A stretch of 64,000 bases of DNA from Stenotrophomonas sp. SAU14A_NAIMI4_8 (lineage in GTDB: Bacteria > Pseudomonadota > Gammaproteobacteria > Xanthomonadales > Xanthomonadaceae), in assembly GCF_003086695.1 (NCBI RefSeq), contig NZ_CP025999.1, positions 1,715,680 to 1,779,679 on the forward strand, in the 5' to 3' direction. Made by a program: the position numbers and the translations under genes. Each line of letters starts with the position of its first letter. Positions within the stretch are counted from its first letter, which is position 1. Below, piece after piece: positions 1-64,000 of this stretch. The notes beneath the pieces are model-generated. The model saw only the letters and a list, made by a program, of their open reading frames with translations, did no database searches and was not told where the DNA came from.

Positions 1-1082
1 TCGTTGGTGGCCTGGCGGCCCCAGGTGCCGCCTTCCTGGTTGTGCGTGAGCACTTCCAGGTTGTCGGTCAGCGCGCCCATCCACGGCGTCATCTTTTCTT
101 CTTCGGTGCCGGGCAGGAAGCCGATGTCCTCGCCCACGCTCACCGTGGCGCGGGTCATGATGATTTCGCGGTAACGCTGCTGGTCCATGGTCTGGGCCAG
201 GCCAGCGGCCAGCGCCAGCAGGGTCTTGCCGGTGCCGGCGGTGCCCAGCAGGGTGACGAAATCGATCTCCGGGTCCATCAGCGCGTTCAGTGCGAAATTC
301 TGCTCGCGGTTGCGCGCGCTGATGCCCCACACGGCGTGGCTGCCGTGGCGGAAGTCATCGACCAGCGACAGCACCACCTTGCCGTCGCCCACCACGCGGC
401 TGACGCGCAGTTCCACTTCGTCTTCGCCGGGCAGGTAGACGTACTGGTTCGGATACCACTCCTCGCCGTCCTGCGCCTGGATTTCGTAATGGGTGCGGCC
501 CTTGTCGCTCCAGCTGCGCAGGTCTTCGCCGTGGCGCTTCCAGAAGTCTTCGGGCAGCTCGGTGGCGCCGGTGTACAGCAGGCTGAAATCGTCCAGCGCG
601 CGATCGTTCTCGTAGTCCTCGGACACGATGCCGGCGATGGCGGCCTTGATGCGCAGGTTGATGTCCTTGGAAACGAACACCACCGGCAGGTCCGGGGTCT
701 CTTCCTTCAGCGCCAGGATCGCGCCGAGGATGGCGTTGTCCGGAATGACCTTGCCGAAGCTCTTGCCGGCGTCGAAGTGGCTGGTCTGGAAGCGCAGCTT
801 GCCGGCGCTCTGCTTGCCACGCAGCTGCAGCCCGTTCGGGCGCTGCAGCGGAATGCCGTCGGCCAGGTTGTCCAGCCCCGATTCCTGCACCAGCTCGTTG
901 AGGAAGCGGCTTACCTGGCGGGCGTTGCGGCTTGCTTCGGAGGTTCCCTTCTTGCCGTTGTCCAGCTCTTCGATCACCTGCATGGGCAGGTAGACGTCGT
1001 GTTCCTCGAACTTGAACAGCGCGGTGGGATCGTGCATCAGCACGTTGGTATCCAGCACGTAGATGCGCTTGCCTCGGGTCAT
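1..1082 (-). CDS. PhoH family ATPase with N-terminal PIN domain (3' end outside window)
   Basis: Partial gene: about 360 N-terminal residues are visible and the C-terminus runs off the left edge. The protein opens MTRGKRIYVLDTNVLMHD, a PIN-domain start with the acidic residue expected in these RNase-like folds; the PIN part covers roughly residues 1-145. Further on, the nucleotide-binding loop GTAGTGKT lies near residue 280, followed by the PhoH-type segment ITMTRA-like 'IIMTRATVSVGEDIGFLPG'. PIN-PhoH proteins of this kind are known in other bacteria as ATP-dependent RNA helicase/RNase proteins; that activity is inferred here from the family. The ATG at 1080-1082 is the natural start because the PIN motif begins at once. 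It reads the same way as the peroxiredoxin and ACT-protein genes upstream. Confidence 0.9.
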   Translation of the reverse strand, partial: MTRGKRIYVLDTNVLMHDPTALFKFEEHDVYLPMQVIEELDNGKKGTSEASRNARQVSRFLNELVQESGLDNLADGIPLQRPNGLQLRGKQSAGKLRFQTSHFDAGKSFGKVIPDNAILGAILALKEETPDLPVVFVSKDINLRIKAAIAGIVSEDYENDRALDDFSLLYTGATELPEDFWKRHGEDLRSWSDKGRTHYEIQAQDGEEWYPNQYVYLPGEDEVELRVSRVVGDGKVVLSLVDDFRHGSHAVWGISARNREQNFALNALMDPEIDFVTLLGTAGTGKTLLALAAGLAQTMDQQRYREIIMTRATVSVGEDIGFLPGTEEEKMTPWMGALTDNLEVLTHNQEGGTWGRQATN

Positions 1083-1163
1083 CGTCGTTTCCTGGTTACG
1101 GACAGGGAAAAACCACCACAGCCTGCAGGGCAGGGTGGTGGCGGACAGAGTGGGCGATGGGAC

Positions 1164-1643
1164 TCACTTGGTTTGGGCGGCCTTGAGTTCGGCGAGGACG
1201 GCATCGGCGTGGCCAGCAACCTTGACCTTGCGCCATGCCTGCACGATACGACTGTCGGGTGAAATCAGGAAGGTGCTGCGCTCGATGCCACGTACCTGCT
1301 TGCCGTACATGTTCTTCAGCTTGATCACGTCGAAGGCGCTGCACAGGGCTTCATCGCCATCGCTGACCAGCGGGAAGTTGAAACCCTGCTTGGCGCAGAA
1401 GTTGTCGTGCGACTTCACCGAATCGCGCGAGACGCCGAGCACGACCGCGCCGGCCTTCTTGAACTGCGGCAGCAGCGCGTTGAAGTCGATGCCTTCGGTG
1501 GTGCAGCCCGGGGTGCTGTCCTTGGGGTAGAAGTACAGCACCAGCCACTGGCCGGCGTAGTCGCCGAGGGTGGCGTGGTGGCCGCCGGACAGGGCCAGCG
1601 GCAGGGAAAGGGTGGTGCTGTCCAGGGTATCGCCGTTGTTCAT
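1164..1643 (-). CDS. bcp: Thioredoxin-dependent peroxiredoxin, PrxQ/BCP type
   Basis: 159-residue peroxiredoxin that reduces H2O2 and organic peroxides in the cytoplasm using thioredoxin. The peroxidatic cysteine is C47 in the motif YPKDSTPGCTTE. The resolving cysteine found five residues later in E. coli BCP is absent; instead there is C83 in DNFCAKQG, the arrangement established for the Xylella PrxQ (C47/C83). The start was placed at MNNGDTLDS (1641-1643) because the upstream in-frame MAFHAIVVE extension does not resemble the family and would add 18 residues. It lies between the PhoH gene and the ACT-domain gene, all on the same strand. Confidence 0.93.
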   Translation of the reverse strand: MNNGDTLDSTTLSLPLALSGGHHATLGDYAGQWLVLYFYPKDSTPGCTTEGIDFNALLPQFKKAGAVVLGVSRDSVKSHDNFCAKQGFNFPLVSDGDEALCSAFDVIKLKNMYGKQVRGIERSTFLISPDSRIVQAWRKVKVAGHADAVLAELKAAQTK

Positions 1644-1722
1644 GAGGTCCTTCTGTCGAGCCTGGGTTGTTTCTACGACAATTGCATGAAACGCCACGCG
1701 CCCGTGAGAGGCGCGCGAAGAA

Positions 1723-2283
1723 TCAGAATTTCATCGGGTCCATGATCGCGTCCAGGTTCAAGTGGTCGCAGAATTCAAGGAAGTCATCGCGCAGCGCGGC
1801 GATGTGCATGTTGGCCGGCACGCCGATGGTCACCTGCGCGCTGAACATTTCAGCGCCGGTCTGCATGGCGCGGTAGCGGGTGCTCTGCAGGTTCTCGATG
1901 GTGATGCCCTGGCGGTCGAAGAAATCGGCCAGCTGGAACAGGATGCCCGGCTTGTCGGCGGCGATCACTTCCACGATGTAGGGCAGCAGGTTGGACTGCG
2001 CCTGCTTGGCGGCGGTGCGGTACCAGACCAGCTTCAGGCCTTCCTCGCGCTCCAGCCGGGTCAGCATGGCTTCCAGCTTGGCCACCGAATCCCAGGAGCC
2101 GGTGGCCAGCGCGGTCACCGAGACATCGCGGCCAACGGTGGCCAGGCGTGCGTCGACCAGATTGCAGCCACTGTCGGCGATGCGGCGGGTGACAGACAGC
2201 AGGGGGGACTCCGGATGCGTCGTATAGGCGTTGATCAGGAGGTGGTTTTCGCTCGGCGCGGGGCGCGGGGTGGTGTCGGTCAA
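1723..2283 (-). CDS. gcvR: GcvR-like ACT-domain protein (glycine cleavage system transcriptional repressor family)
   Basis: 186 residues with two ACT-type modules: residues ~12-80 (NHLLINAYTTHPESPLL..., then GCNLVDARLATVG) and ~95-175 (VEVIAADKPGILFQLADFF, then GITIENLQSTRY). This is the GcvR layout; GcvR proteins bind glycine and antagonise GcvA in the control of glycine cleavage. No DNA-binding domain is visible, as expected. I chose the TTG at 2281-2283 (LTDTTPRPAPSENH) with GGA a few bases upstream. A longer open frame continues to an in-frame ATG, but that part is proline/glycine-rich and covers the promoter gap shared with dapA. It is divergent from dapA, the same dapA-gcvR neighbourhood as in E. 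coli. Confidence 0.82.
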   Translation of the reverse strand: MTDTTPRPAPSENHLLINAYTTHPESPLLSVTRRIADSGCNLVDARLATVGRDVSVTALATGSWDSVAKLEAMLTRLEREEGLKLVWYRTAAKQAQSNLLPYIVEVIAADKPGILFQLADFFDRQGITIENLQSTRYRAMQTGAEMFSAQVTIGVPANMHIAALRDDFLEFCDHLNLDAIMDPMKF

Positions 2284-2448
2284 GGCGATTCCGGGTAATG
2301 CTTGGGGTGAGTCTGAATGCCCGCCGGGGGGCGGGAATCCACCGGTGTCCAGCATACTTGCCCGTGGTTTCGCGCCGCAAGTAACATTCAGGTCGCCCCC
2401 GCCCAGTAATGGCGGGCGTTTCCCTTCCCAGCCAAGAGCAGCACGTCC

Positions 2449-3342
2449 TTGTCCCTTTCCGGCCTCATCACCGCGCTGGCGACCCCGTTCCGGGCCGACG
2501 GCTCCCTCGATCCCGACGGTTGGCAGCGCCTGCTGCACCTGCAGCTGGAGGCGGGCGTCCAGGGCGTTGTCGTCGCTGGCTCCACCGGCGAAGCCGCCAC
2601 CCTGTCCGATGCCGAGTACGACCAGCTGCTGGCCAGCGCGGTCGAGCGCATCGGTGGGCGCATTCCGGTCCTGGCCGGCACCGGCCTGTCTGGCACCGCC
2701 AAGACCATCGAACAGACCCGCCGCGCCGCTGCGCTGGGCGCCAGCCATGCGCTGGTGGTCACGCCGCCGTACGTGCGCCCGACCCAGGCCGGCCTGATCG
2801 CGCACTACCGTGCCGTGGCCGACCACGGTGGCCTGCCGGTGGTGCTGTACAACGTGCCCGGCCGTACCGGCTGCGACATGCTGCCGGAGACCGTGGCCGA
2901 ACTGGCCCGCCATCCGAACATCGTCGGCATCAAGGAAGCGGTGGGCGACACCGGCCGGGTGCAGGCGCTGCTGGCGCTGTCGGCCCCGGATTTCGCCGTG
3001 CTGAGCGGCGATGACGGCACCGCCGCCCGCTCGATCCAGGCCGGCATGGATGGCCTGGTCTCGGTCGGCTCCAACGCGCTGCCGGGTGCCTACCGCCGCA
3101 TGTGCGCGCTGGCTGCCGCCCACGACCATGAAGCGACCGAATCGTGGGATGGCCGGCTGCAGCCGTTCCATGATTTCTGTGGCGTCGAGCCCAACCCGAT
3201 TCCGGTGAAGGCGCTGCTGCGCCGGATCGGCATCGGCCACGATCTGCGCCTGCCGCTGCTGCCGCTGTCGGCCGAGCATGCGCCGGCCGCCGACCATCTT
3301 GCCGGCGACATTGCCGCCCTTGAAGCCCTTTCCAGCCACTGA
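2449..3342 (+). CDS. dapA: 4-hydroxy-tetrahydrodipicolinate synthase
   Basis: 297-residue TIM-barrel aldolase that condenses pyruvate with aspartate-4-semialdehyde, the first committed step of lysine and diaminopimelate synthesis. Key residues are in place: the GSTGEAATL loop with S45-T46, Y108, Y134 in [10 protein letters not shown]139, and the Schiff-base lysine K162 in [10 protein letters not shown]45 replaces the usual first threonine of the Thr-Thr relay, a conservative change. The start is a TTG at 2449, which gives the usual N-terminus [13 protein letters not shown]. It is followed 32 bp later by a BamC-like lipoprotein gene, as dapA is followed by bamC in E. coli. Confidence 0.95.
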
Positions 3343-3374
3343 CCTGTCGTCGTGGCCTGATCCAGGAGATCCAC

Positions 3375-3920
3375 ATGCGTCAATCCGTTTCCACTGTCCG
3401 CGTGCTGTCCTACGCCCTGCTTGCCGTCGCCGTTGCCGCCGGTACTACCGGTTGCTTCAAGCGCGGCGCCAAGGGCGATTACGCCCTGGCCCCTGAAATG
3501 CGTCCGCTGGAAGTGCCGCCGGACCTGAACCTGCCGGCCGGTGCGGGCAGCAACCAGATGCCGGCGCTGGGCGCAGCCCCGCAGCAGGCCGCCCCGATGG
3601 CCCCGGCCGCGCCGGCTGCACCGGCCGCCGCTGCGGCTCCGGCTGCCAACAACACCGGCTTCATCGTGCCGGGCAGCAAGGATGAGGCCTTCACCAAGGT
3701 CGGCACGGCGCTGGAAGGCCTGGAAGGGGTGACCATCGCGACCCGTGCGCAGCTGCTGGGCTCGTACGACGTGGCCTATGAAGGCAGCAACTTCCTGGTG
3801 CGCGTGGTGGCCGTCGATGCCGGCGCCTACATTTCGGCCGTCGACCCGCGTGGCCTGCCGGCCACCGCCGAAGCGCCGGTGAAGCTGATCGCCGCACTGA
3901 AGGCCAAGCTGGCGCCGTAA
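3375..3920 (+). CDS. BamC-like outer membrane lipoprotein
   Basis: 181-residue lipoprotein. The signal peptide ends in a lipobox (AAGTTGC), so lipidation is expected at the Cys of GCFKRG. The segment after it, YALAPEMRPLEVPPDLNLP, resembles the 'lasso' of BamC, which binds BamD in the beta-barrel assembly machine. Then follow a low-complexity Ala/Pro linker (residues ~60-95) and one small folded domain of about 85 residues (SKDEAFTKVGTALEGLEGV...). It is about half the length of E. coli BamC (about 344 residues), so only one helix-grip-like domain can be present. The position just after dapA supports the assignment. GGAG-like ribosome binding site (ccaggagatccac) precedes the ATG. Confidence 0.75.
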   Translation: MRQSVSTVRVLSYALLAVAVAAGTTGCFKRGAKGDYALAPEMRPLEVPPDLNLPAGAGSNQMPALGAAPQQAAPMAPAAPAAPAAAAAPAANNTGFIVPGSKDEAFTKVGTALEGLEGVTIATRAQLLGSYDVAYEGSNFLVRVVAVDAGAYISAVDPRGLPATAEAPVKLIAALKAKLAP

Positions 3921-3943
3921 GCGCCGGGCCATGCCTTGCGATG

Positions 3944-3996
3944 GTAGGCGTCAACCTTGGTTGACGCTCCGGTGCCAACCAAGGTTGGCACCCACC
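3944..3996. repeat. Inverted pair of GTAG-type palindromes
   Basis: Two facing palindromes between convergent genes. The first (3944-3967) starts with GTAG and has arms GCGTCAACC/GGTTGACGC. The second (3972-3996) is on the opposite strand with arms GTGCCAACC/GGTTGGCAC and a degenerate head (GTGG in place of GTAG). The head tetranucleotide and ~20-nt palindrome match the GTAG (SMAG) repeats known in S. maltophilia. The two arms differ from each other but each is self-complementary. Confidence 0.85.
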
Positions 3997-4022
3997 AGGG
4001 CGGAGGGTGGTACCCCGTCATG

Positions 4023-4049
4023 AAAAAGGGCGCCGTCGGCGCCCTTTTT
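4023..4049. terminator. Bidirectional intrinsic terminator between the bamC-like gene and fdxA
   Basis: AAAAA, then a GC-rich hairpin GGGCGCC-gtc-GGCGCCC, then TTTTT. The A and T runs on both sides allow it to work for both convergent transcripts. It lies 20 bp beyond the fdxA stop. Confidence 0.9.
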
Positions 4050-4068
4050 CCTTGCAACCGCTGGCGCC

Positions 4069-4392
4069 TCAGCGCTCCAGCAGCTTCAGCTTGTCCGGCT
4101 TGCCGTCCCAGTCGCCGGCGTCGGCGGGCGGGTCCTTGCGCACGGTCAGCACCGGCCACTCGCGCGCCAGTTCGGCATTCAGGCCCACGAACACTTCCTG
4201 GCCGGCGGGCACATCGTCTTCGGGGAAGATCGCGTTGACCGGGCACTCCGGCTCGCAGAGGGTGCAGTCGATGCACTCGTCCGGGTCGATCACCAGGAAG
4301 TTCGGACCTTCGTGGAAACAATCCACGGGGCACACTTCCACGCAATCGGTGTGTTTGCACTTGATGCAGTTTTCGGTGACGACAAAGGGCAT
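4069..4392 (-). CDS. fdxA: Seven-iron ferredoxin [3Fe-4S][4Fe-4S], FdxA type
   Basis: 107 residues, nearly collinear with Azotobacter ferredoxin [21 protein letters not shown] at the N-terminus and [19 protein letters not shown] in the middle. Cysteines at 9, 12, 17, 21, 40, 43, 46 and 50 supply both clusters, and the C-terminal 50 residues (NAELAREWP..., [14 protein letters not shown]) are the extension typical of this type. It carries electrons in the cytoplasm; the partner cannot be told from the sequence. It ends at the bidirectional terminator and is divergent from the xylose operon. Confidence 0.95.
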
Positions 4393-4579
4393 AAGGGGGG
4401 AGGCAGATCCGTCTTCAAGCGGACAATTCTAGAACAGGTTGACCGCGCGCGCTGCCGTTGCACGCTTCGGTGCGCTCAAACGCAGCGATTGCCCGGTCGC
4501 TGCCTGCCGCGACCGCAGGCATGCCAGCCCTCTTTGCCGCAGTGCACATTGCCAAGCCGCCGACCGCCCCGGCAGACTC

Positions 4580-4599
4580 GATGTCCATCGGTGGACATC
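4580..4599. promoter_or_regulatory. Candidate operator upstream of xylB
   Basis: A perfect 8-bp inverted repeat with a 4-nt centre, GATGTCCA-tcgg-TGGACATC, lies 38 bp before the xylB ATG in the fdxA/xylB divergent gap. Its symmetry and place suit a dimeric repressor site for the xylose operon. No regulator gene is adjacent, so the binding protein is unknown. Confidence 0.35.
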
Positions 4600-4637
4600 T
4601 GGCGGGTGACAGTGCGGATCGCAGCGAAGGGCAGGGC

Positions 4638-6131
4638 ATGAGCGTGTATCTGGGCATCGATGCCGGCACCCAGAGTGTGAAGGTGGTGGCCTATGACGCG
4701 CAGGCACGGCAGGTGCTGGCGCAGCAGGCGCGGCCGTTGTCGCTGACCGCCACCGACGACGGCGGGCGCGAGCAGAACGCAGCCGATTGGGTGCAGGCGC
4801 TGGTGCAGGCCATTCAGGCGTTGCCGGGCACGCTGCGCGCGCGGGTGCGCGGGCTTGCCGTTTCCGGCCAGCAGCATGGCTTCGTACCGCTGGGCGCGGA
4901 CAACCGCGCGCTGGGGCCGGTGAAGCTGTGGTGCGACACCAGCAGCAGCGAGCAGTGCGCGCAGATCGTGTCGGCGATGGGCGGGGTGGCGGCCTGCATT
5001 GCCGAAGCCGGCAACGACCTGCGCGTGGGCTACACCGCCTCCAAACTGCGCTGGACCCGCCAGCACCGGCCGGACGTCGATGCGGCTCTGGACGGCATCG
5101 CGCTGCCCCATGATTACCTGAATCTGTGGCTGACCGGGCAGCGCTTCATGGAGGCCGGCGATGCCTCCGGTACCGGCTGGCTGGATGTGCGCCGGCGCAC
5201 CTGGTCGGCGCCGATGCTGGCGGCCACCGATGAGTGGCGCGATCTGGCCGGACTGCTGCCGCCGCTGGTCGAGCCCGACCAGGGATTCACCCTGTTGCCC
5301 GCAGTGGCGGCGCTGCTGGGCCTGCCTGCGAACACCCGCGTGGCGGTCGGCGGTGGCGACAACATGATGGCGGCCATCGGCACCGGCGCGGTGCGCGAAG
5401 GGCGGCTGAGCATGAGCCTGGGCACGTCGGGCACGCTGTTCGCGTGGAGCGCCACCCCGAGCATCGATCCGCAGGGACGCTGGGCCGCGTTCTGCGCTTC
5501 CGACGGTGGCTGGCTGCCCTTGATCTGCACGATGAACTGCACCGTTGCTACCGGCCAGGTGGCCGCGCTGCTGGGGCAGTCGCCCGCGCAGTGCGAAGAC
5601 CTGCTGGCGCAGAGCGCGCCCGGCGCCGACGGGCTGGTGATGCTGCCGTTCTTCAATGGCGAACGCAGCCCGGACCTGCCGCTGGCGCGCGGCGCCCTGC
5701 ATGGGCTGGACCTGCACAACCTGGGCCCGGCCAACCTCTATCGCGCCGCGATGGAAGGGGCCAGCTACAGCCTGCGCCTGGGCTACGACGCCCTGGTCGA
5801 GGGCGGGCTGCAGGGCCAGCGCCTGGTGCTGACCGGCGGCGGCGCCAACAGCCCCGGCTGGCGGCAGATGATCGCCGATCTGTTCCAGTTGCCCGTGGTC
5901 GTGCCCGTGCAGGCCGAAGGCGCCGCGTTCGGCGCTGCACTGCAGGCGCTGTGGCTGTGCGAGGGGCAGGGCGGGGCACTGGCCGATCTGGTCGATGAGC
6001 ACCTGAAGTTCGATGCCGGCCAGGCCGCGCAGCCCGATCCCGAGCGCGGCGCCCTGTACCAGGCCGGTTACCAGCGTTTCGTCCACCACCTGCAGGCGCT
6101 GACGCCGTTGTTCCAGCAGCGCCTGCCCTGA
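4638..6131 (+). CDS. xylB: Xylulokinase
   Basis: 497-residue FGGY-family sugar kinase that phosphorylates D-xylulose for entry to the pentose phosphate pathway. The ATP/phosphate motif [14 protein letters not shown] is at the very N-terminus, GQQHGFVPL follows at about residue 75, and the catalytic base lies in [14 protein letters not shown] (D241). ADP-binding glycine motif [15 protein letters not shown] is at about residue 395. ATG at 4638 was chosen since the kinase fold begins immediately; upstream in-frame codons read through the promoter region. First gene of xylB-xylA-transporter, with 23 bp to xylA. Confidence 0.95.
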
Positions 6132-6154
6132 TCCCGAAGAAGGAAGCATCGTCC

Positions 6155-7495
6155 ATGGCAACCCCGTTCCATGTTGGTCAGCGTGAGTACTTCCCCGGCA
6201 TCGGTCGCATCCCCTTCGAGGGCCGCGACTCCGACAACCCCCTGGCCTTCAAGGTCTATGACGCGCAGCGGCAGATCGGCGGGCGCAGCATGGCCGAGCA
6301 CCTGCGCTTCGCGGTGGCCTACTGGCACAGTTTCTGTGGCGCCGGGCAGGACCCGTTCGGGCCGGGCACCCGCGCCTACCCCTGGGACCGGGGCGATACG
6401 CCGCTGGCCCGTGCCGAAGCGCGCTGCGATGCCGCCTTCGAATTCTTCACCAAGCTGGGCGTGCCGTACTGGTGCTTCCACGACGTGGACCTGGCCCCCG
6501 ACGCGGATGACATCGGCGAGTACCGCGCCAACCTGGCGCACATGGTGGATCTGGCCGGCCAGCGCCAGCAGCAGACCGGCATGAAGCTGCTGTGGGGCAC
6601 GGCCAACCTGTTCTCGCACCCGCGCTACATGAACGGTGCGGCGACCAATCCGGACTTCGCCGTGGTGGCGCGCGCCGCCGTGCAGGTCAAGGCCGCGCTT
6701 GAAGCCACGGTGGCCCTGGGCGGCAGCAACTACGTGTTCTGGGGCGGCCGCGAAGGCTATGCCTGCCTGCTGAACACCGACATGAAGCGTGAGCAGGCCC
6801 ACCTGGCGCGGTTCCTGGCAGCGGCACGCGACCACGGCCGCAGCATCGGCTTCGAAGGCACGTTCCTGATCGAGCCCAAGCCGATGGAACCGATGCACCA
6901 CCAGTACGATTTCGACAGCGCCACCGTGGTCGGCTTCCTGCGCCAGCACGGCCTGGATGCGGACTTCAAATTGAACATCGAAGCCAACCACGCCACGCTG
7001 TCCGGCCACACCTTCGCCCACGACCTGCAGGTGGCGGCCGATGCCGGGCTGCTGGGCAGCATCGATGCGAACCGGGGCAATCCGCAGAATGGCTGGGATA
7101 CCGACCAGTTCCCGACCGACCTGTACGACACGGTCGGGGCGATGCTGGTGGTGCTGCGGCAGGGCGGTCTGGGCCACGGCGGGCTGAACTTCGATGCCAA
7201 GGTGCGGCGCGAATCGACCGATCCGCAGGATCTGTTCCTGGCCCATATCGGCGGCATGGATGCCTTCGCCCGCGGCCTGGAAGTGGCCCATGCGCTGCTG
7301 CAGCAGTCGCCGCTGGAACAGTGGCGGCGCGAGCGCTACGCCAGCTTCGACCAGGGCCCGGGCCAGGCGTTCGCGGCCGGCCAGCTGGGCCTCGATGCGC
7401 TGTGCGCGCTGGCCGAACAGAGCGGCGAGCTGCGCCAGCGTAGCGGACGGCAGGAGGCCTATGAGAACCTGCTGAACCAGTACCTGCTGCGCTGA
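6155..7495 (+). CDS. xylA: Xylose isomerase
   Basis: 446 residues, the length of class II xylose isomerases. It interconverts D-xylose and D-xylulose with two divalent metal ions. The active-site sequence [12 protein letters not shown] contains H109 and D112; [15 protein letters not shown] supplies a metal-binding glutamate; [17 protein letters not shown] and [13 protein letters not shown] are the later metal and substrate loops. A purine-rich GAAGAAGGAAGC precedes the ATG. It sits between xylulokinase and the sugar porter, so the three genes form one xylose catabolic operon. Confidence 0.97.
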
Positions 7496-7527
7496 GCGGC
7501 AGGCCCTTTCCCTTCGCGGATGAACCC

Positions 7528-8952
7528 ATGTCCACAGCGATTCCTGCAAGCGCCGGCAGCCGCGGCGAAAACACCGCTTTCATCGTCCTGATCAGCTGCG
7601 TGGCCACCCTCGGTGGTTTCCTGTTCGGCTTCGACAGCGGGGTGATCAACGGTACGGTCGATGGCCTGCGCCAGGCATTCAATTCCAGCGAGGCCGCGCT
7701 GGGCTTCGAGGTGGCCTCGATGCTGCTGGGCTGCGCCATCGGTGCCTTCGTGGCCGGGCGCCTGGGTGACCTGCTGGGCCGCCGCAGCGTGCTGATCATT
7801 TCGGCGGTGCTGTTCCTGCTGTCGGCGCTGGGTGCGGGCGCAGCACATGCATCGTGGCTGTTCGTGGCCGCGCGCATGGTCGGCGGTTTCGCGGTGGGCG
7901 CAGCCAGCGTGATGTCGCCGGCCTACATTGCCGAAGTGGCCTCGGCGCGCTATCGCGGCAAGCTGGCCACGGTGCAGCAGATGGCGATCATCAGCGGGCT
8001 GTTCGCCGCCTTCCTGAGCAACTACCTGCTGGCGCGCGCGGCCGGCGCGTCCACCGAGCCGCTGTGGCTGGGGCAGGAGGCCTGGCGCTGGATGTTCTGG
8101 ATGCAGGCCATTCCCTCGCTGCTGTTCCTGGTGCTGCTGCTGACCATTCCCGAGAGCCCGCGCTTCCTGGTCGCCAAGGGCCGGCACGCGCAGGCCGAAG
8201 CGGTGCTGGCCCGCCTGTACGGGCCGGCCGAGGCACGGGTGAAGCGCGGCGAGATCGAGGGCAGCCTGGCCCAGGACCAGCACCGGCCGACGTTTGCCGA
8301 CCTGAAGGACAAGGCCAGCGGCAAGCTGCGTGGCATCGTCTGGGTGGGCATCGGCCTGGCGGTGCTGCAGCAGCTGGTGGGCATCAACGTGGTGTTCTAC
8401 TACGGGGCCGTGCTGTGGCAGGCGGTGGGCTTCTCGGAAAACGACGCGCTGTTGATCAACGTGCTGTCCGGCGCGCTCAGTATCGGCGCCTGCCTGGTAA
8501 CGGTGCTGCTGATCGACCGGATCGGCCGCAAGCCGCTGCTGTGGATCGGTTCGGTGGGCATGGCGGTGTCGCTGGCGCTGATGGTGGTGGCGTTTGCCAG
8601 TGGCAGCCTGGTGGACGGGCGCCTGCAGTTGTCCGACGGCATGGGCCGGCTCGCGCTGGTGGCGGCCAACGTCTACGTGGTGTTCTTCAACATGTCCTGG
8701 GGCCCGGTGATGTGGGTGATGCTGGGCGAAATGTTCCCGAACCAGATCCGCGGCTCGGCGCTGGCCGTGGCCGGTGCGGCGCAGTGGACATCGAACTTCG
8801 CCATCACCGTCACCTTCCCGATGCTGCTGGCCGGCATCGGCCTGGCTGGCGCATACGGCATCTACACCGTGGCCGCCTTCCTCTCCATCTTCTTCGTGGT
8901 CCGCTACGTCCGCGAAACCAAGGGCAAGGAACTGGAGCAGATGGAAGGCTGA
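7528..8952 (+). CDS. Sugar/H+ symporter of the MFS sugar-porter family (XylE-like)
   Basis: 474-residue inner-membrane transporter with 12 predicted hydrophobic segments. Sugar-porter signatures are clear: FGFDSGVINGT in TM1, GRLGDLLGRRSVL between TM2 and TM3, PESPRFLVAKGR after TM6, QQLVGINVVFYY in TM7 and the RETKGKELEQME tail after TM12. Together with xylB and xylA just upstream (32 bp) this points to D-xylose import by proton symport, although the sugar cannot be proved from the sequence and other hexose or pentose substrates are possible. Confidence 0.9.
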   Translation: MSTAIPASAGSRGENTAFIVLISCVATLGGFLFGFDSGVINGTVDGLRQAFNSSEAALGFEVASMLLGCAIGAFVAGRLGDLLGRRSVLIISAVLFLLSALGAGAAHASWLFVAARMVGGFAVGAASVMSPAYIAEVASARYRGKLATVQQMAIISGLFAAFLSNYLLARAAGASTEPLWLGQEAWRWMFWMQAIPSLLFLVLLLTIPESPRFLVAKGRHAQAEAVLARLYGPAEARVKRGEIEGSLAQDQHRPTFADLKDKASGKLRGIVWVGIGLAVLQQLVGINVVFYYGAVLWQAVGFSENDALLINVLSGALSIGACLVTVLLIDRIGRKPLLWIGSVGMAVSLALMVVAFASGSLVDGRLQLSDGMGRLALVAANVYVVFFNMSWGPVMWVMLGEMFPNQIRGSALAVAGAAQWTSNFAITVTFPMLLAGIGLAGAYGIYTVAAFLSIFFVVRYVRETKGKELEQMEG

Positions 8953-9122
8953 CGCGCTTTGGCTTCGGAGGCGCTGCGTTCGCGCCTCCCGGCTACGTGG
9001 GGGAGGGGGCGGCCTGCCCCCTCTCGACACATTGCGGGTGGCGGACGCAGGTCTGCGCGTCGGGGTCGAATTGGCGGCGGAGGAGCGGGGCTGTTCCCGC
9101 CGCCGTCGCGGGAAACTGTCAG

Positions 9123-9226
9123 GAGGGGGCGGGCCACCCTGGCCTGGACCGTTGGCGCCAGGGATGGCGCCACCGAGCACCATGGATGGGCTTTGGCGTG
9201 TCCAGGCCAGGGTGGCCCGCCCCCTC
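9123..9226 (+). repeat. Clamped two-hairpin repeat element, copy A
   Basis: A perfect 27-bp inverted repeat (9123-9149 and 9200-9226) encloses a 50-nt core. The core has the hairpin GGCGCC-aggga-TGGCGCC, the spacer CCGAGC, and a second hairpin around CCATGGATGG, and ends in GGCGT. The element follows the sequence AACTGTCAG. Copies B (20922), C (41632) and D (19927) share the core but have entirely different arms. It fills most of the 384-bp gap between the sugar porter and tRNA-Glu; the rest of the gap (8953-9122) holds small GC-rich hairpins and no gene. Confidence 0.85.
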
Positions 9227-9290
9227 GAACGCAGGAACAGGTAGGCGCTACAGCGACCAAGCGTCCGGAGTAGTGAACTCCGGAAAACAG

Positions 9291-9317
9291 AAAAGCCCGC
9301 ACATTGGCGGGCTTTTT
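9291..9317. terminator. Intrinsic terminator for tRNA-Glu
   Basis: AAAA, hairpin GCCCGC-acattg-GCGGGC, then TTTTT on the plus strand. On the minus strand the hairpin is followed by TTTT, 20 bp beyond the tRNA 3' end. It could also act on plus-strand read-through. Confidence 0.85.
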
Positions 9318-9336
9318 CGGTTCCTGCTGCGGCGAC

Positions 9337-9411
9337 TGGTGCTCCCTAGGGGACTCGAACCCCTGTTTTAGCCTTGAGAGGGCCACGTCCTAACCACTAG
9401 ACGAAGGGAGC
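9337..9411 (-). tRNA. tRNA-Glu (anticodon CTC)
   Basis: Cloverleaf read on the minus strand: acceptor GCTCCCT/AGGGAGC, D-arm GTC...GAC, anticodon stem TGGCC/GGCTA with loop CTCTCAA giving anticodon CTC, T-arm with GGTTCGAGTCC, discriminator A and an encoded CCA. It decodes GAG. It has its own terminator at 9291-9317 and is divergent from pcnB. Confidence 0.97.
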
Positions 9412-9455
9412 ATGTATGTCGCTGCCGAGGCAGGAGCGGTAGTATAGGTACCTCG

Positions 9456-10838
9456 ATGCCAATGGGCAATCCCGAAACTTCAACCGGAAGCGCCAACATC
9501 ATTTCCCCTGCTCCATCTCCGTTCAGCCTGCGCGTCATTCCGCGCGACCAGCACACGATCTCCCGCAAGGAGATCAGCCCGAACGCCCTGCGCGTGCTTT
9601 ATCGCCTGCGCGATGCCGGTTTCGGCGCCTACCTCGTGGGCGGCGCAGTGCGCGACCTGCTGGTCAATGGCCAACCCAAGGATTTCGACGTGGCCACCGA
9701 CGCCACGCCCGAACAGGTCAAGCAGTTGTTCCGCAACTGCCGCCTGATCGGCCGCCGTTTCCGCCTTGCCCACGTGGTCTTCGGCCGCGAGATCATCGAA
9801 GTGGCCACCTTCCGTGCCAACAGCGATGACGGCAGCGGCGACCGCGAAATGGAAAACGGCATGCTGGTGCGCGACAACGTCTACGGCACCATCGAAGACG
9901 ACGCCGTGCGCCGCGACTTCACCTGCAACGCCCTGTACTACGCCATCGAGGATTTCTCGGTGCGCGATTACGTCGGCGGCTTCGAGGACGTGCAGGCACG
10001 CCTGATGAAGCTGATCGGCGATCCCGAACAGCGTTACCGCGAAGACCCCGTGCGCATGCTGCGCGCGGTGCGCCTGGCCGCCAAGCTCGGGTTCCAGATC
10101 GAGCAGGGCACCGCCGCGCCGATCCCGCAGCTGGCCGGCCTGCTCAATGAGGCGGCCCCGGCACGTCTGTTCGAAGAGGTGCTGAAGCTGTTCCTGTCCG
10201 GGCACGGCGTGGCCAGTTTCGAAGGGCTGGAGCGCTACGGCCTGCTGGACGTGCTGTTCCCGGAAAGCGCCAAGGCGCTGAAGTCGAACCGTACCGGCGC
10301 ATTGCGCCGCATGCTGGTGGAAGGCCTGGCCAACACCGATGCCCGCGTGGCCAACGACGAACCGGTCTCGCCGGCGTTCCTGTTCGCGCTGCTGCTGTGG
10401 CCGGCCTACTGCCGTGCCCAGGCCACCCTGCTCAAGCAGGGCGTGGCCCCGGAAGAAGCACAGCGGCGCGCCGCCGACCGGGTGACGGTGCAGCAGCTGA
10501 GCACCATCGCCCTGCCGCGCCGGTTCTCGCTGCCGATGCAGGAAATCTGGCTGCTGCAGTCGCGCTTCAGTTCGCGCCAGCGCAAGCGCGTGTTCCGCAC
10601 GTTGACCCATCCGCGCTTCCGTGCCGCCTTCGATTTCCTGTCGCTGCGCCAGGTGGCCTCGGCCGAGCACGAAGCCGATGTGCAGTTCTGGCGCGAGGCG
10701 CAGGCGCAGTCGGGCAACGAGCTGGAACACTCGCTCGACGCCATGCACGCCGAGGGGGGCGACGAAGAGGGCGGGGCGCCGCGCAAGCGCCGCCGTCGCC
10801 GCCGTCGCAGCGGTAGCCCGGGCGGCGCCGCCGAGTAA
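9456..10838 (+). CDS. pcnB: Poly(A) polymerase I
   Basis: 460-residue nucleotidyltransferase that adds 3' poly(A) tails to RNA and promotes its decay. The class II nucleotidyltransferase head is clear: AYLVGGAVRDLLVNGQPKDFDVATDA, with catalytic aspartates in DFD, followed by IGRRFRLAHVVFG and the RNA-binding segments RDFTCNALYY and REDPVRMLRAVRLAAKLGF. The C-terminus is a basic tail (RKRRRRRRRR-like), as in E. coli PcnB. The start at 9456 (MPMGNPETSTG) is tentative; ATG at 9462 is also possible. folK follows by 3 bp, as in many proteobacteria. Confidence 0.95.
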   Translation: MPMGNPETSTGSANIISPAPSPFSLRVIPRDQHTISRKEISPNALRVLYRLRDAGFGAYLVGGAVRDLLVNGQPKDFDVATDATPEQVKQLFRNCRLIGRRFRLAHVVFGREIIEVATFRANSDDGSGDREMENGMLVRDNVYGTIEDDAVRRDFTCNALYYAIEDFSVRDYVGGFEDVQARLMKLIGDPEQRYREDPVRMLRAVRLAAKLGFQIEQGTAAPIPQLAGLLNEAAPARLFEEVLKLFLSGHGVASFEGLERYGLLDVLFPESAKALKSNRTGALRRMLVEGLANTDARVANDEPVSPAFLFALLLWPAYCRAQATLLKQGVAPEEAQRRAADRVTVQQLSTIALPRRFSLPMQEIWLLQSRFSSRQRKRVFRTLTHPRFRAAFDFLSLRQVASAEHEADVQFWREAQAQSGNELEHSLDAMHAEGGDEEGGAPRKRRRRRRRSGSPGGAAE

Positions 10839-10841
10839 GTC

Positions 10842-11327
10842 ATGACCGTTGCGTGGATAGGCCTGGGTGCCAACCTGGGCGATGCGGCGGGCACGGTCCG
10901 CGCGGCGATTGCCGCGCTGGACACGCTGGCCGGCACGCGCCTGCAGCGGGCATCGCGGCTGTATGCCACCCCGGCCTGGGGCAACGAAGACCAGCCGCCG
11001 TTCGTCAATGCGGTGGCGGCCGTGGATACCGCGTTGGCGCCGATGGACCTGCTGCAGGCCCTGTTGGCGCTGGAGCAGCGTTTCGGCCGGGTGCGCGACC
11101 CGGCCGTGCACTGGGGCCCGCGCGCGCTGGATCTGGACCTGCTCCTTTACGGTCAGCAGACCGTGGACGCGCCTGCGCTGCAGGTGCCGCATCCGTACCT
11201 GCACCAGCGCGCCTTCGTACTGGTGCCGCTGGCCGAAATCGCGCCGGAACTGACCATTCCCGGCCATGGCAGCGTGCAGGACGCAGTGATGCGGGTCGAC
11301 GCCTGCGGGATCGCGCCGATAGGGTGA
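10842..11327 (+). CDS. folK: 2-amino-4-hydroxy-6-hydroxymethyldihydropteridine pyrophosphokinase
   Basis: 161-residue HPPK that transfers pyrophosphate from ATP to the pterin in folate synthesis. Visible motifs: [10 protein letters not shown] at the N-terminus, [13 protein letters not shown] with the pterin-binding asparagine, and the [11 protein letters not shown] signature with the two magnesium-binding aspartates. The C-terminal [21 protein letters not shown] is standard. It starts 3 bp after pcnB and precedes panB by 34 bp, so pcnB-folK-panB-panC may be one transcript. Confidence 0.96.
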
Positions 11328-11361
11328 TAATGCCCGGGTTATCTCCCCCGGTTATCAGCAC

Positions 11362-12177
11362 ATGAGCACCCACGCAGACAGCAAGCCCTGGACCGTACCC
11401 GCGCTGGCCGAAGCCAAGCGCAATGGCCAGAAGCTGGTCATGTTGACCGCCTACGACGCAGGCTTTGCCCGCACTTTCGACGCCAATGGCGTGGACCTGA
11501 TCCTGATCGGCGATTCGCTGGGCATGGTCGTGCAGGGCCACGATTCCACCCTGCCGGTGACGGTGGCGGACATGGTCTACCACACCCGTGCGGTGTCGCG
11601 CGTGCTGCAGCGGGCGCTGCTGGTGGCCGACCTGCCGTTCGGCGCCGATGCCACCCCGGAACGTGCGCTGGACGCCTCGCTGCAGCTGCTGCAGGCCGGT
11701 GCCGAGATGGTCAAGATCGAAGGTGCCGGCTTCAAGGTCGACATCGTGCGCTACCTGGTGGAGCGCGAGATTCCGGTGTGTTCGCACCTGGGCCTGACCC
11801 CGCAGTCGGTGCTGCGCCTGGGCGGCTTCAAGATCCAGGGCCGTGGCGATGCCGCGCGCCAGCTGGTGGAAGACGCCAAGGCCGTGGCCGCCGCCGGTGC
11901 CACCCTGATCGTGCTCGAATGCATGCCGACCCCGGTGGCGGCTGAAGTGACCGCTGCAGTGGACGTGCCGACCATCGGCATCGGTGCCGGCCCGCACTGT
12001 GATGGCCAGGTGCTGGTGCTGCACGATTTCATCGGCCTGGACAGTGGCCACCGCCGTCCGAAGTTCGTCAAGGACTTCCTGGCCGAAGGCGGTTCGGTGG
12101 CCGGTGCCACCCGCGCCTACGCTGACGCCGTGCGCGACGGCAGCTTCCCCGACGAACAGCACGCCTACGCCCAATGA
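11362..12177 (+). CDS. panB: 3-methyl-2-oxobutanoate hydroxymethyltransferase
   Basis: 271-residue ketopantoate hydroxymethyltransferase, the first step of pantothenate synthesis. [17 protein letters not shown] and [22 protein letters not shown] are the family's metal and substrate loops, and VKIEGAG and HLGLTPQSV are also present. A TGATAAT-like -10 element near 11323 could give an internal promoter. The stop overlaps the panC start (ATGA), indicating translational coupling. Confidence 0.97.
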
Positions 12178-13013
12178 TCCAGACCTTCAACGAACTTGGC
12201 GCACTGCGCGAACAGATCGCCCAGTGGAAGCAGCAGGGCCTGCGCGTGGCGCTGGTGCCGACCATGGGCAACCTGCACGGCGGACACCATTCGCTGGTGG
12301 CCCTGGCCCGGCAGTACGCCGACAAAGTGGTGGCCAGCATCTTCGTCAACCCGACCCAGTTCGGGCCGAACGAAGATTTCAGCCGCTACCCGCGCACGCC
12401 CGAGGCCGACGTGGCCGGGCTGGAGCAGGTCGGTTGCGATGCCGTGTGGCTGCCCAGCGTCGAGGCGATGTACCCGCTGGGCGTGGACAAGACCACGCAG
12501 ATGCACGCCCCCGGCGTGAGCGAAGTGCTGGAGGGCGCCAGCCGCCCGGGCCACTTCGATGGCGTCTGCACGGTGGTGGCGCGCCTGTTCCTGCAGGTGC
12601 AGCCGGACGTGGCCGTGTTCGGTCGCAAGGACTACCAGCAGCTGGCGGTGATCAAGCAGATGGTGGCCGAGCTGTCCTTCCCGATCCAGATCGTCGGTGC
12701 CGAGATCGTGCGTGACGACGATGGCCTGGCCAAGAGCTCGCGCAACCAGTACCTGGATGCGCAGCAGCGACCGCTGGCCACCACGATCCACCGCACCCTG
12801 CTGGGCATGCGCGAAGGCTACGTGGCCGGGCACACGCGGGCGCAGATCGAAGCCGATGCCACCGCCGCACTGCAGGCTGCCGGTTTCCAGGTCGACTACG
12901 CGGTGCTGCGCACCCCGGAGCTGGCCGAACCGACCTTCGACGGCGGCGGCCGGGTGGCGCTGATTGCCGCCCGCCTGGGCAGCACCCGGTTGATCGACAA
13001 CCTGGAATTCTGA
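12174..13013 (+). CDS. panC: Pantothenate synthetase
   Basis: 279-residue ATP-dependent pantoate-beta-alanine ligase. ATP-binding signatures are [14 protein letters not shown] (the HIGH-like loop; the common form has EGH, here GGH) and [10 protein letters not shown], a KMSKS equivalent. [18 protein letters not shown] and [12 protein letters not shown] line the substrate pocket. The start overlaps the panB stop by 4 bp. Product feeds coenzyme A synthesis together with panD and, elsewhere in this window, coaD. Confidence 0.97.
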
Positions 13014-13020
13014 TGTCTGC

Positions 13021-13061
13021 GGGGTCGGATCCCTTTCCCGTTGGGAAAGGGCTCTGACCCC
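13021..13061 (+). repeat. GGGGTC-ended imperfect palindrome (forward copy)
   Basis: 41-nt element with ends GGGGTCGGATCCC and GGGCTCTGACCCC and inner stem CCCTTTCCC/GGGAAAGGG. The outer stem has the two non-Watson-Crick positions found in all five copies in this window (others at 20131, 41833, 46927, 47048). It lies between panC and panD. Confidence 0.85.
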
Positions 13062-13155
13062 ACTTACAGCCTGCTACCTGAACAAGTTGCCAGCCGTGAT
13101 GCCCGGCGCCACGCGGGTGCTAGAATCCGCACTTTCCTTTGCGTTGTGCCGTGCC

Positions 13156-13536
13156 ATGCACCTGTCCCTGCTGAAGACCAAGATCCACCGCGCCACCGTC
13201 ACCCATTCCGAGCTGAACTACGAAGGTTCCATCGCCATCGATGACAACCTGCTGGCTGCCACCGGCATCCGCGAGTTCGAGCAGGTGCACATCTGGGACG
13301 TGACCAACGGTGCGCGCTTCTCGACCTATGCCATCCGTGCCGAAGCCGGCAGCGGCGTGGTCTCGCTCAATGGCGGCGCCGCGCGCCACGTGCAGGTCGG
13401 CGACATCATCATCATCGCTGCCTTCGCCAGCATGACCGAGCAGGAAGCGGACAGCTTCAAGCCGAAGCTGGTGTACGTGGACGGCAACAACCAGATTTCC
13501 CACACCAACGACACGATCCCGACCCAGGCCGCATGA
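13156..13536 (+). CDS. panD: Aspartate 1-decarboxylase (proenzyme)
   Basis: 126-residue pyruvoyl enzyme that makes beta-alanine for pantothenate. The self-cleavage site is G24-S25 in [10 protein letters not shown], at the standard position; S25 becomes the pyruvoyl group. [11 protein letters not shown] and [12 protein letters not shown] are conserved. The ATG at 13156 was preferred because it puts cleavage at residue 24; an upstream in-frame ATG would add 23 unrelated residues. A TAGAAT -10-like sequence at 13121 suggests its own promoter after the repeat that separates it from panC. Confidence 0.96.
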
Positions 13537-15047
13537 CAACGAACAACGGATTCGACTCGCTGCATTCCCACGCCCAGCGCCTGAAGGGCGCAAGCATTCC
13601 CAGCCTGCTGGCCGCCGAACCTGGCCGCGTGCAGGATCTGGCGCTGCGGGTCGGTCCGTTGTATGTCAATTTCGCGCGGCAGAAGTACGATGCCGCTGCG
13701 TTGCAGGCGCTGCTGGCGCTGGCCGCCGAGCGCGATGTCGGCGCGGCCATCGCCCGCCTGTTCCGCGGCGAACAGGTGAACCTGACCGAAGGCCGTGCGG
13801 CGCTGCATACCGCGCTGCGCGGTGATGGCGTGGATGCGCCGGTGGCGGCCGAGGCCTATGCCACCGCGCGCGACATCCGCCAGCGCATGGGCGTGCTGGT
13901 GCGCGCGCTGGAAGACAGCGGCGTGACCGATGTGGTCAGCGTCGGCATCGGCGGTTCCGATCTGGGCCCGCGCCTGGTGGCCGACGCGCTGCGTCCGGTC
14001 ACTGGCGCGCGCCTGCGCGTGCATTTCGTGTCGAACGTGGACGGCGCCGCCATGCAGCGCACGCTGGCCACGCTGGACCCGGCCACCACCGCCGGCATCC
14101 TGATTTCCAAGACCTTCGGTACCCAGGAAACGCTGCTCAACGGGCAGATCCTGCATGACTGGCTGGGCGGCAGCGATCGCCTGTACGCGGTCAGCGCCAA
14201 CCCCGAGCGTGCCGCCAAGGCCTTCGCCATCGCCGCCGAGCGCGTGCTGCCGATGTGGGACTGGGTGGGCGGGCGTTACTCGCTGTGGTCGGCGGTCGGC
14301 TTCCCGATTGCGCTGGCCATTGGTTTCGAGCGTTTCGAGCAGCTGCTGGACGGTGCCGCGCAGATGGATGCGCATGCGCTGGACGCGCCGCTGGAGCGCA
14401 ACCTGCCGGTGCTGCATGCACTGACCGATATCTGGAACCGCAACCTGCTGGGGTATGCCACCCACGCGGTGATGACCTACGACCAGCGCCTGGCGCTGCT
14501 GCCGGCCTACCTGCAGCAGCTGGTGATGGAAAGCCTGGGCAAGCGCGTGCAGCGCGACGGCCAGCCGGTCACCACCGACACCGTGCCGGTGTGGTGGGGC
14601 GGGGCAGGCACCGATGTGCAGCACAGCTTCTTCCAGGCGCTGCACCAGGGCACCAGCATCATTCCGGCCGATTTCATCGGCTGCGTGCGCAACGACGATC
14701 CCTACACGGTGAACCACCAGGCGTTGCTGGCCAACCTGCTGGCGCAGACCGAAGCGCTGGCCAACGGCCAGGCCAGCGACGATCCGCACCGCGACTATCC
14801 CGGTGGCCGCCCCAGCACCCTGATCCTGCTCGATGCACTGACCCCGCAGGCGCTGGGTGCGTTGATCGCCATGTACGAACACGCGGTGTACGTGCAGTCG
14901 GTGGTCTGGAACATCAACGCCTTCGACCAGTTCGGTGTCGAGCTGGGCAAGCAGCTGGCCAATGGCCTGTTGCCGGCGCTGCAGGGCGAGGATGTGGCGA
15001 TTGCCGATCCGATGACCCGCGAGATCCTGGCGCAGCTGAAGGGCTGA
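13533..15047 (+). CDS. pgi: Glucose-6-phosphate isomerase
   Basis: 504-residue enzyme interconverting glucose-6-phosphate and fructose-6-phosphate. Motifs: [37 protein letters not shown] (signature), the catalytic glutamate in [10 protein letters not shown], and a late [19 protein letters not shown] with the C-terminal lysine. It starts in a 4-bp overlap with panD, an unusual pairing of vitamin and sugar metabolism. It is a little shorter than the E. coli enzyme (about 549 residues), consistent with the Xanthomonas-type form. Confidence 0.97.
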
Positions 15048-15054
15048 CGTATCT

Positions 15055-15110
15055 GTAGAGTCGAGCCATGCTCGACTCTACAAGTCGGTAGCGCCGGGCC
15101 ATGCCCGGCG
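15055..15110. repeat. Two GTAG-type palindromes downstream of pgi
   Basis: 15055-15081 is a full palindrome from GTAG to CTAC with arms AGTCGAGC/GCTCGACT. 15088-15110 starts GTAG and has arms CGCCGGGC/GCCCGGCG. They lie between the convergent pgi and regA genes. No T-run terminator is seen here. Confidence 0.85.
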
Positions 15111-15124
15111 GACGCGACCCCGCA

Positions 15125-15688
15125 TCAACGGCTCGGGTCGCGCTCCGGGCTTGGCCGCTTGGCCAGCTTGCGCTGCAGCGAACGCCGGTGCATGCCCAGC
15201 AGCCGCGCCGCGGCCGACACATTGCCGCCGGTCTCGTGCATGGCCTGCTGGATGTGTTCCCACTGCAGGCGGCTGATCGGTGTCATCGCATCGGGCACTT
15301 CCATTTCGCCCTCATCGGCCGGGCCATCATCCTCTTCGCCAAGGGCGCGCAGGATCATCGGCACCGTGGCCGGTTTGGGCAGGTAATCGTCGGCGCCCAG
15401 CTTGATCGCTTCCACTGCGGTGGCGATGCTGGCGTAACCGGTCACCAGCAGGATGCGCATGTCCGCACGCAGCGCGCGCAGCGGCTGGATCAGGGCCAGG
15501 CCCGAATCGTTGCCCAGCTTCAGATCGATCAGGGCGAATGCAGGCGGCTGCTGGCGTGCCAGCATCAGCGCGCTGGCCGCATCCTGTGCGGTCTGCGTTT
15601 CCAGGCCCTTGCGGGCCAGGCTGCGCTGCAGGGTGCGCAGGTACAGTTCGTCGTCGTCGACCAGCAGGCCAAGGGTTGAGGCGTTCAT
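15125..15688 (-). CDS. Response regulator of the RegA/PrrA/ActR family
   Basis: 187 residues: receiver domain (about 1-120) and a short Fis-type helix-turn-helix at the C-terminus (GGNVSAAARLLGMHRRSLQRKL). The acidic pocket is D11-D12-D13, the phosphoacceptor is D55 in ALIDLKLG, and K105 is in YLPKPAT. This small two-domain plan is that of RegA/PrrA/ActR, which controls genes in response to redox state. The kinase gene upstream ends in the ATG of this gene (ATGA overlap). The ATG at 15686-15688 gives a normal receiver start (TLGLLVDDDE). Confidence 0.9.
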   Translation of the reverse strand: MNASTLGLLVDDDELYLRTLQRSLARKGLETQTAQDAASALMLARQQPPAFALIDLKLGNDSGLALIQPLRALRADMRILLVTGYASIATAVEAIKLGADDYLPKPATVPMILRALGEEDDGPADEGEMEVPDAMTPISRLQWEHIQQAMHETGGNVSAAARLLGMHRRSLQRKLAKRPSPERDPSR

Positions 15689-16911
15689 GGGGTGTCCTCG
15701 CGTGGGGCCAGCGGCAGGCGGAAGCCGACGCGGCTGCCGGCCCCCTGGGCCGGGCGCATCCACATCTCGCCCTGCAGGCGTTCGATGGTGGCGTGGGACA
15801 GGGCCAGGCCCACACCCATGCCTTCACTTTTACTGCTGCCGAACAGCCGGCCCGGCAGCACGGCGGCACGGGCGTTGAAGCCGTGCCCGTAATCGCGCAC
15901 TTCGCCGATCAGGTCGTCGCCTTCGATGCGCAGGTCCAGGTCCACGCGCGGGCGCCCGGCCTGTTCGCCCGCATCGGCCGCGTTGTTCAGCAGCACCATC
16001 AGCAGGTGGCCCACGCCGGGGTCGAGCGGCAGCCGTAGCGGCGCGTCGTCGTTGCGGTGCAGGTCGATGGTCGGTCGCACCAGCCGCCACTGTTCCAGCA
16101 CCTGCTGCGCGCTGGAATGACCGCGGCCGGGGCCTTCGGTGGATGCCGGCGCGGCCAGCGCCAGCACGCGTTCACGGCACTGCACCAGCAGTTCGCGCAG
16201 GGTTTCCATGTCCTCGCGCACTTCCGGCTCTTCGCTGCGCTCGGCCACGTCATCGGCCAGCAGGGTCATGGTTGCCAGCGGGGTGTTCAGTTCGTGCGCC
16301 ACCGAGGCGGCGTGGGTGGCCAGGGCGACGATGCCTTCGTTGCGGGCGAAGCGTTCGCGCAGCGCCGACAGTTCCAGTTCGCGCTGGCGCAGGGCCGTCG
16401 CCAGGCGGGTGGAAAAGGTCAGCACGACCGCCGCAGACAGCAGGAAATTGGCCACCACGCCCCAGCGGTTCAGGTCCAGCGCGCGGAAGTAGCCGGCGGG
16501 CAGGGGTTGGCCGAACACACCGCTGGCGGCGTAGCCCAGCAGGCAGGCGCCGGCCACCGCCAGCGCCCAGCGGCGGGGCAGGGCGAAGGCGGCCAGCGCG
16601 ATCAGAATCAGGAACAGCGAGCCGAAGGGGTTGGCGATGCCGCCGCTCCAGCCGACCATCCAGGTCAGGATGATCACGTCCACCAGGATGTGCCCGAACG
16701 CGGTCAGCGGGGCGGTATCGCCCGCTTCCGGGCGCAGCTGGGTGTACAGGTTGAACACGGCCAGCACGGCCACGCCCGCCCACAGGGGCTGCTGCGGCAA
16801 CGGCAGGCCCAGCACCCAGGTGGCGACCAGGATGGTGGCCGCCTGGCCGGCCACGGCCAGCCAGCGCAGGCTGCACAGGGTACGAAGGAACGGGGCGTCG
16901 GGTCCGGTCAT
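15685..16911 (-). CDS. Membrane sensor histidine kinase of the RegB/PrrB family
   Basis: 408 residues. About six hydrophobic segments span residues 10-165, then an H-box with phosphoacceptor H206 (VAHELNTPLATM), an N-box (LMVLLNNAADAGEQAGRP) and G-boxes (VRDYGHGF, GMGVGLALSHATIERLQG). Near residue 90 is GGIANPFGSLF, which fits the GGxxNPF motif known in RegB as the quinone-sensing redox box. The start at MTGPDAPFLR is supported by its short lead into the first membrane segment. Paired with the regulator gene by a 4-bp overlap. A redox-sensing role is inferred from the motif and the partner type. Confidence 0.9.
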   Translation of the reverse strand: MTGPDAPFLRTLCSLRWLAVAGQAATILVATWVLGLPLPQQPLWAGVAVLAVFNLYTQLRPEAGDTAPLTAFGHILVDVIILTWMVGWSGGIANPFGSLFLILIALAAFALPRRWALAVAGACLLGYAASGVFGQPLPAGYFRALDLNRWGVVANFLLSAAVVLTFSTRLATALRQRELELSALRERFARNEGIVALATHAASVAHELNTPLATMTLLADDVAERSEEPEVREDMETLRELLVQCRERVLALAAPASTEGPGRGHSSAQQVLEQWRLVRPTIDLHRNDDAPLRLPLDPGVGHLLMVLLNNAADAGEQAGRPRVDLDLRIEGDDLIGEVRDYGHGFNARAAVLPGRLFGSSKSEGMGVGLALSHATIERLQGEMWMRPAQGAGSRVGFRLPLAPREDTP

Positions 16912-17013
16912 GCCTGCCCATCGTATGCGTTCATCGCACGGGGTGCCTGCGACAATCGGCCGCAGACGCGCTGGCCGCTGAATGCGACCCACCCCGAATG
17001 CGGGGGCGGGCGG

Positions 17014-17019
17014 TAGAAT
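17014..17019 (+). promoter_or_regulatory. Candidate -10 element of ispG
   Basis: TAGAAT lies 6 bp before the ispG ATG. If used, transcription would begin at or within a base or two of the start codon, giving a leaderless mRNA. No good -35 match is seen at the usual distance, so this is tentative. Confidence 0.3.
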
Positions 17020-17025
17020 GGCCGC

Positions 17026-18291
17026 ATGCACGACGCCGTCACCCGCCCTACGCCCCCCTCCGATGCCACCGCCTGGCCGCGCCGCCAGACCCATGCCGTC
17101 CAGATCGGCGGGGTCACTGTAGGCGGCGGCAAGCCGGTGGTGGTGCAGTCGATGACCAACACCGACACCTCCGACGTGGCGTCCACCACCAAGCAGGTGG
17201 CCGAGCTGTGGCGTGCCGGGTCGGAAATGGTGCGCCTGACCGTCAACACGGTTGAAGCGGCCGCGGCCATTCCGCGCATCGTCGACAAGCTGGCGATGAT
17301 GGGCATCGACGTGCCGCTGATCGGCGATTTCCACTACAACGGCCACCAGCTGTTGACCGCCGAGCCGGCCTGCGCCGAAGCGCTGGCCAAGTACCGCATC
17401 AACCCGGGCAACGTCGGCTTCGGCAAGAAGAAAGACCTGCAGTTCGCGCAGTTGATCGAATTCGCCGTGCGCTACAACAAGCCGGTGCGCATCGGTGCCA
17501 ACTGGGGTTCGCTGGACCAGGCGCTGGCGGCGAAGCTGATGGACGAGAACAACCATCGCGAACAGCCCTGGGACGCCGGCCGCGTGCTGCGCGAAGCACT
17601 GATCCGCTCGGCGCTGGATTCGGCCGAACAGGCGGTGGAACTGGGCCTGCCGCGCGATCGCATCGTGCTGTCGGCCAAGGTGAGCGGCGTGCAGGAACTG
17701 ATCGCGGTGTACCGCGACCTGGCCCAGCGCTCGGATTTCGCCCTGCACCTGGGCCTGACCGAAGCCGGCATCGGCAGCAAGGGCATCGTGGCCTCGGCCG
17801 CGGCGCTGAGCGTGCTGCTGCAGGAAGGTATCGGTGACACCATCCGCATTTCGCTGACCCCCGAACCGGGGCAGTCGCGTACGCAGGAAGTGATCGTCGC
17901 CCAGGAACTGCTGCAGACCACCGGCCAGCGCGCCTTCACCCCGCTGGTGACCGCGTGCCCGGGCTGTGGCCGTACCACCTCCGAATTCTTCCAGGAACTG
18001 GCCAAGGTGGTGCAGAACCACGTGCGCGAGAAGATGCCGCTGTGGAAGATCCACCACCCGGGTGCGGAGAACATGACCCTGGCGGTGATGGGCTGCATCG
18101 TCAACGGCCCGGGCGAGTCGCGCCACGCCAACATCGGCATTTCGCTGCCGGGTACCGGTGAGACGCCGGCCGCACCGGTGTTCGTCGATGGCGAGAAGAA
18201 GGTGACCCTGCGCGGCGAGAACATTGCCCAGGAGTTCGTTGCCCTGATCGACGAGTACGTCGAACGTACCTATGTCCGAAGCGCAGGATAA
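17026..18291 (+). CDS. ispG: 4-hydroxy-3-methylbut-2-en-1-yl diphosphate synthase
   Basis: 421-residue [4Fe-4S] enzyme of the MEP isoprenoid pathway, converting cyclic MEcPP to HMBPP. N-terminal signature [19 protein letters not shown] followed by [11 protein letters not shown]; middle IGDFHYNGH and RINPGNVG; cluster cysteines near the C-terminus in ACPGCGRT and [11 protein letters not shown] with the conserved glutamate. It is divergent from the RegB-like kinase gene and overlaps the PAP2 gene downstream by 20 bp. No ribosome binding site is visible ahead of the ATG. Confidence 0.97.
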
Positions 18292-19021
18292 GCCCGTCAT
18301 CCTGGCCGCGCCGGAGCCGGCGTCCGGCTTCCGCCACTGGATGGCGCGCAACGCCTGGCGCCTGCTGCTGCTGTTTGCCGGCGTGCTGCTGCCGCTGGCC
18401 GGCTTCGTGGCGCTGGCCGACGAGGTGCACGAGTTCGAATCGTTCCATTTCGATGCGCCGTTGCTGTGGCAGATGCACGGCCTGCATTCGCCGGCATTGG
18501 ACACGTTCTTCGTACTGCTGTCGCGGCTGGGCTACGAATGGTTCCTGATTCCCGCCGACGTGCTGATCGTGGGCGCACTGGCCTGGCGGCGGCGCTGGCG
18601 CGAAGCGACCTTCGTGGCGGTGTGCTTCGTCGGTTCGGCGCTGCTGAACATGGGCAGCAAGCAGTTCTTCCAGCGTGACCGCCCCAGCCTGTGGGAATCG
18701 ATCGCGCCGGAATCGACATTCAGTTTCCCCAGCGGCCATGCCATGGGCTCGATGACCCTGGCGATGACCCTGGTGCTGCTGGCCTGGAACACCCGCTGGC
18801 GTTGGCCGGTACTGGTGCTGGCCCCCGCGTTCAGCCTGCTGGTGAGCGTGTCCCGGGTCTATCTGGGCGTGCACTATCCCTCGGACATCCTGGCCGGATG
18901 GTGTGCCGCGCTCGTTTGGGTGGTAGGGTGCTATCTGGTCATGTTCCGTCGCCGGCATCCTTGGCGGCGTCACGGTTCGCCGCCAGCGAGGGCCAGCGAA
19001 GCGATCGCAACAGGGGATTGA
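18272..19021 (+). CDS. PAP2-superfamily membrane phosphatase
   Basis: 249 residues with about five to six membrane segments. All three phosphatase signatures are present: [18 protein letters not shown] and [12 protein letters not shown]; the His of the last is the nucleophile in this superfamily. Members dephosphorylate lipid phosphates such as undecaprenyl diphosphate or phosphatidylglycerophosphate. Overlap with ispG makes an isoprenoid pyrophosphate substrate attractive, but this is only an inference. The basic C-terminal tail is cytoplasmic by the positive-inside rule. Confidence 0.88.
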
Positions 19022-19222
19022 CGCGGTTGTCCCGTTTGGGACGCCGCGCAATGGATGTGTAGTTTCGATGTCGGGGGTTTTACGGGGCCAGGGACGGAAT
19101 CGGCGCGTGAAGAATGTGATGCGCAAGGCAGAACGCCGTTTTTGCGCAGTTTCCGCGCTTGCGATGTGCCATGGCGCACGCCTAGCTTGGCCCCCGATGG
19201 CCGCATTCGAAGAGGGACGTGG

Positions 19223-19870
19223 ATGACGATTCGAGTCTACCTGGTGGATGACCACGCGCTGGTCCGCACCGGGATGAAAATGATCCTGTCGGGGGAACCC
19301 GACATCGAGGTCGTGGGCGAAGCCGAGACCGGCGAGGACGCCCTGCGTGAGGTCCGTCAGCTGCTGCCGGACGTGGTGCTGTGCGATCTGCACCTGCCCG
19401 GTGTCAGCGGCATGGAGGTGACCGAGCGCATCGTGCGCAGCCACCGCGCCACGCGCGTGGTGATCGTATCGGTGCTGGAAGATGGGCCGCTGCCCAAGCG
19501 CCTGCTCGAGGCCGGCGCGGCCGGTTACATCGGCAAGGGCTGCGATGCGCAGGAACTGCTGCGCGCGGTGCGCGACGTGGCCGGCGGTCGCCGCTACCTG
19601 GGCACCAGCATCGCGCAGAACCTGGCGCTGTCCACGGTGGAAGGCAACGCCTCGCCGTTCGATACGCTATCGCCGCGCGAACTGGAAGTGGCCCTGCTGC
19701 TGACCCAGGGCCTGCGCCAGGAAGACATCGCCCGGCGCCTGAGCCTGAGCGCGAAGACGGTGAACACGCACAAGGCGCGCCTGTTCGAGAAGATGGGTAT
19801 CCACGACAACATCGCGCTGGCGCGCATGGCCAGCCAGTACGGGCTGGTGGATCCGGCACGGCCGCTGTAA
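19223..19870 (+). CDS. LuxR-type response regulator of the GacA/UvrY family
   Basis: 215 residues: receiver (1-120) with D9-D10, phosphoacceptor D55 in VLCDLHLPG and the lysine of YIGKGC, then a LuxR-type HTH (LSPRELEVALLLTQGLRQEDIARRLSLSAKTVNTHK). The length and the KGC motif after the receiver resemble GacA/UvrY, which activates small regulatory RNAs of the Csr/Rsm system in other gamma-proteobacteria. No kinase gene is adjacent. ATG at 19223 follows GGGACGTGG. Confidence 0.88.
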   Translation: MTIRVYLVDDHALVRTGMKMILSGEPDIEVVGEAETGEDALREVRQLLPDVVLCDLHLPGVSGMEVTERIVRSHRATRVVIVSVLEDGPLPKRLLEAGAAGYIGKGCDAQELLRAVRDVAGGRRYLGTSIAQNLALSTVEGNASPFDTLSPRELEVALLLTQGLRQEDIARRLSLSAKTVNTHKARLFEKMGIHDNIALARMASQYGLVDPARPL

Positions 19871-19926
19871 GAATTCCAGCCAACGGCGCAGCCCCTCGCG
19901 GTGGTGGTGCGGTCGGATTCTGGAGG

Positions 19927-20034
19927 GTGGCCCTGCGGAGGGATTGCGCAGGGGACGCCGTGAATCCATCCCTGGAGGCTCGGTCGCGCCATCCATGGCG
20001 CTCACGCCCCTGCGCAATCCCTCCGCAGGGCCAC
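19927..20034 (-). repeat. Clamped two-hairpin repeat element, copy D
   Basis: Perfect 28-bp inverted repeat (19927-19954 and 20007-20034) around a 52-nt core. Read on the minus strand the core begins CGTGAGCGCC, has hairpin GCGCC-atgga-TGGCGC, spacer ACCGAGCC, second hairpin TCC-agggat-GGA, and ends GGCGT like the other copies. The minus-strand flank GGAAACTATC resembles the AACTGTC flank of copy A. It lies in the 309-bp gap between convergent genes (GacA-like and eda); no gene is seen in this gap. Confidence 0.85.
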
Positions 20035-20130
20035 GGATAGTTTCCGTGCGCCGCCACCGCGGAATGAAGAAGGAGGAGCGGGAGCGGGTCGCGCGCGTTG
20101 CGCGCTCGTGGCCTGGGGCCAGCGGACCCC

Positions 20131-20171
20131 GGGGTCGGATCCCTTTCCCGGCGGGAAAGGGCTCTGACCCC
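20131..20171 (+). repeat. GGGGTC-ended imperfect palindrome (forward copy)
   Basis: 41 nt, almost identical to the copy at 13021; only the central bases of the loop differ (CCCGGCGGG against CCCGTTGGG). It sits 8 bp beyond the stop of eda and could form a hairpin at the 3' end of that transcript. Confidence 0.85.
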
Positions 20172-20179
20172 GTAGTTCT

Positions 20180-20839
20180 TCAGTGGCCGCGGACGCGCTT
20201 GACGATCTTCGCCGCCTGGGCGGCGCTTTCGCGCACCTTGTCCCACTGGCCATCGGCGATCCAGTTGCCCGGCACCATCCACGAACCACCGATGCAGACG
20301 ACGTTCTTCTGCTCCAGGTATTCGGCGGCGGTGTTTTCGGTGATGCCACCGGTGGGGCACAGCTTCAGGTCAGCCACCGGCCCAGCCAGGCCCTTGATCA
20401 TCGCCAGCCCACCCACGGCCGTGGCCGGGAACAGCTTGCAGACGCGGAAGCCGCGCGCGTAGAGCGACAGCAGCTCGGTGGGCGTGGCCGCACCCGGCAC
20501 CACCGGCAGCGGCGCCGCCGCCAGCGCATCGGCCAGCACCGGCGGCGTACCCGGAGTGACCAGGAAATCCGCACCGGCATCGATGGCCTGCTGCATCTGC
20601 TCCACGGTCAGCACCGTGCCCGCACCCACCACCACATCGGGCAGTTCGCGCTTGAGCATGGCCAGCGCCTCCATCGCCACCGGCGTGCGCAGGGTCAACT
20701 CGATGGCCGGCAGCCCGCCCTCCAGCAGCGCCGCACTGACCGCCCGCGCCTGCTCCAGCGTATGAATCGTCACCACCGGCAGAATACCCGCCGCCCGCAG
20801 CATCTCCGCCGCCTTAACCTGATGTTGCTCGATACCCAT
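20180..20839 (-). CDS. eda: 2-keto-3-deoxy-6-phosphogluconate aldolase
   Basis: 219 residues; cleaves KDPG to pyruvate and glyceraldehyde-3-phosphate, the last step of the Entner-Doudoroff route. The KDPG aldolase signatures are visible: GLPAIELTLRTPVA with the general-base glutamate, VGAGTVLT, and CKLFPATAVGG with the Schiff-base lysine, then LCPTGGI. It is the last gene of the zwf-glk-pgl-edd-eda group. A 236-bp gap containing repeat copy B separates it from edd, so it may have its own transcript or depend on read-through. Confidence 0.96.
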   Translation of the reverse strand: MGIEQHQVKAAEMLRAAGILPVVTIHTLEQARAVSAALLEGGLPAIELTLRTPVAMEALAMLKRELPDVVVGAGTVLTVEQMQQAIDAGADFLVTPGTPPVLADALAAAPLPVVPGAATPTELLSLYARGFRVCKLFPATAVGGLAMIKGLAGPVADLKLCPTGGITENTAAEYLEQKNVVCIGGSWMVPGNWIADGQWDKVRESAAQAAKIVKRVRGH

Positions 20840-20921
20840 GCTTTTGCCCTTGCCTTCGCTTTCGCTCTATTTGTGCTCTTCAACGATCACTTCGCGGCGT
20901 TGACGCGCCGGAGAGTGTCAG

Positions 20922-21027
20922 GAGGGCGCGGTCAGCCCCAGCCGGGACCGCAGGCGCCATGGATGGCGCCTACGAGCCCCCAAGGAGGGGTTTACGGCGT
21001 GTCCCGGCTGGGGCTGACCGCGCCCTC
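20922..21027 (+). repeat. Clamped two-hairpin repeat element, copy B
   Basis: Perfect 27-bp inverted repeat (20922-20948 and 21001-21027) around a 52-nt core: GGCGCCATGGATGGCGCC hairpin, TACGAGC spacer, hairpin CCCC-aagga-GGGG, then GGCGT. It follows TGTCAG as in copies A and C. It lies inside the edd-eda intergenic gap on the strand opposite to these genes, and is the main content of that gap. Confidence 0.85.
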
Positions 21028-21075
21028 AACCAGGAACCCCACCGCCGCGACAAACCCGCAACGCTCTTCAAACCC

Positions 21076-22992
21076 TCAGGCGTCCTTCGCCTCATGCGGC
21101 GCCGCCGCCGCCGCAGCATCGTGCCCCAGCTCGTACTCCGCGTCGTAATCCCACGGCCCACCATCGGCCGCCGCCGGCCCGCACGAAATCGAAATCGCGC
21201 CCTGGTCCGCAGGCCCGACCACCCGACGATTGATCGCAAACAGATTGCGGCCCATGTCGTTGGCCGCCGGCGCGGTATTGGGCGCCAGCGTACGCGCCGC
21301 CCATTCGGCCGCATCCACCAGCACTTCCAGCGTGCCGGCCTCACCGTCCAGACGGATCATGTCGCCCTCGCGCACCTTGCCCAGCGGCCCCCCGCGCGCC
21401 GCTTCCGGCGTCACGTGGATGGCCGCCGGAATCTTGCCCGACGCACCCGACAGACGACCGTCGGTAACCAGCGCCACGCGCCGGCCCTGGTTCTGCAGCA
21501 GGCCCAGCAACGGCGCCAGCGAATGCAGTTCCGGCATGCCGTTCGCGCGCGGACCCTGGTAACGCACCACCGCCACGAAATCCTGCGGCAGCATGCCCGC
21601 GGCGTGCAGCTTGTTCAGCACCTGCGGCGCATCGACCACCACGGCCGGGGCCTCGATGGTGCGGTACTGCGGCTTCACCGCCGACAGCTTGATCAGCGAC
21701 TTGCCCAGGTTGCCACGCAGCAGGCGCAGGCCGCCCTGGCTCTCGAACGGATTGTCCACGCCGCGCACCACCTCGTCGTCGGCGCTGCGTTCCAGTCCCG
21801 GCAGGTAGACCAGCTGGCCATCGCGCAGCTGCGGTTCGCGCGCGTAGTCGGCCATGCCGCCGCGCGCCACGCTGACCAGATCGCCGTGCATCAGCCCGGC
21901 CTTGATCAGTTCACCGAACACGAAGGCCGGGCCACCGGCGGCGGCAAAGCGGTTCACGTCGGCTTCGCCGTTCGGATAGACGCGTGCCAGCAGCGGAATC
22001 AGCTGCGACAGCTCGTCGAAATCGTCCCAGGTCAGCACGATGCCGGCCGCGCGGGCCACGGCGATCCAGTGGATGGTGTGGTTGGTCGAACCGCCGGTGG
22101 CCATCAGCGCGATCACCGCGTTGATGATGGCGCGCTCGTCGATGATGCGGCCCAGCGGACGGAAATCGTCGCCCAGCGCGGTGATGTCCAGTGCGCGCTC
22201 GGTGGCTTCGCGGGTCAGTGCATCGCGCAGCGGCGTGCCGGGGTTCACGAACGACGCGCCCGGCAGCTGCACGCCCATCGCTTCCAGCAGCACCTGGTTG
22301 GAATTGGCGGTGCCGTAGAAGGTGCAGGTGCCAGCGCCGTGGTACGACGCCGATTCGGCTTCCAGCAGCTCCTCGCGGGTGGCTTCGCCGGCGGCGTAGC
22401 GCTCGCGCACTTCGGCTTTCTGCTTGTTCGGAATGCCCGGGGTCATCGGGCCGGCCGGTACGAACACTGCCGGCAGGTGGCCGAAGGCCAGCGCGCCGAT
22501 CAGCAGGCCGGGGACGATCTTGTCGCACACACCAAGGTAGACGGTGGTGTCGAACATGTCGTGGCTCAGGCCGATCGCGGTCGCCTGGGCGATCACATCG
22601 CGCGAGAACAGCGACAGTTCCATGCCGCCGCGGCCCTGGGTGACGCCGTCACACATGGCCGGCACGGCACCGGCCACCTGCGCGGTCGCGCCCAGTTCGC
22701 GGGCGATCTGGCGGATCTGCTCGGGGTAGGTCTCGAACGGCTGGTGCGCCGACAGCATGTCGTTGTACGCGGTGATGATGCCCAGGTTGGCGGTGACGCC
22801 GCCGCGCAGGCGGCTCTTGTCCGTGCCGCCACAGGCGGCGAAGCCGTGGGCAAGGTTGCCGCAGCTCAGGCGGCTGCGGAACGGGCCGTCACGCAGCGAG
22901 GCGTCGATCGTGGCCAGGTAGGCGGCGCGGGACGCGGCGCTGCGGCGGATGACACGCTCGGTGATGGCTTGCAGTTGCGGATGGAGGCTCAT
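21076..22992 (-). CDS. edd: 6-phosphogluconate dehydratase
   Basis: 638-residue IlvD/Edd-family [4Fe-4S] dehydratase converting 6-phosphogluconate to KDPG. Family cysteine motifs include [18 protein letters not shown] and [32 protein letters not shown] and [13 protein letters not shown] are the later signatures. Length is standard (about 600-640). The C-terminus ends in an alanine-rich tail. It begins 58 bp after pgl on the same strand, in the order zwf-glk-pgl-edd, which covers glucose to KDPG. Confidence 0.97.
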
Positions 22993-23050
22993 TGGCTACC
23001 GGCATTCAAGGTGGCGAGTGACAGGCGGCACCGAGGTGCCGCCGCCGACA

Positions 23051-23773
23051 TCAATCAGCCCAGTGGACGCGCAGGCGCGCGCCGTCCAGGTTGATCGCAG
23101 AAAGGATCGGGTACAGCTGCGGGTCGTTGCTGTCCAAGGCCTGGCGCAGCACCTGCAGCTTCTGCTTGCCGCGCAGCAGCAGCAGGCGCTGGCGGCACTG
23201 GCCCAGCCCGCGCGGGGTCAGGGTGATGCGCAGCGGCCACTGGTTCGAGCCCGGGCAGCCGGTGGCATCCAGCGCCGCGTAGGGCAGGGTGCTTTCCAAT
23301 GCGCGGGTCAGGTCCTTCGAACCCGGGAACAGCGACGCGGTATGGCCGTCGTTGCCCATGCCCAGGGCCACCACGCTCGGCGCCTGGCTGTGCTGGGCCT
23401 GCAGGTTGGCGGTGTACACGCATTCGGGCAGCGGCTTGCCCACCCGCACCAGCGGGTCGAAGTGCGCGCCTTCGGCACGCTTGAGCAGGTGCTCGCGCAC
23501 CAGCCAGGCATTGCTGTCGCGATCCTGCGGCGACAGCCAGCGCTCATCGGCCAGGCTCACTTCCACCCGGTCCCAATGCACGTCCAGTTCGGCCAGCGCC
23601 TGGTACACCGGCGCCGGGGTGGTGCCGCCGGACAGCAGGATGCGGGCACGGCCCACGTCGTTGATGTCATGGTTGATGGCCTGGGCCATCTCGGCGGCCA
23701 CCGCTTCGATCCAGGCATCGGCGTCGCCGTGCTGTACGAAGTCGATGCGGTCGTCGTGGAAGATCGGGCTCAT
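23051..23773 (-). CDS. pgl: 6-phosphogluconolactonase
   Basis: 240-residue DevB-type lactonase that hydrolyses 6-phosphogluconolactone. ILLSGGTTPAPVYQALAE is the phosphate-binding start, VSLADERWLSPQDRDSNAWLV the acidic signature, and VALGMGNDGHTASLFPGS the active-site loop. The ATG at 23771-23773 overlaps the glk stop (ATGA). No other in-frame start gives the family's N-terminus. Confidence 0.95.
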   Translation of the reverse strand: MSPIFHDDRIDFVQHGDADAWIEAVAAEMAQAINHDINDVGRARILLSGGTTPAPVYQALAELDVHWDRVEVSLADERWLSPQDRDSNAWLVREHLLKRAEGAHFDPLVRVGKPLPECVYTANLQAQHSQAPSVVALGMGNDGHTASLFPGSKDLTRALESTLPYAALDATGCPGSNQWPLRITLTPRGLGQCRQRLLLLRGKQKLQVLRQALDSNDPQLYPILSAINLDGARLRVHWAD

Positions 23774-24777
23774 GCAGCAACTCCAGGGGCATCGCGTTCG
23801 GCGTCGGCGGCGTAGGCGGCAGCGCCCAGCAGGCCGGGGCAGGGGTGCATGATCGCCAGCGACGGCACCCGGCCCATGATGGAAGAGAACCGGCCCTTGT
23901 GTTCGAAGCGCTGGCGGAAACCGGAATGCTGCAGCGAATCGAGCATCTTCGGCACCAGGCCGCCGGTCAGGAACACGCCGTCCCAGGCGCCCTGCACCAG
24001 CACCAGGTCGCCGGCGATGGCGCCGAACACCGCGCAGAACACATCCACGGTGCGCATTGCCTGCGGGTCGCCCAGCGCGGCGCGCGCGGTCACATCGGCC
24101 GGTTGCAGCTGGCCCGGATCGAAGCCGGCCATTTCGCACACGGCGCGATGGATGTTGACCAGGCCCGGGCCGCAGATCAGGCGCTCGTTGGAAACGCGGC
24201 CGAACTGTTCGGACAGGATCTCCAGGATCCGGATTTCTTCCGGCGTGCCCGGCGGGAAGCTGACATGGCCGCCTTCGGTTTCCAGCGGGTAGCTGCGGCC
24301 GTGGCGCACAAGCAGGCCGCCCACGCCCAGCCCCGTACCCGGGCCGATGACGCCGTAGTTGCGCGGCTGGCCCGGTGCGGCCGGGGTCCAGTGCGCGCCG
24401 CCGATCTGCACCACGTCATGCGGCTGCAGCAGTGCTACGGCCATGGCCTGCGCGGCGAAATCGTTGATCAGGTGCAGTTCGTCGAAGCCGAGCATGGCCG
24501 CGGTGCGGCTGCGCGAGATCACCCACGGGTGGTTGGTGATGCGGGCTTCGTCGCCATCCACGCGGCCGGCCACGGCGAACACGCCGCGGCGGGCGCTGGC
24601 GCCGGCCTGTTCCAGGTAATGGCGCGCGGCATCGCCCAGCGACGGGAACTCGGCCACCGCGTATTCGCGGATGCTGTCCTTCAGCAGCGGCGCGTCCTGC
24701 GAGGTGTCGGCCAGGGCGAAGCGGGCGTTGGTGCCGCCGATATCGGCCACCAGCACCGGCTGGCTGGCGGCACTCAT
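23770..24777 (-). CDS. glk: Glucokinase
   Basis: 335-residue ATP-dependent glucose kinase of the bacterial Glk type. ADIGGTNARFAL is the phosphate-1 motif near the N-terminus, LHLINDFAAQAMAV contains the catalytic aspartate, GPGTGLGVG and ETEGGHVSF follow, and GVFLTGGLVPKML is the adenosine motif. ATG at 24775-24777 (MSAASQPVLVADIGG) was chosen; the frame extends upstream only inside zwf. Four-base overlaps at both ends with zwf and pgl indicate a tightly coupled operon. Confidence 0.95.
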   Translation of the reverse strand: MSAASQPVLVADIGGTNARFALADTSQDAPLLKDSIREYAVAEFPSLGDAARHYLEQAGASARRGVFAVAGRVDGDEARITNHPWVISRSRTAAMLGFDELHLINDFAAQAMAVALLQPHDVVQIGGAHWTPAAPGQPRNYGVIGPGTGLGVGGLLVRHGRSYPLETEGGHVSFPPGTPEEIRILEILSEQFGRVSNERLICGPGLVNIHRAVCEMAGFDPGQLQPADVTARAALGDPQAMRTVDVFCAVFGAIAGDLVLVQGAWDGVFLTGGLVPKMLDSLQHSGFRQRFEHKGRFSSIMGRVPSLAIMHPCPGLLGAAAYAADAERDAPGVAA

Positions 24778-26210
24778 GCCGAGGCTCCGCTGTCGGGAGC
24801 ATCCACGCCCTGCGGCAGGAACCCGGTTGCGCTGCTCGGGCCCCACTGGCCGGCCGGGTAGGGTTCCAGTGGCAGCTTGGCGTCCTTCCAGGCGTCGGCC
24901 ACGCTGTCGATCCAGGCCCAGGCGGCGCGCACTTCGTCATCGCGCACGAACAGGGTGTGGTTGCCGTTGAAGGCGTCCAGGAACAGGCGTTCGTAGGCGA
25001 TGCGGCGGTGCAGACCGGTTGGCACCGACAGTTCCAGCTCCAACGGGTGCAGTTCCAGCGCGCCCCATTCCGGGCCGGCCAGGCTGCTCATCAGGCCCAG
25101 TTCGATGTTTTCCTGCGGCTGCAGCTGGAACACCAGGCGGTTCGGTGCGGCCTGCGCACGCTGCGGGCGCTCGAACAGCCAATGGGTGACTGGCTTCAGG
25201 GTGACCACCACGCGGGTGGTGCGCTCGGGCAGGCGCTTGCCGGTAACCAGGTGGAAGGGCACGCCGCTCCAGCGCCAGTTGTCGATGTGCGCGGTGACAC
25301 CGGCGAAGGTTTCCACGTCGCTGCCTTCCGGCGGCTGGTAGGCCTGGGCCGGCTGGCCGTTGATGCTGCCAGCCGTGTAGCGGCCACGGATGCTGTCACG
25401 CGCGGCGTGCTTGGCATCCAGCGGGCGCAGCGCGCGCAGCACCTTCACCTTTTCGTCGCGGATACGGTCGGCTTCCAGCGAGGCCGGCGGTTCCATCGCC
25501 ACCATGCACAGCAGCTGCAGGATGTGGCTCTGCACCATGTCGCGCAGTGCGCCGGAGCGGGCGTAGTAGGCGTCGCGGCCGTCCACGCCTTCGCTTTCGG
25601 CCACCAGTATGTGCACCGATTCGATGTAGTTGCGGTTCCACACGGCTTCCAGCAGCGTGTTGCCAAAGCGCAGGGCGATCAGGTTCTGCACCGCGGCCTT
25701 GCCCAGGTAGTGGTCCAGGCGGAACACGCGGTCTTCGTCGATCCACTGGCCGATGGTGCTGATGATCTCCTCGGCGCTTTCGCTGTCGCTGCCGATCGGC
25801 TTTTCCAGCATCAGGCGTGCCGGCGATGCCAGTGCGCCGCCCTTGGCCAGGCCTTCGCAGGTGGAGATGTACAGGCCCGGCGGAATGGCCAGGTAGCTCA
25901 CGCAGCGGCGGTGCACCAGGTCGGACACGGCGGCGGCCACCGAGTCGACGTCGCGCAGGTCCACCGAGCGGTAGTCGATGCGGCGCAGCAGGCCGGCGAT
26001 GTCGTCCTGGCTGGCCATCGGCATGGCCTGCTGCAGGCGCGGGCGCAGGATGTCATGGAAGGCTTCGGTGTCGTGGCCGGACAGGGCCAGCGCACGGATG
26101 CGGAAATCCTCCGGCAGCAGGCCGTCGCCGAGCAGGCGCAGCAGCGAAGGGAACAGGTAGCGCTGGGCCAGATCACCTGTGGCACCAAACAGGAAGAGGG
26201 TGTCGTGCAT
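24774..26210 (-). CDS. zwf: Glucose-6-phosphate 1-dehydrogenase
   Basis: 478 residues; oxidises glucose-6-phosphate with NAD(P)+ and starts the oxidative and Entner-Doudoroff routes. The Rossmann motif is FLFGATGDLAQRYLFPSL, EKPIG lies at about residue 150, and the active-site segment is RLDHYLGKAAVQN; the residue after GK is alanine, where most members have glutamate. FHLVTGKRL binds substrate. ATG at 26208-26210 places the Rossmann motif at residue 6; in-frame ATGs 27 and 45 bases upstream are possible. First gene of a five-gene Entner-Doudoroff block, divergent from an ABC ATPase gene. Confidence 0.94.
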   Translation of the reverse strand: MHDTLFLFGATGDLAQRYLFPSLLRLLGDGLLPEDFRIRALALSGHDTEAFHDILRPRLQQAMPMASQDDIAGLLRRIDYRSVDLRDVDSVAAAVSDLVHRRCVSYLAIPPGLYISTCEGLAKGGALASPARLMLEKPIGSDSESAEEIISTIGQWIDEDRVFRLDHYLGKAAVQNLIALRFGNTLLEAVWNRNYIESVHILVAESEGVDGRDAYYARSGALRDMVQSHILQLLCMVAMEPPASLEADRIRDEKVKVLRALRPLDAKHAARDSIRGRYTAGSINGQPAQAYQPPEGSDVETFAGVTAHIDNWRWSGVPFHLVTGKRLPERTTRVVVTLKPVTHWLFERPQRAQAAPNRLVFQLQPQENIELGLMSSLAGPEWGALELHPLELELSVPTGLHRRIAYERLFLDAFNGNHTLFVRDDEVRAAWAWIDSVADAWKDAKLPLEPYPAGQWGPSSATGFLPQGVDAPDSGASA

Positions 26211-26417
26211 CGCTCGAGTTTCAGATCCGGGTGACATCGTTGTCAATCGCTTCATGGCTGGGTTCAGGGGACATCCGCGCTACTGTCTGTCCGAGGTTCG
26301 CTGGGGGCGGTGTTCCGGGCGTCCGGGCAACCGTTCCATTCGAAACCACCGCAACGGCCCGCTTTCGGTTGGCCGCTGTTGCAGGTCGGTGCGCGCCGAC
26401 CATCGGATAGTGCCACG

Positions 26418-26431
26418 TGAAAACGTTTACA
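26418..26431. promoter_or_regulatory. Candidate LacI-family operator in the zwf/ABC-ATPase divergent gap
   Basis: TGAAAACGTTTACA is a 14-bp near-palindrome (one mismatched pair) centred on CG, the form bound by LacI/GalR-family repressors. It lies in the 354-bp gap between zwf and the UgpC-like gene, in a locally AT-richer patch, and could regulate either or both. The rest of the gap (26211-26564) shows no gene; a TAGAGT sequence near 26553 is a weak -10 candidate for the ATPase gene. The regulator is not in the window. Confidence 0.45.
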
Positions 26432-26564
26432 TGGCAGAATGGGCAACTGTATTCGATTGCAGTGCTCGCCGTCATGCGGCGACCGCGCAATCATCACTGC
26501 CATCGGGAGGGCCGAAGGCAGTCCCCAATGACAGCCCGGCACCGGGCGGACTGGATAGAGTGAT

Positions 26565-27647
26565 ATGGCAAAAGTGCAGTTGCAGGGTGTGCGCAAGGTC
26601 TACGACAACGGCCAGGTCGCAGTGAAGGACGCCACGTTCGAGGTGGCCGACGGCGAGCTGATGGTGCTGGTCGGGCCGTCCGGCTGCGGCAAGTCGACGC
26701 TGCTGCGGATGGTGGCGGGCCTGGAGGAAATCAGCGGCGGCACGCTCACCATTGGTGACCGGGTGGTCAATGACGTGGCGCCGAAGGATCGCGACATCGC
26801 GATGGTGTTCCAGAGCTACGCGCTGTACCCGCACATGACCGTGGCCGAGAACCTGGCCTTTGGCCTGAAGCTGCGCGGCCACGACAAGGCGACCATCGAC
26901 AAGCGCATCGCCGAGGCGGCGCAGACGCTGGGCCTGACCGAGATGATGGACAAGCTGCCCAAGGCGATGTCCGGTGGCCAGCGCCAGCGCGTGGCCCTGG
27001 GCCGTGCACTGGTGCGCGAGCCGGCGGTGTTCCTGCTGGACGAACCGCTGTCCAACCTGGACGCCAAGCTGCGCCACAGCGTACGTACCGAAATCGCGCA
27101 GCTGCATCGCAAGCTGGGCACCACCATGATCTACGTGACCCACGACCAGGTGGAAGCGATGACCCTGGGCCAGCGCATCGTGGTGCTCAAGGACGGCATC
27201 ATCCAGCAGATCGACACGCCGATGGCGCTGTACGACCGCCCGGCCAACCTGTTCGTGGCCGGCTTCCTGGGCAGCCCGGCGATGAACGTACTGCGCGGCA
27301 CGCTGCAGGGCGATGCCGGTGGCGTAAGCGTGGTGGACGGTGCGTGGCGCGCCCCGCTGGGCCAGGCCACCATCGACCCGGCGTGGCTGCAGAAGTCGAT
27401 CGCCGTGGGCGTGCGTCCGGAGCATCTGCAGCCGGCAGCCGCCGATGATGCGCATGCCTTCACCGCGCGCATCGAGGGCATCGAGCCGGTTGGCAACGAG
27501 ATCTTCGTGAACCTGAGCAGTGGCCAGCATGCGCTGACCATGCGCGTGGCGCCGCAGGCACTGCCGGCGGTGGGCGAGGAGATCCGCGTGGCGATCCACC
27601 CGCAGGGGCTGCACTTCTTCAGCGCAGAAACCGGCGAACGCCTGTAA
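26565..27647 (+). CDS. Sugar ABC transporter ATPase of the UgpC/MalK/MsmK type
   Basis: 360 residues. Nucleotide-binding domain with Walker A GPSGCGKST (about residue 38), Q-loop VFQSYALYPHMTV, signature MSGGQRQRVALGRALVREP, Walker B FLLDEPLSNLD and H-loop THDQVEAM. The C-terminal third (VRPEHLQP, then VEPVGNEIF-like and PQGLHFF) is the MalK-type regulatory TOBE domain. No permease or binding protein is adjacent, so it probably energises permeases encoded elsewhere, as the shared ATPases MsmK and UgpC do. Its placement opposite the glucose pathway operon suits carbohydrate uptake. Confidence 0.92.
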   Translation: MAKVQLQGVRKVYDNGQVAVKDATFEVADGELMVLVGPSGCGKSTLLRMVAGLEEISGGTLTIGDRVVNDVAPKDRDIAMVFQSYALYPHMTVAENLAFGLKLRGHDKATIDKRIAEAAQTLGLTEMMDKLPKAMSGGQRQRVALGRALVREPAVFLLDEPLSNLDAKLRHSVRTEIAQLHRKLGTTMIYVTHDQVEAMTLGQRIVVLKDGIIQQIDTPMALYDRPANLFVAGFLGSPAMNVLRGTLQGDAGGVSVVDGAWRAPLGQATIDPAWLQKSIAVGVRPEHLQPAAADDAHAFTARIEGIEPVGNEIFVNLSSGQHALTMRVAPQALPAVGEEIRVAIHPQGLHFFSAETGERL

Positions 27648-27662
27648 GGATGTTTGGTCGGC

Positions 27663-28050
27663 GTGCGGACCAAGGTCCGCACCTACCAGAGCAGGGCCCG
27701 GTAGATCCACGCCATGCGTGGATGAAGCGAGGCCCCCGTAGATCCACGCCATGCGTGGATGAAGCGGGGCGCCGTAGATCCACGCCATGCGTGGATGAAG
27801 CGGGGCGCCGTAGATCCACGCCATGCGTGGATGAAGCGGGCCGCCGTAGATCCACGCCATGCGTGGATGAAGCAGGGCCCCAGTAGATCCACGCCATGCG
27901 TGGATGAAGCAGGGCCCCAGTAGATCCACGCCATGCGTGGATGAAGCAGGGCCCCAATAGATCCACGCCATGCGTGGATGAAGCGGGCCGCCGTAGATCC
28001 ACGCCATGCGTGGATGAAGCGGGCCCCGTAGATCCACGCCATGCGTGGAT
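27663..28050 (+). repeat. Tandem array of ten GTAG-type palindromes (36-37-bp period)
   Basis: After a GTGCGGAC/GTCCGCAC palindrome at 27663-27682, ten copies of a 23-nt palindrome (GTAG head; arms ATCCACGC/GCGTGGAT) begin at 27701, 27738, 27774, 27810, 27846, 27883, 27920, 27957, 27993 and 28028. Each of the first nine is followed by GAAGC and a 7-10-nt G/C-rich linker of only a few types. Copy 8 has ATAG in place of GTAG. All point the same way. The array fills the gap between the convergent ABC-ATPase and ygfZ genes. It is not a CRISPR array because the linkers are too short and too alike. Confidence 0.93.
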
Positions 28051-28068
28051 GGGATGCCAGCAGAAGCA

Positions 28069-28150
28069 GTGCGGACCAAGGTCCGCACCCACCAGTTCAG
28101 GTCCGCACCCACCAGTTCAGGTCCGCACCCACCAGTTCAGGTCCGCACCC
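28069..28150 (+). repeat. GTGCGGAC palindrome followed by 20-bp tandem repeats
   Basis: A second copy of the palindrome with arms GTGCGGAC/GTCCGCAC lies at 28069-28088. Its right arm is then repeated as an exact 20-bp direct repeat (GTCCGCACCCACCAGTTCAG) at 28081, 28101 and 28121, with a 10-bp partial fourth at 28141. It ends 11 bp before the ygfZ stop. Confidence 0.93.
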
Positions 28151-28160
28151 GCGACTGGGC

Positions 28161-29036
28161 TCAGCGCGCCAGGCCGTCCAGCAGCGGCACGCGCTGCGCG
28201 GCCACGCCGCCGACCTGCAGTTCACCGTCGCTGGTTTCCAGTGGCAGCACCGCCAGCGCCAGGTCCGCGGCCACGCTGGCCAGGGTGCCCAGCGCCGCGG
28301 CGTCCTGCTGCACCGTGTCACCGGCCTGCGCCGCTGCGGCGGTGTGCAGCAGCTGCACCGCACGCTTGGCCTTGCCCAGGAAATGGGTGCGGGCCACGAT
28401 TTCCTGGCCCGGGTAGCAGCCCTTCTTCACGCTGTACCCGTTCAGGCGGTCCAGCCCCAGTTGCTGCGGCGTCCACACCTCGCGCTGGCTGGCATCCAGG
28501 CGCGGCAGGCCGAAGCGCAGATCGGCCTGGCGCCAGGCCAGGGCGAAGGTGTCCGCGGCGGCGTCGGCTTCCGTGGCCGCTGCGTCGGGCGCGCCGATGC
28601 GCAGGGTGCGCGGCAGCGCATCACTGCCCAGGTCAAGTTCCCAGTCCGCGCCTTCAGCCAGGGCAATCGCCGCGCCGCTGGCGGCCTCGGGCGCAGTGAA
28701 GGCGCCGGTCACCGCCAGATCCGCGCGCACCTGCACCTTCACCTTGCGCCGGAACACGAAGCGTTGCAGTTGCGACGCAATCGCATCGGCGTCGCCGTCG
28801 GCCAGCACCAGCATTACGTGATCTTCGGCCAGCCGCAGTAGCTGGAACACCGCCAGGGTGCGGCCTTTGGCGCTCAGCCAGGCGCTCCATTGCCAGTGCA
28901 GCAGGGGCAGGGCGGTCACGTCGCTGCTGAACTGGGCGTGGGCGAACGCGGCCGCATCGGCACCCTGCAGGCTCACCAGCTGGTGGCCCGGAAGGTGCGG
29001 ATATGCGACGAAAGCAGGGGGCAGGTTGTCAGGCAC
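28161..29036 (-). CDS. ygfZ: YgfZ/GcvT-like folate-binding Fe-S maintenance protein
   Basis: 291 residues with the start used here. The defining motif is GYSVKKGCYPGQEIVARTHF (K-G-C-Y-x-G-Q-E), and the N-terminus LVSLQGADAAAFAHAQFSSDV is the folate-binding GcvT-like fold. YgfZ helps maintain certain Fe-S enzymes, including succinate dehydrogenase, and affects tRNA thiomethylation. The GTG at 29034-29036 (MPDNLPPAFVAYP) is preferred because it leaves 39 bp to the divergent gene; an ATG at 29087 would overlap that gene's start. Divergence from an SDH assembly factor and the sdh operon fits the Fe-S role. Confidence 0.9.
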   Translation of the reverse strand: MPDNLPPAFVAYPHLPGHQLVSLQGADAAAFAHAQFSSDVTALPLLHWQWSAWLSAKGRTLAVFQLLRLAEDHVMLVLADGDADAIASQLQRFVFRRKVKVQVRADLAVTGAFTAPEAASGAAIALAEGADWELDLGSDALPRTLRIGAPDAAATEADAAADTFALAWRQADLRFGLPRLDASQREVWTPQQLGLDRLNGYSVKKGCYPGQEIVARTHFLGKAKRAVQLLHTAAAAQAGDTVQQDAAALGTLASVAADLALAVLPLETSDGELQVGGVAAQRVPLLDGLAR

Positions 29037-29075
29037 GTGAACGAGGTCTAAAATTTGTGCGTTGCGAGACCGAAC

Positions 29076-29249
29076 ATGATAGGCCAAACAACCCCCACTC
29101 CCGACGCCGAAACTGAAGCCCCGCTGGTCCCCGCGGCACCTGTGCCTGTGGAACCGGAAAAGGTGGAAGAGGAATTCGGTGGCCGCGGCGGACTTGATCC
29201 GGTGCGGTACGGCGATTGGGAGAAAAACGGACGCTGCATCGATTTCTGA
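29076..29249 (+). CDS. Succinate dehydrogenase assembly factor 4-like protein (DUF1674)
   Basis: 57-residue protein whose C-terminus EEFGGRGGLDPVRYGDWEKNGRCIDF fits the SDHAF4/DUF1674 signature (G-P/L-E/D-P-x-R-Y-G-D-W-E-x-x-G-x-x-x-D-F). In mitochondria SDHAF4 assists assembly of flavinylated SdhA. The N-terminal half is Pro/Glu-rich and probably disordered. ATG at 29076 is used; a TTG at 29055 would add seven residues. It lies 56 bp before sdhC, so it is likely the first gene of the sdh operon. A TAAAAT sequence at 29049 is a plausible -10. Confidence 0.88.
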   Translation: MIGQTTPTPDAETEAPLVPAAPVPVEPEKVEEEFGGRGGLDPVRYGDWEKNGRCIDF

Positions 29250-29305
29250 TCAGCATTGAGCCAACGCGGCCGCGTGCCGCCCAGCCGAGACAACGAGCCC
29301 AGCGA

Positions 29306-29698
29306 ATGGCGACCAGACAACGCCCACTTTCCCCGCACCTTCAGGTGTATCGCTGGCAGATTCAGATGGCCACCTCGATCCTGCATCGAGCCACTGGCGT
29401 CTTTCTGTCTGTTGGTGCCCTCATCATCGCCGCGGGCCTGCTGGCTCTGATGATGGGGCCCGAATCCTGGAACTGCTACACCGGCCATGCCGGGGCCTGG
29501 TATGGCCGCGTGTTCCTGTTCGCGTGGACATGGTCGTTCGCCTACCACCTGTGCAATGGCATCCGCCACATCGTGCAGGACTTCGCCATCGGTTTCAGCA
29601 TTCCCGCCTTCGTGCGCAGCAGCTGGATCTCGGTCTTCGGCAGCCTGGTGATCACCGCGCTGGTGTGGGCCTACGTGCTTCTGGGAGGTGCCGCATGA
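29306..29698 (+). CDS. sdhC: Succinate dehydrogenase cytochrome b556 subunit
   Basis: 130-residue membrane anchor with three transmembrane segments. RPLSPHLQVYRWQIQMATSI and LHRATGVFLS make the N-terminal signature with the ubiquinone-site residues, and AYHLCNGIRHIVQDF carries the haem-ligand histidine region (HxxxGxRH). It pairs with SdhD to bind haem b and pass electrons to ubiquinone. ATG at 29306 gives MATRQRPLSPHLQVY; the upstream in-frame extension belongs to the SDHAF4-like gene region. ATGA overlap with sdhD. Confidence 0.95.
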   Translation: MATRQRPLSPHLQVYRWQIQMATSILHRATGVFLSVGALIIAAGLLALMMGPESWNCYTGHAGAWYGRVFLFAWTWSFAYHLCNGIRHIVQDFAIGFSIPAFVRSSWISVFGSLVITALVWAYVLLGGAA

Positions 29699-30090
29699 AC
29701 AAGCCGAACAAGTTCCGTACCCCGCTGAAGACCGTGCGCGGCCTCGGCTCGGCCAAGACCGGTACCGAACACTTCGTGCACCAGCGCCTGACCGCCGCCG
29801 CCCTGGTGGTGCTGGGCGTGTGGTTCCTGGTGTTCGTGGTGCGCCTGGCCGGTGCCGATTACGTGACCGCCACTGCCGCCATCGCCAAGCCGTGGAACGC
29901 GGTGCCGCTGATCGGCCTGCTCATCGCCATGTTCTGGCACGCCCAGCTGGGCCTGCAGGTGGTGCTGGAAGATTACATCCACGAATCGCTGCTGGCCCTG
30001 GTGCTGCAGACCTTCGTGAAGTTCGTGGCCGTGCTCGGCATGATCGTCAGCGTGTTTGCGGTGGGCCGCATCGCCCTCGGCGTCGCCTGA
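29695..30090 (+). CDS. sdhD: Succinate dehydrogenase membrane anchor subunit
   Basis: 131 residues with three transmembrane segments. RTPLKTVRGLGSAKTGTEHF and VHQRLTAAALVVLGVW form the N-terminal signature, and FWHAQLGLQVVLEDYIHE holds the conserved histidine and the DY pair near the quinone site. It completes the cytochrome b anchor with SdhC, the stop of which overlaps its start. Confidence 0.94.
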   Translation: MNKPNKFRTPLKTVRGLGSAKTGTEHFVHQRLTAAALVVLGVWFLVFVVRLAGADYVTATAAIAKPWNAVPLIGLLIAMFWHAQLGLQVVLEDYIHESLLALVLQTFVKFVAVLGMIVSVFAVGRIALGVA

Positions 30091-30120
30091 GCCCAGGCAC
30101 AAGACAGGAATCCAGATTAG

Positions 30121-31911
30121 ATGTCCGCTTACAAGATTACTGAACACAAGTACGACATGGTCGTGGTGGGCGCCGGCGGCGCCGGCCTGCGCGCCACGTT
30201 CGGCCTGGCTGCCAAGGGCCTGCAGACCGTGTGTCTGACCAAGGTGTTCCCGACCCGTTCGCACACCGTCGCCGCGCAGGGTGGTATTTCCGCCGCGCTG
30301 GCCAACATGGGCGAAGACGATTGGCGCTACCACTTCTTCGACACCATCAAGGGGTCGGACTGGCTGGGCGACCAGGACGCCATCGAGTACATGTGCCGCG
30401 AGGCCATTCCGGCCATCATCGAGCTGGAACACTACGGCGTGCCGTTCAGCCGTACCGCCGAAGGCAAGATCTACCAGCGTCCGTTCGGTGGCATGACCAC
30501 CAAGTACGGTGAAGGCCCGGCGGCGCAGCGTACCTGCGCGGCGGCCGACCGTACCGGCCACGCCATGCTGCACACCCTGTACCAGCAGTCGCTGAAGCAC
30601 GATGCACGCTTCATGATCGAGTACTTCGCACTCGACCTGATCTTCGATGACGAAGGCGTGTGCCGTGGCGTGCTGGCCCTGGACATGTCCGACGGCACGC
30701 TGCACCTGTTCCGCGCCCAGGGCGTGGTACTGGCCACCGGCGGCTACGGCCGTGCGTACTTCAGCGCCACCTCGGCGCACACCTGCACCGGCGACGGTGG
30801 CGGCCTGGCCATGCGCGCCGGCATCGCCATGCAGGACATGGAGTTCGTGCAGTTCCACCCGACCGGCATCTACGGCGCCGGCTGCCTGATCACCGAGGGT
30901 GTCCGCGGTGAAGGCGGCATCCTGCGCAACAGCTCGGGCGAGCGCTTCATGGAACGCTACGCACCGCACTACAAGGATCTGGCCTCGCGCGACGTGGTCA
31001 GCCGTTCGATGACCATCGAAATCCGCGAAGGCCGCGGCGTCGGCGAGCACAAGGATCACATCCTGCTCGACCTGACCCACCTGGGCCCGGGCGTGATCGA
31101 CGAGAAGCTGCCGGGTATCGCCGAAAGCGCCCGCATCTTCGCCGGCGTGGACGTGCACAAGCAGCCGATCCCGGTCATTCCGACCGTGCACTACAACATG
31201 GGCGGCATTCCGACCAACTTCCACGGTGAAGTGGTGCGCAAGGTCGGCGACAACCCCGATTCGGTGGTGCCGGGCCTGTACGCGATCGGCGAAGCCGCGT
31301 GCGTGTCGGTGCATGGTGCCAACCGCCTGGGTTCGAACTCGCTGCTGGATCTGGTCGTGTTCGGTCGCGCGGTGGCCAACCGCTGCGCCGAGACCATCAA
31401 GCCGGGCGCTGCGCACAAGCCGCTGCCGGCCGATGCCTGCGACAAGGCACTGGGCCTGCTGGACAAGCTGCGCCACGCCAATGGTGATACGCCGACCTCG
31501 GTCATCCGTGACCGCATGCAGCGCACCATGCAGGCCGACGCTGCGGTGTTCCGCACCAGCGAAAGCCTGAAGGAAGGCTGCGAGAAGATGGCCAAGGTGT
31601 TCGATTCGTTCCAGGACGTGAAGGTTTCCGACCGTTCGCTGGTCTGGAACTCGGACCTGATCGAGACGTACGAACTGAACAACCTGCTGCTGAACGCGGT
31701 GGCGACGATCAATTCGGCCGAACAGCGCAAGGAAAGCCGCGGCGCGCATGCGCACGAGGACTATCCCGATCGCGACGACGTCAATTGGCAGAAGCACACC
31801 CTGGTCAGCGTGGACGAGAAGGGCAAGTGCAGCTTCGATTACCGCCCGGTGCACATGTACACGTTGACCGACGACGTGTCCGTGGTGCCGCCGAAGCCGC
31901 GCGTGTACTGA
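30121..31911 (+). CDS. sdhA: Succinate dehydrogenase flavoprotein subunit
   Basis: 596 residues. FAD-binding [11 protein letters not shown], the covalent-FAD histidine H48 in [10 protein letters not shown], and the catalytic segment [24 protein letters not shown] with the active-site arginine. [10 protein letters not shown] and [18 protein letters not shown] are also diagnostic. Converts succinate to fumarate on the cytoplasmic face. Typical length; preceded by a weak purine-rich site. An SDHAF4-like and an SdhE gene in the same cluster would handle its assembly and flavinylation. Confidence 0.98.
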
Positions 31912-31977
31912 TCCGACCCCGCCTACCATGCAATCCGCGCCCACGGGCGCGGGCCGCCTGAGCCAACGAGAGCAGCC

Positions 31978-32763
31978 ATGGCCGAGTTTTCACTCCCCAA
32001 GAATTCCAAGATCACGAAGGGCCAGCACTTCCCCGCCAAGACCGGTGGCAAGAACGTGCGCACCTTCAAGATCTACCGCTGGAGTCCGGACGACGACAGC
32101 AATCCGCGCACCGACACCTATGAGATCGATCTGGACGCCTGCGGCCCGATGGTCCTGGACGCGCTGATCAAGATCAAGAACGAGATCGACCCGACCCTGA
32201 CCTTCCGCCGTTCGTGCCGCGAAGGTATCTGCGGTTCGTGCGCGATGAACATCGACGGCACCAACACCCTGGCCTGCACCCGTGCCATCGCGGACTGCGG
32301 CAAGAAGGAAGTGCCGATCTACCCGCTGCCGCACATGAACGTGGTCAAGGATCTGGTTCCGGATCTGACCCACTTCTACGCGCAGTACGCCTCGATCAAG
32401 CCGTGGATCCGTACCCAGACCCCGGCACCGCCGGACCGTGAGCGCCTGCAGTCGCCGGAAGACCGCAAGAAGCTGGACGGCCTGTACGAGTGCATCCTGT
32501 GCGCCTGCTGCTCGACGAGCTGCCCCAGCTATTGGTGGAACGGTGAGCGTTACCTGGGCCCGGCGATCCTGCTGCAGGCCTACCGCTGGATCATCGACTC
32601 GCGCGATGAAGACACCGGTGCGCGCCTGGACGATCTGGAAGATCCGTTCAAGCTGTACCGCTGCCACACCATCATGAACTGCGCCCGCACCTGCCCGAAG
32701 GGCCTGAACCCGGCGCTGGCGATTGCCGAGATCAAGAAGCTGATGATGGAACGCCGCGCCTGA
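31978..32763 (+). CDS. sdhB: Succinate dehydrogenase iron-sulfur subunit
   Basis: 261 residues with three cluster sites: [2Fe-2S] in [19 protein letters not shown] plus a later cysteine in LACTRAIAD, [4Fe-4S] in [16 protein letters not shown], and [3Fe-4S] in [17 protein letters not shown]. It passes electrons from SdhA to the membrane anchor. The 66-bp gap after sdhA contains only the ribosome binding site (gagagcagcc is weak). Confidence 0.98.
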
Positions 32764-32782
32764 TACAGGCTGGCGGTACCCG

Positions 32783-32837
32783 GTAGAGCCACGCCATGCG
32801 TGGCTGTGCCCCCCAGTAGAGCCACGCCATGCGTGGC
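32783..32837 (+). repeat. Two direct GTAG-type palindromes between sdhB and sdhE
   Basis: Two 22-nt copies with head GTAG and arms AGCCACGC/GCGTGGCT (32783-32804, 32816-32837), same orientation, 11 bp apart. They lie inside a likely transcription unit and could act as mRNA 3' hairpins separating the sdh messages from sdhE. Confidence 0.88.
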
Positions 32838-32860
32838 TTTGCTGTATCTGGAGAAACACG

Positions 32861-33109
32861 ATGGAAGAAGACGTCCTGCTGAAGAAGCTGCGCTGGCGCT
32901 GCCGCCGCGGCATGCGCGAACTGGACCAGCTGTTCGAGCGCTACCTGGACCGCGAATGGGGCACTGCGCCGACCGAAGAGCGCGAGGTTTTCCTGTTCCT
33001 GCTCGAGTGCGAGGACGATAAGTTGTGGCGCTGGTTCATGGGCTACGAGGCCTGCCCGCATGCCCACGCCATTCCGCTCATGCAGAAGATCCTCGCCCTC
33101 AAGGCTTGA
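32861..33109 (+). CDS. sdhE: FAD assembly factor SdhE (CptB)
   Basis: 82-residue YgfY/SdhE protein that promotes covalent flavinylation of SdhA. The RGxxE motif appears as [11 protein letters not shown], followed by [33 protein letters not shown], a full match to the five-helix family. It follows sdhB after a repeat-bearing gap of 97 bp and overlaps the ygfX-like gene downstream. GGAGAAACACG is a reasonable ribosome binding site. Confidence 0.95.
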
Positions 33110-33509
33110 GTGGCGCCCCTCGCGCCTGCAGGGCGCAGCGCAGTTGGCAGTGCTGATCGCTGCCCCCTGGCTGCTGCAGGCGTCGGCGCTGCCGCCGGCG
33201 CTGTACTGGCCGGTGCTGGCGGCGGTGTGGGCGGTGGGCCTGGCCGAACTGGGCTGGCGCCTGTACCGGCCGCCGCGTGAGCTGCTGCTGCCTTCGCTGC
33301 CGGCGCCGTTGCAGGTGGCCGGGCAGGACATCGACAGCCCGCGGCTGCTGTCCCGCGGCCCCTGGCTGCTGCTGCGCTGGCGGCAGCAGGGCCGGCGTCG
33401 GCACCTGCTGTTCTGGCCGGACGTGCTGGATTGCGCACAGCGACGTGAACTGCGACTGGCCGTGGCAGCACGAGCGGTTTCCCGTCGGCCCCGGTCGGTG
33501 GCACCATAA
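33060..33509 (+). CDS. ygfX: YgfX (CptA)-family inner-membrane protein
   Basis: Up to 149 residues. The body [20 protein letters not shown]..., a two-helix membrane hairpin (about residues 28-65), then a short beta-rich tail ending [20 protein letters not shown], lines up by eye with E. coli YgfX. There the sdhE-ygfX pair was described as the toxin-antitoxin cptBA, and YgfX also interacts with SdhE. The only standard start in frame is the ATG at 33060, inside sdhE, which would give a 50-base overlap and about 16 extra residues; a rarer start near the sdhE stop is possible. Confidence 0.75.
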
Positions 33510-33532
33510 GCTGAATTGACCGGCGTGCCTGC

Positions 33533-34774
33533 ATGTTCAAACCCATCCCCGTGGCAATCGGCCTGCGTTACCTGCGCGCCAAGCGCCGCAACGGCTTCAT
33601 CTCCTTCATCTCGATGGCATCGATCCTGGGCATTGCGCTCGGCGTTACGGTGCTGATCACCACCCTGGCGGTCATGAGCGGTTTCCAGAAGGAAATCCGC
33701 AGCCGCCTGCTGCAGATGACCGCCCACACCACCATCAGCCGTGACGGCGAACCGATGCCCGACTGGATGCGGGTGGTGGACGTGGCCAGCAAGGACCCGC
33801 GCGTGGCCGGCGCCGCGCCGTACATCGAGATCCAGTCGATGATCAGCGGCCCGCGCGTGCAGGGTGCCATCGTGCAGGGCATCGACCCGGCGCTGGAACC
33901 GAAGGTATCGGTGATCGACCAGAAGGTGGTCAAGGGCAGCTACGACAGCCTGAAGCCGGGCAGCTTCAACCTGCTGCTGGGCAAGGAGCTGGCGATCTGG
34001 CTGGGCGTGGACGTGGGCGACCAGGTGCTGGTCACCTTCGCCGAAGTACAGGGCACGCCCGCCGGCGCGGTGCCGCGCATGAAACGCTTCACGGTCAGCG
34101 GCATCTTCGAGGCCGGCTACAACGAAGTGGACCGCGGCGTCGGCTTTGCCAACATGCAGGATCTGCAGCGCGTGCTGCGCAGCGACGGCGCCACCGGCGT
34201 GCGCCTGAAGCTGCACGACATGGACCGTTCGCTGGAAGTGGGCGTGGACCTGGCGCAGAACCTGGGCGGGGCGTACCGTGTCAGCGACTGGACCCAGCAG
34301 AACGCCAACCTGTACCACTCGCTGCGCATGGAAAAAGTGGTGATGGGCATCCTGCTCTCGCTGATCATCGCCATGGGCGCGTTCAACCTGGTGTCCTCGC
34401 AGGTGATGCTGGTGACTGACAAGCAGGCCGACATCGCGATCCTGCGCACGCTCGGCCTGACCCCGGGCGGGGTGATGCAGGTGTTCATGGTGCAGGGCTC
34501 GCTGATCGGCATCTTCGGCACCCTGGCCGGCCTGATCGGCGGCATCACCCTGACCCTGAACCTGGAGCGCATCCTGGGCGCGATCGAATCGGTGTTCAAC
34601 GTGAAGCTGCTGCCGGAAGACGTGTACTACATCACCGGCCTGCCCACCGACATGCAGACCGGCGACATCGTGGCGATCACCCTGATCGCGCTGCTGATGA
34701 GTTTCCTGGCCACCCTGTACCCCGCCTGGCGGGCCGCACGCACCCAGCCGGCCGAGGCCCTGCGCTATGAATAA
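33533..34774 (+). CDS. lolC: Lipoprotein-releasing ABC transporter permease LolC/LolE family
   Basis: 413 residues. [42 protein letters not shown] is the LolC/E N-terminal signature and first membrane helix; a large periplasmic domain (about 45-265) follows, then three more helices and the [16 protein letters not shown] end. With LolD it extracts outer-membrane lipoproteins from the inner membrane and hands them to LolA. Only one permease gene is present here, so the transporter may be a homodimer (LolF-like) or a second gene lies elsewhere. Overlaps lolD by 8 bp. Confidence 0.93.
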
Positions 34775-35480
34775 GATCGTCAACCGCGGCGATGAAGTGA
34801 TCCGTGCCGAAGCGCTGGGCAAGACCTACGCCGAAGGCCGCATGCAGACCCCGGTGTTCGACGGCCTGGACCTGCGGGTGAACGCCGGCGAGACCGTGGC
34901 GATCATCGGTGCCTCTGGCGCCGGCAAGAGCACCCTGCTGCACCTGCTGGGCGGGCTGGATGTGCCCAGCGCCGGCGAGGTGTACGTGACCGGCCAGCGC
35001 ATGTCGGCGCTCTCAGACACCGCCCGTGGCCTGCTGCGCAACCAGGCGCTGGGCTTCGTGTACCAGTTCCATCATCTGTTGCCCGAATTCACTGCGCTGG
35101 AAAACGTGATGATGCCGGTGATGCTGGCCGGTACCGCCGTGGCCGAAGCCAGCTCGCGCGCCACCGCGCTGCTGGAGGCCGTTGGCCTGGGCCATCGCCT
35201 GGACCACAAGCCGGGCGAGCTGTCCGGTGGCGAGCGCCAGCGTGCGGCGGTCGCACGCGCACTGGTGAACCACCCGGCCTGCGTGCTGGGTGACGAACCG
35301 ACCGGCAATCTGGATGACCGCACGGCGGCGACGGTGTTCGAGCTGATGCTGGAGCTGAACCGCGCGCGCCATACCAGCCTGGTGCTGGTGACCCACGACC
35401 GCAGCCTGGCCCGGCGCCTGGACCGGGTGCTGGAGCTGCGCGAAGGGCGGCTGCACGCGCTGGCGCACGCCGAGGTTTGA
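34767..35480 (+). CDS. lolD: Lipoprotein-releasing ABC transporter ATPase
   Basis: 237 residues. Walker [20 protein letters not shown]-loop [19 protein letters not shown] (the LolD/MacB-type segment), signature [19 protein letters not shown], Walker [14 protein letters not shown]-loop VTHD. It supplies energy to the LolC permease. The ATG at 34767 overlaps lolC. The first dozen residues ([11 protein letters not shown]) are variable in the family. Confidence 0.95.
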
Positions 35481-35493
35481 GCGGTGTCTGGGT

Positions 35494-35517
35494 GTGCCCA
35501 CCAAGGTGGGCACCTAC
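35494..35517 (-). repeat. GTAG-type palindrome downstream of lolD
   Basis: Minus-strand copy with head GTAG and arms GTGCCCACC/GGTGGGCAC. It starts 13 bp after the lolD stop. Confidence 0.85.
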
Positions 35518-35630
35518 CGGGCAGCGTGCGGGCGGGGCTCGCCGACCAGCGGCTGAATCTGGCGGTCGATCGTCGCGCCGGTGTTGCCCGGCGGGGCGCA
35601 TGATGTGCGCACTTCCCCGTGGAGATGCCG

Positions 35631-36080
35631 ATGAAGACCCCGTTGTTGCTGGCTGGGCTGTGCCTGGCCCTGGCTGCCTGTGCCACTACCGGTCGGCTGA
35701 GCAGTGCCGAGCGCCTGGATCTCTATCGCGCCCACGCGGGCGCGCCGCAGAAGGACATGCAGTTCTTCGGCACGCTCAATGGCTGGACCGAACTGGGTGA
35801 CAGTGCGCTGGCGGTCTGGACCAAGCCCAGCGAGGCCTACCTGCTGGAGCTGACCGGGCCCTGCCCGGATCTGTCCTTTGCCCCGGCCATCGGCCTGACC
35901 AGCCACATGGGCCGGGTCAGCGCGCCGTTCGACAAGGTGCTGGTGCGCGATCCCACCGGTGGCCCGCGCATGCCCTGCTTCATCAAGACCATCCGCAAGC
36001 TGGACGTGAAGGCACTGCGTGCGGAGGAAAAGGAAATGCGCCAGGCGCAGGTGCAGGAGCGCGAAGAACCCGCGAAATAA
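35631..36080 (+). CDS. Small lipoprotein (DUF6491-like)
   Basis: 149 residues. The signal peptide MKTPLLLAGLCLALAACATTG has a lipobox LAAC, so it is a predicted lipoprotein; the residue after Cys is Ala, which favours the outer membrane. The mature part has QKDMQFFGTLNGWTELGDSALAVWT and later PCPDLSFA and RMPCFIKTI, a pattern I associate with the DUF6491 proteins of Xanthomonadaceae. Two cysteines (in GPCPDL and MPCFIK) may form a disulfide. Function unknown. ATG at 35631 follows GGAGATGCCG. Confidence 0.75.
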   Translation: MKTPLLLAGLCLALAACATTGRLSSAERLDLYRAHAGAPQKDMQFFGTLNGWTELGDSALAVWTKPSEAYLLELTGPCPDLSFAPAIGLTSHMGRVSAPFDKVLVRDPTGGPRMPCFIKTIRKLDVKALRAEEKEMRQAQVQEREEPAK

Positions 36081-36083
36081 CCG

Positions 36084-36106
36084 GTAGCGCCGGGCCATGC
36101 CCGGCG
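36084..36106 (+). repeat. GTAG-type palindrome
   Basis: Head GTAG, arms CGCCGGGC/GCCCGGCG, between the convergent lipoprotein and yggX genes; starts 3 bp after the lipoprotein stop and ends 9 bp before the yggX stop. Confidence 0.85.
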
Positions 36107-36115
36107 GAACCCGGC

Positions 36116-36385
36116 TCAGGCTTCGGGGGTGAACCCGGCCGGCTTTTCGGCGTCCTTTTCGAACAGGAACTTCACCAGTTCCGCCTCCAGCATCGCGCGG
36201 TGTTCCGGGTTGCGCGGCGACAGCCGGTTTTCGTTGATCAGCATGGTCTGGTGCGCCAGCCATGCCGTCCACGCCGGCTTGCCGATGTGGTTGAACACGC
36301 GCTGGCCCAGCTCACCGGGGTAGGGCACGAAGTCCAGGCCCTCGGCATCGCGTTGTTCGTACTGGCAGAAGATGGTTCGGGGCAT
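36116..36385 (-). CDS. yggX: YggX-type Fe(2+)-trafficking/oxidative damage protection protein
   Basis: 89 residues, standard length. [40 protein letters not shown] contains the conserved cysteine C7 and is followed by [13 protein letters not shown]. YggX protects labile Fe-S clusters from oxidation. It begins 5 bp after mutY; the mutY-yggX pair is conserved in gamma-proteobacteria, where both belong to oxidative stress defence. Confidence 0.95.
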
Positions 36386-36390
36386 GGTGG

Positions 36391-37515
36391 TTACTCGTGG
36401 TTGCGTGGTTTCGGGGTCTTTCGTTTCGGCGCCTTGGCGCTGGCGCCATCCAGCAGCTTGCGGATCGGTGCCGGCAGGCCCAGCGCGGGCAGTTCATCGG
36501 CGGCGACCCAGCGCAGCGTGGGTTCTTCCACGCGCAGGCCGCGCACCTGACGTGACAATACCTGCAGGTGCAGCCTGTAGTGGCTGAAAGTGTGCTGCAG
36601 CAGCGGCAGTTCTTCGGCGTCTTCCAGTGAGCCGTCGACGTGGGCGTCGAACCAGTCCTGCAGCGCGCTGCCGGCGTCGGCCTGCGGAAGGGTCCACAGC
36701 TGGGCCCAGATGCCGGTGTCCGGCCGCTTCTGCAGCAGCACGCGCTGGCGCGCATCGCGCAGCAGCAGGGCCACCGCTTCGCGCTCGGGCAGGGTCTTGC
36801 TGGGCTTGGCGGTGGGCAGTTCGGCGGTGCGACCGTCGCGGCGGGCCACGCAGTCGTCCTGCAGCGGGCAGATCACGCAGGCAGGTTTGGCCCGGCTGCA
36901 GACCGTCGCGCCCAGATCCATCTGCGCCTGGGTGTAATCGGCCATGCGGCCTTCGGGTACGTGGCGGACATGATCCTCGGCCAGCGTCCACAACTGCTTC
37001 TCGATGGCCGGCAGGCCGGGGAAGCCTTCAATGCCGTGGTAACGGCTGAGCACGCGCTTGACGTTGCCGTCGAGGATGGCGAACGGGTCGTTCCAGGCCT
37101 GGCTGAGGATCGCGCCGGCGGTGCTGCGGCCGATGCCGGGCAGGGCATGCAGCGCATCGAAATCGCGCGGCAGGTCGCCGTCGTGCAGTTCCACGCAGCG
37201 CTGGGCCGCGGCATGCAGGTTGCGCGCGCGGGCGTAGTAGCCCAGGCCGGCCCACTGCGCCATCACCGCATCGTTGCTGGCGGCGGCCAGGTCGGGCAGG
37301 ATCGGGAAGTGCTGCAGGAAGCGATGGAAGTACGGGATGACCGTGGCCACCTGGGTCTGCTGCAGCATGATTTCCGACAGCCAGACCCGGTACGGGCTGC
37401 GCGGATGCTGCCAGGGCAGGTCGTGGCGACCGTGGGCGTCGAACCAGTGCAGCAGGCGGTCGACGAAGCGGTCGTGCTGGGCGGTGTCGGCGCTGGCGTG
37501 CGGCTGGCGGGGCAT
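36391..37515 (-). CDS. mutY: Adenine DNA glycosylase
   Basis: 374 residues; removes adenine mispaired with 8-oxoguanine. [19 protein letters not shown] has the catalytic glutamate, [12 protein letters not shown] is the helix-hairpin-helix, [11 protein letters not shown] has the catalytic aspartate, and [17 protein letters not shown] binds the [4Fe-4S] cluster. The C-terminal ~130 residues form the NUDIX-like 8-oxoG recognition domain ([19 protein letters not shown]). Start at [10 protein letters not shown] (37513-37515); longer frames run into the repeat pair upstream. Confidence 0.96.
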
Positions 37516-37534
37516 GTGTGTTCCGGGGAGGGCA

Positions 37535-37599
37535 GCCACGCATGGCGTGGCTCTACCAGGGTGTCGCGCGCGGGGCAGTAGAGCCACGCCATGCGTGGC
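37535..37599. repeat. Inverted pair of GTAG-type palindromes between ftsY and mutY
   Basis: 37535-37556 is on the minus strand and 37578-37599 on the plus strand; both have arms AGCCACGC/GCGTGGCT and face outward with a 21-bp centre, a two-unit REP-like arrangement between two same-strand genes. Confidence 0.88.
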
Positions 37600-37610
37600 T
37601 GCACGGTGTA

Positions 37611-38927
37611 TCAGCCGCCCAGCGCTTCAGGCAGCAGGGCGTCGACGAACGCTTCCGGATCGAACACGCGCAGGTCTTCCGGGCGCTCGCCAATGCCGGC
37701 GAAGCGGATCGGAATGCCGAACTCGCGGGCCAACGCGAACACCACGCCGCCCTTGGCGGTGCCGTCCAGCTTGGTCACCACCAGGCCGGTCACCTTCACC
37801 GCTGCATTGAACTGGCGCAGCTGCGAGAGCGCGTTCTGGCCGGTGGTGCCGTCGATCACCATCAGCACTTCGTGCGGGGCGGTTTCATCGATCTTGCCGA
37901 GCACGCGGCGAATCTTGCCCAGCTCGTTCATCAGGCCGGACTGGGTATGCAGGCGGCCGGCGGTGTCGGCAATCAGCACTGAGGTGCCACGGGCCTTGCC
38001 GGCCTGCAATGCGTCGTAAGCCACCGAGGCGGCATCGGCGTTCTGCCCCTGGGCGACCACGGCCACGCCGTTGCGCTCGCCCCAGGCCTGCAGCTGGGCC
38101 ACGGCGGCGGCACGGAAGGTATCGCCGGCGGCCAGCATCAGGCTGTGGCCGTCGTCCTTGAAGCGCTTGGCCAGCTTGCCGATGGTGGTGGTCTTGCCGA
38201 CGCCGTTGACGCCGACGGTGAGCACGACGAACGGTTTGGCATTGCGGTCGATCACCAGCGGCTGCGCCACCGGCTGCAGGATCGCGATCAGTTCGCTGCG
38301 CAGGGCGGCCAGCAGGGCATTGGCATCGGCGAATTCGCGCGACTTCATGCGCTTGCCCAGGCCTTCCACCAGATCGGTGGTGGCACCCACGCCAACGTCG
38401 GCTGTGATCAGGGCGGTTTCCAGCTCGTCCAGCAGATCGTCGTCGAGCTTGGGATTGCGCGAGAACAGGCCGCCGAAGCTGCGGGCGATGACGCTGTTGC
38501 GCAGGCGCTCGCGCCAGCCGGGCTTGCCGGCCGGGGCCGGCGGGGCATCCACCAGGGCCGGCAGATCGGCGGCCGGGGCGACCGGCTCTTCGGCCGGGAC
38601 GACCGGGGCCAGCGGCGCCAGCACAGCGGCGGCGGCCAGCGCTTCGGCCTGCACGTCCTCGGCGGCGATGACTGGCTGCGCAGCGGGCTGTGCAGCCGGC
38701 ACGGCGGGCGTTTCGGCGACGGGCGCCGGCACCGGGGCCGGTTCCGGGGCCGGTTGCGGTGCCGGTGCAGGTGCTACGGCTTCGGCCACCGCAGCGGTGG
38801 GCGCGTCTTCGGCCGGGGCGGCAGACGGGAACGCCGCCGCCAGCTCTTCAGCCGAGTAGTGCTGGGTCTTGGGCGCGTCCGGTGCGGCGGCGTCCTGGGG
38901 CTTCTTGCGGCGGAAAAAACTGAGCAT
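37611..38927 (-). CDS. ftsY: Signal recognition particle receptor FtsY
   Basis: 438 residues. The first ~130 residues are the acidic/Ala-Pro-rich A domain, after MLSFFRRKKP, which targets the membrane. The NG domain has G1 TVGVNGVGKTTTIGKLA, DTFRAAAVAQLQ, G3 DTAGRLHTQ and VTKLDGTAKGG. It receives SRP-ribosome complexes at the inner membrane. ATG at 38925-38927 puts the basic FFRRKK right at the N-terminus. The low-complexity A domain explains strong spurious open frames on the other strand. Confidence 0.96.
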   Translation of the reverse strand: MLSFFRRKKPQDAAAPDAPKTQHYSAEELAAAFPSAAPAEDAPTAAVAEAVAPAPAPQPAPEPAPVPAPVAETPAVPAAQPAAQPVIAAEDVQAEALAAAAVLAPLAPVVPAEEPVAPAADLPALVDAPPAPAGKPGWRERLRNSVIARSFGGLFSRNPKLDDDLLDELETALITADVGVGATTDLVEGLGKRMKSREFADANALLAALRSELIAILQPVAQPLVIDRNAKPFVVLTVGVNGVGKTTTIGKLAKRFKDDGHSLMLAAGDTFRAAAVAQLQAWGERNGVAVVAQGQNADAASVAYDALQAGKARGTSVLIADTAGRLHTQSGLMNELGKIRRVLGKIDETAPHEVLMVIDGTTGQNALSQLRQFNAAVKVTGLVVTKLDGTAKGGVVFALAREFGIPIRFAGIGERPEDLRVFDPEAFVDALLPEALGG

Positions 38928-39056
38928 TGGCAAAAGGCGCTGAAATCAGGGGGATATGCTACCACTCGGGCCTGTCGGGCCGATGTGGACTGAAGGTTGC
39001 GGCCGACCGGCCGCTAACGGGTACGGAGGGCTGCGTTGGGCGGCCCGGAGGCCAAC

Positions 39057-39356
39057 ATGAACAGCGTGATGGGAACGGCCCTTTCCGGCATGCGTGCGGC
39101 CCAGCAGGGCGTGCAGGTGGCCGCACACAACGTGGCCCACCTGGCGACCCCGGATGCGCAACGGCTGCAGGTGCAGCGCAGCGCGATGGAGCAGGGTGGG
39201 GTGGAGACCGTGGTGGCCACCACCGAGCCCGATCCCAGCGCGCCGCTGGGCGACCTGCTGGCGGCGAAAACCGAGGTGGTGGCCTTCGCTGCGAACGCCG
39301 CGCTGGTGCGCCGCCAGGACCAGATGCTTGGCACCCTGCTGGATCGCAATGTCTGA
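39057..39356 (+). CDS. Short orphan flagellar rod-like protein
   Basis: 99 residues. NSVMGTALSGMRAAQQGVQVAAHNVAHLATPDAQRLQ resembles the N-terminal flagellar basal-body rod signature of FlgB/C/F/G (xxALSGMxAAQxxxxVxAxNVANxxTxG), with H for N and D for G at the end. The C-terminus AAKTEVVAFAANAALVRRQDQMLGTLLD resembles the C-terminal rod helix of FlgC. So it looks like a rod protein reduced to the two terminal helices that pack together. It stands alone between ftsY and htpG, with no flagellar gene nearby. Function unknown. Confidence 0.6.
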   Translation: MNSVMGTALSGMRAAQQGVQVAAHNVAHLATPDAQRLQVQRSAMEQGGVETVVATTEPDPSAPLGDLLAAKTEVVAFAANAALVRRQDQMLGTLLDRNV

Positions 39357-39381
39357 GCGGACCGCCCCCCCCCCCGCCTTG

Positions 39382-39540
39382 GTAGGTGTCAACCTTGGTT
39401 GACACGCTCTTGGTGTGCCAACCAAGGTTGGCACCTACCACAGCAGCCATGCCAACCAAGGTCGGCACCTACCACAGCAGCCATGCCAACCAAGGTCGGC
39501 ACCTACCAAAGCAGGTGTGCCAACCAAGGTTGGCATCTAC
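39382..39540. repeat. Cluster of five GTAG-type palindromes
   Basis: One plus-strand copy (39382-39405, arms GTGTCAACC/GGTTGACAC) and four minus-strand copies at 39415-39438, 39449-39472, 39483-39506 and 39517-39540. The minus copies are 34 bp apart and have arms based on GTGCCAACC or GTGCCGACC against GGTTGGCAC or GGTTGGCAT; some pairs are not perfect. An 11-base C run lies just before, at 39365-39375. Confidence 0.9.
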
Positions 39541-39548
39541 CAGGGCGC

Positions 39549-39578
39549 GGTTGCGCCGGGCCGTGCCCGGCGGCAACC
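39549..39578. repeat. GC-rich hairpin downstream of htpG
   Basis: GGTTGC and GCCGGGC pair with GCCCGGC and GCAACC around a CGT loop, with one bulged base. It lies 7 bp beyond the htpG stop. The inner stem is that of the CGCCGGGC GTAG-type subfamily, but the GTAG head is replaced by an extended stem. It might act as a transcript-end hairpin; there is no T-run. Confidence 0.5.
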
Positions 39579-39585
39579 GCCTCGG

Positions 39586-41475
39586 TCAGGCCGACAGCTC
39601 CAGCAACAGCTTGTTCAGGCGGGCCACATAGGCACCCGGGTCCTTCAGGCTGTCACCGGCGGCCAGCGCGGCCTGGTCGAACAGCACCCGGCCCAGATCG
39701 TCAAAGCGTGCACCATCGGCTTCGGCATCCAGCTTGGCGATCAGCGGGTGGCCCGGATTGATCTCCAGCACCGGCTTGCTGTCGGGCACCTTCTGCCCGC
39801 TGGCTTCCAGGATCTGGCGCATCTGCAGGCCCAGGTCCTGTTCGCCGATGGCCAGCACCGCCGGTGAATCGGTCAGGCGGTGCGACACGCGCACTTCGGC
39901 CACGTCATCGCCCAGCACCGTCTTCAGCCGCTCCACCAGGGCCTGCTTGTCCTTGGCGGCCGCTTCCTGTTCCTGCTTGTCGGCCTCGCTTTCCAGCGCG
40001 CCCAGGTCCAGGTCGCCACGGGCGATATCGACGAAGCCCTTGCCGTCGAAATCGGTCAGGTAGCCCATCAGCCACTCGTCGATGCGATCGGTCAGCAGCA
40101 GCACTTCCACGCCCTTCTTGCGGAACACTTCCAGGTGCGGGCTGTTGCGCACCTGGCTGTAGCTCTCGCCGGTCAGGTAGTAGATCTTGTCCTGGCCTTC
40201 GGCCATGCGCGCGATGTAATCGGCCAGCGACACGCTCTGCGCGTCGGCCTCGCCACGGGTGGAGGCGAAGCGCAGCAGGCCGGCCACCTTCTCGCGGTTG
40301 TTGTAGTCCTCGGCCGGGCCTTCCTTCAGCACCTGGCCGAATTCCTTCCAGAAGCTGGCGTACTGTTCGGGCTTGTCGGTGGCCAGCTTGTCCAGCATGT
40401 CCAGCGAGCGCTTGGTCAGGGCGGCCTTCATCGAATCGATGACCGGGCCGGACTGCAGGATTTCGCGCGACACGTTCAGCGAAAGATCGTTGGAATCGAC
40501 CACGCCCTTGATGAAGCGCAGGTACAGCGGCAGGAACTGCTCGGCCTGGTCCATCACGAACACGCGCTGCACGTACAGCTTCAGGCCCTTGGGCGCATCG
40601 CGGTGGTACAGGTCGAACGGCGCGCGGCCGGGCACGTACAGCAGCGAGGTGTATTCCAGCTTGCCTTCGACCTTGTTGTGGCTCCAGGCCAGCGGATCGC
40701 TGTGGTCGTGCGCCACGTGCTTGTAGAACTCGGTGTACTCGGCGTCGCTGATCTCGGTGCGCGGGCGGGTCCACAGCGCGCTGGCGCGGTTGACGGTTTC
40801 CCATTCAAGCGCGGCGCCTTCTTCGCCTTCCTTCGGCATCTGGATCGGCAGGCCGATGTGGTCCGAATACTTCTTCAGGATGCTGCGCAGGCGCCAGCCG
40901 TCGGCGAAGTCATGCTCGCCGTCCTTCAGGTGCAGCACGATGCGGGTGCCGCGCTCGGCCTTGTCGACGGTGGCGACTTCGAAATCGCCTTCGCCGCGGG
41001 AGGTCCAGCGCACGCCTTCGCCGGCGGCCAGGCCGGCGCGGCGCGAGGTCACTTCCACTTCGCCGGCGACGATGAAGGCGCTGTAGAAGCCGACGCCGAA
41101 CTGGCCGATCAGCTGCGAATCCTTCTTCTGGTCGCCGGACAGCTGGCGCAGGAAGTCGCCGGTGCCGGATTTTGCAATCGTGCCCAGGTGGGCAATGGCT
41201 TCGGCGCGGCTCATGCCGATGCCGTTGTCTTCGATGGTGATGGTGTGGGCGGCGGCGTCGAAGCTGACGCGCACGCGCAGCTCGCTGTCACCTTCCAGCA
41301 GGGCCGGCTGGGTCAGGGCCTCGAAGCGCAGCTTGTCGGCGGCGTCGGCGGCGTTGGAGACCAGCTCGCGCAGGAAGATCTCCTTGTTCGAGTACAGCGA
41401 GTGGATCATCAGCTGCAGCAGCTGCTTGACCTCGGTCTGGAAGCCAAGGGTTTCGGTCTGGGGGGTCTCGGTCAT
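39586..41475 (-). CDS. htpG: Molecular chaperone HtpG (Hsp90)
   Basis: 629 residues. GHKL ATPase domain: [49 protein letters not shown] and [11 protein letters not shown]. Middle domain: [37 protein letters not shown] with the catalytic arginine region. The C-terminal dimerisation domain ends [12 protein letters not shown]. Cytosolic ATP-dependent chaperone. ATG at 41473-41475; the long open frame upstream runs through repeats and is not coding. No clear heat-shock promoter was identified. Confidence 0.97.
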
Positions 41476-41631
41476 CGATAGGGCTCCGTGTGCAATGCCG
41501 CGCCAGCGCGTGCGGCCTCGCCAAGGGGTATGGCTGATTGTCCCGAAATCAAGGGGTTGGTCGGGCAGGGCTGCGCCCTGCACCTGCTCAATGCAACGGC
41601 AACGGCAAAAGCTGTGTATCCGTGGGATGGC

Positions 41632-41729
41632 GGGGCGGTGTGGGTGGGCAGGACACGCCGCAAGTACGTCCCTGTAGGCTCGTAGGCGCCATCCATGGCG
41701 CCTGCGGTCCTGCCCACCCACACCGCCCC
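41632..41729 (-). repeat. Clamped two-hairpin repeat element, copy C
   Basis: Perfect 23-bp inverted repeat (41632-41654 and 41707-41729), extended by two further pairs after one mismatch. Read on the minus strand the 52-nt core is GGCGCCATGGATGGCGCC hairpin, TACGAGCC spacer, a second hairpin with stem TAC/GTA around AGGGAC, and GGCGT end; TGTCAG precedes it. It occupies the upstream side of htpG, in a 603-bp gap (41476-42078) that otherwise holds GTAG-type and GGGGTC repeats, further GC-rich hairpins (41880-41990) and no gene except the tiny frame at 42041. Confidence 0.85.
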
Positions 41730-41756
41730 ACCTCTGACAGCTCCCCGCGGCTGTTG

Positions 41757-41804
41757 GTAGGTGTCGACCTTGGTCGACACGGTAGATCCACGCCATGCGT
41801 GGAT
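41757..41804 (+). repeat. Two adjacent direct GTAG-type palindromes
   Basis: 41757-41780 has head GTAG and arms GTGTCGACC/GGTCGACAC; 41782-41804 has head GTAG and arms ATCCACGC/GCGTGGAT. One base separates them. Two different arm subfamilies side by side in the same orientation. Confidence 0.88.
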
Positions 41805-41832
41805 GAAATCTGTCAGATACCGATATGAATCT

Positions 41833-41870
41833 GGGGTCAGAGCCCGTTGCGGAGCAACGGGATCCGACCC
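41833..41870 (-). repeat. GGGGTC-ended imperfect palindrome (reverse copy)
   Basis: 38 nt in the reverse orientation: ends GGGGTCAGAGCCC and GGGATCCGACCC; inner stem CCCGTTGC/GCAACGGG. Same two outer-stem irregularities as the forward copies, on the opposite strand. Confidence 0.85.
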
Positions 41871-42027
41871 ACGGGATCGCGTCTGGGGCAGAGCCCCCTG
41901 AGTCAGGGGGCGGCCGCGAAGCGGCGGGGGTGTGGGAGATGGTAAGGGGGCCCCACGTTTCGCGCAGCGAAGCGTGGGAGCGACAGCGCGTATGCGTTGG
42001 CGCGTACCCGGGCGCCGCCCGGCCGAC

Positions 42028-42033
42028 TACAAT
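42028..42033 (+). promoter_or_regulatory. Candidate -10 element upstream of rsmD
   Basis: TACAAT lies 7 bp before an ATG at 42041 that opens a 13-codon frame. No convincing -35 is visible at 16-18 bp. If active, the transcript would start at or next to that ATG. Confidence 0.3.
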
Positions 42034-42040
42034 CACGACC

Positions 42041-42078
42041 ATGCTGAATTTCTTGAACTACCCCCTGCGGGGGCGCCG

Positions 42079-42082
<4 letters not shown>
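42041..42082 (+). CDS. Possible 13-residue leader peptide coupled to rsmD
   Basis: The frame [13 protein letters not shown] ends at a TGA that overlaps the GTG start of rsmD (GTGA). No ribosome binding site is seen before its ATG, but a -10-like TACAAT lies directly upstream. It could serve to load ribosomes for rsmD. It may equally be chance. Confidence 0.25.
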
Positions 42083-43193
<1,111 letters not shown>

Positions 43194-43272
43194 CCGCTGC
43201 CAAGCGGCCGTTCCTGTAGTACCACGCACCCCCATTACGTACACCAACACGCACCATCTCGGGAGGAAACCC

Positions 43273-43764
43273 ATGAACACCACCATGCGCGCGATGCTGA
43301 TCGCCTCGTTTGCCCTGGCCTTCACCGCTTGCAAGAAGGAAGAGGCTGCTCCGGTCGAAGAGGCCAAGCAGGCCCTGGTCGCTCCGGCCAAGGACGACGA
43401 TGCAGGCTGGAAGAAGTACCTGCAGGAAGTGGCCATCCAGAACATGGGCAACATCAGCAACAGCCCGTTCCTGTACTACCTCTCGCCGGAATCGGACCCG
43501 GACTTCCAGGCCAAGTACGAGCGCCAGACCGAAAGCGCGACCCAGGCCGTGGCCCGTGGCGTGCAGCCGGGCAACATGCTGGCCTTCGGTTCGTCGGCCT
43601 CGGGCAAGATGGCTGACATGATCCAGGCCGTGTTCAAGGACGTGTCGCCGGATTCGATGAAGGGCGTGCGCGTCGTCTTCATCGGCCTGTCGGCCGACAA
43701 CGCCCGCGTGCAGGCTGCCGTGCAGCCGACCGGCGCCGAGTACATTTTCGTCGAAGCCAAGTAA
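43273..43764 (+). CDS. Conserved lipoprotein of unknown function
   Basis: 163 residues. Signal peptide with lipobox FTAC; the mature N-terminus CKKEEAAPVEEAKQAL is charged and probably a flexible tether. The folded part (about residues 45-163) has no motif I recognise: NMGNISNSPFLYYLSPESDPDFQAKYERQ, later RGVQPGNMLAFGSSASGKMADMIQAVF and VRVVFIGLSADNARVQAAVQPTGAEYIFVEAK. The GSSASGK stretch resembles a phosphate loop only superficially. Strong ribosome binding site GGGAGGAAACCC. It lies between coaD and a ferredoxin gene. Confidence 0.8.
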   Translation: MNTTMRAMLIASFALAFTACKKEEAAPVEEAKQALVAPAKDDDAGWKKYLQEVAIQNMGNISNSPFLYYLSPESDPDFQAKYERQTESATQAVARGVQPGNMLAFGSSASGKMADMIQAVFKDVSPDSMKGVRVVFIGLSADNARVQAAVQPTGAEYIFVEAK

Positions 43765-43800
43765 GACCGAGCCGTGGCGGCCACGCTGCGGCGTGGCCCG

Positions 43801-43826
43801 GGCGGCATCCTGCAAGGGATGCCGCC
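43801..43826. other. Perfect hairpin between the lipoprotein and yfhL genes
   Basis: 10-bp perfect stem GGCGGCATCC/GGATGCCGCC with a 6-nt loop, 36 bp after the lipoprotein stop. No T-run follows, so intrinsic termination is not clear; it may stabilise the 3' end of the message. A second G/C-rich stem precedes it (43775-43800). Confidence 0.5.
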
Positions 43827-43896
43827 GATGACCTGACCGGTGCGCGCGCCCGCGCGTGCCGGTCCTTGTCCCAAGGCGCGGGCGAGGAGTATCGCC

Positions 43897-44178
43897 ATGT
43901 CGCTGAAAATCAATGAGCTCTGCGTCAACTGCGACGTATGCGAGCCGGCCTGCCCGAACCAGGCCATTTCGATGGGTGAAACCATCTACGTGATCGATCC
44001 CGCACGCTGTACCGAATGCGTGGGTCATTTCGACGAACCCCAGTGCGTGGTCGTCTGCCCGGTCGAATGCATCGACCCGGACCCGGATATCGTGGAAACG
44101 GAAGTCCAGCTGCTGGCCAAGCTGCGCCAGCTGCAGAACGATCATCCCGAACTCTATGCGGAGCCCCCATCCGAATGA
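43897..44178 (+). CDS. yfhL: YfhL-family 2[4Fe-4S] ferredoxin
   Basis: 93 residues. First cluster CVNCDVCEPACP; second CTECVGHFDEPQCVVVCP, with the extra loop between the second and third cysteine that marks the Allochromatium/YfhL type; CIDPDPDIVET follows. These have two clusters of unusually low and different potentials. C-terminal extension LLAKLRQLQNDHPELY is helical. GGCGAGGAG precedes the ATG at a good distance. The stop overlaps the ggt start (ATGA), yet there is no obvious functional link. Confidence 0.93.
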   Translation: MSLKINELCVNCDVCEPACPNQAISMGETIYVIDPARCTECVGHFDEPQCVVVCPVECIDPDPDIVETEVQLLAKLRQLQNDHPELYAEPPSE

Positions 44179-45914
44179 AGCTGATCGTCCGCCCCTTGTT
44201 GCTGCTCGGCCTGCTGTTGGCCCCCCAGGCCTGGGCTGAAAGTCCTGCCCAGACCCCCGCCCGCGCCGAGCGCCCCGATGGGGTGGCCGTGGCCAGTGGC
44301 CATGCGCTGGCCACCCAGGCCGGCATCGACATCCTGGCCCAGGGCGGCAACGCCTTCGACGCGGCCGTGGCGGTGTCGTCCACGCTGGCGGTGGTTGAAC
44401 CGATCAGCTCCGGCCTCGGTGGTGGCGGCTTCTTCCTGCTGCACGATGCGGCCACCGGCAAGGACGTGATGCTGGACGCGCGCGAAACCGCGCCGGCCGC
44501 CGCCACGCCGCAGGCATTCCTGGACAAGCAGGGCAACCTGGACCGCGACCGCTCTGTGAACGGGCCCTGGTCGGCGGGCATTCCGGGCCTGCCGGCCGCG
44601 CTGGTGGAACTGTCGTCCAAGCACGGCAAGCTGCCGCTGGCCACCTCGCTGCAGCCGGCCATCCGCATTGCCCGCGACGGCTTCCCGGTGTACGAGCGCA
44701 TGGCCAAGGGCTACGCCTCGCGCCGTGAAGTGATGGAGCGTTTCCCCGGCACGCGCGAGGTCTACCTGCGCAATGGCAAGCCGATCGCCACCGGCGATCT
44801 GTTCAAGCAGCCCGAACTGGCGCAGACCCTGGAACGCCTGGCGGCCGGCGGTCGTGATGGCTTCTACAAGGGGCAGACCGGCAAGCTGCTGCTGGAAGGG
44901 GTGAAGCAGGCCGGTGGCAAGTGGACCGCCGATGAGCTGGCCGGCTACCAGGTCAAGCTGCGCGAGCCGATCGTGTTCGATTACAACGGCTGGAAGATCA
45001 CCACCGCGCCGCCGCCGTCGTCCGGCGGCATCGCCCTGGCCAGCATGCTGCAGATCCTGGAAGGCTGGGACATCAAGCAGATGGACGCCGCGCACCGCAC
45101 CCACCTGGTGGTGGAAGCCATGCGCCGCGCCTACCGCGACCGCACGTTCTTCCTGGGCGACCCGGATTTCGTGCAGATTCCGCAGAAGGTGCTGACCAGC
45201 AAGGATTACGCCCAGGGCCTGCGCGCCACCATCCACCCGGAAAAGGCCACCCCCAGCGACCTGCTGTCGGGCAATCCGACCCCGCTGGAAGATGACGAGA
45301 CCACCCATTTCTCGATCATCGATCGCGATGGCAACCGCGTGGGCGCCACCCAGACGGTGAACCTGCTGTACGGTTCGGGCCTGATTCCCAAGGGCACCGG
45401 TGTGCTGCTGAACAATGAAATGGACGACTTCGCGCTGAAGCCGGGCACCCCCAATGCCTTCGGCGTGATGGGTTACGCGGCCAATGCACCGAAGCCGGGC
45501 AAGCGCATGCTCAGCTCGATGACGCCCACCTTCATGGAAAACAGCGACAAAGTGGTCGTGCTCGGTACGCCCGGTGGCAGCCGCATCATCACCATGGTGC
45601 TGCTGGGCATCCTCGGCTATGACGCCGGCCTGGACGCACAGCAGGTCGCCGCGCTGCCGCGCTACCACCACCAGTGGCTGCCCGACCTGATCGAGGCCGA
45701 AAGTGATGCCTTCGACGCCGAGACGGTGAAGCAGCTGCAGGCGATGGGCCACAAGATCGACCTGCCGGGCGACGTCGCCGCCGGTGGCCGCGGTTCCAGC
45801 CACGTCTGGGGCAACCTGCAGACCGTGGAATGGGACCGCAAGGCCAACAAGCTGTTCGGTGGCAGCGATCCGCGCAACCCGGTGGGCAGCGCCCAGGTCG
45901 TGCCGGCGCATTGA
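44175..45914 (+). CDS. ggt: Gamma-glutamyltransferase (periplasmic glutathione hydrolase)
   Basis: 579 residues with a signal peptide (MKLIVRPLLLLGLLLAPQAWA). The proenzyme cleaves itself before the nucleophile threonine: DDETTHFSIIDRDGNRVGAT, expected nucleophile T376. Large-subunit motifs ILAQGGNAFDAAVA, EPISSGLGGGGFF, and small-subunit motif LGTPGGSRIITMVL are intact. It breaks down glutathione and gamma-glutamyl compounds in the periplasm for amino acid recovery. Ends before an intrinsic terminator. Confidence 0.95.
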   Translation: MKLIVRPLLLLGLLLAPQAWAESPAQTPARAERPDGVAVASGHALATQAGIDILAQGGNAFDAAVAVSSTLAVVEPISSGLGGGGFFLLHDAATGKDVMLDARETAPAAATPQAFLDKQGNLDRDRSVNGPWSAGIPGLPAALVELSSKHGKLPLATSLQPAIRIARDGFPVYERMAKGYASRREVMERFPGTREVYLRNGKPIATGDLFKQPELAQTLERLAAGGRDGFYKGQTGKLLLEGVKQAGGKWTADELAGYQVKLREPIVFDYNGWKITTAPPPSSGGIALASMLQILEGWDIKQMDAAHRTHLVVEAMRRAYRDRTFFLGDPDFVQIPQKVLTSKDYAQGLRATIHPEKATPSDLLSGNPTPLEDDETTHFSIIDRDGNRVGATQTVNLLYGSGLIPKGTGVLLNNEMDDFALKPGTPNAFGVMGYAANAPKPGKRMLSSMTPTFMENSDKVVVLGTPGGSRIITMVLLGILGYDAGLDAQQVAALPRYHHQWLPDLIEAESDAFDAETVKQLQAMGHKIDLPGDVAAGGRGSSHVWGNLQTVEWDRKANKLFGGSDPRNPVGSAQVVPAH

Positions 45915-45920
45915 AATGCA

Positions 45921-45944
45921 GGCAGCGCCGGGCCACGCCCGGCG
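45921..45944 (+). repeat. GTAG-type palindrome with altered head
   Basis: Arms CGCCGGGC/GCCCGGCG with head GCAG in place of GTAG, 6 bp after the ggt stop and before the terminator. Confidence 0.7.
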
Positions 45945-45959
45945 AAGCCCAATGCCGCG

Positions 45960-45983
45960 AACCCCGCCACCCGGCGGGGTTTT
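45960..45983 (+). terminator. Intrinsic terminator of ggt
   Basis: Hairpin ACCCCGCC-acc-GGCGGGGT followed by TTT and a T-rich tail (TTTTCCATTTTCC), 46 bp after the ggt stop. Confidence 0.88.
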
Positions 45984-46033
45984 CCATTTTCCGGCTAGCG
46001 ATTATTTAACGGCAGCCGACTGATAATCGCTGC

Positions 46034-46921
46034 ATGAAACTCTGGTCAATTCGTGGAAACTCGCAGCGCCTGGATGGCGGGGCGATGTTCGGCAACGCGC
46101 CGCGCGCGTTGTGGGAAAAATGGGCGGCTCCGGACGAGCTCAATCGCATCGAGCTGGCCTGCCGTGCGCTGCTGGCCAGTCCGCTGGAAGGCAAGACGGT
46201 GCTGTTTGAAACCGGCATCGGCGCCTTCTTCGATCCGCGCATGCGCGAACGCTATGGCGTGCAGGAAAGTCGGCATGTGCTGATTGATTCGCTGCGCGAA
46301 GCCGGTTTCGAACACGAAGATATCGACGTGGTGGTGCTCAGCCACCTGCATTTCGATCATGCCGGCGGCCTGCTGGCACCGTGGACCGAAGGCCGTGGCC
46401 CGGAACTGCTGTTCCCCAATGCCACCTTCGTGGTCGGTGCGCAGCACTGGCAACGGGCCTTGCAGCCGCATCCGCGCGATCGGGCCAGCTTCATCCCCGA
46501 ACTGCCCGCGCTGCTGCAGGCCAGCGGTCGGCTGGAAGTGGTGGAGGGCGAATATTCGCAGGTGCTGGGCCGCAGCGTGCGTTTCAGCTACAGCGACGGC
46601 CACACGCCGGGGCTGATGCTGGCCGAGATCGTCGGCCATGCGCATGCCGACCAGGCGCCGCAGGGCGGCGTGGTGTTCTGTGCTGATCTGATTCCCGGGC
46701 GCTCCTGGGTGCACGTGCCGATCACCATGGGTTACGACCGCAATGCCGAACTGCTGATCGACGAGAAGCGCCAGTTCCTGGAAGACAAGCTGGCGCGCAA
46801 CGTCCATCTGTTCTTCACCCACGACCCGCAGGTGGCGCTGGCCCAGCTGGGGCGCGATGAGAAGGGCCGTTTCGTGACCCTGCACGAGCAGGGCGAACTG
46901 AAGGCCCGCGCGCTGGGCTGA
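46034..46921 (+). CDS. MBL-fold metal-dependent hydrolase
   Basis: 295 residues. The zinc-binding signature HLHFDHAGG lies at about residue 105; later metal ligands are plausible in SDGHTPGLM and VVFCADLIP, and in the C-terminal FFTHDP. Insertions such as [15 protein letters not shown] near the N-terminus resemble quinolinate/lactonase-type members of the superfamily. The substrate cannot be told. No signal peptide. It follows the ggt terminator with its own gap of 50 bp containing an AT-rich TTATTTAACGG patch that could be a promoter. Confidence 0.8.
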
Positions 46922-46926
46922 GTAGC

Positions 46927-47084
46927 GGGGTCGGATCCCGTTGCGTGGCAACGGGCTCTGACCCCTGAATCTGGCCCTGTGCGGTCGCGCGCCTGCGCGG
47001 TCGTAGAGTCGAGCTTGCTCGACTGGCGCGGGATGCATCCACGCATCGGGGTCAGAGCCCTTTCTGCGAAAGGGATCCGACCCC
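46927..47084. repeat. Inverted pair of GGGGTC repeats flanking a GTAG-type palindrome
   Basis: Forward copy at 46927-46965 (inner stem CCCGTTGC/GCAACGGG), reverse copy at 47048-47084 (inner stem CCCTTTC/GAAAGGG), and between them a GTAG-headed palindrome at 47003-47023 (arms AGTCGAGC/GCTCGAC). A further GATGCATC palindrome lies at 47032. The composite fills the 172-bp gap between the convergent MBL and upp genes and resembles BIME-type mosaics of REP sequences. Confidence 0.88.
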
Positions 47085-47093
47085 TGGGGTGGG

Positions 47094-47726
47094 TCATGCC
47101 ACGCGGGTACCGAAAATGCGGTCGCCGGCATCGCCCAGGCCGGGCAGGATGTAGCCCTTCTCATTCAGATGGGCATCGATCGCGGCGGTGTAGATCTCCA
47201 CGTCCGGATGCACCGCCTTCACTGCCTCGATGCCTTCCGGTGCGGCCACCAGGAAAATGCCCTTGATGCGGCGCGCACCGGCACGCTTGAGCATGTCGAT
47301 GGTGGCGATCAGGGTGCCGCCGGTGGCCAGCATCGGGTCCAGGATCAGCGCGTCGCGCTCTTCCAGGCGGCCGGTCAGGCGCTCGAAATAGGGCACCGGC
47401 TGCAGGGTTTCTTCGTCGCGCTGCAGGCCGACCACGCTCACGCGCGCGGCCGGAATGAGCGACAGCACGCCGCTGAGCATGCCCAGGCCGGCGCGCAGGA
47501 TCGGCACCACGGTGATCTTGGCACCGGCGATGCGCTGCACGGTGACCGGGCCGGCCCAGCCGGGCAGGGTGTGCGGTTCGGTGTCCAGGTCGGCGGTGGC
47601 CTCATAGGCCAGCAGGGTGCCCAGCTCGTTGGCCAGTTCGCGGAAATCCTTGGTGCTGAGCGCAGCGTTGCGCATCAGGCCGATCTTGTGCTGCACCAGC
47701 GGGTGGCGCACTTCGACGATCTTCAT
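47094..47726 (-). CDS. upp: Uracil phosphoribosyltransferase
   Basis: 210 residues; salvages uracil to UMP using [18 protein letters not shown] is the N-terminal signature, [13 protein letters not shown] the flexible loop, [14 protein letters not shown] the PRPP-binding site, and [12 protein letters not shown] the uracil-binding C-terminus. ATG at 47724-47726. Divergent from the TonB-dependent receptor gene. Confidence 0.97.
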
Positions 47727-47880
47727 GGTCGGAAAGGGGGTCTGGGAGAGGGCTCCATTTTGCCGGAACGCCGGTCCGAACCCAAACGCCGGCTGCCGCC
47801 GGCTGCACCGGCATGTCACGACCGTGCAACCTTGCGGACATACCGTGCAGACCCATTCTTAACAGGAACGGGGCTTCAAC

Positions 47881-50442
47881 GTGCATATCAAGACTCCGCT
47901 GGCCATGGCCATCACCCTGACCTTGGCGATGGGGGCTGCAGCGCCGCTGCACGCTGCCGGGCAGCAGGTCGTGGCCGGTGCCGGCGCGGTTGCCGCCGAT
48001 GCGGTCGACCTGGACCGCATCGAAGTGCGCGCCCAGCTGGAATCGCAGGTGCGCGCTGTGGATCTGAAGCGCAGCAGCAATGCGATCGAAGACGCGGTCT
48101 CGTCCGATGCGCTGGGCCAGTACCCGGACAAGAACGAGGCCGAATCGCTGCAGCGCCTGCCGGGCGTCAGCGTGACCCGCGACCAGGGTGAAGGCCGCTT
48201 CGTGGTCATCCGCGGCCTGGATGCCAACCTCAACAGCGTCAGCGTGGATGGCATTGCCGTGGGCACGCCGGAAGATTCCAGCCGCGCCGCACCGCTGGAC
48301 GTGATTCCGTCCGATTCGACCGAGCGCCTGCGCGTGGTCAAGTCGCCTACCCCGGACATGCCCGGTGATGCCATCGGTGGCGCGGTGCTGGTCGAATCAG
48401 CCTCGGCCTTCGACCGCGATGGCCGCAGCCTGCGCGGCAAGATTGAAGCCAGTCACCAGCAGTTGTCGGGTGAAACCAGCCCCAAGGCGGCCTTCAACTA
48501 CAGCGAAGTGTTCGCCGATACCTTCGGCGTGGCGCTGGGCGTGAACTACCAGAAGCGCACGTTCGAATCGGACAACAGCGAAGTGGAGTACGACGGCGAG
48601 GACGATGCCGCACCCGGTGACGTCACCGCGATCAACCTGCAGCACCGCAAGTACGAGATCGAGCGCAAGCGCATCGGCGCCAACCTCAACCTGGACTGGC
48701 GCCCCAGCGAGTACAGCAAGTACTACCTGCGCACGCTGTACAGCCAGTTCGATGATGCCGAGACCCGCCAGCGGGTGATCTTCAACTTCGACGATGCCGA
48801 CATGGTCCGCACCGGCACCGACCAGTACCGCCTGGACGACATGCCCGGCGATGCGATCGACAAGCGCATGCGCTACCGCACCAAGGAAGAAAACACCTTC
48901 GCCGCCAGCCTCGGCGGCGAGAACACCTTCACCAACGCCGTGGTCGATTACAAGGTCGGCTACACCCGCACCGAAGAGCGGGTGAACGATGAAATGGAAG
49001 CGCGTTTCAGCTTGGACGGCGACGATTTCAACGGCACGCTCGACCAGCGCAGCCGCCTGCCCACCTACACCTTCGACAACCCGCAGTGGCTGGACAACGG
49101 CAACTACGCGTTCGATCGCTTCGTGCTCTCGCCCAAGCAGGTGAACGACAAGGAACACAGCGCGCAGGTGAACGTGCGCTTCGACGGCGACAGCAGCAGC
49201 ATCAAGTTCGGCCTGCTGGGCCGCTGGCGCGACCGCGACGTGAACGTGGACGAGCGCGAACTGCGCGTCGGCCCGAAGGTGGCGCTGTCGAGCTGGACCA
49301 CCGGCTCGCCCGAGCACCGCCACGGCAACCTGGGGGATGGCATGAGCTCGGACGCGATGCGCGCCTACTGGGCGGCCAATGGCGGTCAGTACAGCGCCCG
49401 TCCGCAGGATGTCGGCGGCAATGCGATGACCTCGCTGGAAGAAGACTACGTGGCCAGCGAAGACATCTTCGCCAGCTACGCCATGGGCACCTGGGACATC
49501 GGCGCGCTGCGCGTGATCGGTGGCGTGCGCGTGGAAAGCACGCGCTTCCAGGCCACCGGCAACCAGGTGGACGTGGCCGCCAACGGGCGCAGCTTCACGG
49601 TTACCCCGCGGGTGGCCAACAGCAGTTACACCAACGTGCTGCCGGGCCTGCACCTGCGCTACGACGCGGCCGACGACTGGGTGCTGCGTGCCTCGGCCAA
49701 CAAGACCGTCTCGCGTCCGTCGTTCGGCGATGTTTCGCCGCGCGTGGGTTACAGCCGTGGCGATGAAGAAGTGCGCCTGGGCAACCCGGAACTGGATCCG
49801 TACGAGTCGAAGAACATCGACCTGTCGGTGGAGAAGTACCTGGGCACCACCGGCATCGTCTCGCTGGGCCTGTTCCACAAGTCCATCGACGGCTACATCG
49901 TGGAAACCGTGCGCACCAATGATCCGGCCTACGGTGGCTTCGACGTGACCCAGCCGATCAACGGCCGCAAGGCCACCGTGCGTGGCGCCGAACTGAACTG
50001 GCAGCAGCAGCTGTCGTTCCTGCCGGGCGCGCTGGATGGCCTGCTGGTCGGTGCCAGCGGCACCTGGCTGGACACCGAATTCGACGCCGGCATTGCAGAC
50101 CGTGCCGATGAGGACTTCATGCTGCCGCGCGCATCCAAGCACGTGTACAGCGCCCATATCGGCTATGAAAAGTATGGTCTGAGCACGCGCCTGGCCGCGG
50201 TGTACCGCAGCGAATACCTGGACAGCATCGGCAAGGGCCGCGCGTTCGACATCTACGTGGCACCCAACACCCAGCTGGACTTCTCGCTGGACTACAAGTT
50301 CACCCCGCGCATCAGCATGTACTTCGAAGCACAGAACCTGCTGGACAAGCCGCTGGAGCTGTACCAGGGCACGCGTTCGCGCACCCTGCAGCTGGAAGAG
50401 TATGGCCGCACCTATGCCGTCGGCCTGAAGGTGGCCCTGTGA
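47881..50442 (+). CDS. TonB-dependent outer membrane receptor (phytate/phosphate-locus receptor)
   Basis: 853 residues. GTG start; signal peptide MHIKTPLAMAITLTLAMGAAAPLHA; a likely TonB box DLDRIEVRA soon after; plug domain (about 50-170) with ALGQYPDKNEAESLQRLPGVSVTRDQGEGRFVVIRG and DMPGDAIGGAVLVES; then a 22-strand-type barrel ending YAVGLKVAL. The plug is that of the broad TonB receptor class common in Xanthomonadaceae and often used for carbohydrates or other organic nutrients. It is followed without a gap by a phytase, so phytate or its products are the natural ligand guess. A weak Pho-box-like TGTCAC sequence lies upstream at 47814. Confidence 0.9.
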   Translation: MHIKTPLAMAITLTLAMGAAAPLHAAGQQVVAGAGAVAADAVDLDRIEVRAQLESQVRAVDLKRSSNAIEDAVSSDALGQYPDKNEAESLQRLPGVSVTRDQGEGRFVVIRGLDANLNSVSVDGIAVGTPEDSSRAAPLDVIPSDSTERLRVVKSPTPDMPGDAIGGAVLVESASAFDRDGRSLRGKIEASHQQLSGETSPKAAFNYSEVFADTFGVALGVNYQKRTFESDNSEVEYDGEDDAAPGDVTAINLQHRKYEIERKRIGANLNLDWRPSEYSKYYLRTLYSQFDDAETRQRVIFNFDDADMVRTGTDQYRLDDMPGDAIDKRMRYRTKEENTFAASLGGENTFTNAVVDYKVGYTRTEERVNDEMEARFSLDGDDFNGTLDQRSRLPTYTFDNPQWLDNGNYAFDRFVLSPKQVNDKEHSAQVNVRFDGDSSSIKFGLLGRWRDRDVNVDERELRVGPKVALSSWTTGSPEHRHGNLGDGMSSDAMRAYWAANGGQYSARPQDVGGNAMTSLEEDYVASEDIFASYAMGTWDIGALRVIGGVRVESTRFQATGNQVDVAANGRSFTVTPRVANSSYTNVLPGLHLRYDAADDWVLRASANKTVSRPSFGDVSPRVGYSRGDEEVRLGNPELDPYESKNIDLSVEKYLGTTGIVSLGLFHKSIDGYIVETVRTNDPAYGGFDVTQPINGRKATVRGAELNWQQQLSFLPGALDGLLVGASGTWLDTEFDAGIADRADEDFMLPRASKHVYSAHIGYEKYGLSTRLAAVYRSEYLDSIGKGRAFDIYVAPNTQLDFSLDYKFTPRISMYFEAQNLLDKPLELYQGTRSRTLQLEEYGRTYAVGLKVAL

Positions 50443-51575
50443 TGGCGCGCGGCATGAACCTGCTGGCGGCCGCGCTGGTCGCCTGCCTGGCGGCCGGCTG
50501 CACCCCGGCACCGTCGCCGGATGCGGGCAGCTCGTCCCAGCCAGCTGCCCCCCAGGCCACGCCTGGCGCCGATGCACCGCGGGCCGTGGCGACCATCGCC
50601 GAGGCCTTCCTGACCCCGATGACCCCGGCCGACAACATCGATTCGCCCGCCAGCTGGCACGCGCCCGATGGCGCGACCTGGCTGATCGCCACCGCCAAGG
50701 CCACCGACAAGCTGGTGGTCTACGATGGCAGCAGCGGCAAACACCTGCGCGATATCGGCAGCAGCGGCACCGCACTGGGTCAGTTCGATCGCCCCAATGG
50801 CATCTCGGTGACCGATGACCTGCTGTGGATCGTGGAGCGTGACAACCACCGCGTGCAGGTGTTCTCGCTGCCCGATTTCACCCCGCTGGCCGTGTTTGGT
50901 GCGCAGGATCTGCGCAAGCCGTACGGCCTGTGGGTGGATAAGCGGGCCGACGGCTACAGCGTGTACGTCACCGATTCGTGGGACAACGGCGAGGACGCGC
51001 AGGGCAGGGACATCCTGCCGCCGCTGGCCGAGCTGGACAAGCGCGTGCGCCAGTACCACGTGAGTCGTGATGGCATGAAGCTTGACGCCACCCTGGCCGC
51101 CAGCATCGGCGATACCAGCGAGGCCGGTGCGCTGCGCGTGGTCGAATCGATCTGGGGCGACCCGGCCAACGACCGCCTGTTGATTGCCGAAGAAGACGAA
51201 AGCTACGCCAGCGAGTTCAAGGTCTACACCCTGGCCGGCCGCTTCACCGGCACCACCTTCGGCCGCGATGTGTTCAAGGCGCAGGCCGAAGGCGTGATGC
51301 TGCGCACCTGCGGCAAGGATGGCTGGTGGATCACCACCGAACAGGGCAAGCAGCGCAGCGTGTTCCACCTGTTCGACCGCCACACCTTGAAACCGGTCGG
51401 CGCGTTCCAGGGCAACACCGTGGCCAACACCGACGGCATCTGGATGATGCAGCAGCCCACGCCGCGCTTCCCGCATGGCGCCCTGTATGCGGTGCATGAC
51501 GACCAGGGAGTCGTCGCCTTCGACTGGCAGGCCATCGCCAAACAGCTTTCGCTGCCGCTGGAGTGTGGCGCATGA
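50442..51575 (+). CDS. Beta-propeller phytase lipoprotein (3-phytase)
   Basis: 377 residues. Lipobox LAAGC puts lipidation at C20; an Ala/Pro linker follows, then a propeller domain of about 320 residues. Phytase features: DKLVVYDGSSGKHLRDIGSSG, GQFDRPNGISV, YVTDSWDN, a calcium/phosphate-type acidic stretch WGDPANDRLLIAEEDESYASEFKVY, and DGIWMMQQPTPRFPHGALYAVHDDQGVVAFDW. Beta-propeller phytases hydrolyse phytate with calcium. Being a lipoprotein it is probably held at the outer membrane next to the receptor, whose stop overlaps its ATG (TGATG). Confidence 0.88.
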   Translation: MARGMNLLAAALVACLAAGCTPAPSPDAGSSSQPAAPQATPGADAPRAVATIAEAFLTPMTPADNIDSPASWHAPDGATWLIATAKATDKLVVYDGSSGKHLRDIGSSGTALGQFDRPNGISVTDDLLWIVERDNHRVQVFSLPDFTPLAVFGAQDLRKPYGLWVDKRADGYSVYVTDSWDNGEDAQGRDILPPLAELDKRVRQYHVSRDGMKLDATLAASIGDTSEAGALRVVESIWGDPANDRLLIAEEDESYASEFKVYTLAGRFTGTTFGRDVFKAQAEGVMLRTCGKDGWWITTEQGKQRSVFHLFDRHTLKPVGAFQGNTVANTDGIWMMQQPTPRFPHGALYAVHDDQGVVAFDWQAIAKQLSLPLECGA

Positions 51576-52936
51576 GCGGTCGTTGCATGCGCGCACTGAC
51601 TGTCGCCTTGTTGCTGGCCGCACCGCTGCTGGCGGGCGCGGCAGCCGAGCCCAATACCCAGGTTCCGCAGGGCAGCCGCCATTACGCGGCCACGCCACTG
51701 CCGGACCGCATCGTGGCCTCGCCTTCGGCCGATCCGGCGCACGCATTCGCGGTGGCCTGGCGTACCGACGGCAGCGTGCAGTCGCCGCTGCTGGAAGTGG
51801 CCGTGGCTGGCGATTCGCCGGCCATCGAGGGCGTGCGCCAGCTGCGCGCGAGCACGCAGCCGCTGCAGAGCGAGAACGGCGTTTCACATCACCACCGCGT
51901 GCAGGTGGAAGGGCTGCAGCCGGATACGCTGTATGTCTATCGCGTGCAGGGCAATGGCGGCTGGAGTGCATGGAACCAGCTGCGCACCGCCGGTGCCGCG
52001 GGACAGGCGCTGACCCTGCTGTACTTCGGCGATACCCAGAACAAGAACCTGAGCCATGTCAGCCGCGTGGTGCGTGCCGCGCAGAAGGCCGCGCCCGATG
52101 CGCGGGTCAGCCTGTTCGCCGGCGACCTGGTCAGCGGTGGCGACGGCGCCGACGATACCGAGTGGGGCGAATGGTTCGCCGCCACCGGCTGGCTGGCGCA
52201 GGAAACGCTGGTGGCGCCGGCCATCGGCAACCACGAATACTTCGAGGAATTCGAAGACACGCCGCAGGAACGCCGCGTGCTCGGCCGCCACTGGCCGGTC
52301 ACCTTCGCGCTGCCGGGCAACGGTGTGGCAGCGGCCGATACCAGTACCTACTGGTTCGACGTGCAGGACGTGCGCGTGGTGGTGCTCGATGGCACCTCGG
52401 CGCTCGACCTGGGCACCGCGCAGGCGCAGGCGCAGTGGCTGGACACCGTGCTGAGCAGCAACCCGCGTGCCTGGACGATCGTGCTGCTGCACCAGCCGTT
52501 CTATTCGCCGCGCGAAGGCCGCCAGAACGCCGCGCTGCAGCAGGTGCTGCAGCCGGTGATCCGTCGCCACAAGGTGGATCTGGTGCTGCAGGGCCACGAC
52601 CACACCTACGGCCGTCGTGGCGAAGGCCAGGCGGCTACGCCGCAGTACGTGGTGACCGTGGCCGGGCCGAAGCAGTACCGGCTGTCGGACGAGGCGAAAC
52701 AGACCATGGACCCGGTGGCCGAAGACACCCAGCTGTTCCAGGTGCTGCGCATCGATCCGCAGAAGCTGCGTTACGAAGCCCGCACGGTTACCGGCCGTCT
52801 GTACGACGCCTTCGAACTGCGCCGCGCTGCCGATGGCAGCACGCAGAAGGTGGAGCTGCAGCAGGGGCGCATCACCCCGCGTGCATGCCCGCGTGCGCAG
52901 ACTGCCAAGGGTCGCGCCGACCGCTGCTGGGAATGA
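51572..52936 (+). CDS. Secreted metallophosphoesterase with purple-acid-phosphatase-like N-terminal domain
   Basis: 454 residues with a signal peptide (MRALTVALLLAAPLLAGAAA). Residues ~35-145 form a fibronectin-like domain ending LQPDTLYVYRVQG. The calcineurin-type catalytic domain has FGDTQNKN, LFAGDLVSGGDGADD, APAIGNHEYF, VLLHQPFYSP and LQGHDHTYGRRG, i.e. all five metal-binding blocks. The first block has GDTQ, as in many purple acid phosphatases. It likely removes phosphate from esters in the periplasm, downstream of the phytase (ATGA overlap). Confidence 0.88.
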   Translation: MSGRCMRALTVALLLAAPLLAGAAAEPNTQVPQGSRHYAATPLPDRIVASPSADPAHAFAVAWRTDGSVQSPLLEVAVAGDSPAIEGVRQLRASTQPLQSENGVSHHHRVQVEGLQPDTLYVYRVQGNGGWSAWNQLRTAGAAGQALTLLYFGDTQNKNLSHVSRVVRAAQKAAPDARVSLFAGDLVSGGDGADDTEWGEWFAATGWLAQETLVAPAIGNHEYFEEFEDTPQERRVLGRHWPVTFALPGNGVAAADTSTYWFDVQDVRVVVLDGTSALDLGTAQAQAQWLDTVLSSNPRAWTIVLLHQPFYSPREGRQNAALQQVLQPVIRRHKVDLVLQGHDHTYGRRGEGQAATPQYVVTVAGPKQYRLSDEAKQTMDPVAEDTQLFQVLRIDPQKLRYEARTVTGRLYDAFELRRAADGSTQKVELQQGRITPRACPRAQTAKGRADRCWE

Positions 52937-52946
52937 GGAACCAACG

Positions 52947-53561
52947 ATGATCACCTCCCGACGTTTCGTGCCGGTGGCCGCCCTCGCCGCGGCCGTGCTG
53001 CTGGTGGCAGGGGCTGCCACCGCTGCCGAAGCCGTACTGCACCCGTTCCTGGCCGCGCAGCCGAAGCAGGCCCCGCAGGAAGTGAACCTGGCGGTGGAGA
53101 TCCCCGCCGGCAGCTTCACCAAGTACGAGATCAAGGAAGACGGGCTGGTCCATGTGGACCGGTTCCAGTCGATGCCGGTGGCCTATCCGGCCAACTATGG
53201 CTCGATGCCGCGCACCCTGGCCGGTGACAACGACCCGCTGGACGCCCTGGTGCTGACCCGCGAGCCGCTGCATCCGGGCGTGATCGTGCGCTTCCGTCCG
53301 ATCGGCTACCTGAGGATGATCGACAACGGTGAGCACGACGCGAAGGTGATCGGCGTGCCCACCGACAAGGTGGACCCCAGCTACGCCAATATCCGCGACC
53401 TGGCCGATCTCCCCGAGATCGAGCGGCAGCGCATCGAAGCCTTTTTCCGTGTCTACAAGGACCTGCCAGCCGGGCGCAATCCGGTGCAGCTCAACGGCTG
53501 GGGCAATGCGGCCGAAGCCCGTGCGCTGATCAGCGAGGCGATGCAGCGTTTCGAAAAGTAG
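52947..53561 (+). CDS. Secreted family I inorganic pyrophosphatase
   Basis: 204 residues. The catalytic core matches soluble family I pyrophosphatase: TKYEIKEDGLVHVDRF, YPANYGSMPRTLAGDNDPLDALVL with the signature D-N-D-P-L-D, and FFRVYKDLPAGRNPVQLNGWG with the catalytic lysine region. Unlike the usual cytoplasmic enzyme it starts with a cleavable-looking signal (MITSRRFVPVAALAAAVLLVAGAATAAEA). It is therefore predicted to cleave pyrophosphate in the periplasm. It is the fourth gene of the phytase operon, 10 bp after the phosphoesterase. Its TAG stop lies within the GTAG head of a repeat. Confidence 0.9.
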   Translation: MITSRRFVPVAALAAAVLLVAGAATAAEAVLHPFLAAQPKQAPQEVNLAVEIPAGSFTKYEIKEDGLVHVDRFQSMPVAYPANYGSMPRTLAGDNDPLDALVLTREPLHPGVIVRFRPIGYLRMIDNGEHDAKVIGVPTDKVDPSYANIRDLADLPEIERQRIEAFFRVYKDLPAGRNPVQLNGWGNAAEARALISEAMQRFEK

Positions 53562-53580
53562 ATCCACGCCATGCGTGGAT
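53558..53580 (+). repeat. GTAG-type palindrome supplying the stop codon of the pyrophosphatase gene
   Basis: Arms ATCCACGC/GCGTGGAT. The TAG of its GTAG head (53559-53561) is the stop codon of the pyrophosphatase gene, and the next base after the repeat (53581) begins the stop codon of the convergent gene. Confidence 0.92.
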
Positions 53581-54165
53581 TCACCCCTGCAGCGTCTCGA
53601 TGAACGACTCGGCCTGCAGGCGGTCGCCCAGCACCTGGGCCACCGCCTGCACGGCTGTCTCCTGGTGCTCGGCGCGGATGCCGCCCTCGTCGTCATCGTT
53701 GTAGAGATCATCGCCGGCTTGCAGATACACCGCACCGACGGCGGCCAGCGCGGCCATCAGGGTCTGCAGGTCATCCAGGAACACACCGGCGTCCCAGTGC
53801 CCGCGCCCATGCTGGGCAAACAGAATGCGGCCATCGTCCATGTCCAGGATGAAGGGGTCGGCGCCAAGGTCGGCAATCACCAGCCAGTTCGAAGGCCAGT
53901 CCTCGAACGGCTCGCCGCTGATGCCATGCCAGCGATAACCGGCCTGGTGGCTCCACAGGCGCTGCAAGGGCGGAATCCAGACCTCAAGCCCGGGAATGGT
54001 GATGCCGGCATGGCCGACCTTGGCATTGATCTCGCGGCCCAGGGGCCCCACCTGCGCGTAGAAGCGGGCCACGACCGGCGGCAGCGGGAACGGTCCCTGC
54101 CAATCGTTTTCATCCTGCGCCTGCAACGGGCCGAACGCGGCGAACCGGTCACGTAGATCCTGCAT
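53581..54165 (-). CDS. SMI1/KNR4 (SUKH)-like protein
   Basis: 194 residues. The centre WSHQAGYRWHGISGEPFEDWPSNWLVIADLGADPFILDMDDGRILFAQHG resembles the SMI1/KNR4 fold (aromatic N-terminus PPVVARFYAQVGPL, then W..NWLVIA..GADPFILD and an H-G segment). SUKH proteins include immunity proteins of contact-dependent toxins, but many stand alone. No toxin gene is adjacent. ATG at 54163-54165; a longer in-frame start exists but lies in a poorly coding stretch. Confidence 0.7.
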   Translation of the reverse strand: MQDLRDRFAAFGPLQAQDENDWQGPFPLPPVVARFYAQVGPLGREINAKVGHAGITIPGLEVWIPPLQRLWSHQAGYRWHGISGEPFEDWPSNWLVIADLGADPFILDMDDGRILFAQHGRGHWDAGVFLDDLQTLMAALAAVGAVYLQAGDDLYNDDDEGGIRAEHQETAVQAVAQVLGDRLQAESFIETLQG

Positions 54166-54264
54166 GCAACGTTCCACTGGCGGGCGGGCCAGCCTAGCAG
54201 ACCGCGCCGCGCGCACGGCCTTCACTGTCGCTGGCTATCATGTGCGGCACTCAGAACGAAGGCG

Positions 54265-55686
54265 ATGCACGTGTCGGTAGCGTTGGTATGGTTCCGCCGC
54301 GATCTGCGGCTGCAGGACAATCCGGCCCTGCAGGCCGCACGCGATGCCGGGCATGACGTGGTGCCGGTCTACATCCATGCGCCGCAGGAAGAGGGCGAGT
54401 GGATGCCGGGTGCCGCGTCCGATGCCTGGCGCCACCGTTCGCTGGCGGCGCTGGATGCCGATCTGCGTGCGCGCGGTTCCGCACTGGTGCTGCGCGCCGG
54501 CGACAGCCTGGCCGAACTGCAGGCGCTGATCGAGCAGACCGGCGCCGAAGCGGTGTACTGGAACCGCAAGTACGAGCCGGCCACCCAGCCGCGCGATGCC
54601 ACCATCAAGCGAACGCTGCGCGAGCAGGGCATCGATGCGCAGAGCTGCAATGGCAGCCTGTTGTTCGAACCGTGGGATATCGCCACCCAGCAGGGGCAGC
54701 CGTACAAGGTGTTCACCCCATACTGGCGCAACGTGCTCAGCCACTGGCGCCTGCCGGCACTGCAGGCCGCGCCGCAGCGACTGCCGGCGCACGCGGTACA
54801 CGGCCTTGCGCTGGACGCGCTGCAGCTGGCGCCCACGCTGGACTGGGACAGCGGCTTCTGGGAGCACTGGCAGCCGGGCGAAGCCGGTGCGCTGGAAGCG
54901 CTGTCGGTGTTCGAAGACGGTGCGTTGCGTGGCTACCGCGAGCAGCGTGACCTGCCTGATCGCGTAGGCACCTCGCGCATGTCGCCGCACCTGCATTTCG
55001 GTGAGATCGCACCGTGGCGCATCGCCCACGCGCTGGAAGCCCAGCGCAGCGCCGGTACCGACGCCGATATCGATGGCTACCTGCGCCAGCTGGGCTGGCG
55101 CGACTTCGCCTACCACCTGCTGCACCACTTCCCGAAAACGCCCACCGACAATCTCAATCCGCGTTTCGATCGCTTTCCGTGGGCCAATCCCAGCGCCGCG
55201 CAGCTGCACGATTGGCAGCGTGGCAACACCGGTGTGCCGATCGTCGATGCCGGTCTGCGCGAACTCTGGCACACCGGCTACATGCACAACCGGGTTCGCA
55301 TGATCGTGGCCAGCTACCTGTGCAAGCACCTGCGCGCACATTGGCTGCACGGCGCACGCTGGTTCTGGGACACCCTGGTCGATGCGGACCTGGCCAACAA
55401 CACGATGGGCTGGCAGTGGGTGGCCGGCACCGGTGCCGATGCGGCGCCGTACTTCCGTGTGTTCAATCCGGTCACCCAGGCCGAGAAATTCGATCCGCAG
55501 GCGCGCTACATCAGCCGCTGGGTACCGGAACTGGCGGCGCTGCCGGTGAAGGCGCGCTTCGCCCCGTGGCAGCACCCACAGCTGCTGGCCGAGAAAGCGC
55601 CCGGCTACCCGCGCACGCCGCTGGTCGACCTGGCGGCCGGCCGCGACGCCGCGCTGGCCGCCTACCGAAGCACGGGCGGGGCGTAA
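54265..55686 (+). CDS. phrB: Deoxyribodipyrimidine photolyase
   Basis: 473 residues. N-terminal antenna domain LVWFRRDLRLQDNPAL; middle YWNRKYEPATQPRD and KVFTPYWRNVL; FAD-binding domain with SRMSPHLHFGEIAPW, LGWRDFAYHLLHHFP, WANPSAAQLHDWQRGNTGVPIVDAGLRELWHTGYMHNRVRMIVASYL and NNTMGWQWVAGTGADAAPYFRVFNP. Repairs cyclobutane pyrimidine dimers with blue light. The tryptophans of the electron-transfer chain appear present. A CPD class I enzyme is more likely than a cryptochrome. Confidence 0.95.
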   Translation: MHVSVALVWFRRDLRLQDNPALQAARDAGHDVVPVYIHAPQEEGEWMPGAASDAWRHRSLAALDADLRARGSALVLRAGDSLAELQALIEQTGAEAVYWNRKYEPATQPRDATIKRTLREQGIDAQSCNGSLLFEPWDIATQQGQPYKVFTPYWRNVLSHWRLPALQAAPQRLPAHAVHGLALDALQLAPTLDWDSGFWEHWQPGEAGALEALSVFEDGALRGYREQRDLPDRVGTSRMSPHLHFGEIAPWRIAHALEAQRSAGTDADIDGYLRQLGWRDFAYHLLHHFPKTPTDNLNPRFDRFPWANPSAAQLHDWQRGNTGVPIVDAGLRELWHTGYMHNRVRMIVASYLCKHLRAHWLHGARWFWDTLVDADLANNTMGWQWVAGTGADAAPYFRVFNPVTQAEKFDPQARYISRWVPELAALPVKARFAPWQHPQLLAEKAPGYPRTPLVDLAAGRDAALAAYRSTGGA

Positions 55687-55825
55687 AGAGGCTGGATGAA
55701 GGCCGGGTCAGAAAGCTGAATGCAGCACGTCCGGCCTTCACATTCATCATCCCGGCATCGCGCCGGCGTGTATATCCTCCTGAGCGTTCGCACGCCGCAT
55801 CGGCCGGCATCCAAGGAGACCACCC

Positions 55826-56521
55826 ATGATCCGCAACACCACCCGCAACGTCGCACTGGCCCTGATGACTGCCGCCGCGCTGAGTGCGTGCGCCACCGGC
55901 GGCTCCTACGTGCAGAGCGATCAGTACGGCAATCCGACCGAGCAGCAGAACCGCACCGGTCGTGGCGCGCTGATCGGCACCGCCGTGGGTGTGGCGGCCG
56001 GCCTGCTGACCGGCAACAGCGCCACCGAACGCCGCCAGCATGCCTTGATCGGCGCAGGCATCGGCGCGCTCAGCGGCGCGGCCATCGGCAACTACCAGGA
56101 CCGCCAGGAACGCGCGCTGCGTGAGCGCACTGCCAACACCGGCATCGACGTGCAGCGCCAGGGCGACAACATCACCCTGAACCTGCCCGATGGCATCACC
56201 TTCGATTTCGGCAAGTCGGCGCTGAAGCCGCAGTTCTACAGCTCGCTCAACGGTGTTGCCAGCACGTTGAACGAGTACAACCAGACCATGATCGAAGTGG
56301 TCGGCCACACCGACAGCATCGGCAGCGATGCGGTGAACAACCGCCTGTCCAAGGAACGTGCCGATTCGGTGGCGCAGTACCTGGTGGGCCAGGGCGTGCA
56401 GCAGGTGCGTATCGAAACTCTGGGTGCCGGCAAGGCCTACCCGATTGCCGACAACAGCACCGACGCCGGCCGCGCGCAGAACCGCCGCGTGGAAATCCGC
56501 GTGATTCCGTTGAAGCAGTAA
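55826..56521 (+). CDS. OmpA-family lipoprotein with glycine-zipper domain (YiaD-like)
   Basis: 231 residues. Lipobox LSAC; glycine-rich two-helix segment GRGALIGTAVGVAAGLLTGN and HALIGAGIGALSGAAIGNYQDRQE (glycine zipper, residues ~45-95); C-terminal OmpA domain with NLPDGITFDFGKSALKPQF, VEVVGHTDSIGSDAVNNRLSKERADSV and AGRAQNRRVEIRV, the peptidoglycan-binding signature. It probably tethers the outer membrane to peptidoglycan. Strong ribosome binding site AAGGAGACC. Followed by an intrinsic terminator. Confidence 0.93.
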   Translation: MIRNTTRNVALALMTAAALSACATGGSYVQSDQYGNPTEQQNRTGRGALIGTAVGVAAGLLTGNSATERRQHALIGAGIGALSGAAIGNYQDRQERALRERTANTGIDVQRQGDNITLNLPDGITFDFGKSALKPQFYSSLNGVASTLNEYNQTMIEVVGHTDSIGSDAVNNRLSKERADSVAQYLVGQGVQQVRIETLGAGKAYPIADNSTDAGRAQNRRVEIRVIPLKQ

Positions 56522-56557
56522 CGCGCAGCGTTACTGCTGTTCCGGCAAAGCCGGAAC

Positions 56558-56588
56558 AAAAATGCCGCCCTTACAGGCGGCATTTTTT
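56558..56588 (+). terminator. Intrinsic terminator of the OmpA-family lipoprotein gene
   Basis: AAAAA, hairpin TGCCGCC-cttaca-GGCGGCA, TTTTTT. A second hairpin (TTCCGGC/GCCGGAA) lies just upstream. The T-run leads straight into the GTAG head of the next repeat. Confidence 0.92.
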
Positions 56589-56689
56589 GTAGGTGCCGAG
56601 CGTTGCTCGGCACACTCGACTGCTTGAAAGCGTGCCGACCAAGGTCGGCACCTACCAGAAGCCGGAGTAGATCCACGCCATGCGTGGAT
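56589..56689. repeat. Cluster of three GTAG-type palindromes
   Basis: Plus copy 56589-56613 (arms GTGCCGAGC/GCTCGGCAC), minus copy 56632-56655 (arms GTGCCGACC/GGTCGGCAC), plus copy 56667-56689 (arms ATCCACGC/GCGTGGAT). Three arm subfamilies in one gap between convergent genes. Confidence 0.9.
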
Positions 56690-56701
56690 GACGACCACCG
56701 G

Positions 56702-57730
56702 TCACGCCGCAGCCGTCACCTTCTCCAGAATCCGCTTGCCGCTGCTTTCCAGCGCGGCGTCTTCCTTCTCCTGCTGCCGTTGTGCCAGCTTCGCGGCCGG
56801 GCACTGGGCCAGCATGTAGTTGGCATCGAAGTTGAGCTTTTCCACCAGGAAATCGACGAAGGCGCGTACCTTCGGCGATACCAGGCGGCCGCCGGCGAAC
56901 ACCGCATTGAAGTCCACTTCCGGGCCGGTCCAGCCGGCCAGTACGCGGCGCACCATGCCCGATTCGACGAACGGCTTGGCCATCACATCGCCGGTCAGCA
57001 GCAGGCCTTCGCCGCACACCAGCGCACCATTGAGCGCCGACATGTCGTTGGCGGTCATCAGGGGGGTGACCGGGAAGTCACGCAGCTCGCCGCCGTTCTC
57101 ACCCAGCTGCCAGGTGAAGCGCGGCGAATTGCCGGTGTGGTGCGGCTTGCGCATCGCCAAGATGCGGTGGAACTGCAGCTCTTCCGGGTGCAGCGGCTCG
57201 CCGTAGCGTTCAATGTAGGCCGGGCTGGCGAACACCTGGGTGCGCAGGCTGCCCAGCTTGCGCGCCACCAGGTTGGAATCGGGCAGGGCACCCACGCGCA
57301 GGGCCAGGTCGGCTTCGCCTGCAATCAGGTCCAGCTTCTCGTTGCCCATGTGCATGTCCAGGCGGATTTCCGGGTACTGCGCATGGAACTGGCCCAGCAG
57401 CGGTGCGATCCAGGTGATGCCGATCGAGTAGGGCACGGTGAAGCGCAGCCAGCCGCGCGGGCCCGACTGCAACTGGCTGACCGCGCTCTCGGCTTCTTCC
57501 AGTTCACGCGCGATGCGCTGGCAATGCTCGTGGTAGATCGAACCGGCCTCGGTCAGGCCGAGCCGGCGCGTGGTCCGGTGCAGCAGGCGCGCGCCCAGGC
57601 GCGTTTCCAGTTCCTGCACCTTGCGGCTGACGGTGGTCTTGGGCAGGCCGAGCGACTTGGCGGCAGCGATGAAGCTGCCTTGCTCGACCACCTTGACGAA
57701 GATCAGGGTTTCATTGAGATCGTGGGACAT
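56702..57730 (-). CDS. smeRv: LysR-family regulator, SmeRv-like
   Basis: 342 residues. N-terminal winged HTH ETLIFVKVVEQGSFIAAAKSLGLPKTTVSRKVQELETRLGARLLHRTTRR, then a substrate-binding domain (about 95-300) with WLRFTVPYSIGITWIAPLLGQF. The C-terminal ~40 residues are an Ala/Glu/Lys-rich tail. It is divergent from an operon of SDR-like gene, RND adaptor, RND pump, SDR gene. That is the arrangement of smeRv opposite smeU1-V-W-U2-X in S. maltophilia, where SmeRv controls the pump and point changes in it cause overexpression. Identity rests on arrangement and resemblance. Confidence 0.82.
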   Translation of the reverse strand: MSHDLNETLIFVKVVEQGSFIAAAKSLGLPKTTVSRKVQELETRLGARLLHRTTRRLGLTEAGSIYHEHCQRIARELEEAESAVSQLQSGPRGWLRFTVPYSIGITWIAPLLGQFHAQYPEIRLDMHMGNEKLDLIAGEADLALRVGALPDSNLVARKLGSLRTQVFASPAYIERYGEPLHPEELQFHRILAMRKPHHTGNSPRFTWQLGENGGELRDFPVTPLMTANDMSALNGALVCGEGLLLTGDVMAKPFVESGMVRRVLAGWTGPEVDFNAVFAGGRLVSPKVRAFVDFLVEKLNFDANYMLAQCPAAKLAQRQQEKEDAALESSGKRILEKVTAAA

Positions 57731-57805
57731 GATCGGGATCCTGGACGCCGGGGACGGGGATATCGTGACAGAACGATTGGACCGGAGACGGGATGATTAT
57801 TCCCC

Positions 57806-57819
57806 TTAATCCGGACTAA
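57806..57819. promoter_or_regulatory. Candidate LysR-type box between smeRv and the efflux operon
   Basis: TTAATCCGGACTAA is a 14-bp near-palindrome (one mismatched pair) and contains the T-N11-A signature of LysR-type regulators (57807-57819). It lies in the most AT-rich part of the 146-bp divergent gap, 75 bp from the smeRv start and 57 bp from the next plus-strand ATG. Confidence 0.5.
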
Positions 57820-57876
57820 TCAAGTAAAGGTTTGAGGTCTATCGTGGCGCCATTCGTTGATTGGAGCCCGTCCGCC

Positions 57877-58104
57877 ATGAGCCTGCGCAACATTCTTGCC
57901 CGCTTCCGGCTTGCCGGCCAGGACACCCTGGACCAGGCAATGACCGTGGAAGTCCGCCCGAGTTCCTTGGTGCACAAGGATTTCCGGGAGTTTACCGCGC
58001 CCCTGCGTCAACAGCGTGGCGGTGCCATCCGCCTGGCCCCGCGCCAGGGTGATCGCCTTCGTCGAATTGGGACTATCCCGGATTTGGGAGGAAATGTCCC
58101 GTGA
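57877..58104 (+). CDS. Small hypothetical protein upstream of smeU1
   Basis: 75 residues: MSLRNILARFRLAGQDTLDQ, then MTVEVRPSSLVHKDFREF and TAPLRQQRGGAIRLAPRQGD. No signal peptide, membrane segment or motif I recognise. Its TGA overlaps the GTG start of smeU1 (GTGA), and GC-rich third positions are fairly consistent with coding. It would be the first gene of the efflux operon. It may instead be an upstream leader frame that couples translation, or not coding at all. Confidence 0.45.
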   Translation: MSLRNILARFRLAGQDTLDQAMTVEVRPSSLVHKDFREFTAPLRQQRGGAIRLAPRQGDRLRRIGTIPDLGGNVP

Positions 58105-58871
58105 ATGGGATTCTGACCCCAGAGGTCCTGGTCCTCGGCGGCACCGGTGCGGTCGGCCAGGGAGTGGTCGGTGCGCTGCTGGAGGCCGGCAGCCCGGTGC
58201 TGGTGGTCGGCCGCGATCCCGGCCGCCTGGCAGCACTGCACGAACAGTTCGCCGATGAGCCGGGCCTGCAGACGATGCTCGGCTCGCTCAGCGACGATGC
58301 GTCGGCGCGCACCGTGGCCGAGCGCGTGGCACAGCGCCCGCGTCCGCTGGCCGCCGTGGTGGCGGCCATGGGCGGCCCGTACAACCGTGGCCGGGTCACC
58401 GCGCGCAGCGGCGATGCGCTGCTGGGCGCGCTGCAGGCCGACCTGATGCCGCACGTGCACGCCGCACGCCATCTGCTGCCGTTGCTGCAGGACAACCCGC
58501 ACGCGCGCCGCTATGTGCTGATCGGCAGTCCGGCCGGTGCCAAGCCATGGGCCGGCTACGGCGAGACCTCGATCACCACCGCAGCGCTGCGCATGTACGC
58601 GCAGGTGGTGCACCAGGAAGCGCAGGCGATGGGCGTGCGCGCGCAGATGCTGGAGGTCGGCAATCCGGTCTGTACCCCCAGCAATGCGGCCAACGCCTGC
58701 ATCGAATGGCCCAGCTCGCTGCTGGTCGGCCGCCGCGTGGTGTCCCTGCTGGATGGCTGCCGCGACAACCGCGCCATCGTCCGCTGTGACAGCAGTGATG
58801 CCGAACTGCCGCGCGGGCTGTTGAACCTGGACCTGCCACCGCTGTGGCGCGACACCGCAGGCGTTGCTTGA
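58101..58871 (+). CDS. smeU1: SDR/NAD(P)-binding protein, SmeU1-like
   Basis: 256 residues with a Rossmann start EVLVLGGTGAVGQGVVGALLEAGSPVLVVGRDPGRL. The usual SDR catalytic YxxxK is replaced by a YGETSITTAALRMYAQ region (Y followed by T, no lysine), so classical reductase activity is doubtful. It matches in position the first gene of the S. maltophilia smeU1-V-W-U2-X operon. GTG at 58101 overlaps the upstream small frame. The role in efflux is not established. Confidence 0.78.
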   Translation: MNGILTPEVLVLGGTGAVGQGVVGALLEAGSPVLVVGRDPGRLAALHEQFADEPGLQTMLGSLSDDASARTVAERVAQRPRPLAAVVAAMGGPYNRGRVTARSGDALLGALQADLMPHVHAARHLLPLLQDNPHARRYVLIGSPAGAKPWAGYGETSITTAALRMYAQVVHQEAQAMGVRAQMLEVGNPVCTPSNAANACIEWPSSLLVGRRVVSLLDGCRDNRAIVRCDSSDAELPRGLLNLDLPPLWRDTAGVA

Positions 58872-58958
58872 CCTCAACCATCGTTGAGGTCGCAGGCTAC
58901 GCCGCCAGAAAAACGAACACGTCACCGAACCACCACCCCTTCCGTACGGATGCATGCC

Positions 58959-60182
58959 ATGACTTCCCCCAACACCCCTCCACACCGTATCGGTCATCGC
59001 CTGGCGATGGCCGGTGTCTCCATCCTTGCCGCGGCGGTGCTGGCCGCCTGCAGTGGCGGTCATGCCGAAGAGGCCGGTGCACCGCCGCCGCCGCAGGTCA
59101 GCGCCGCGCCGGTACTGGTCAAGCAGGTCAGCCAGTGGGACGAATTCAGCGGCCGCGTTGAAGCCGTGCAGAGCGTCGAGCTGCGTCCGCGCGTGTCCGG
59201 CTACATCGACAAGGTCAACTATGTCGAAGGCGAAGAAGTGAAGAAGGGCGCCGTCCTGTTCACCATCGACGCGCGCAGCTACCAGGCGGAGTACGATCGC
59301 GCCGCCGCTGAACTGGCCCGTGCCCGCACCCAGGCCAGCCTGGCACGCAGCGAATCCGAGCGCGCCAAGCGTCTGTCCGAACAGCAGGCCATTTCCACCG
59401 AAACTGCTGAACAGCGTCGTGCTGCTGCGGACCAGTCCGGCGCTGCCGTGCAGGCCGCGCAGGCCGCGCTGGATGCGGCGCGCCTGAACCTGGAGTTCAC
59501 CAAGGTCCGTGCGCCCATCGATGGCCGTGCCGGCCGCGCGATGGTCACTGCCGGCAACCTGGTGACCGCCGGCGACAGCGCCAGCGTACTGACCACGCTG
59601 GTGTCGCTGGACACGGTGTTCGTCTACTTCGATGCCGACGAAAGCACCTTCCTGCGCTACACCCAGATGGCCCGCAACGGCCAGCGCCCGAGCGAGCGTG
59701 ACAGCGAACTGCCGGTGAAGGTCGGCCTGTCCGGCGAAGACGGCTACCCGCACACCGGCAAGGTCGACTTCCTCGACAACCAGGTCACCCGCAGCACCGG
59801 CACCATCCGCGTGCGTGCGCTGCTGGACAATGCCGACCGCCAGTTCACCCCCGGCCTGTTCGCTCGCGTGCAGCTGCTGGGCAGCGGCCAGTTCGAAGCC
59901 CGCCTGATCGATGACAAGGCGGTGCTGACCGACCAGGACCGCAAGTACGTGTACGTGGTCGACAAGGACGGCAAGGCGCAGCGGCGCGATGTCCGCCTGG
60001 GCCGTACCGCCGAAGGCCTGCGCATCGTCGAAGACGGTCTGGCTGCCGGTGACAAGGTGATCATCGACGGCGTGCAGAAGGTCTTCATGCCGGGCATGCC
60101 GGTGCAGGCCAAGGCGGTGGCGATGCAGCCGCAGCCGGCCCCCGCACCGGGCCGCGATGCGACCGCCGCACTGAAGCACTGA
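58959..60182 (+). CDS. smeV: RND efflux periplasmic adaptor, SmeV-like
   Basis: 407 residues. Signal and lipobox LAAAVLAACSGG; then the membrane-fusion layout: beta-barrel/lipoyl start DEFSGRVEAVQSVELRPRVSGYIDKVNYVEGEEVKKGAVLFTIDAR, coiled-coil hairpin (about 105-165, rich in Ala/Glu/Arg), second lipoyl half LNLEFTKVRAPIDGRAGRAMVTAGNLV, and a C-terminal membrane-proximal domain GLRIVEDGLAAGDKVIIDGVQKV. It links the RND pump to the outer membrane channel. Start at 58959; an ATG at 58950 in frame is equally possible. Confidence 0.9.
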   Translation: MTSPNTPPHRIGHRLAMAGVSILAAAVLAACSGGHAEEAGAPPPPQVSAAPVLVKQVSQWDEFSGRVEAVQSVELRPRVSGYIDKVNYVEGEEVKKGAVLFTIDARSYQAEYDRAAAELARARTQASLARSESERAKRLSEQQAISTETAEQRRAAADQSGAAVQAAQAALDAARLNLEFTKVRAPIDGRAGRAMVTAGNLVTAGDSASVLTTLVSLDTVFVYFDADESTFLRYTQMARNGQRPSERDSELPVKVGLSGEDGYPHTGKVDFLDNQVTRSTGTIRVRALLDNADRQFTPGLFARVQLLGSGQFEARLIDDKAVLTDQDRKYVYVVDKDGKAQRRDVRLGRTAEGLRIVEDGLAAGDKVIIDGVQKVFMPGMPVQAKAVAMQPQPAPAPGRDATAALKH

Positions 60183-60294
60183 TCCGCGTTTCCCTCTAGC
60201 TGCCGGCGCCTGCGGCAGCCTTCCCTGCCTTCGTCATTTCGACGAGGGGCAGGGCGGCTGTTGCCCGTCGGTGGCATTTCCCAGGAATTCCTCC

Positions 60295-63200
60295 ATGGAC
60301 TTTTCCCGTTTCTTCATCGACAGGCCGATCTTCGCGGCGGTGCTGTCGATCGTGATCTTCGCCGCTGGCCTGATCTCGATCCCCATCCTGCCGATCGGCG
60401 AGTACCCCGAAGTGGTGCCGCCCTCGGTGGTCGTGCGCACGGTCTACCCGGGCGCCAACCCCAAGGTCATTGCTGAAACCGTGGCCACCCCGCTGGAAGA
60501 AGCGATCAACGGCGTCGAGGGCATGATGTATCTCAAGTCGGTGGCCGGTTCGGACGGCGTGCTGCAGATGACCATCACCTTCCGCCCGGGCACCGATCCG
60601 GACGAAGCGGCGGTGAAGGTGCAGAACCGCGTGGCCCAGGCGCAGGCGCGCCTGCCCGAAGACGTGCGCCGGCAGGGCGTGACCACGCAGAAGCAGTCGC
60701 CCACCTTCCTGATGGTGGTGCACCTGACCTCGCCCAATGGCAAGTACGACACGCTGTACCTGCGCAACTACGCACGCCTGCACGTGAAGGACGCGCTGGC
60801 GCGCATCCAGGGCGTGGGTGATGCGCAGATCTTCGGTGGCGGTGACTACGCCATGCGCGCCTGGCTGGACCCTGACAAAGTGGCCGCGCGCGGCCTGACC
60901 GCCAGCGACGTGGTGGCCGCCATGCGCGAACAGAACGTGCAGGTCTCGGCCGGCCAGCTCGGTGCCGAACCGCTGCCCAACAGCCAGTTCCTGACCCTGA
61001 TCAACGCGCAGGGCCGACTGAAGAGCGAGCAGGAATTCGGCGACATCGTGCTCAAGAGCGGCACCGATGGCGAAATCGTGCGCCTGTCCGATGTGGCCCG
61101 CCTGGAACTGGGCGCCGGCGATTACACCCTGCGTTCGCAGCTGGATGGCAAGAACGCGGTAGGCATCGGCATCTTCCAGTCGCCCGGCGCCAACGCGCTG
61201 GAAATCCGTGATGCTGTGATCGGCACCATGGACGAGATGCAGAAGACGTTCCCGGCCGACGTGAAGTACGAAGCGGTGTATGACACCACCATCTTCGTGC
61301 GCGATTCGATCAAGGCCGTGGTGTCCACGCTGCTGGAAGCCATCGCCCTGGTGGTGCTGGTGGTGATCCTGTTCCTGCAGACCTGGCGCGCGTCGATCAT
61401 TCCGCTGATCGCCGTGCCGGTGTCGGTGGTGGGCACGTTCGCTGCGCTGTACCTGCTGGGCTTCTCGATCAACACGCTCAGCCTGTTCGGCCTGGTGCTG
61501 GCGATCGGCATCGTGGTGGACGATGCGATCGTGGTCGTGGAAAACGTTGAACGCAACATCGAAGAAGGCCTGTCGCCCACCGCGGCGGCGCACCAGGCCA
61601 TGCGCGAAGTGTCCGGGCCGATCATCGCCATCGCCCTGGTGCTGTGCGCAGTGTTCGTGCCGATGGCCTTCCTGTCCGGTGTCACCGGCCAGTTCTACAA
61701 GCAGTTCGCCGTCACCATCGCCATCTCCACGGTCATCTCGGCCATCAACTCGCTCACCCTGTCGCCGGCGCTGGCCGCGCGCCTGCTGAAGCCGCACGGT
61801 GCGCCCAAGGATGCGCCGAGCCGCCTGATCGACCGTCTTTTCGGCTGGGTGTTCCGTCCGTTCAACCGCTTCTTCAAGTCCAGCTCGGAAAAGTACGAGC
61901 GTGGTGTTTCGAAGATCCTCGGCCGTCGCGGTGCGGTGTTCGTGGTCTACGCGATCCTGCTGGTGGGTACCGGCGTGATCTTCAAGCTGGTCCCGCCCGG
62001 CTTCATTCCCACCCAGGACAAGCTGTACCTGATTGCCGGTGTGAAGCTGCCGGAAGGCTCGTCGATCGCGCGTACCGATGAAATGCTGCGCAAGGTCGCC
62101 AAGATCGCCCAGGAAACCGATGGCGTGGCCCACACCATCTCGTTCCCGGGTCTGAACGCGCTGCAGTTCACCAACACGCCCAACACCGGCGTGGCCTTCA
62201 TCCCGCTCAAGCCGTTCAACGAGCGCCACGGCCGTACCGCCGCGCAGATCAATGCCGAGATCAACCAGAAGATCGCCGGCCTGCAGGAAGGCTTCGCGTT
62301 CTCGATGATGCCGCCGCCGATCCTCGGCCTGGGCAACGGCAACGGCTACCAGATGTTCATCGAAGACCGCGGCAACCTGGGCTATGGCGCCCTGCAGAAT
62401 GCGGTGCAGTCGATGCAGGGTGCAGTGGCACAGACCCCGGGCATGGCGTTCCCGATCACCAGCTACCAGGCCAACGTGCCGCAGCTGGATGCGGAAGTGG
62501 ACCGGGTGAAGGCCAAGGCGCAGGGCGTGCAGCTCACCGAGCTGTTCGACACCCTGCAGACCTACCTGGGCTCGGCCTACGTGAACGACTTCAACCAGTT
62601 CGGCCGTACCTGGCAGGTGATCGCCCAGGCCGATGGTCCGTTCCGTGAAAGCGTGGAAGACATCGGCAAGCTGCGTACCCGCAACGACCGTGGCGAGATG
62701 GTGCCGATCGGTTCGATGGTTACTGTGAAGCAGACCTACGGCCCGGACCCGGTGCTGCGCTTCAACGGCTACCCGGCCGCCGACCTGGCCGGTGAAGCCG
62801 ACCCGCGCGTGCTGTCCTCGGCCGAAGCCATGAACAAGCTGACCGAGATCGCCGGCAAGGTGCTGCCGGTGGGCATGACCACCGAATGGACCGACCTGAG
62901 CTACCAGCAGGCGACCCAGGGCAAGGCGGCCTTCATCGTCTTCCCGGTGGCGATCATGCTGGCCTTCCTGGTGCTGGCTGCGCTGTACGAAAGCTGGTCG
63001 CTACCGCTGGCGGTGATCCTGATCGTACCGATGACCCTGCTGTCGGCCCTCTTCGGCGTGTGGCTGACCGGCGGTGACAACAACGTGTTCGTGCAGGTGG
63101 GCCTGGTGGTGCTGATGGGCCTGGCGTGCAAGAACGCGATCCTGATCGTCGAGTTCGCCCGCGAGCTGGAAATGGGCGGCAAGGGCATCGTCGAGGCCGC

Positions 63201-63465
63201 CCTGGAAGCCTGCCGCCTGCGCCTGCGCCCGATCGTGATGACCTCCATCGCCTTCATCGCCGGCACCGTGCCGCTGGTGCTGTCGCATGGCGCAGGTGCC
63301 GAGGTACGCTCGGTTACCGGCATCACCGTGTTCGCCGGCATGCTGGGCGTGACCCTGTTCGGCCTGTTCCTGACCCCCGTGTTCTACGTCGCCCTGCGCA
63401 AGTTCGTCACCCGCAACGGCGGTGGCCAGCTGGTGCAGCACGGCGAACCGACCATCCATCACTGA
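60295..63465 (+). CDS. smeW: RND multidrug efflux pump, SmeW-like
   Basis: 1056 residues, the HAE1-family size. MDFSRFFIDRPIFAAVLSIV is the first helix; two halves with large periplasmic loops; proton-relay helix TM4 GLVLAIGIVVDDAIVVVENVERN with the two aspartates; TM10 lysine in LVVLMGLACKNAILIVEFARELE. FIPTQDKLYLI and GFAFSMMPPPILGLGNGNGYQMF are typical pump porter segments. Exports hydrophobic or amphiphilic drugs by proton antiport; in S. maltophilia SmeVWX overexpression raises resistance to chloramphenicol, quinolones and tetracycline. ATG at 60295 follows AGGAATTCCTCC. Confidence 0.9.
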   Translation: MDFSRFFIDRPIFAAVLSIVIFAAGLISIPILPIGEYPEVVPPSVVVRTVYPGANPKVIAETVATPLEEAINGVEGMMYLKSVAGSDGVLQMTITFRPGTDPDEAAVKVQNRVAQAQARLPEDVRRQGVTTQKQSPTFLMVVHLTSPNGKYDTLYLRNYARLHVKDALARIQGVGDAQIFGGGDYAMRAWLDPDKVAARGLTASDVVAAMREQNVQVSAGQLGAEPLPNSQFLTLINAQGRLKSEQEFGDIVLKSGTDGEIVRLSDVARLELGAGDYTLRSQLDGKNAVGIGIFQSPGANALEIRDAVIGTMDEMQKTFPADVKYEAVYDTTIFVRDSIKAVVSTLLEAIALVVLVVILFLQTWRASIIPLIAVPVSVVGTFAALYLLGFSINTLSLFGLVLAIGIVVDDAIVVVENVERNIEEGLSPTAAAHQAMREVSGPIIAIALVLCAVFVPMAFLSGVTGQFYKQFAVTIAISTVISAINSLTLSPALAARLLKPHGAPKDAPSRLIDRLFGWVFRPFNRFFKSSSEKYERGVSKILGRRGAVFVVYAILLVGTGVIFKLVPPGFIPTQDKLYLIAGVKLPEGSSIARTDEMLRKVAKIAQETDGVAHTISFPGLNALQFTNTPNTGVAFIPLKPFNERHGRTAAQINAEINQKIAGLQEGFAFSMMPPPILGLGNGNGYQMFIEDRGNLGYGALQNAVQSMQGAVAQTPGMAFPITSYQANVPQLDAEVDRVKAKAQGVQLTELFDTLQTYLGSAYVNDFNQFGRTWQVIAQADGPFRESVEDIGKLRTRNDRGEMVPIGSMVTVKQTYGPDPVLRFNGYPAADLAGEADPRVLSSAEAMNKLTEIAGKVLPVGMTTEWTDLSYQQATQGKAAFIVFPVAIMLAFLVLAALYESWSLPLAVILIVPMTLLSALFGVWLTGGDNNVFVQVGLVVLMGLACKNAILIVEFARELEMGGKGIVEAALEACRLRLRPIVMTSIAFIAGTVPLVLSHGAGAEVRSVTGITVFAGMLGVTLFGLFLTPVFYVALRKFVTRNGGGQLVQHGEPTIHH

Positions 63466-63531
63466 CCTGGAAAACAGCGGTTGCGCCGGCCCGGTGCCGG
63501 CGCCCGCTTTCCCCTATCGAGGCATGACCCC

Positions 63532-64000
63532 ATGAACACCCATCAGAACAAGATTGCCCTGGTTACCGGTGCCACCCGCGGCATCGGCCTGGAAACCGTG
63601 CGCCAGCTGGCGCAGGCCGGCGTGCACACGCTGCTGGCCGGTCGCAAGCGCGAAACGGCGGTGGAACAGGCGTTGCAGCTGCAGTCCGAAGGCCTGCCGG
63701 TGGAAGCCATCCAGTTGGACGTGACCGATGCGGCCAGCATTGCCGAAGCCGCCGAACAGGTGCGCCAGCGCCACGGTCGCCTGGACATCCTGGTGAACAA
63801 CGCCGGCATCATGATCGAAAACCCGGCGCAGGCACCGTCCGAGCAGTCGCTCGATACCTGGCGCCGCACCTTCGACACCAACGTATATGCGCTGGTGGCC
63901 GTTACCCAGGCCTTCCTGCCGCTGGTCAAGCAGGCCAAGTCGGGCCGCATCGTCAACGTGTCCAGCATGCTCGGCTCGCAGACCCTGCATGCCGACCCGA
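63532..64000 (+). CDS. smeU2: Short-chain dehydrogenase/reductase, SmeU2-like (3' end outside window)
   Basis: The first 156 residues are visible. Classical SDR features: IALVTGATRGIGLETVRQLAQAG (TGxxxGIG cofactor loop), DVTD, VNNAGIMIE (NNAG) and IVNVSSMLGS with the catalytic serine; the YxxxK motif would lie beyond the edge. Position after the RND pump matches smeU2, with the outer membrane channel smeX expected next. ATG at 63532 is 66 bp after smeW. Confidence 0.82.
   Translation, partial: MNTHQNKIALVTGATRGIGLETVRQLAQAGVHTLLAGRKRETAVEQALQLQSEGLPVEAIQLDVTDAASIAEAAEQVRQRHGRLDILVNNAGIMIENPAQAPSEQSLDTWRRTFDTNVYALVAVTQAFLPLVKQAKSGRIVNVSSMLGSQTLHADP

Follow-up and report, generated by a model that had tools for sequence, protein, structure and literature searches.

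Four inverted-repeat elements in the window

The window, a 64,000-nucleotide stretch of the Stenotrophomonas sp. SAU14A_NAIMI4_8 genome (contig NZ_CP025999.1, positions 1,715,680 to 1,779,679), holds four elements (A to D), each built of a conserved core between two outer arms that pair with one another. A preliminary description made from the letters alone had claimed all four, and all are present with the following coordinates and strands.

20922..21027, plus strand: element B (outer stem, 60-nt core, outer stem), covariance-model match of 102.7 bits
20945..21004, plus strand: conserved core of element B, GGAC...GTCC, a three-way junction
20959..20964, plus strand: hairpin 1 loop of element B, ATGGAT, with a C-G closing pair
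20982..20987, plus strand: hairpin 2 loop of element B, AAGGAG
19927..20034, minus strand: element D, the divergent partner of B, about 890 nt away across a predicted gene
9123..9226, plus strand: element A; two matched elements in 8 of the 30 fetched loci of this slot, own locus included
41632..41729, minus strand: element C; two matched elements in 16 of the 30 fetched loci of this slot, own locus included

In the search of the strain's own genome, the covariance-model match to element B spans genome positions 1736602-1736705. The outer pairing is perfect over 27 bp in A, 27 bp in B, 23 bp in C, and 28 bp in D, including the 4 bp that close the core, as had been proposed, and all four elements fold far better than 200 dinucleotide shuffles of their sequences (z of -11.2 for B, -9.6 for A, -9.2 for C, and -8.3 for D). 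The core was first put at 50 to 52 nt; we found about 60 nt (57-62 nt among the high-scoring copies). In hairpin 2 of element B, the minimum-energy fold shifts the pairing by one, giving the loop CAAGGA. That the elements encode no protein was borne out.

A dispersed and highly multicopy family

A BLAST search with element B gave 43 matches in the strain's own 4.48-Mb genome. BLAST against named loci agrees with the genus Stenotrophomonas, the top long matches being to S. cyclobalanopsidis (90% over 4170 bases) and S. maltophilia (91% over 2394). When a covariance model built from 37 copies was used instead, we obtained 133 matches, made up of 108 high-scoring elements (at least 76 bits), nine damaged elements, 13 antisense echoes of counted elements, and three weak matches, the last two groups being left out of the element count. 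The high-scoring count is at least 108 and may be low because 150 of 6513 first-look candidates were scored. The preliminary description had suggested a covariance-model search of genus genomes and would have counted a lack of further copies against its idea; more than 100 further copies were found in this genome. The elements are a real, widespread, and highly multicopy family.

The 117 elements fall into 75 clusters: 39 divergent (-,+) pairs, one (-,-,+) cluster, one (+,+) cluster, and 34 singles, with no (+,-) pair among them. The gap within the divergent pairs is between 130 and 260 bp in 31 of 39 cases. Outside Stenotrophomonas and Xanthomonas, neighbours within 400 bp at the named loci, counted by eye, are arranged as (-,+) in eight cases, (+,-) in two, and on the same strand in three. 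Relative to the neighbouring genes, which were predicted with a simple gene caller trained on the window, the 117 elements take four arrangements in 35, 34, 31, and 17 cases. With no shared orientation among them, we rejected a fixed role with respect to genes, and a cis function shared by the elements is not apparent.

Nine of the pairs, all with two particular arm types, belong to a common composite of roughly 500-600 bp. An outer GCAGGGCTGCAAGCCCTGC-type palindrome bounds it on either side, and it contains hexamer-like GTTGCC/GTTGACG tracts; SMAG-like GTAG palindromes lie in several composite spacers. Classified by a simple motif rule, five recurrent arm types cover 83 of 110 own-genome copies, and 27 fall outside them. 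The proposal that the arms are unrelated between copies is therefore correct for A, B, C, and D and does not extend genome-wide.

Some copies are interrupted by inserts. The hairpin 2 loop is broken directly after CATGG or CAGGG in five copies of the own genome and in three orthologous loci, either by a palindromic GGTGAGGGCGC... repeat or by TGAAGTGACCCCC..., which we take to be an insertion-sequence-like end. This loop looks like an insertion target. In hairpin 1, a palindromic insert of about 80-90 bases lies in the loop, between the CCATGG and GGCGCC halves, in three own-genome copies and three orthologs of locus A.

Conserved structure and loops that fit a CsrA/RsmA site

Read on the GGA strand, an element opens with a 5' flank in which CTGTC is usual. 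The arm that follows, about 22-28 bp long, leads through GGAC or GGGG to hairpin 1, whose loop is mostly ATGGAT; CGAG or CAAG then leads to hairpin 2, an ANGGAN loop on a 3-bp stem, which is followed mostly by ACGGCGT or GCGGCGT, then by GTCC or CCCC and the second arm. Among 37 own-genome copies, 98.5% of the cells of the three-way junction pair, compared with 78.8% in shuffles, and pairing falls to 37.5-49.1% when the partners are slid by one to three columns. Two-sided changes occur at 26 of 39 pairs in these copies, with a covariation of 0.503 against 0.144 when shuffled. In alignments fitted to the structure, covariation was 0.945 versus 0.195 shuffled for 32 rows, one of them antisense, drawn from 28 loci of the class, and 0.853 versus 0.173 shuffled for 63 rows from loci of named records, and a U.G wobble stands at the junction base in 61 of the latter 63 rows. 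The two-hairpin core on a variable outer stem first described for A to D is supported, and strong selection on structure, one of the explanations offered at that stage, is supported as well. The layout recurs in other genomes, where arms of 16-39 bp vary from copy to copy and 27 of 48 distinct elements are perfect along the arms.

A C-ANGGAN-G loop is found in hairpin 1 of 110/110 own copies and in hairpin 2 of 103/110; among the 48 distinct elements from other genomes, 43 have it in hairpin 1 and all 48 in hairpin 2. The distance from GGA to GGA is 20 nt in 141 of 146 cases. According to PMC7652899, CsrA/RsmA recognizes RUACARGGAUGU in hairpin loops, the hairpins mostly have at most four contiguous pairs, and CsrA bridges sites 10-63 nt apart with an optimum above 18 nt. 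The elements have two loop GGA sites within this range, and these fit RUACARGGAUGU in a relaxed form only: UACANGGANGU, which appears in about 1 in 10,000 shuffles, is found in the second hairpin of 64/110 own copies and 35/48 elements from elsewhere, and the exact 12-letter selected CsrA consensus is present there in 0/110 own and 8/48 other elements. Both loops fit the published CsrA/RsmA site, and binding is predicted from this fit.

Presence of csrA, which we found in 39 of 41 genomes (own included), proved uninformative as a correlate, as element-free genomes (G004, G007, and G017, for example) carry the gene too. The CsrA-sequestering RNAs RsmX/Y/Z, CsrB/C, and RsmU resemble the elements in having GGA in hairpin loops; they are dedicated RNAs with several sites. 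RsmU is described in PMC7694677 as an RsmA-binding RNA from the 3' region of the comEA mRNA in Xanthomonas. We rejected the element as a part of RsmU, since a model search of eight comEA loci placed none beside comEA: five loci gave no match, and in the other three the matches lay more than 1 kb away from that to comEA.

Relatives among annotated RNA families

Two Rfam families match the elements below their cut-offs, one on each strand. TwoAYGGAY (RF01731) matches nine places in the own genome, all nine on the sense strand of elements, the best at 40.3 bits (E 9.9e-5), so that no match reaches its gathering cut-off of 43 bits. It gave no match to window positions 20900-21050 at E <=10 and none in the window at E <=1; in the search of the own genome, element D has a sub-threshold match on the same strand at 25.4 bits. 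Among the matches listed for 16 loci, one locus, in a distant relative, was hit (35.3 bits). TwoAYGGAY, which belongs to clan CL00106 with RsmY, is like the elements in its variable outer stem, its two hairpins with CANGGANG-type loops, the AG that separates the hairpins, and the CGG that follows the second. It differs in that its model's second hairpin is long, whereas that of the elements has a 3-bp stem, and in that the elements are dispersed repeats with more than 100 copies in the own genome. In the elements, two hairpins share an outer stem; their ANGGAN loops, in which the first N is often a purine, agree only in part with AYGGAY. TwoAYGGAY is predicted to bind CsrA (PMC4333381) and its distribution is given, in a table of PMC2864571, as gamma-Proteobacteria, Clostridiales, and the human gut. 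Gammaproteobacteria, which lie in this range, hold the elements.

Ysr224 (RF02770) matches 71 places in the own genome, every one antisense to the GGA strand, and the best of these, at 43.4 bits, stays below its gathering cut-off of 70 bits, as does the match on the opposite strand of element D (33.5 bits). The letters of the Ysr224 model follow the reverse complement of the core and match around both loops; unlike the elements, however, the annotated strand has no GGA loops, and the model consists of one flank plus the core without the perfect outer stem. Ysr224 is temperature-responsive in Y. pseudotuberculosis and is among the most often annotated bacterial sRNAs (PMC9029176), and in Y. ruckeri it is multicopy, with 80-91% identity and differently expressed copies (PMC12112432). 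A relative's RNA thus does accumulate, but its annotated strand is the opposite one. This annotation counts against a purely sense-strand role, and it lowered our confidence.

The kind of RNA is thus already known in pieces, as TwoAYGGAY and Ysr224, and is functionally unproven; new here are the unification, the copy number, the paired layout, and the sequence-free clamp stem. In the open-licence literature, we found no paper describing the repeat as a Stenotrophomonas family. The preliminary description had missed both the loop fit to CsrA/RsmA and the two Rfam relatives. Many eukaryotic microRNA models also match the long stem below their cut-offs, and we rejected these as matches to a perfect hairpin.

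Orthologous loci and taxonomic spread

The genes flanking the elements were matched in 89 (B/D), 75 (A), and 90 (C) of 91 genus genomes, and the best 30 loci per slot, own genome included, were used. Elements occupy 26/30 B/D slots, 20/30 A slots, and 25/30 C slots, and the B/D slot holds two elements in 14/30 (for A and C, see the feature list). Within one slot, different species carry different arm sequences, and both arms are altered jointly. The comparison of orthologs recommended in the preliminary description came out against its refuting condition at three loci: both arms change together between species. At locus A, inspection by eye showed that several species without a model match retain stumps, fusions of the two inverted elements at CCATGG or GGCGCC, or exact in-loop inserts, and that a few species have no trace of the elements. 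In five orthologs of locus A, an inverted pair has been fused by a loop-to-loop deletion that left half of each element; in other species, only short palindromic arm stumps remain at this locus.

Across the genus, with at most 65 candidates scored per genome, elements were found in 27 of 36 other genomes and in 32 of the 61 genomes in that search, own included. Across the class, with at most 10 candidates scored per genome, 64 of the 369 sampled genomes carry them, as do 56 of 271 genera. Named carriers, among the matches listed, include Stenotrophomonas, Xanthomonas, Halopseudomonas, Pseudomonas, Marinobacter, Shewanella, Zobellella, and Rheinheimera. A search of 72,556 plasmid records with one element from another genus as the query gave no match. 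Elements also occur in records titled Bacillus subtilis SK7B5 and Klebsiella pneumoniae (a metagenome assembly), where contamination or mislabelling seems likely.

Proposed role

We observed a defined structure, covariation, a strand bias, a loop consensus, a high copy number, and a characteristic pair layout. The reading that accounts for them best, to which we give about an even chance, is that of a dispersed RNA element with dual CsrA sites, set in REP-like intergenic mosaics and acting as both a clamp and a sink; transcription in the own genome, CsrA binding, titration, and any clamp function are what we infer. The elements would act as RNA read from the strand with the ANGGAN loops. Upon read-through transcription, the two arms would close on each other as a clamp stem about 22-30 bp long that presents two short hairpins, and the C-ANGGAN-G loops, 20 nt apart, would suit the two RNA-binding faces of one CsrA/RsmA dimer. 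The clamp may also protect or process the RNA. Because only pairing would matter in the clamp, its letters would drift with complementarity kept, largely via G.U intermediates.

The genome has more than 100 copies, and more than half of these sit in divergent pairs in REP-rich intergenic mosaics. Read-through of such a pair from either side would give a transcript that carries one sense copy, last in order. The copies would bind CsrA at transcript ends and together form a dispersed CsrA sink. As a (-,+) pair that is read through gives one sense and one antisense copy, this layout could reconcile the strand on which Ysr224 is annotated with a role on the GGA strand.

Arm divergence and alternative explanations

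For the analysis of arm change, 217 elements were reduced to 141 distinct arm pairs by dropping those with N or with fewer than 18 of 22 standard pairs and by merging identical arms, and the arm pairs were joined by a minimum spanning tree in which 27 of 140 edges, those with more than four differences, were ignored. On edges with up to four changed pairs we counted 89 two-sided changes, of which 39 follow a G.U path and 50 are transversional; one-sided changes on these edges are 52 G.U, 9 A.C, and 37 other mismatches. A recount under slightly different rules gave G.U to A.C as 53 to 9. The bias has a p of 2e-8 in a sign test that ignores relatedness, and it recurs among the 48 distinct elements of other genomes (19 to 4, p 0.003). 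Because the arm mismatches are mostly G.U wobbles in one orientation, RNA of the GGA strand appears to be selected; strand-biased mutation could add in part to the G.U excess.

This strand bias bears on an account that we consider unlikely, if the most likely of the alternatives, namely that the elements are REP/BIME-like DNA repeats whose single-stranded or cruciform hairpins would serve their own spread and genome structure, with the loops kept for a DNA-binding protein or a trans transposase. Like REP, BIME, REPIN, and SMAG palindromes, the elements are intergenic, reach high copy numbers, and form inverted pairs; they also lie in composites bounded by further palindromes, their loops are exact entry points for unrelated inserts, and the fusions and stem stumps at locus A are typical of palindrome instability. 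REPs, however, are palindromes of 20-40 bp, mostly with GTAG or CGTC at one end (PMC3733652), whereas the elements are about 105 nt long with a three-way junction and a loop consensus. Moreover, the G.U over A.C bias and the fixed U.G wobble on one strand would be unexpected if both DNA strands counted, and the variable N positions within ANGGAN fit an RNA site.

The preliminary description had also put forward copying of one arm from the other, and inverted-repeat gene conversion or template switching would keep diverging arms perfect. Transversional two-sided changes cannot pass through G.U, so the 50 of 89 favour arm copying over stepwise compensation, and the perfect arms of those 27 elements from other genomes would fit it too, as would the recombinant, insert-bearing, and deletion-bearing forms common at locus A. 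At tree distance 1, however, one-sided changes outnumber two-sided ones by 38 to 18, and at distance 4 two-sided changes lead by 28 to 19. Because most differences between the nearest relatives are one-sided and two-sided ones become more frequent with distance, copying between the arms need not be invoked, and the 52:9 bias of the mismatch spectrum toward G.U in one orientation speaks against it, since strand-blind copying does not predict such a bias. Stepwise compensation of RNA is enough for most arm change; given the transversional share, some templated repair may contribute, and copying as the means by which the arms stay perfect is improbable.

We give the least credence to a transcript-end element that works without CsrA, in which the long stem would block 3' exonucleases or be an RNase III site and the loops would be conserved for another cause: an enzyme that reads structure alone, RNase III for example, would favour perfect pairing with no demand on the letters, as in these stems of mostly 22-30 bp, and Ysr224 is an accumulating RNA of a related element, though annotated on the other strand, but ANGGAN in both loops at a near-fixed 20-nt spacing is left unexplained, and the printed copies, by eye, have no T run in the 28 nt to the right of the stem. 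Since no T run follows, the elements are not standard intrinsic terminators.

Implications of a possible dispersed CsrA-binding family

The reading as a dispersed dual CsrA-site RNA element can be extended, tentatively and with less confidence than the reading itself, to a wider picture. Gammaproteobacteria may hold self-spreading, dispersed CsrA-binding RNA elements, more than 100 per genome in some, that tune global CsrA activity through copy number and read-through, and TwoAYGGAY and Ysr224 would be the two strands of one such family. Because the clamp stems are sequence-free, each copy would carry a barcode-like arm.

CsrA/RsmA is a global regulator whose known antagonists are a few dedicated RNAs, and about 200 candidate sites in one genome would amount to another means of setting the level of free CsrA. 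Through such a family, REP-like repeats would gain a connection to a named RNA-binding protein, and two Rfam families whose function is unknown or partly known would be brought together. A stem of free sequence present across many species would also offer a natural experiment on the turnover rate of paired RNA letters.

As a separate observation in the window, a hairpin at 39384-39470 matches a eukaryotic microRNA model on both strands (32.5 and 29.7 bits, below the cut-off); because both strands match, another strong inverted repeat is likely there.
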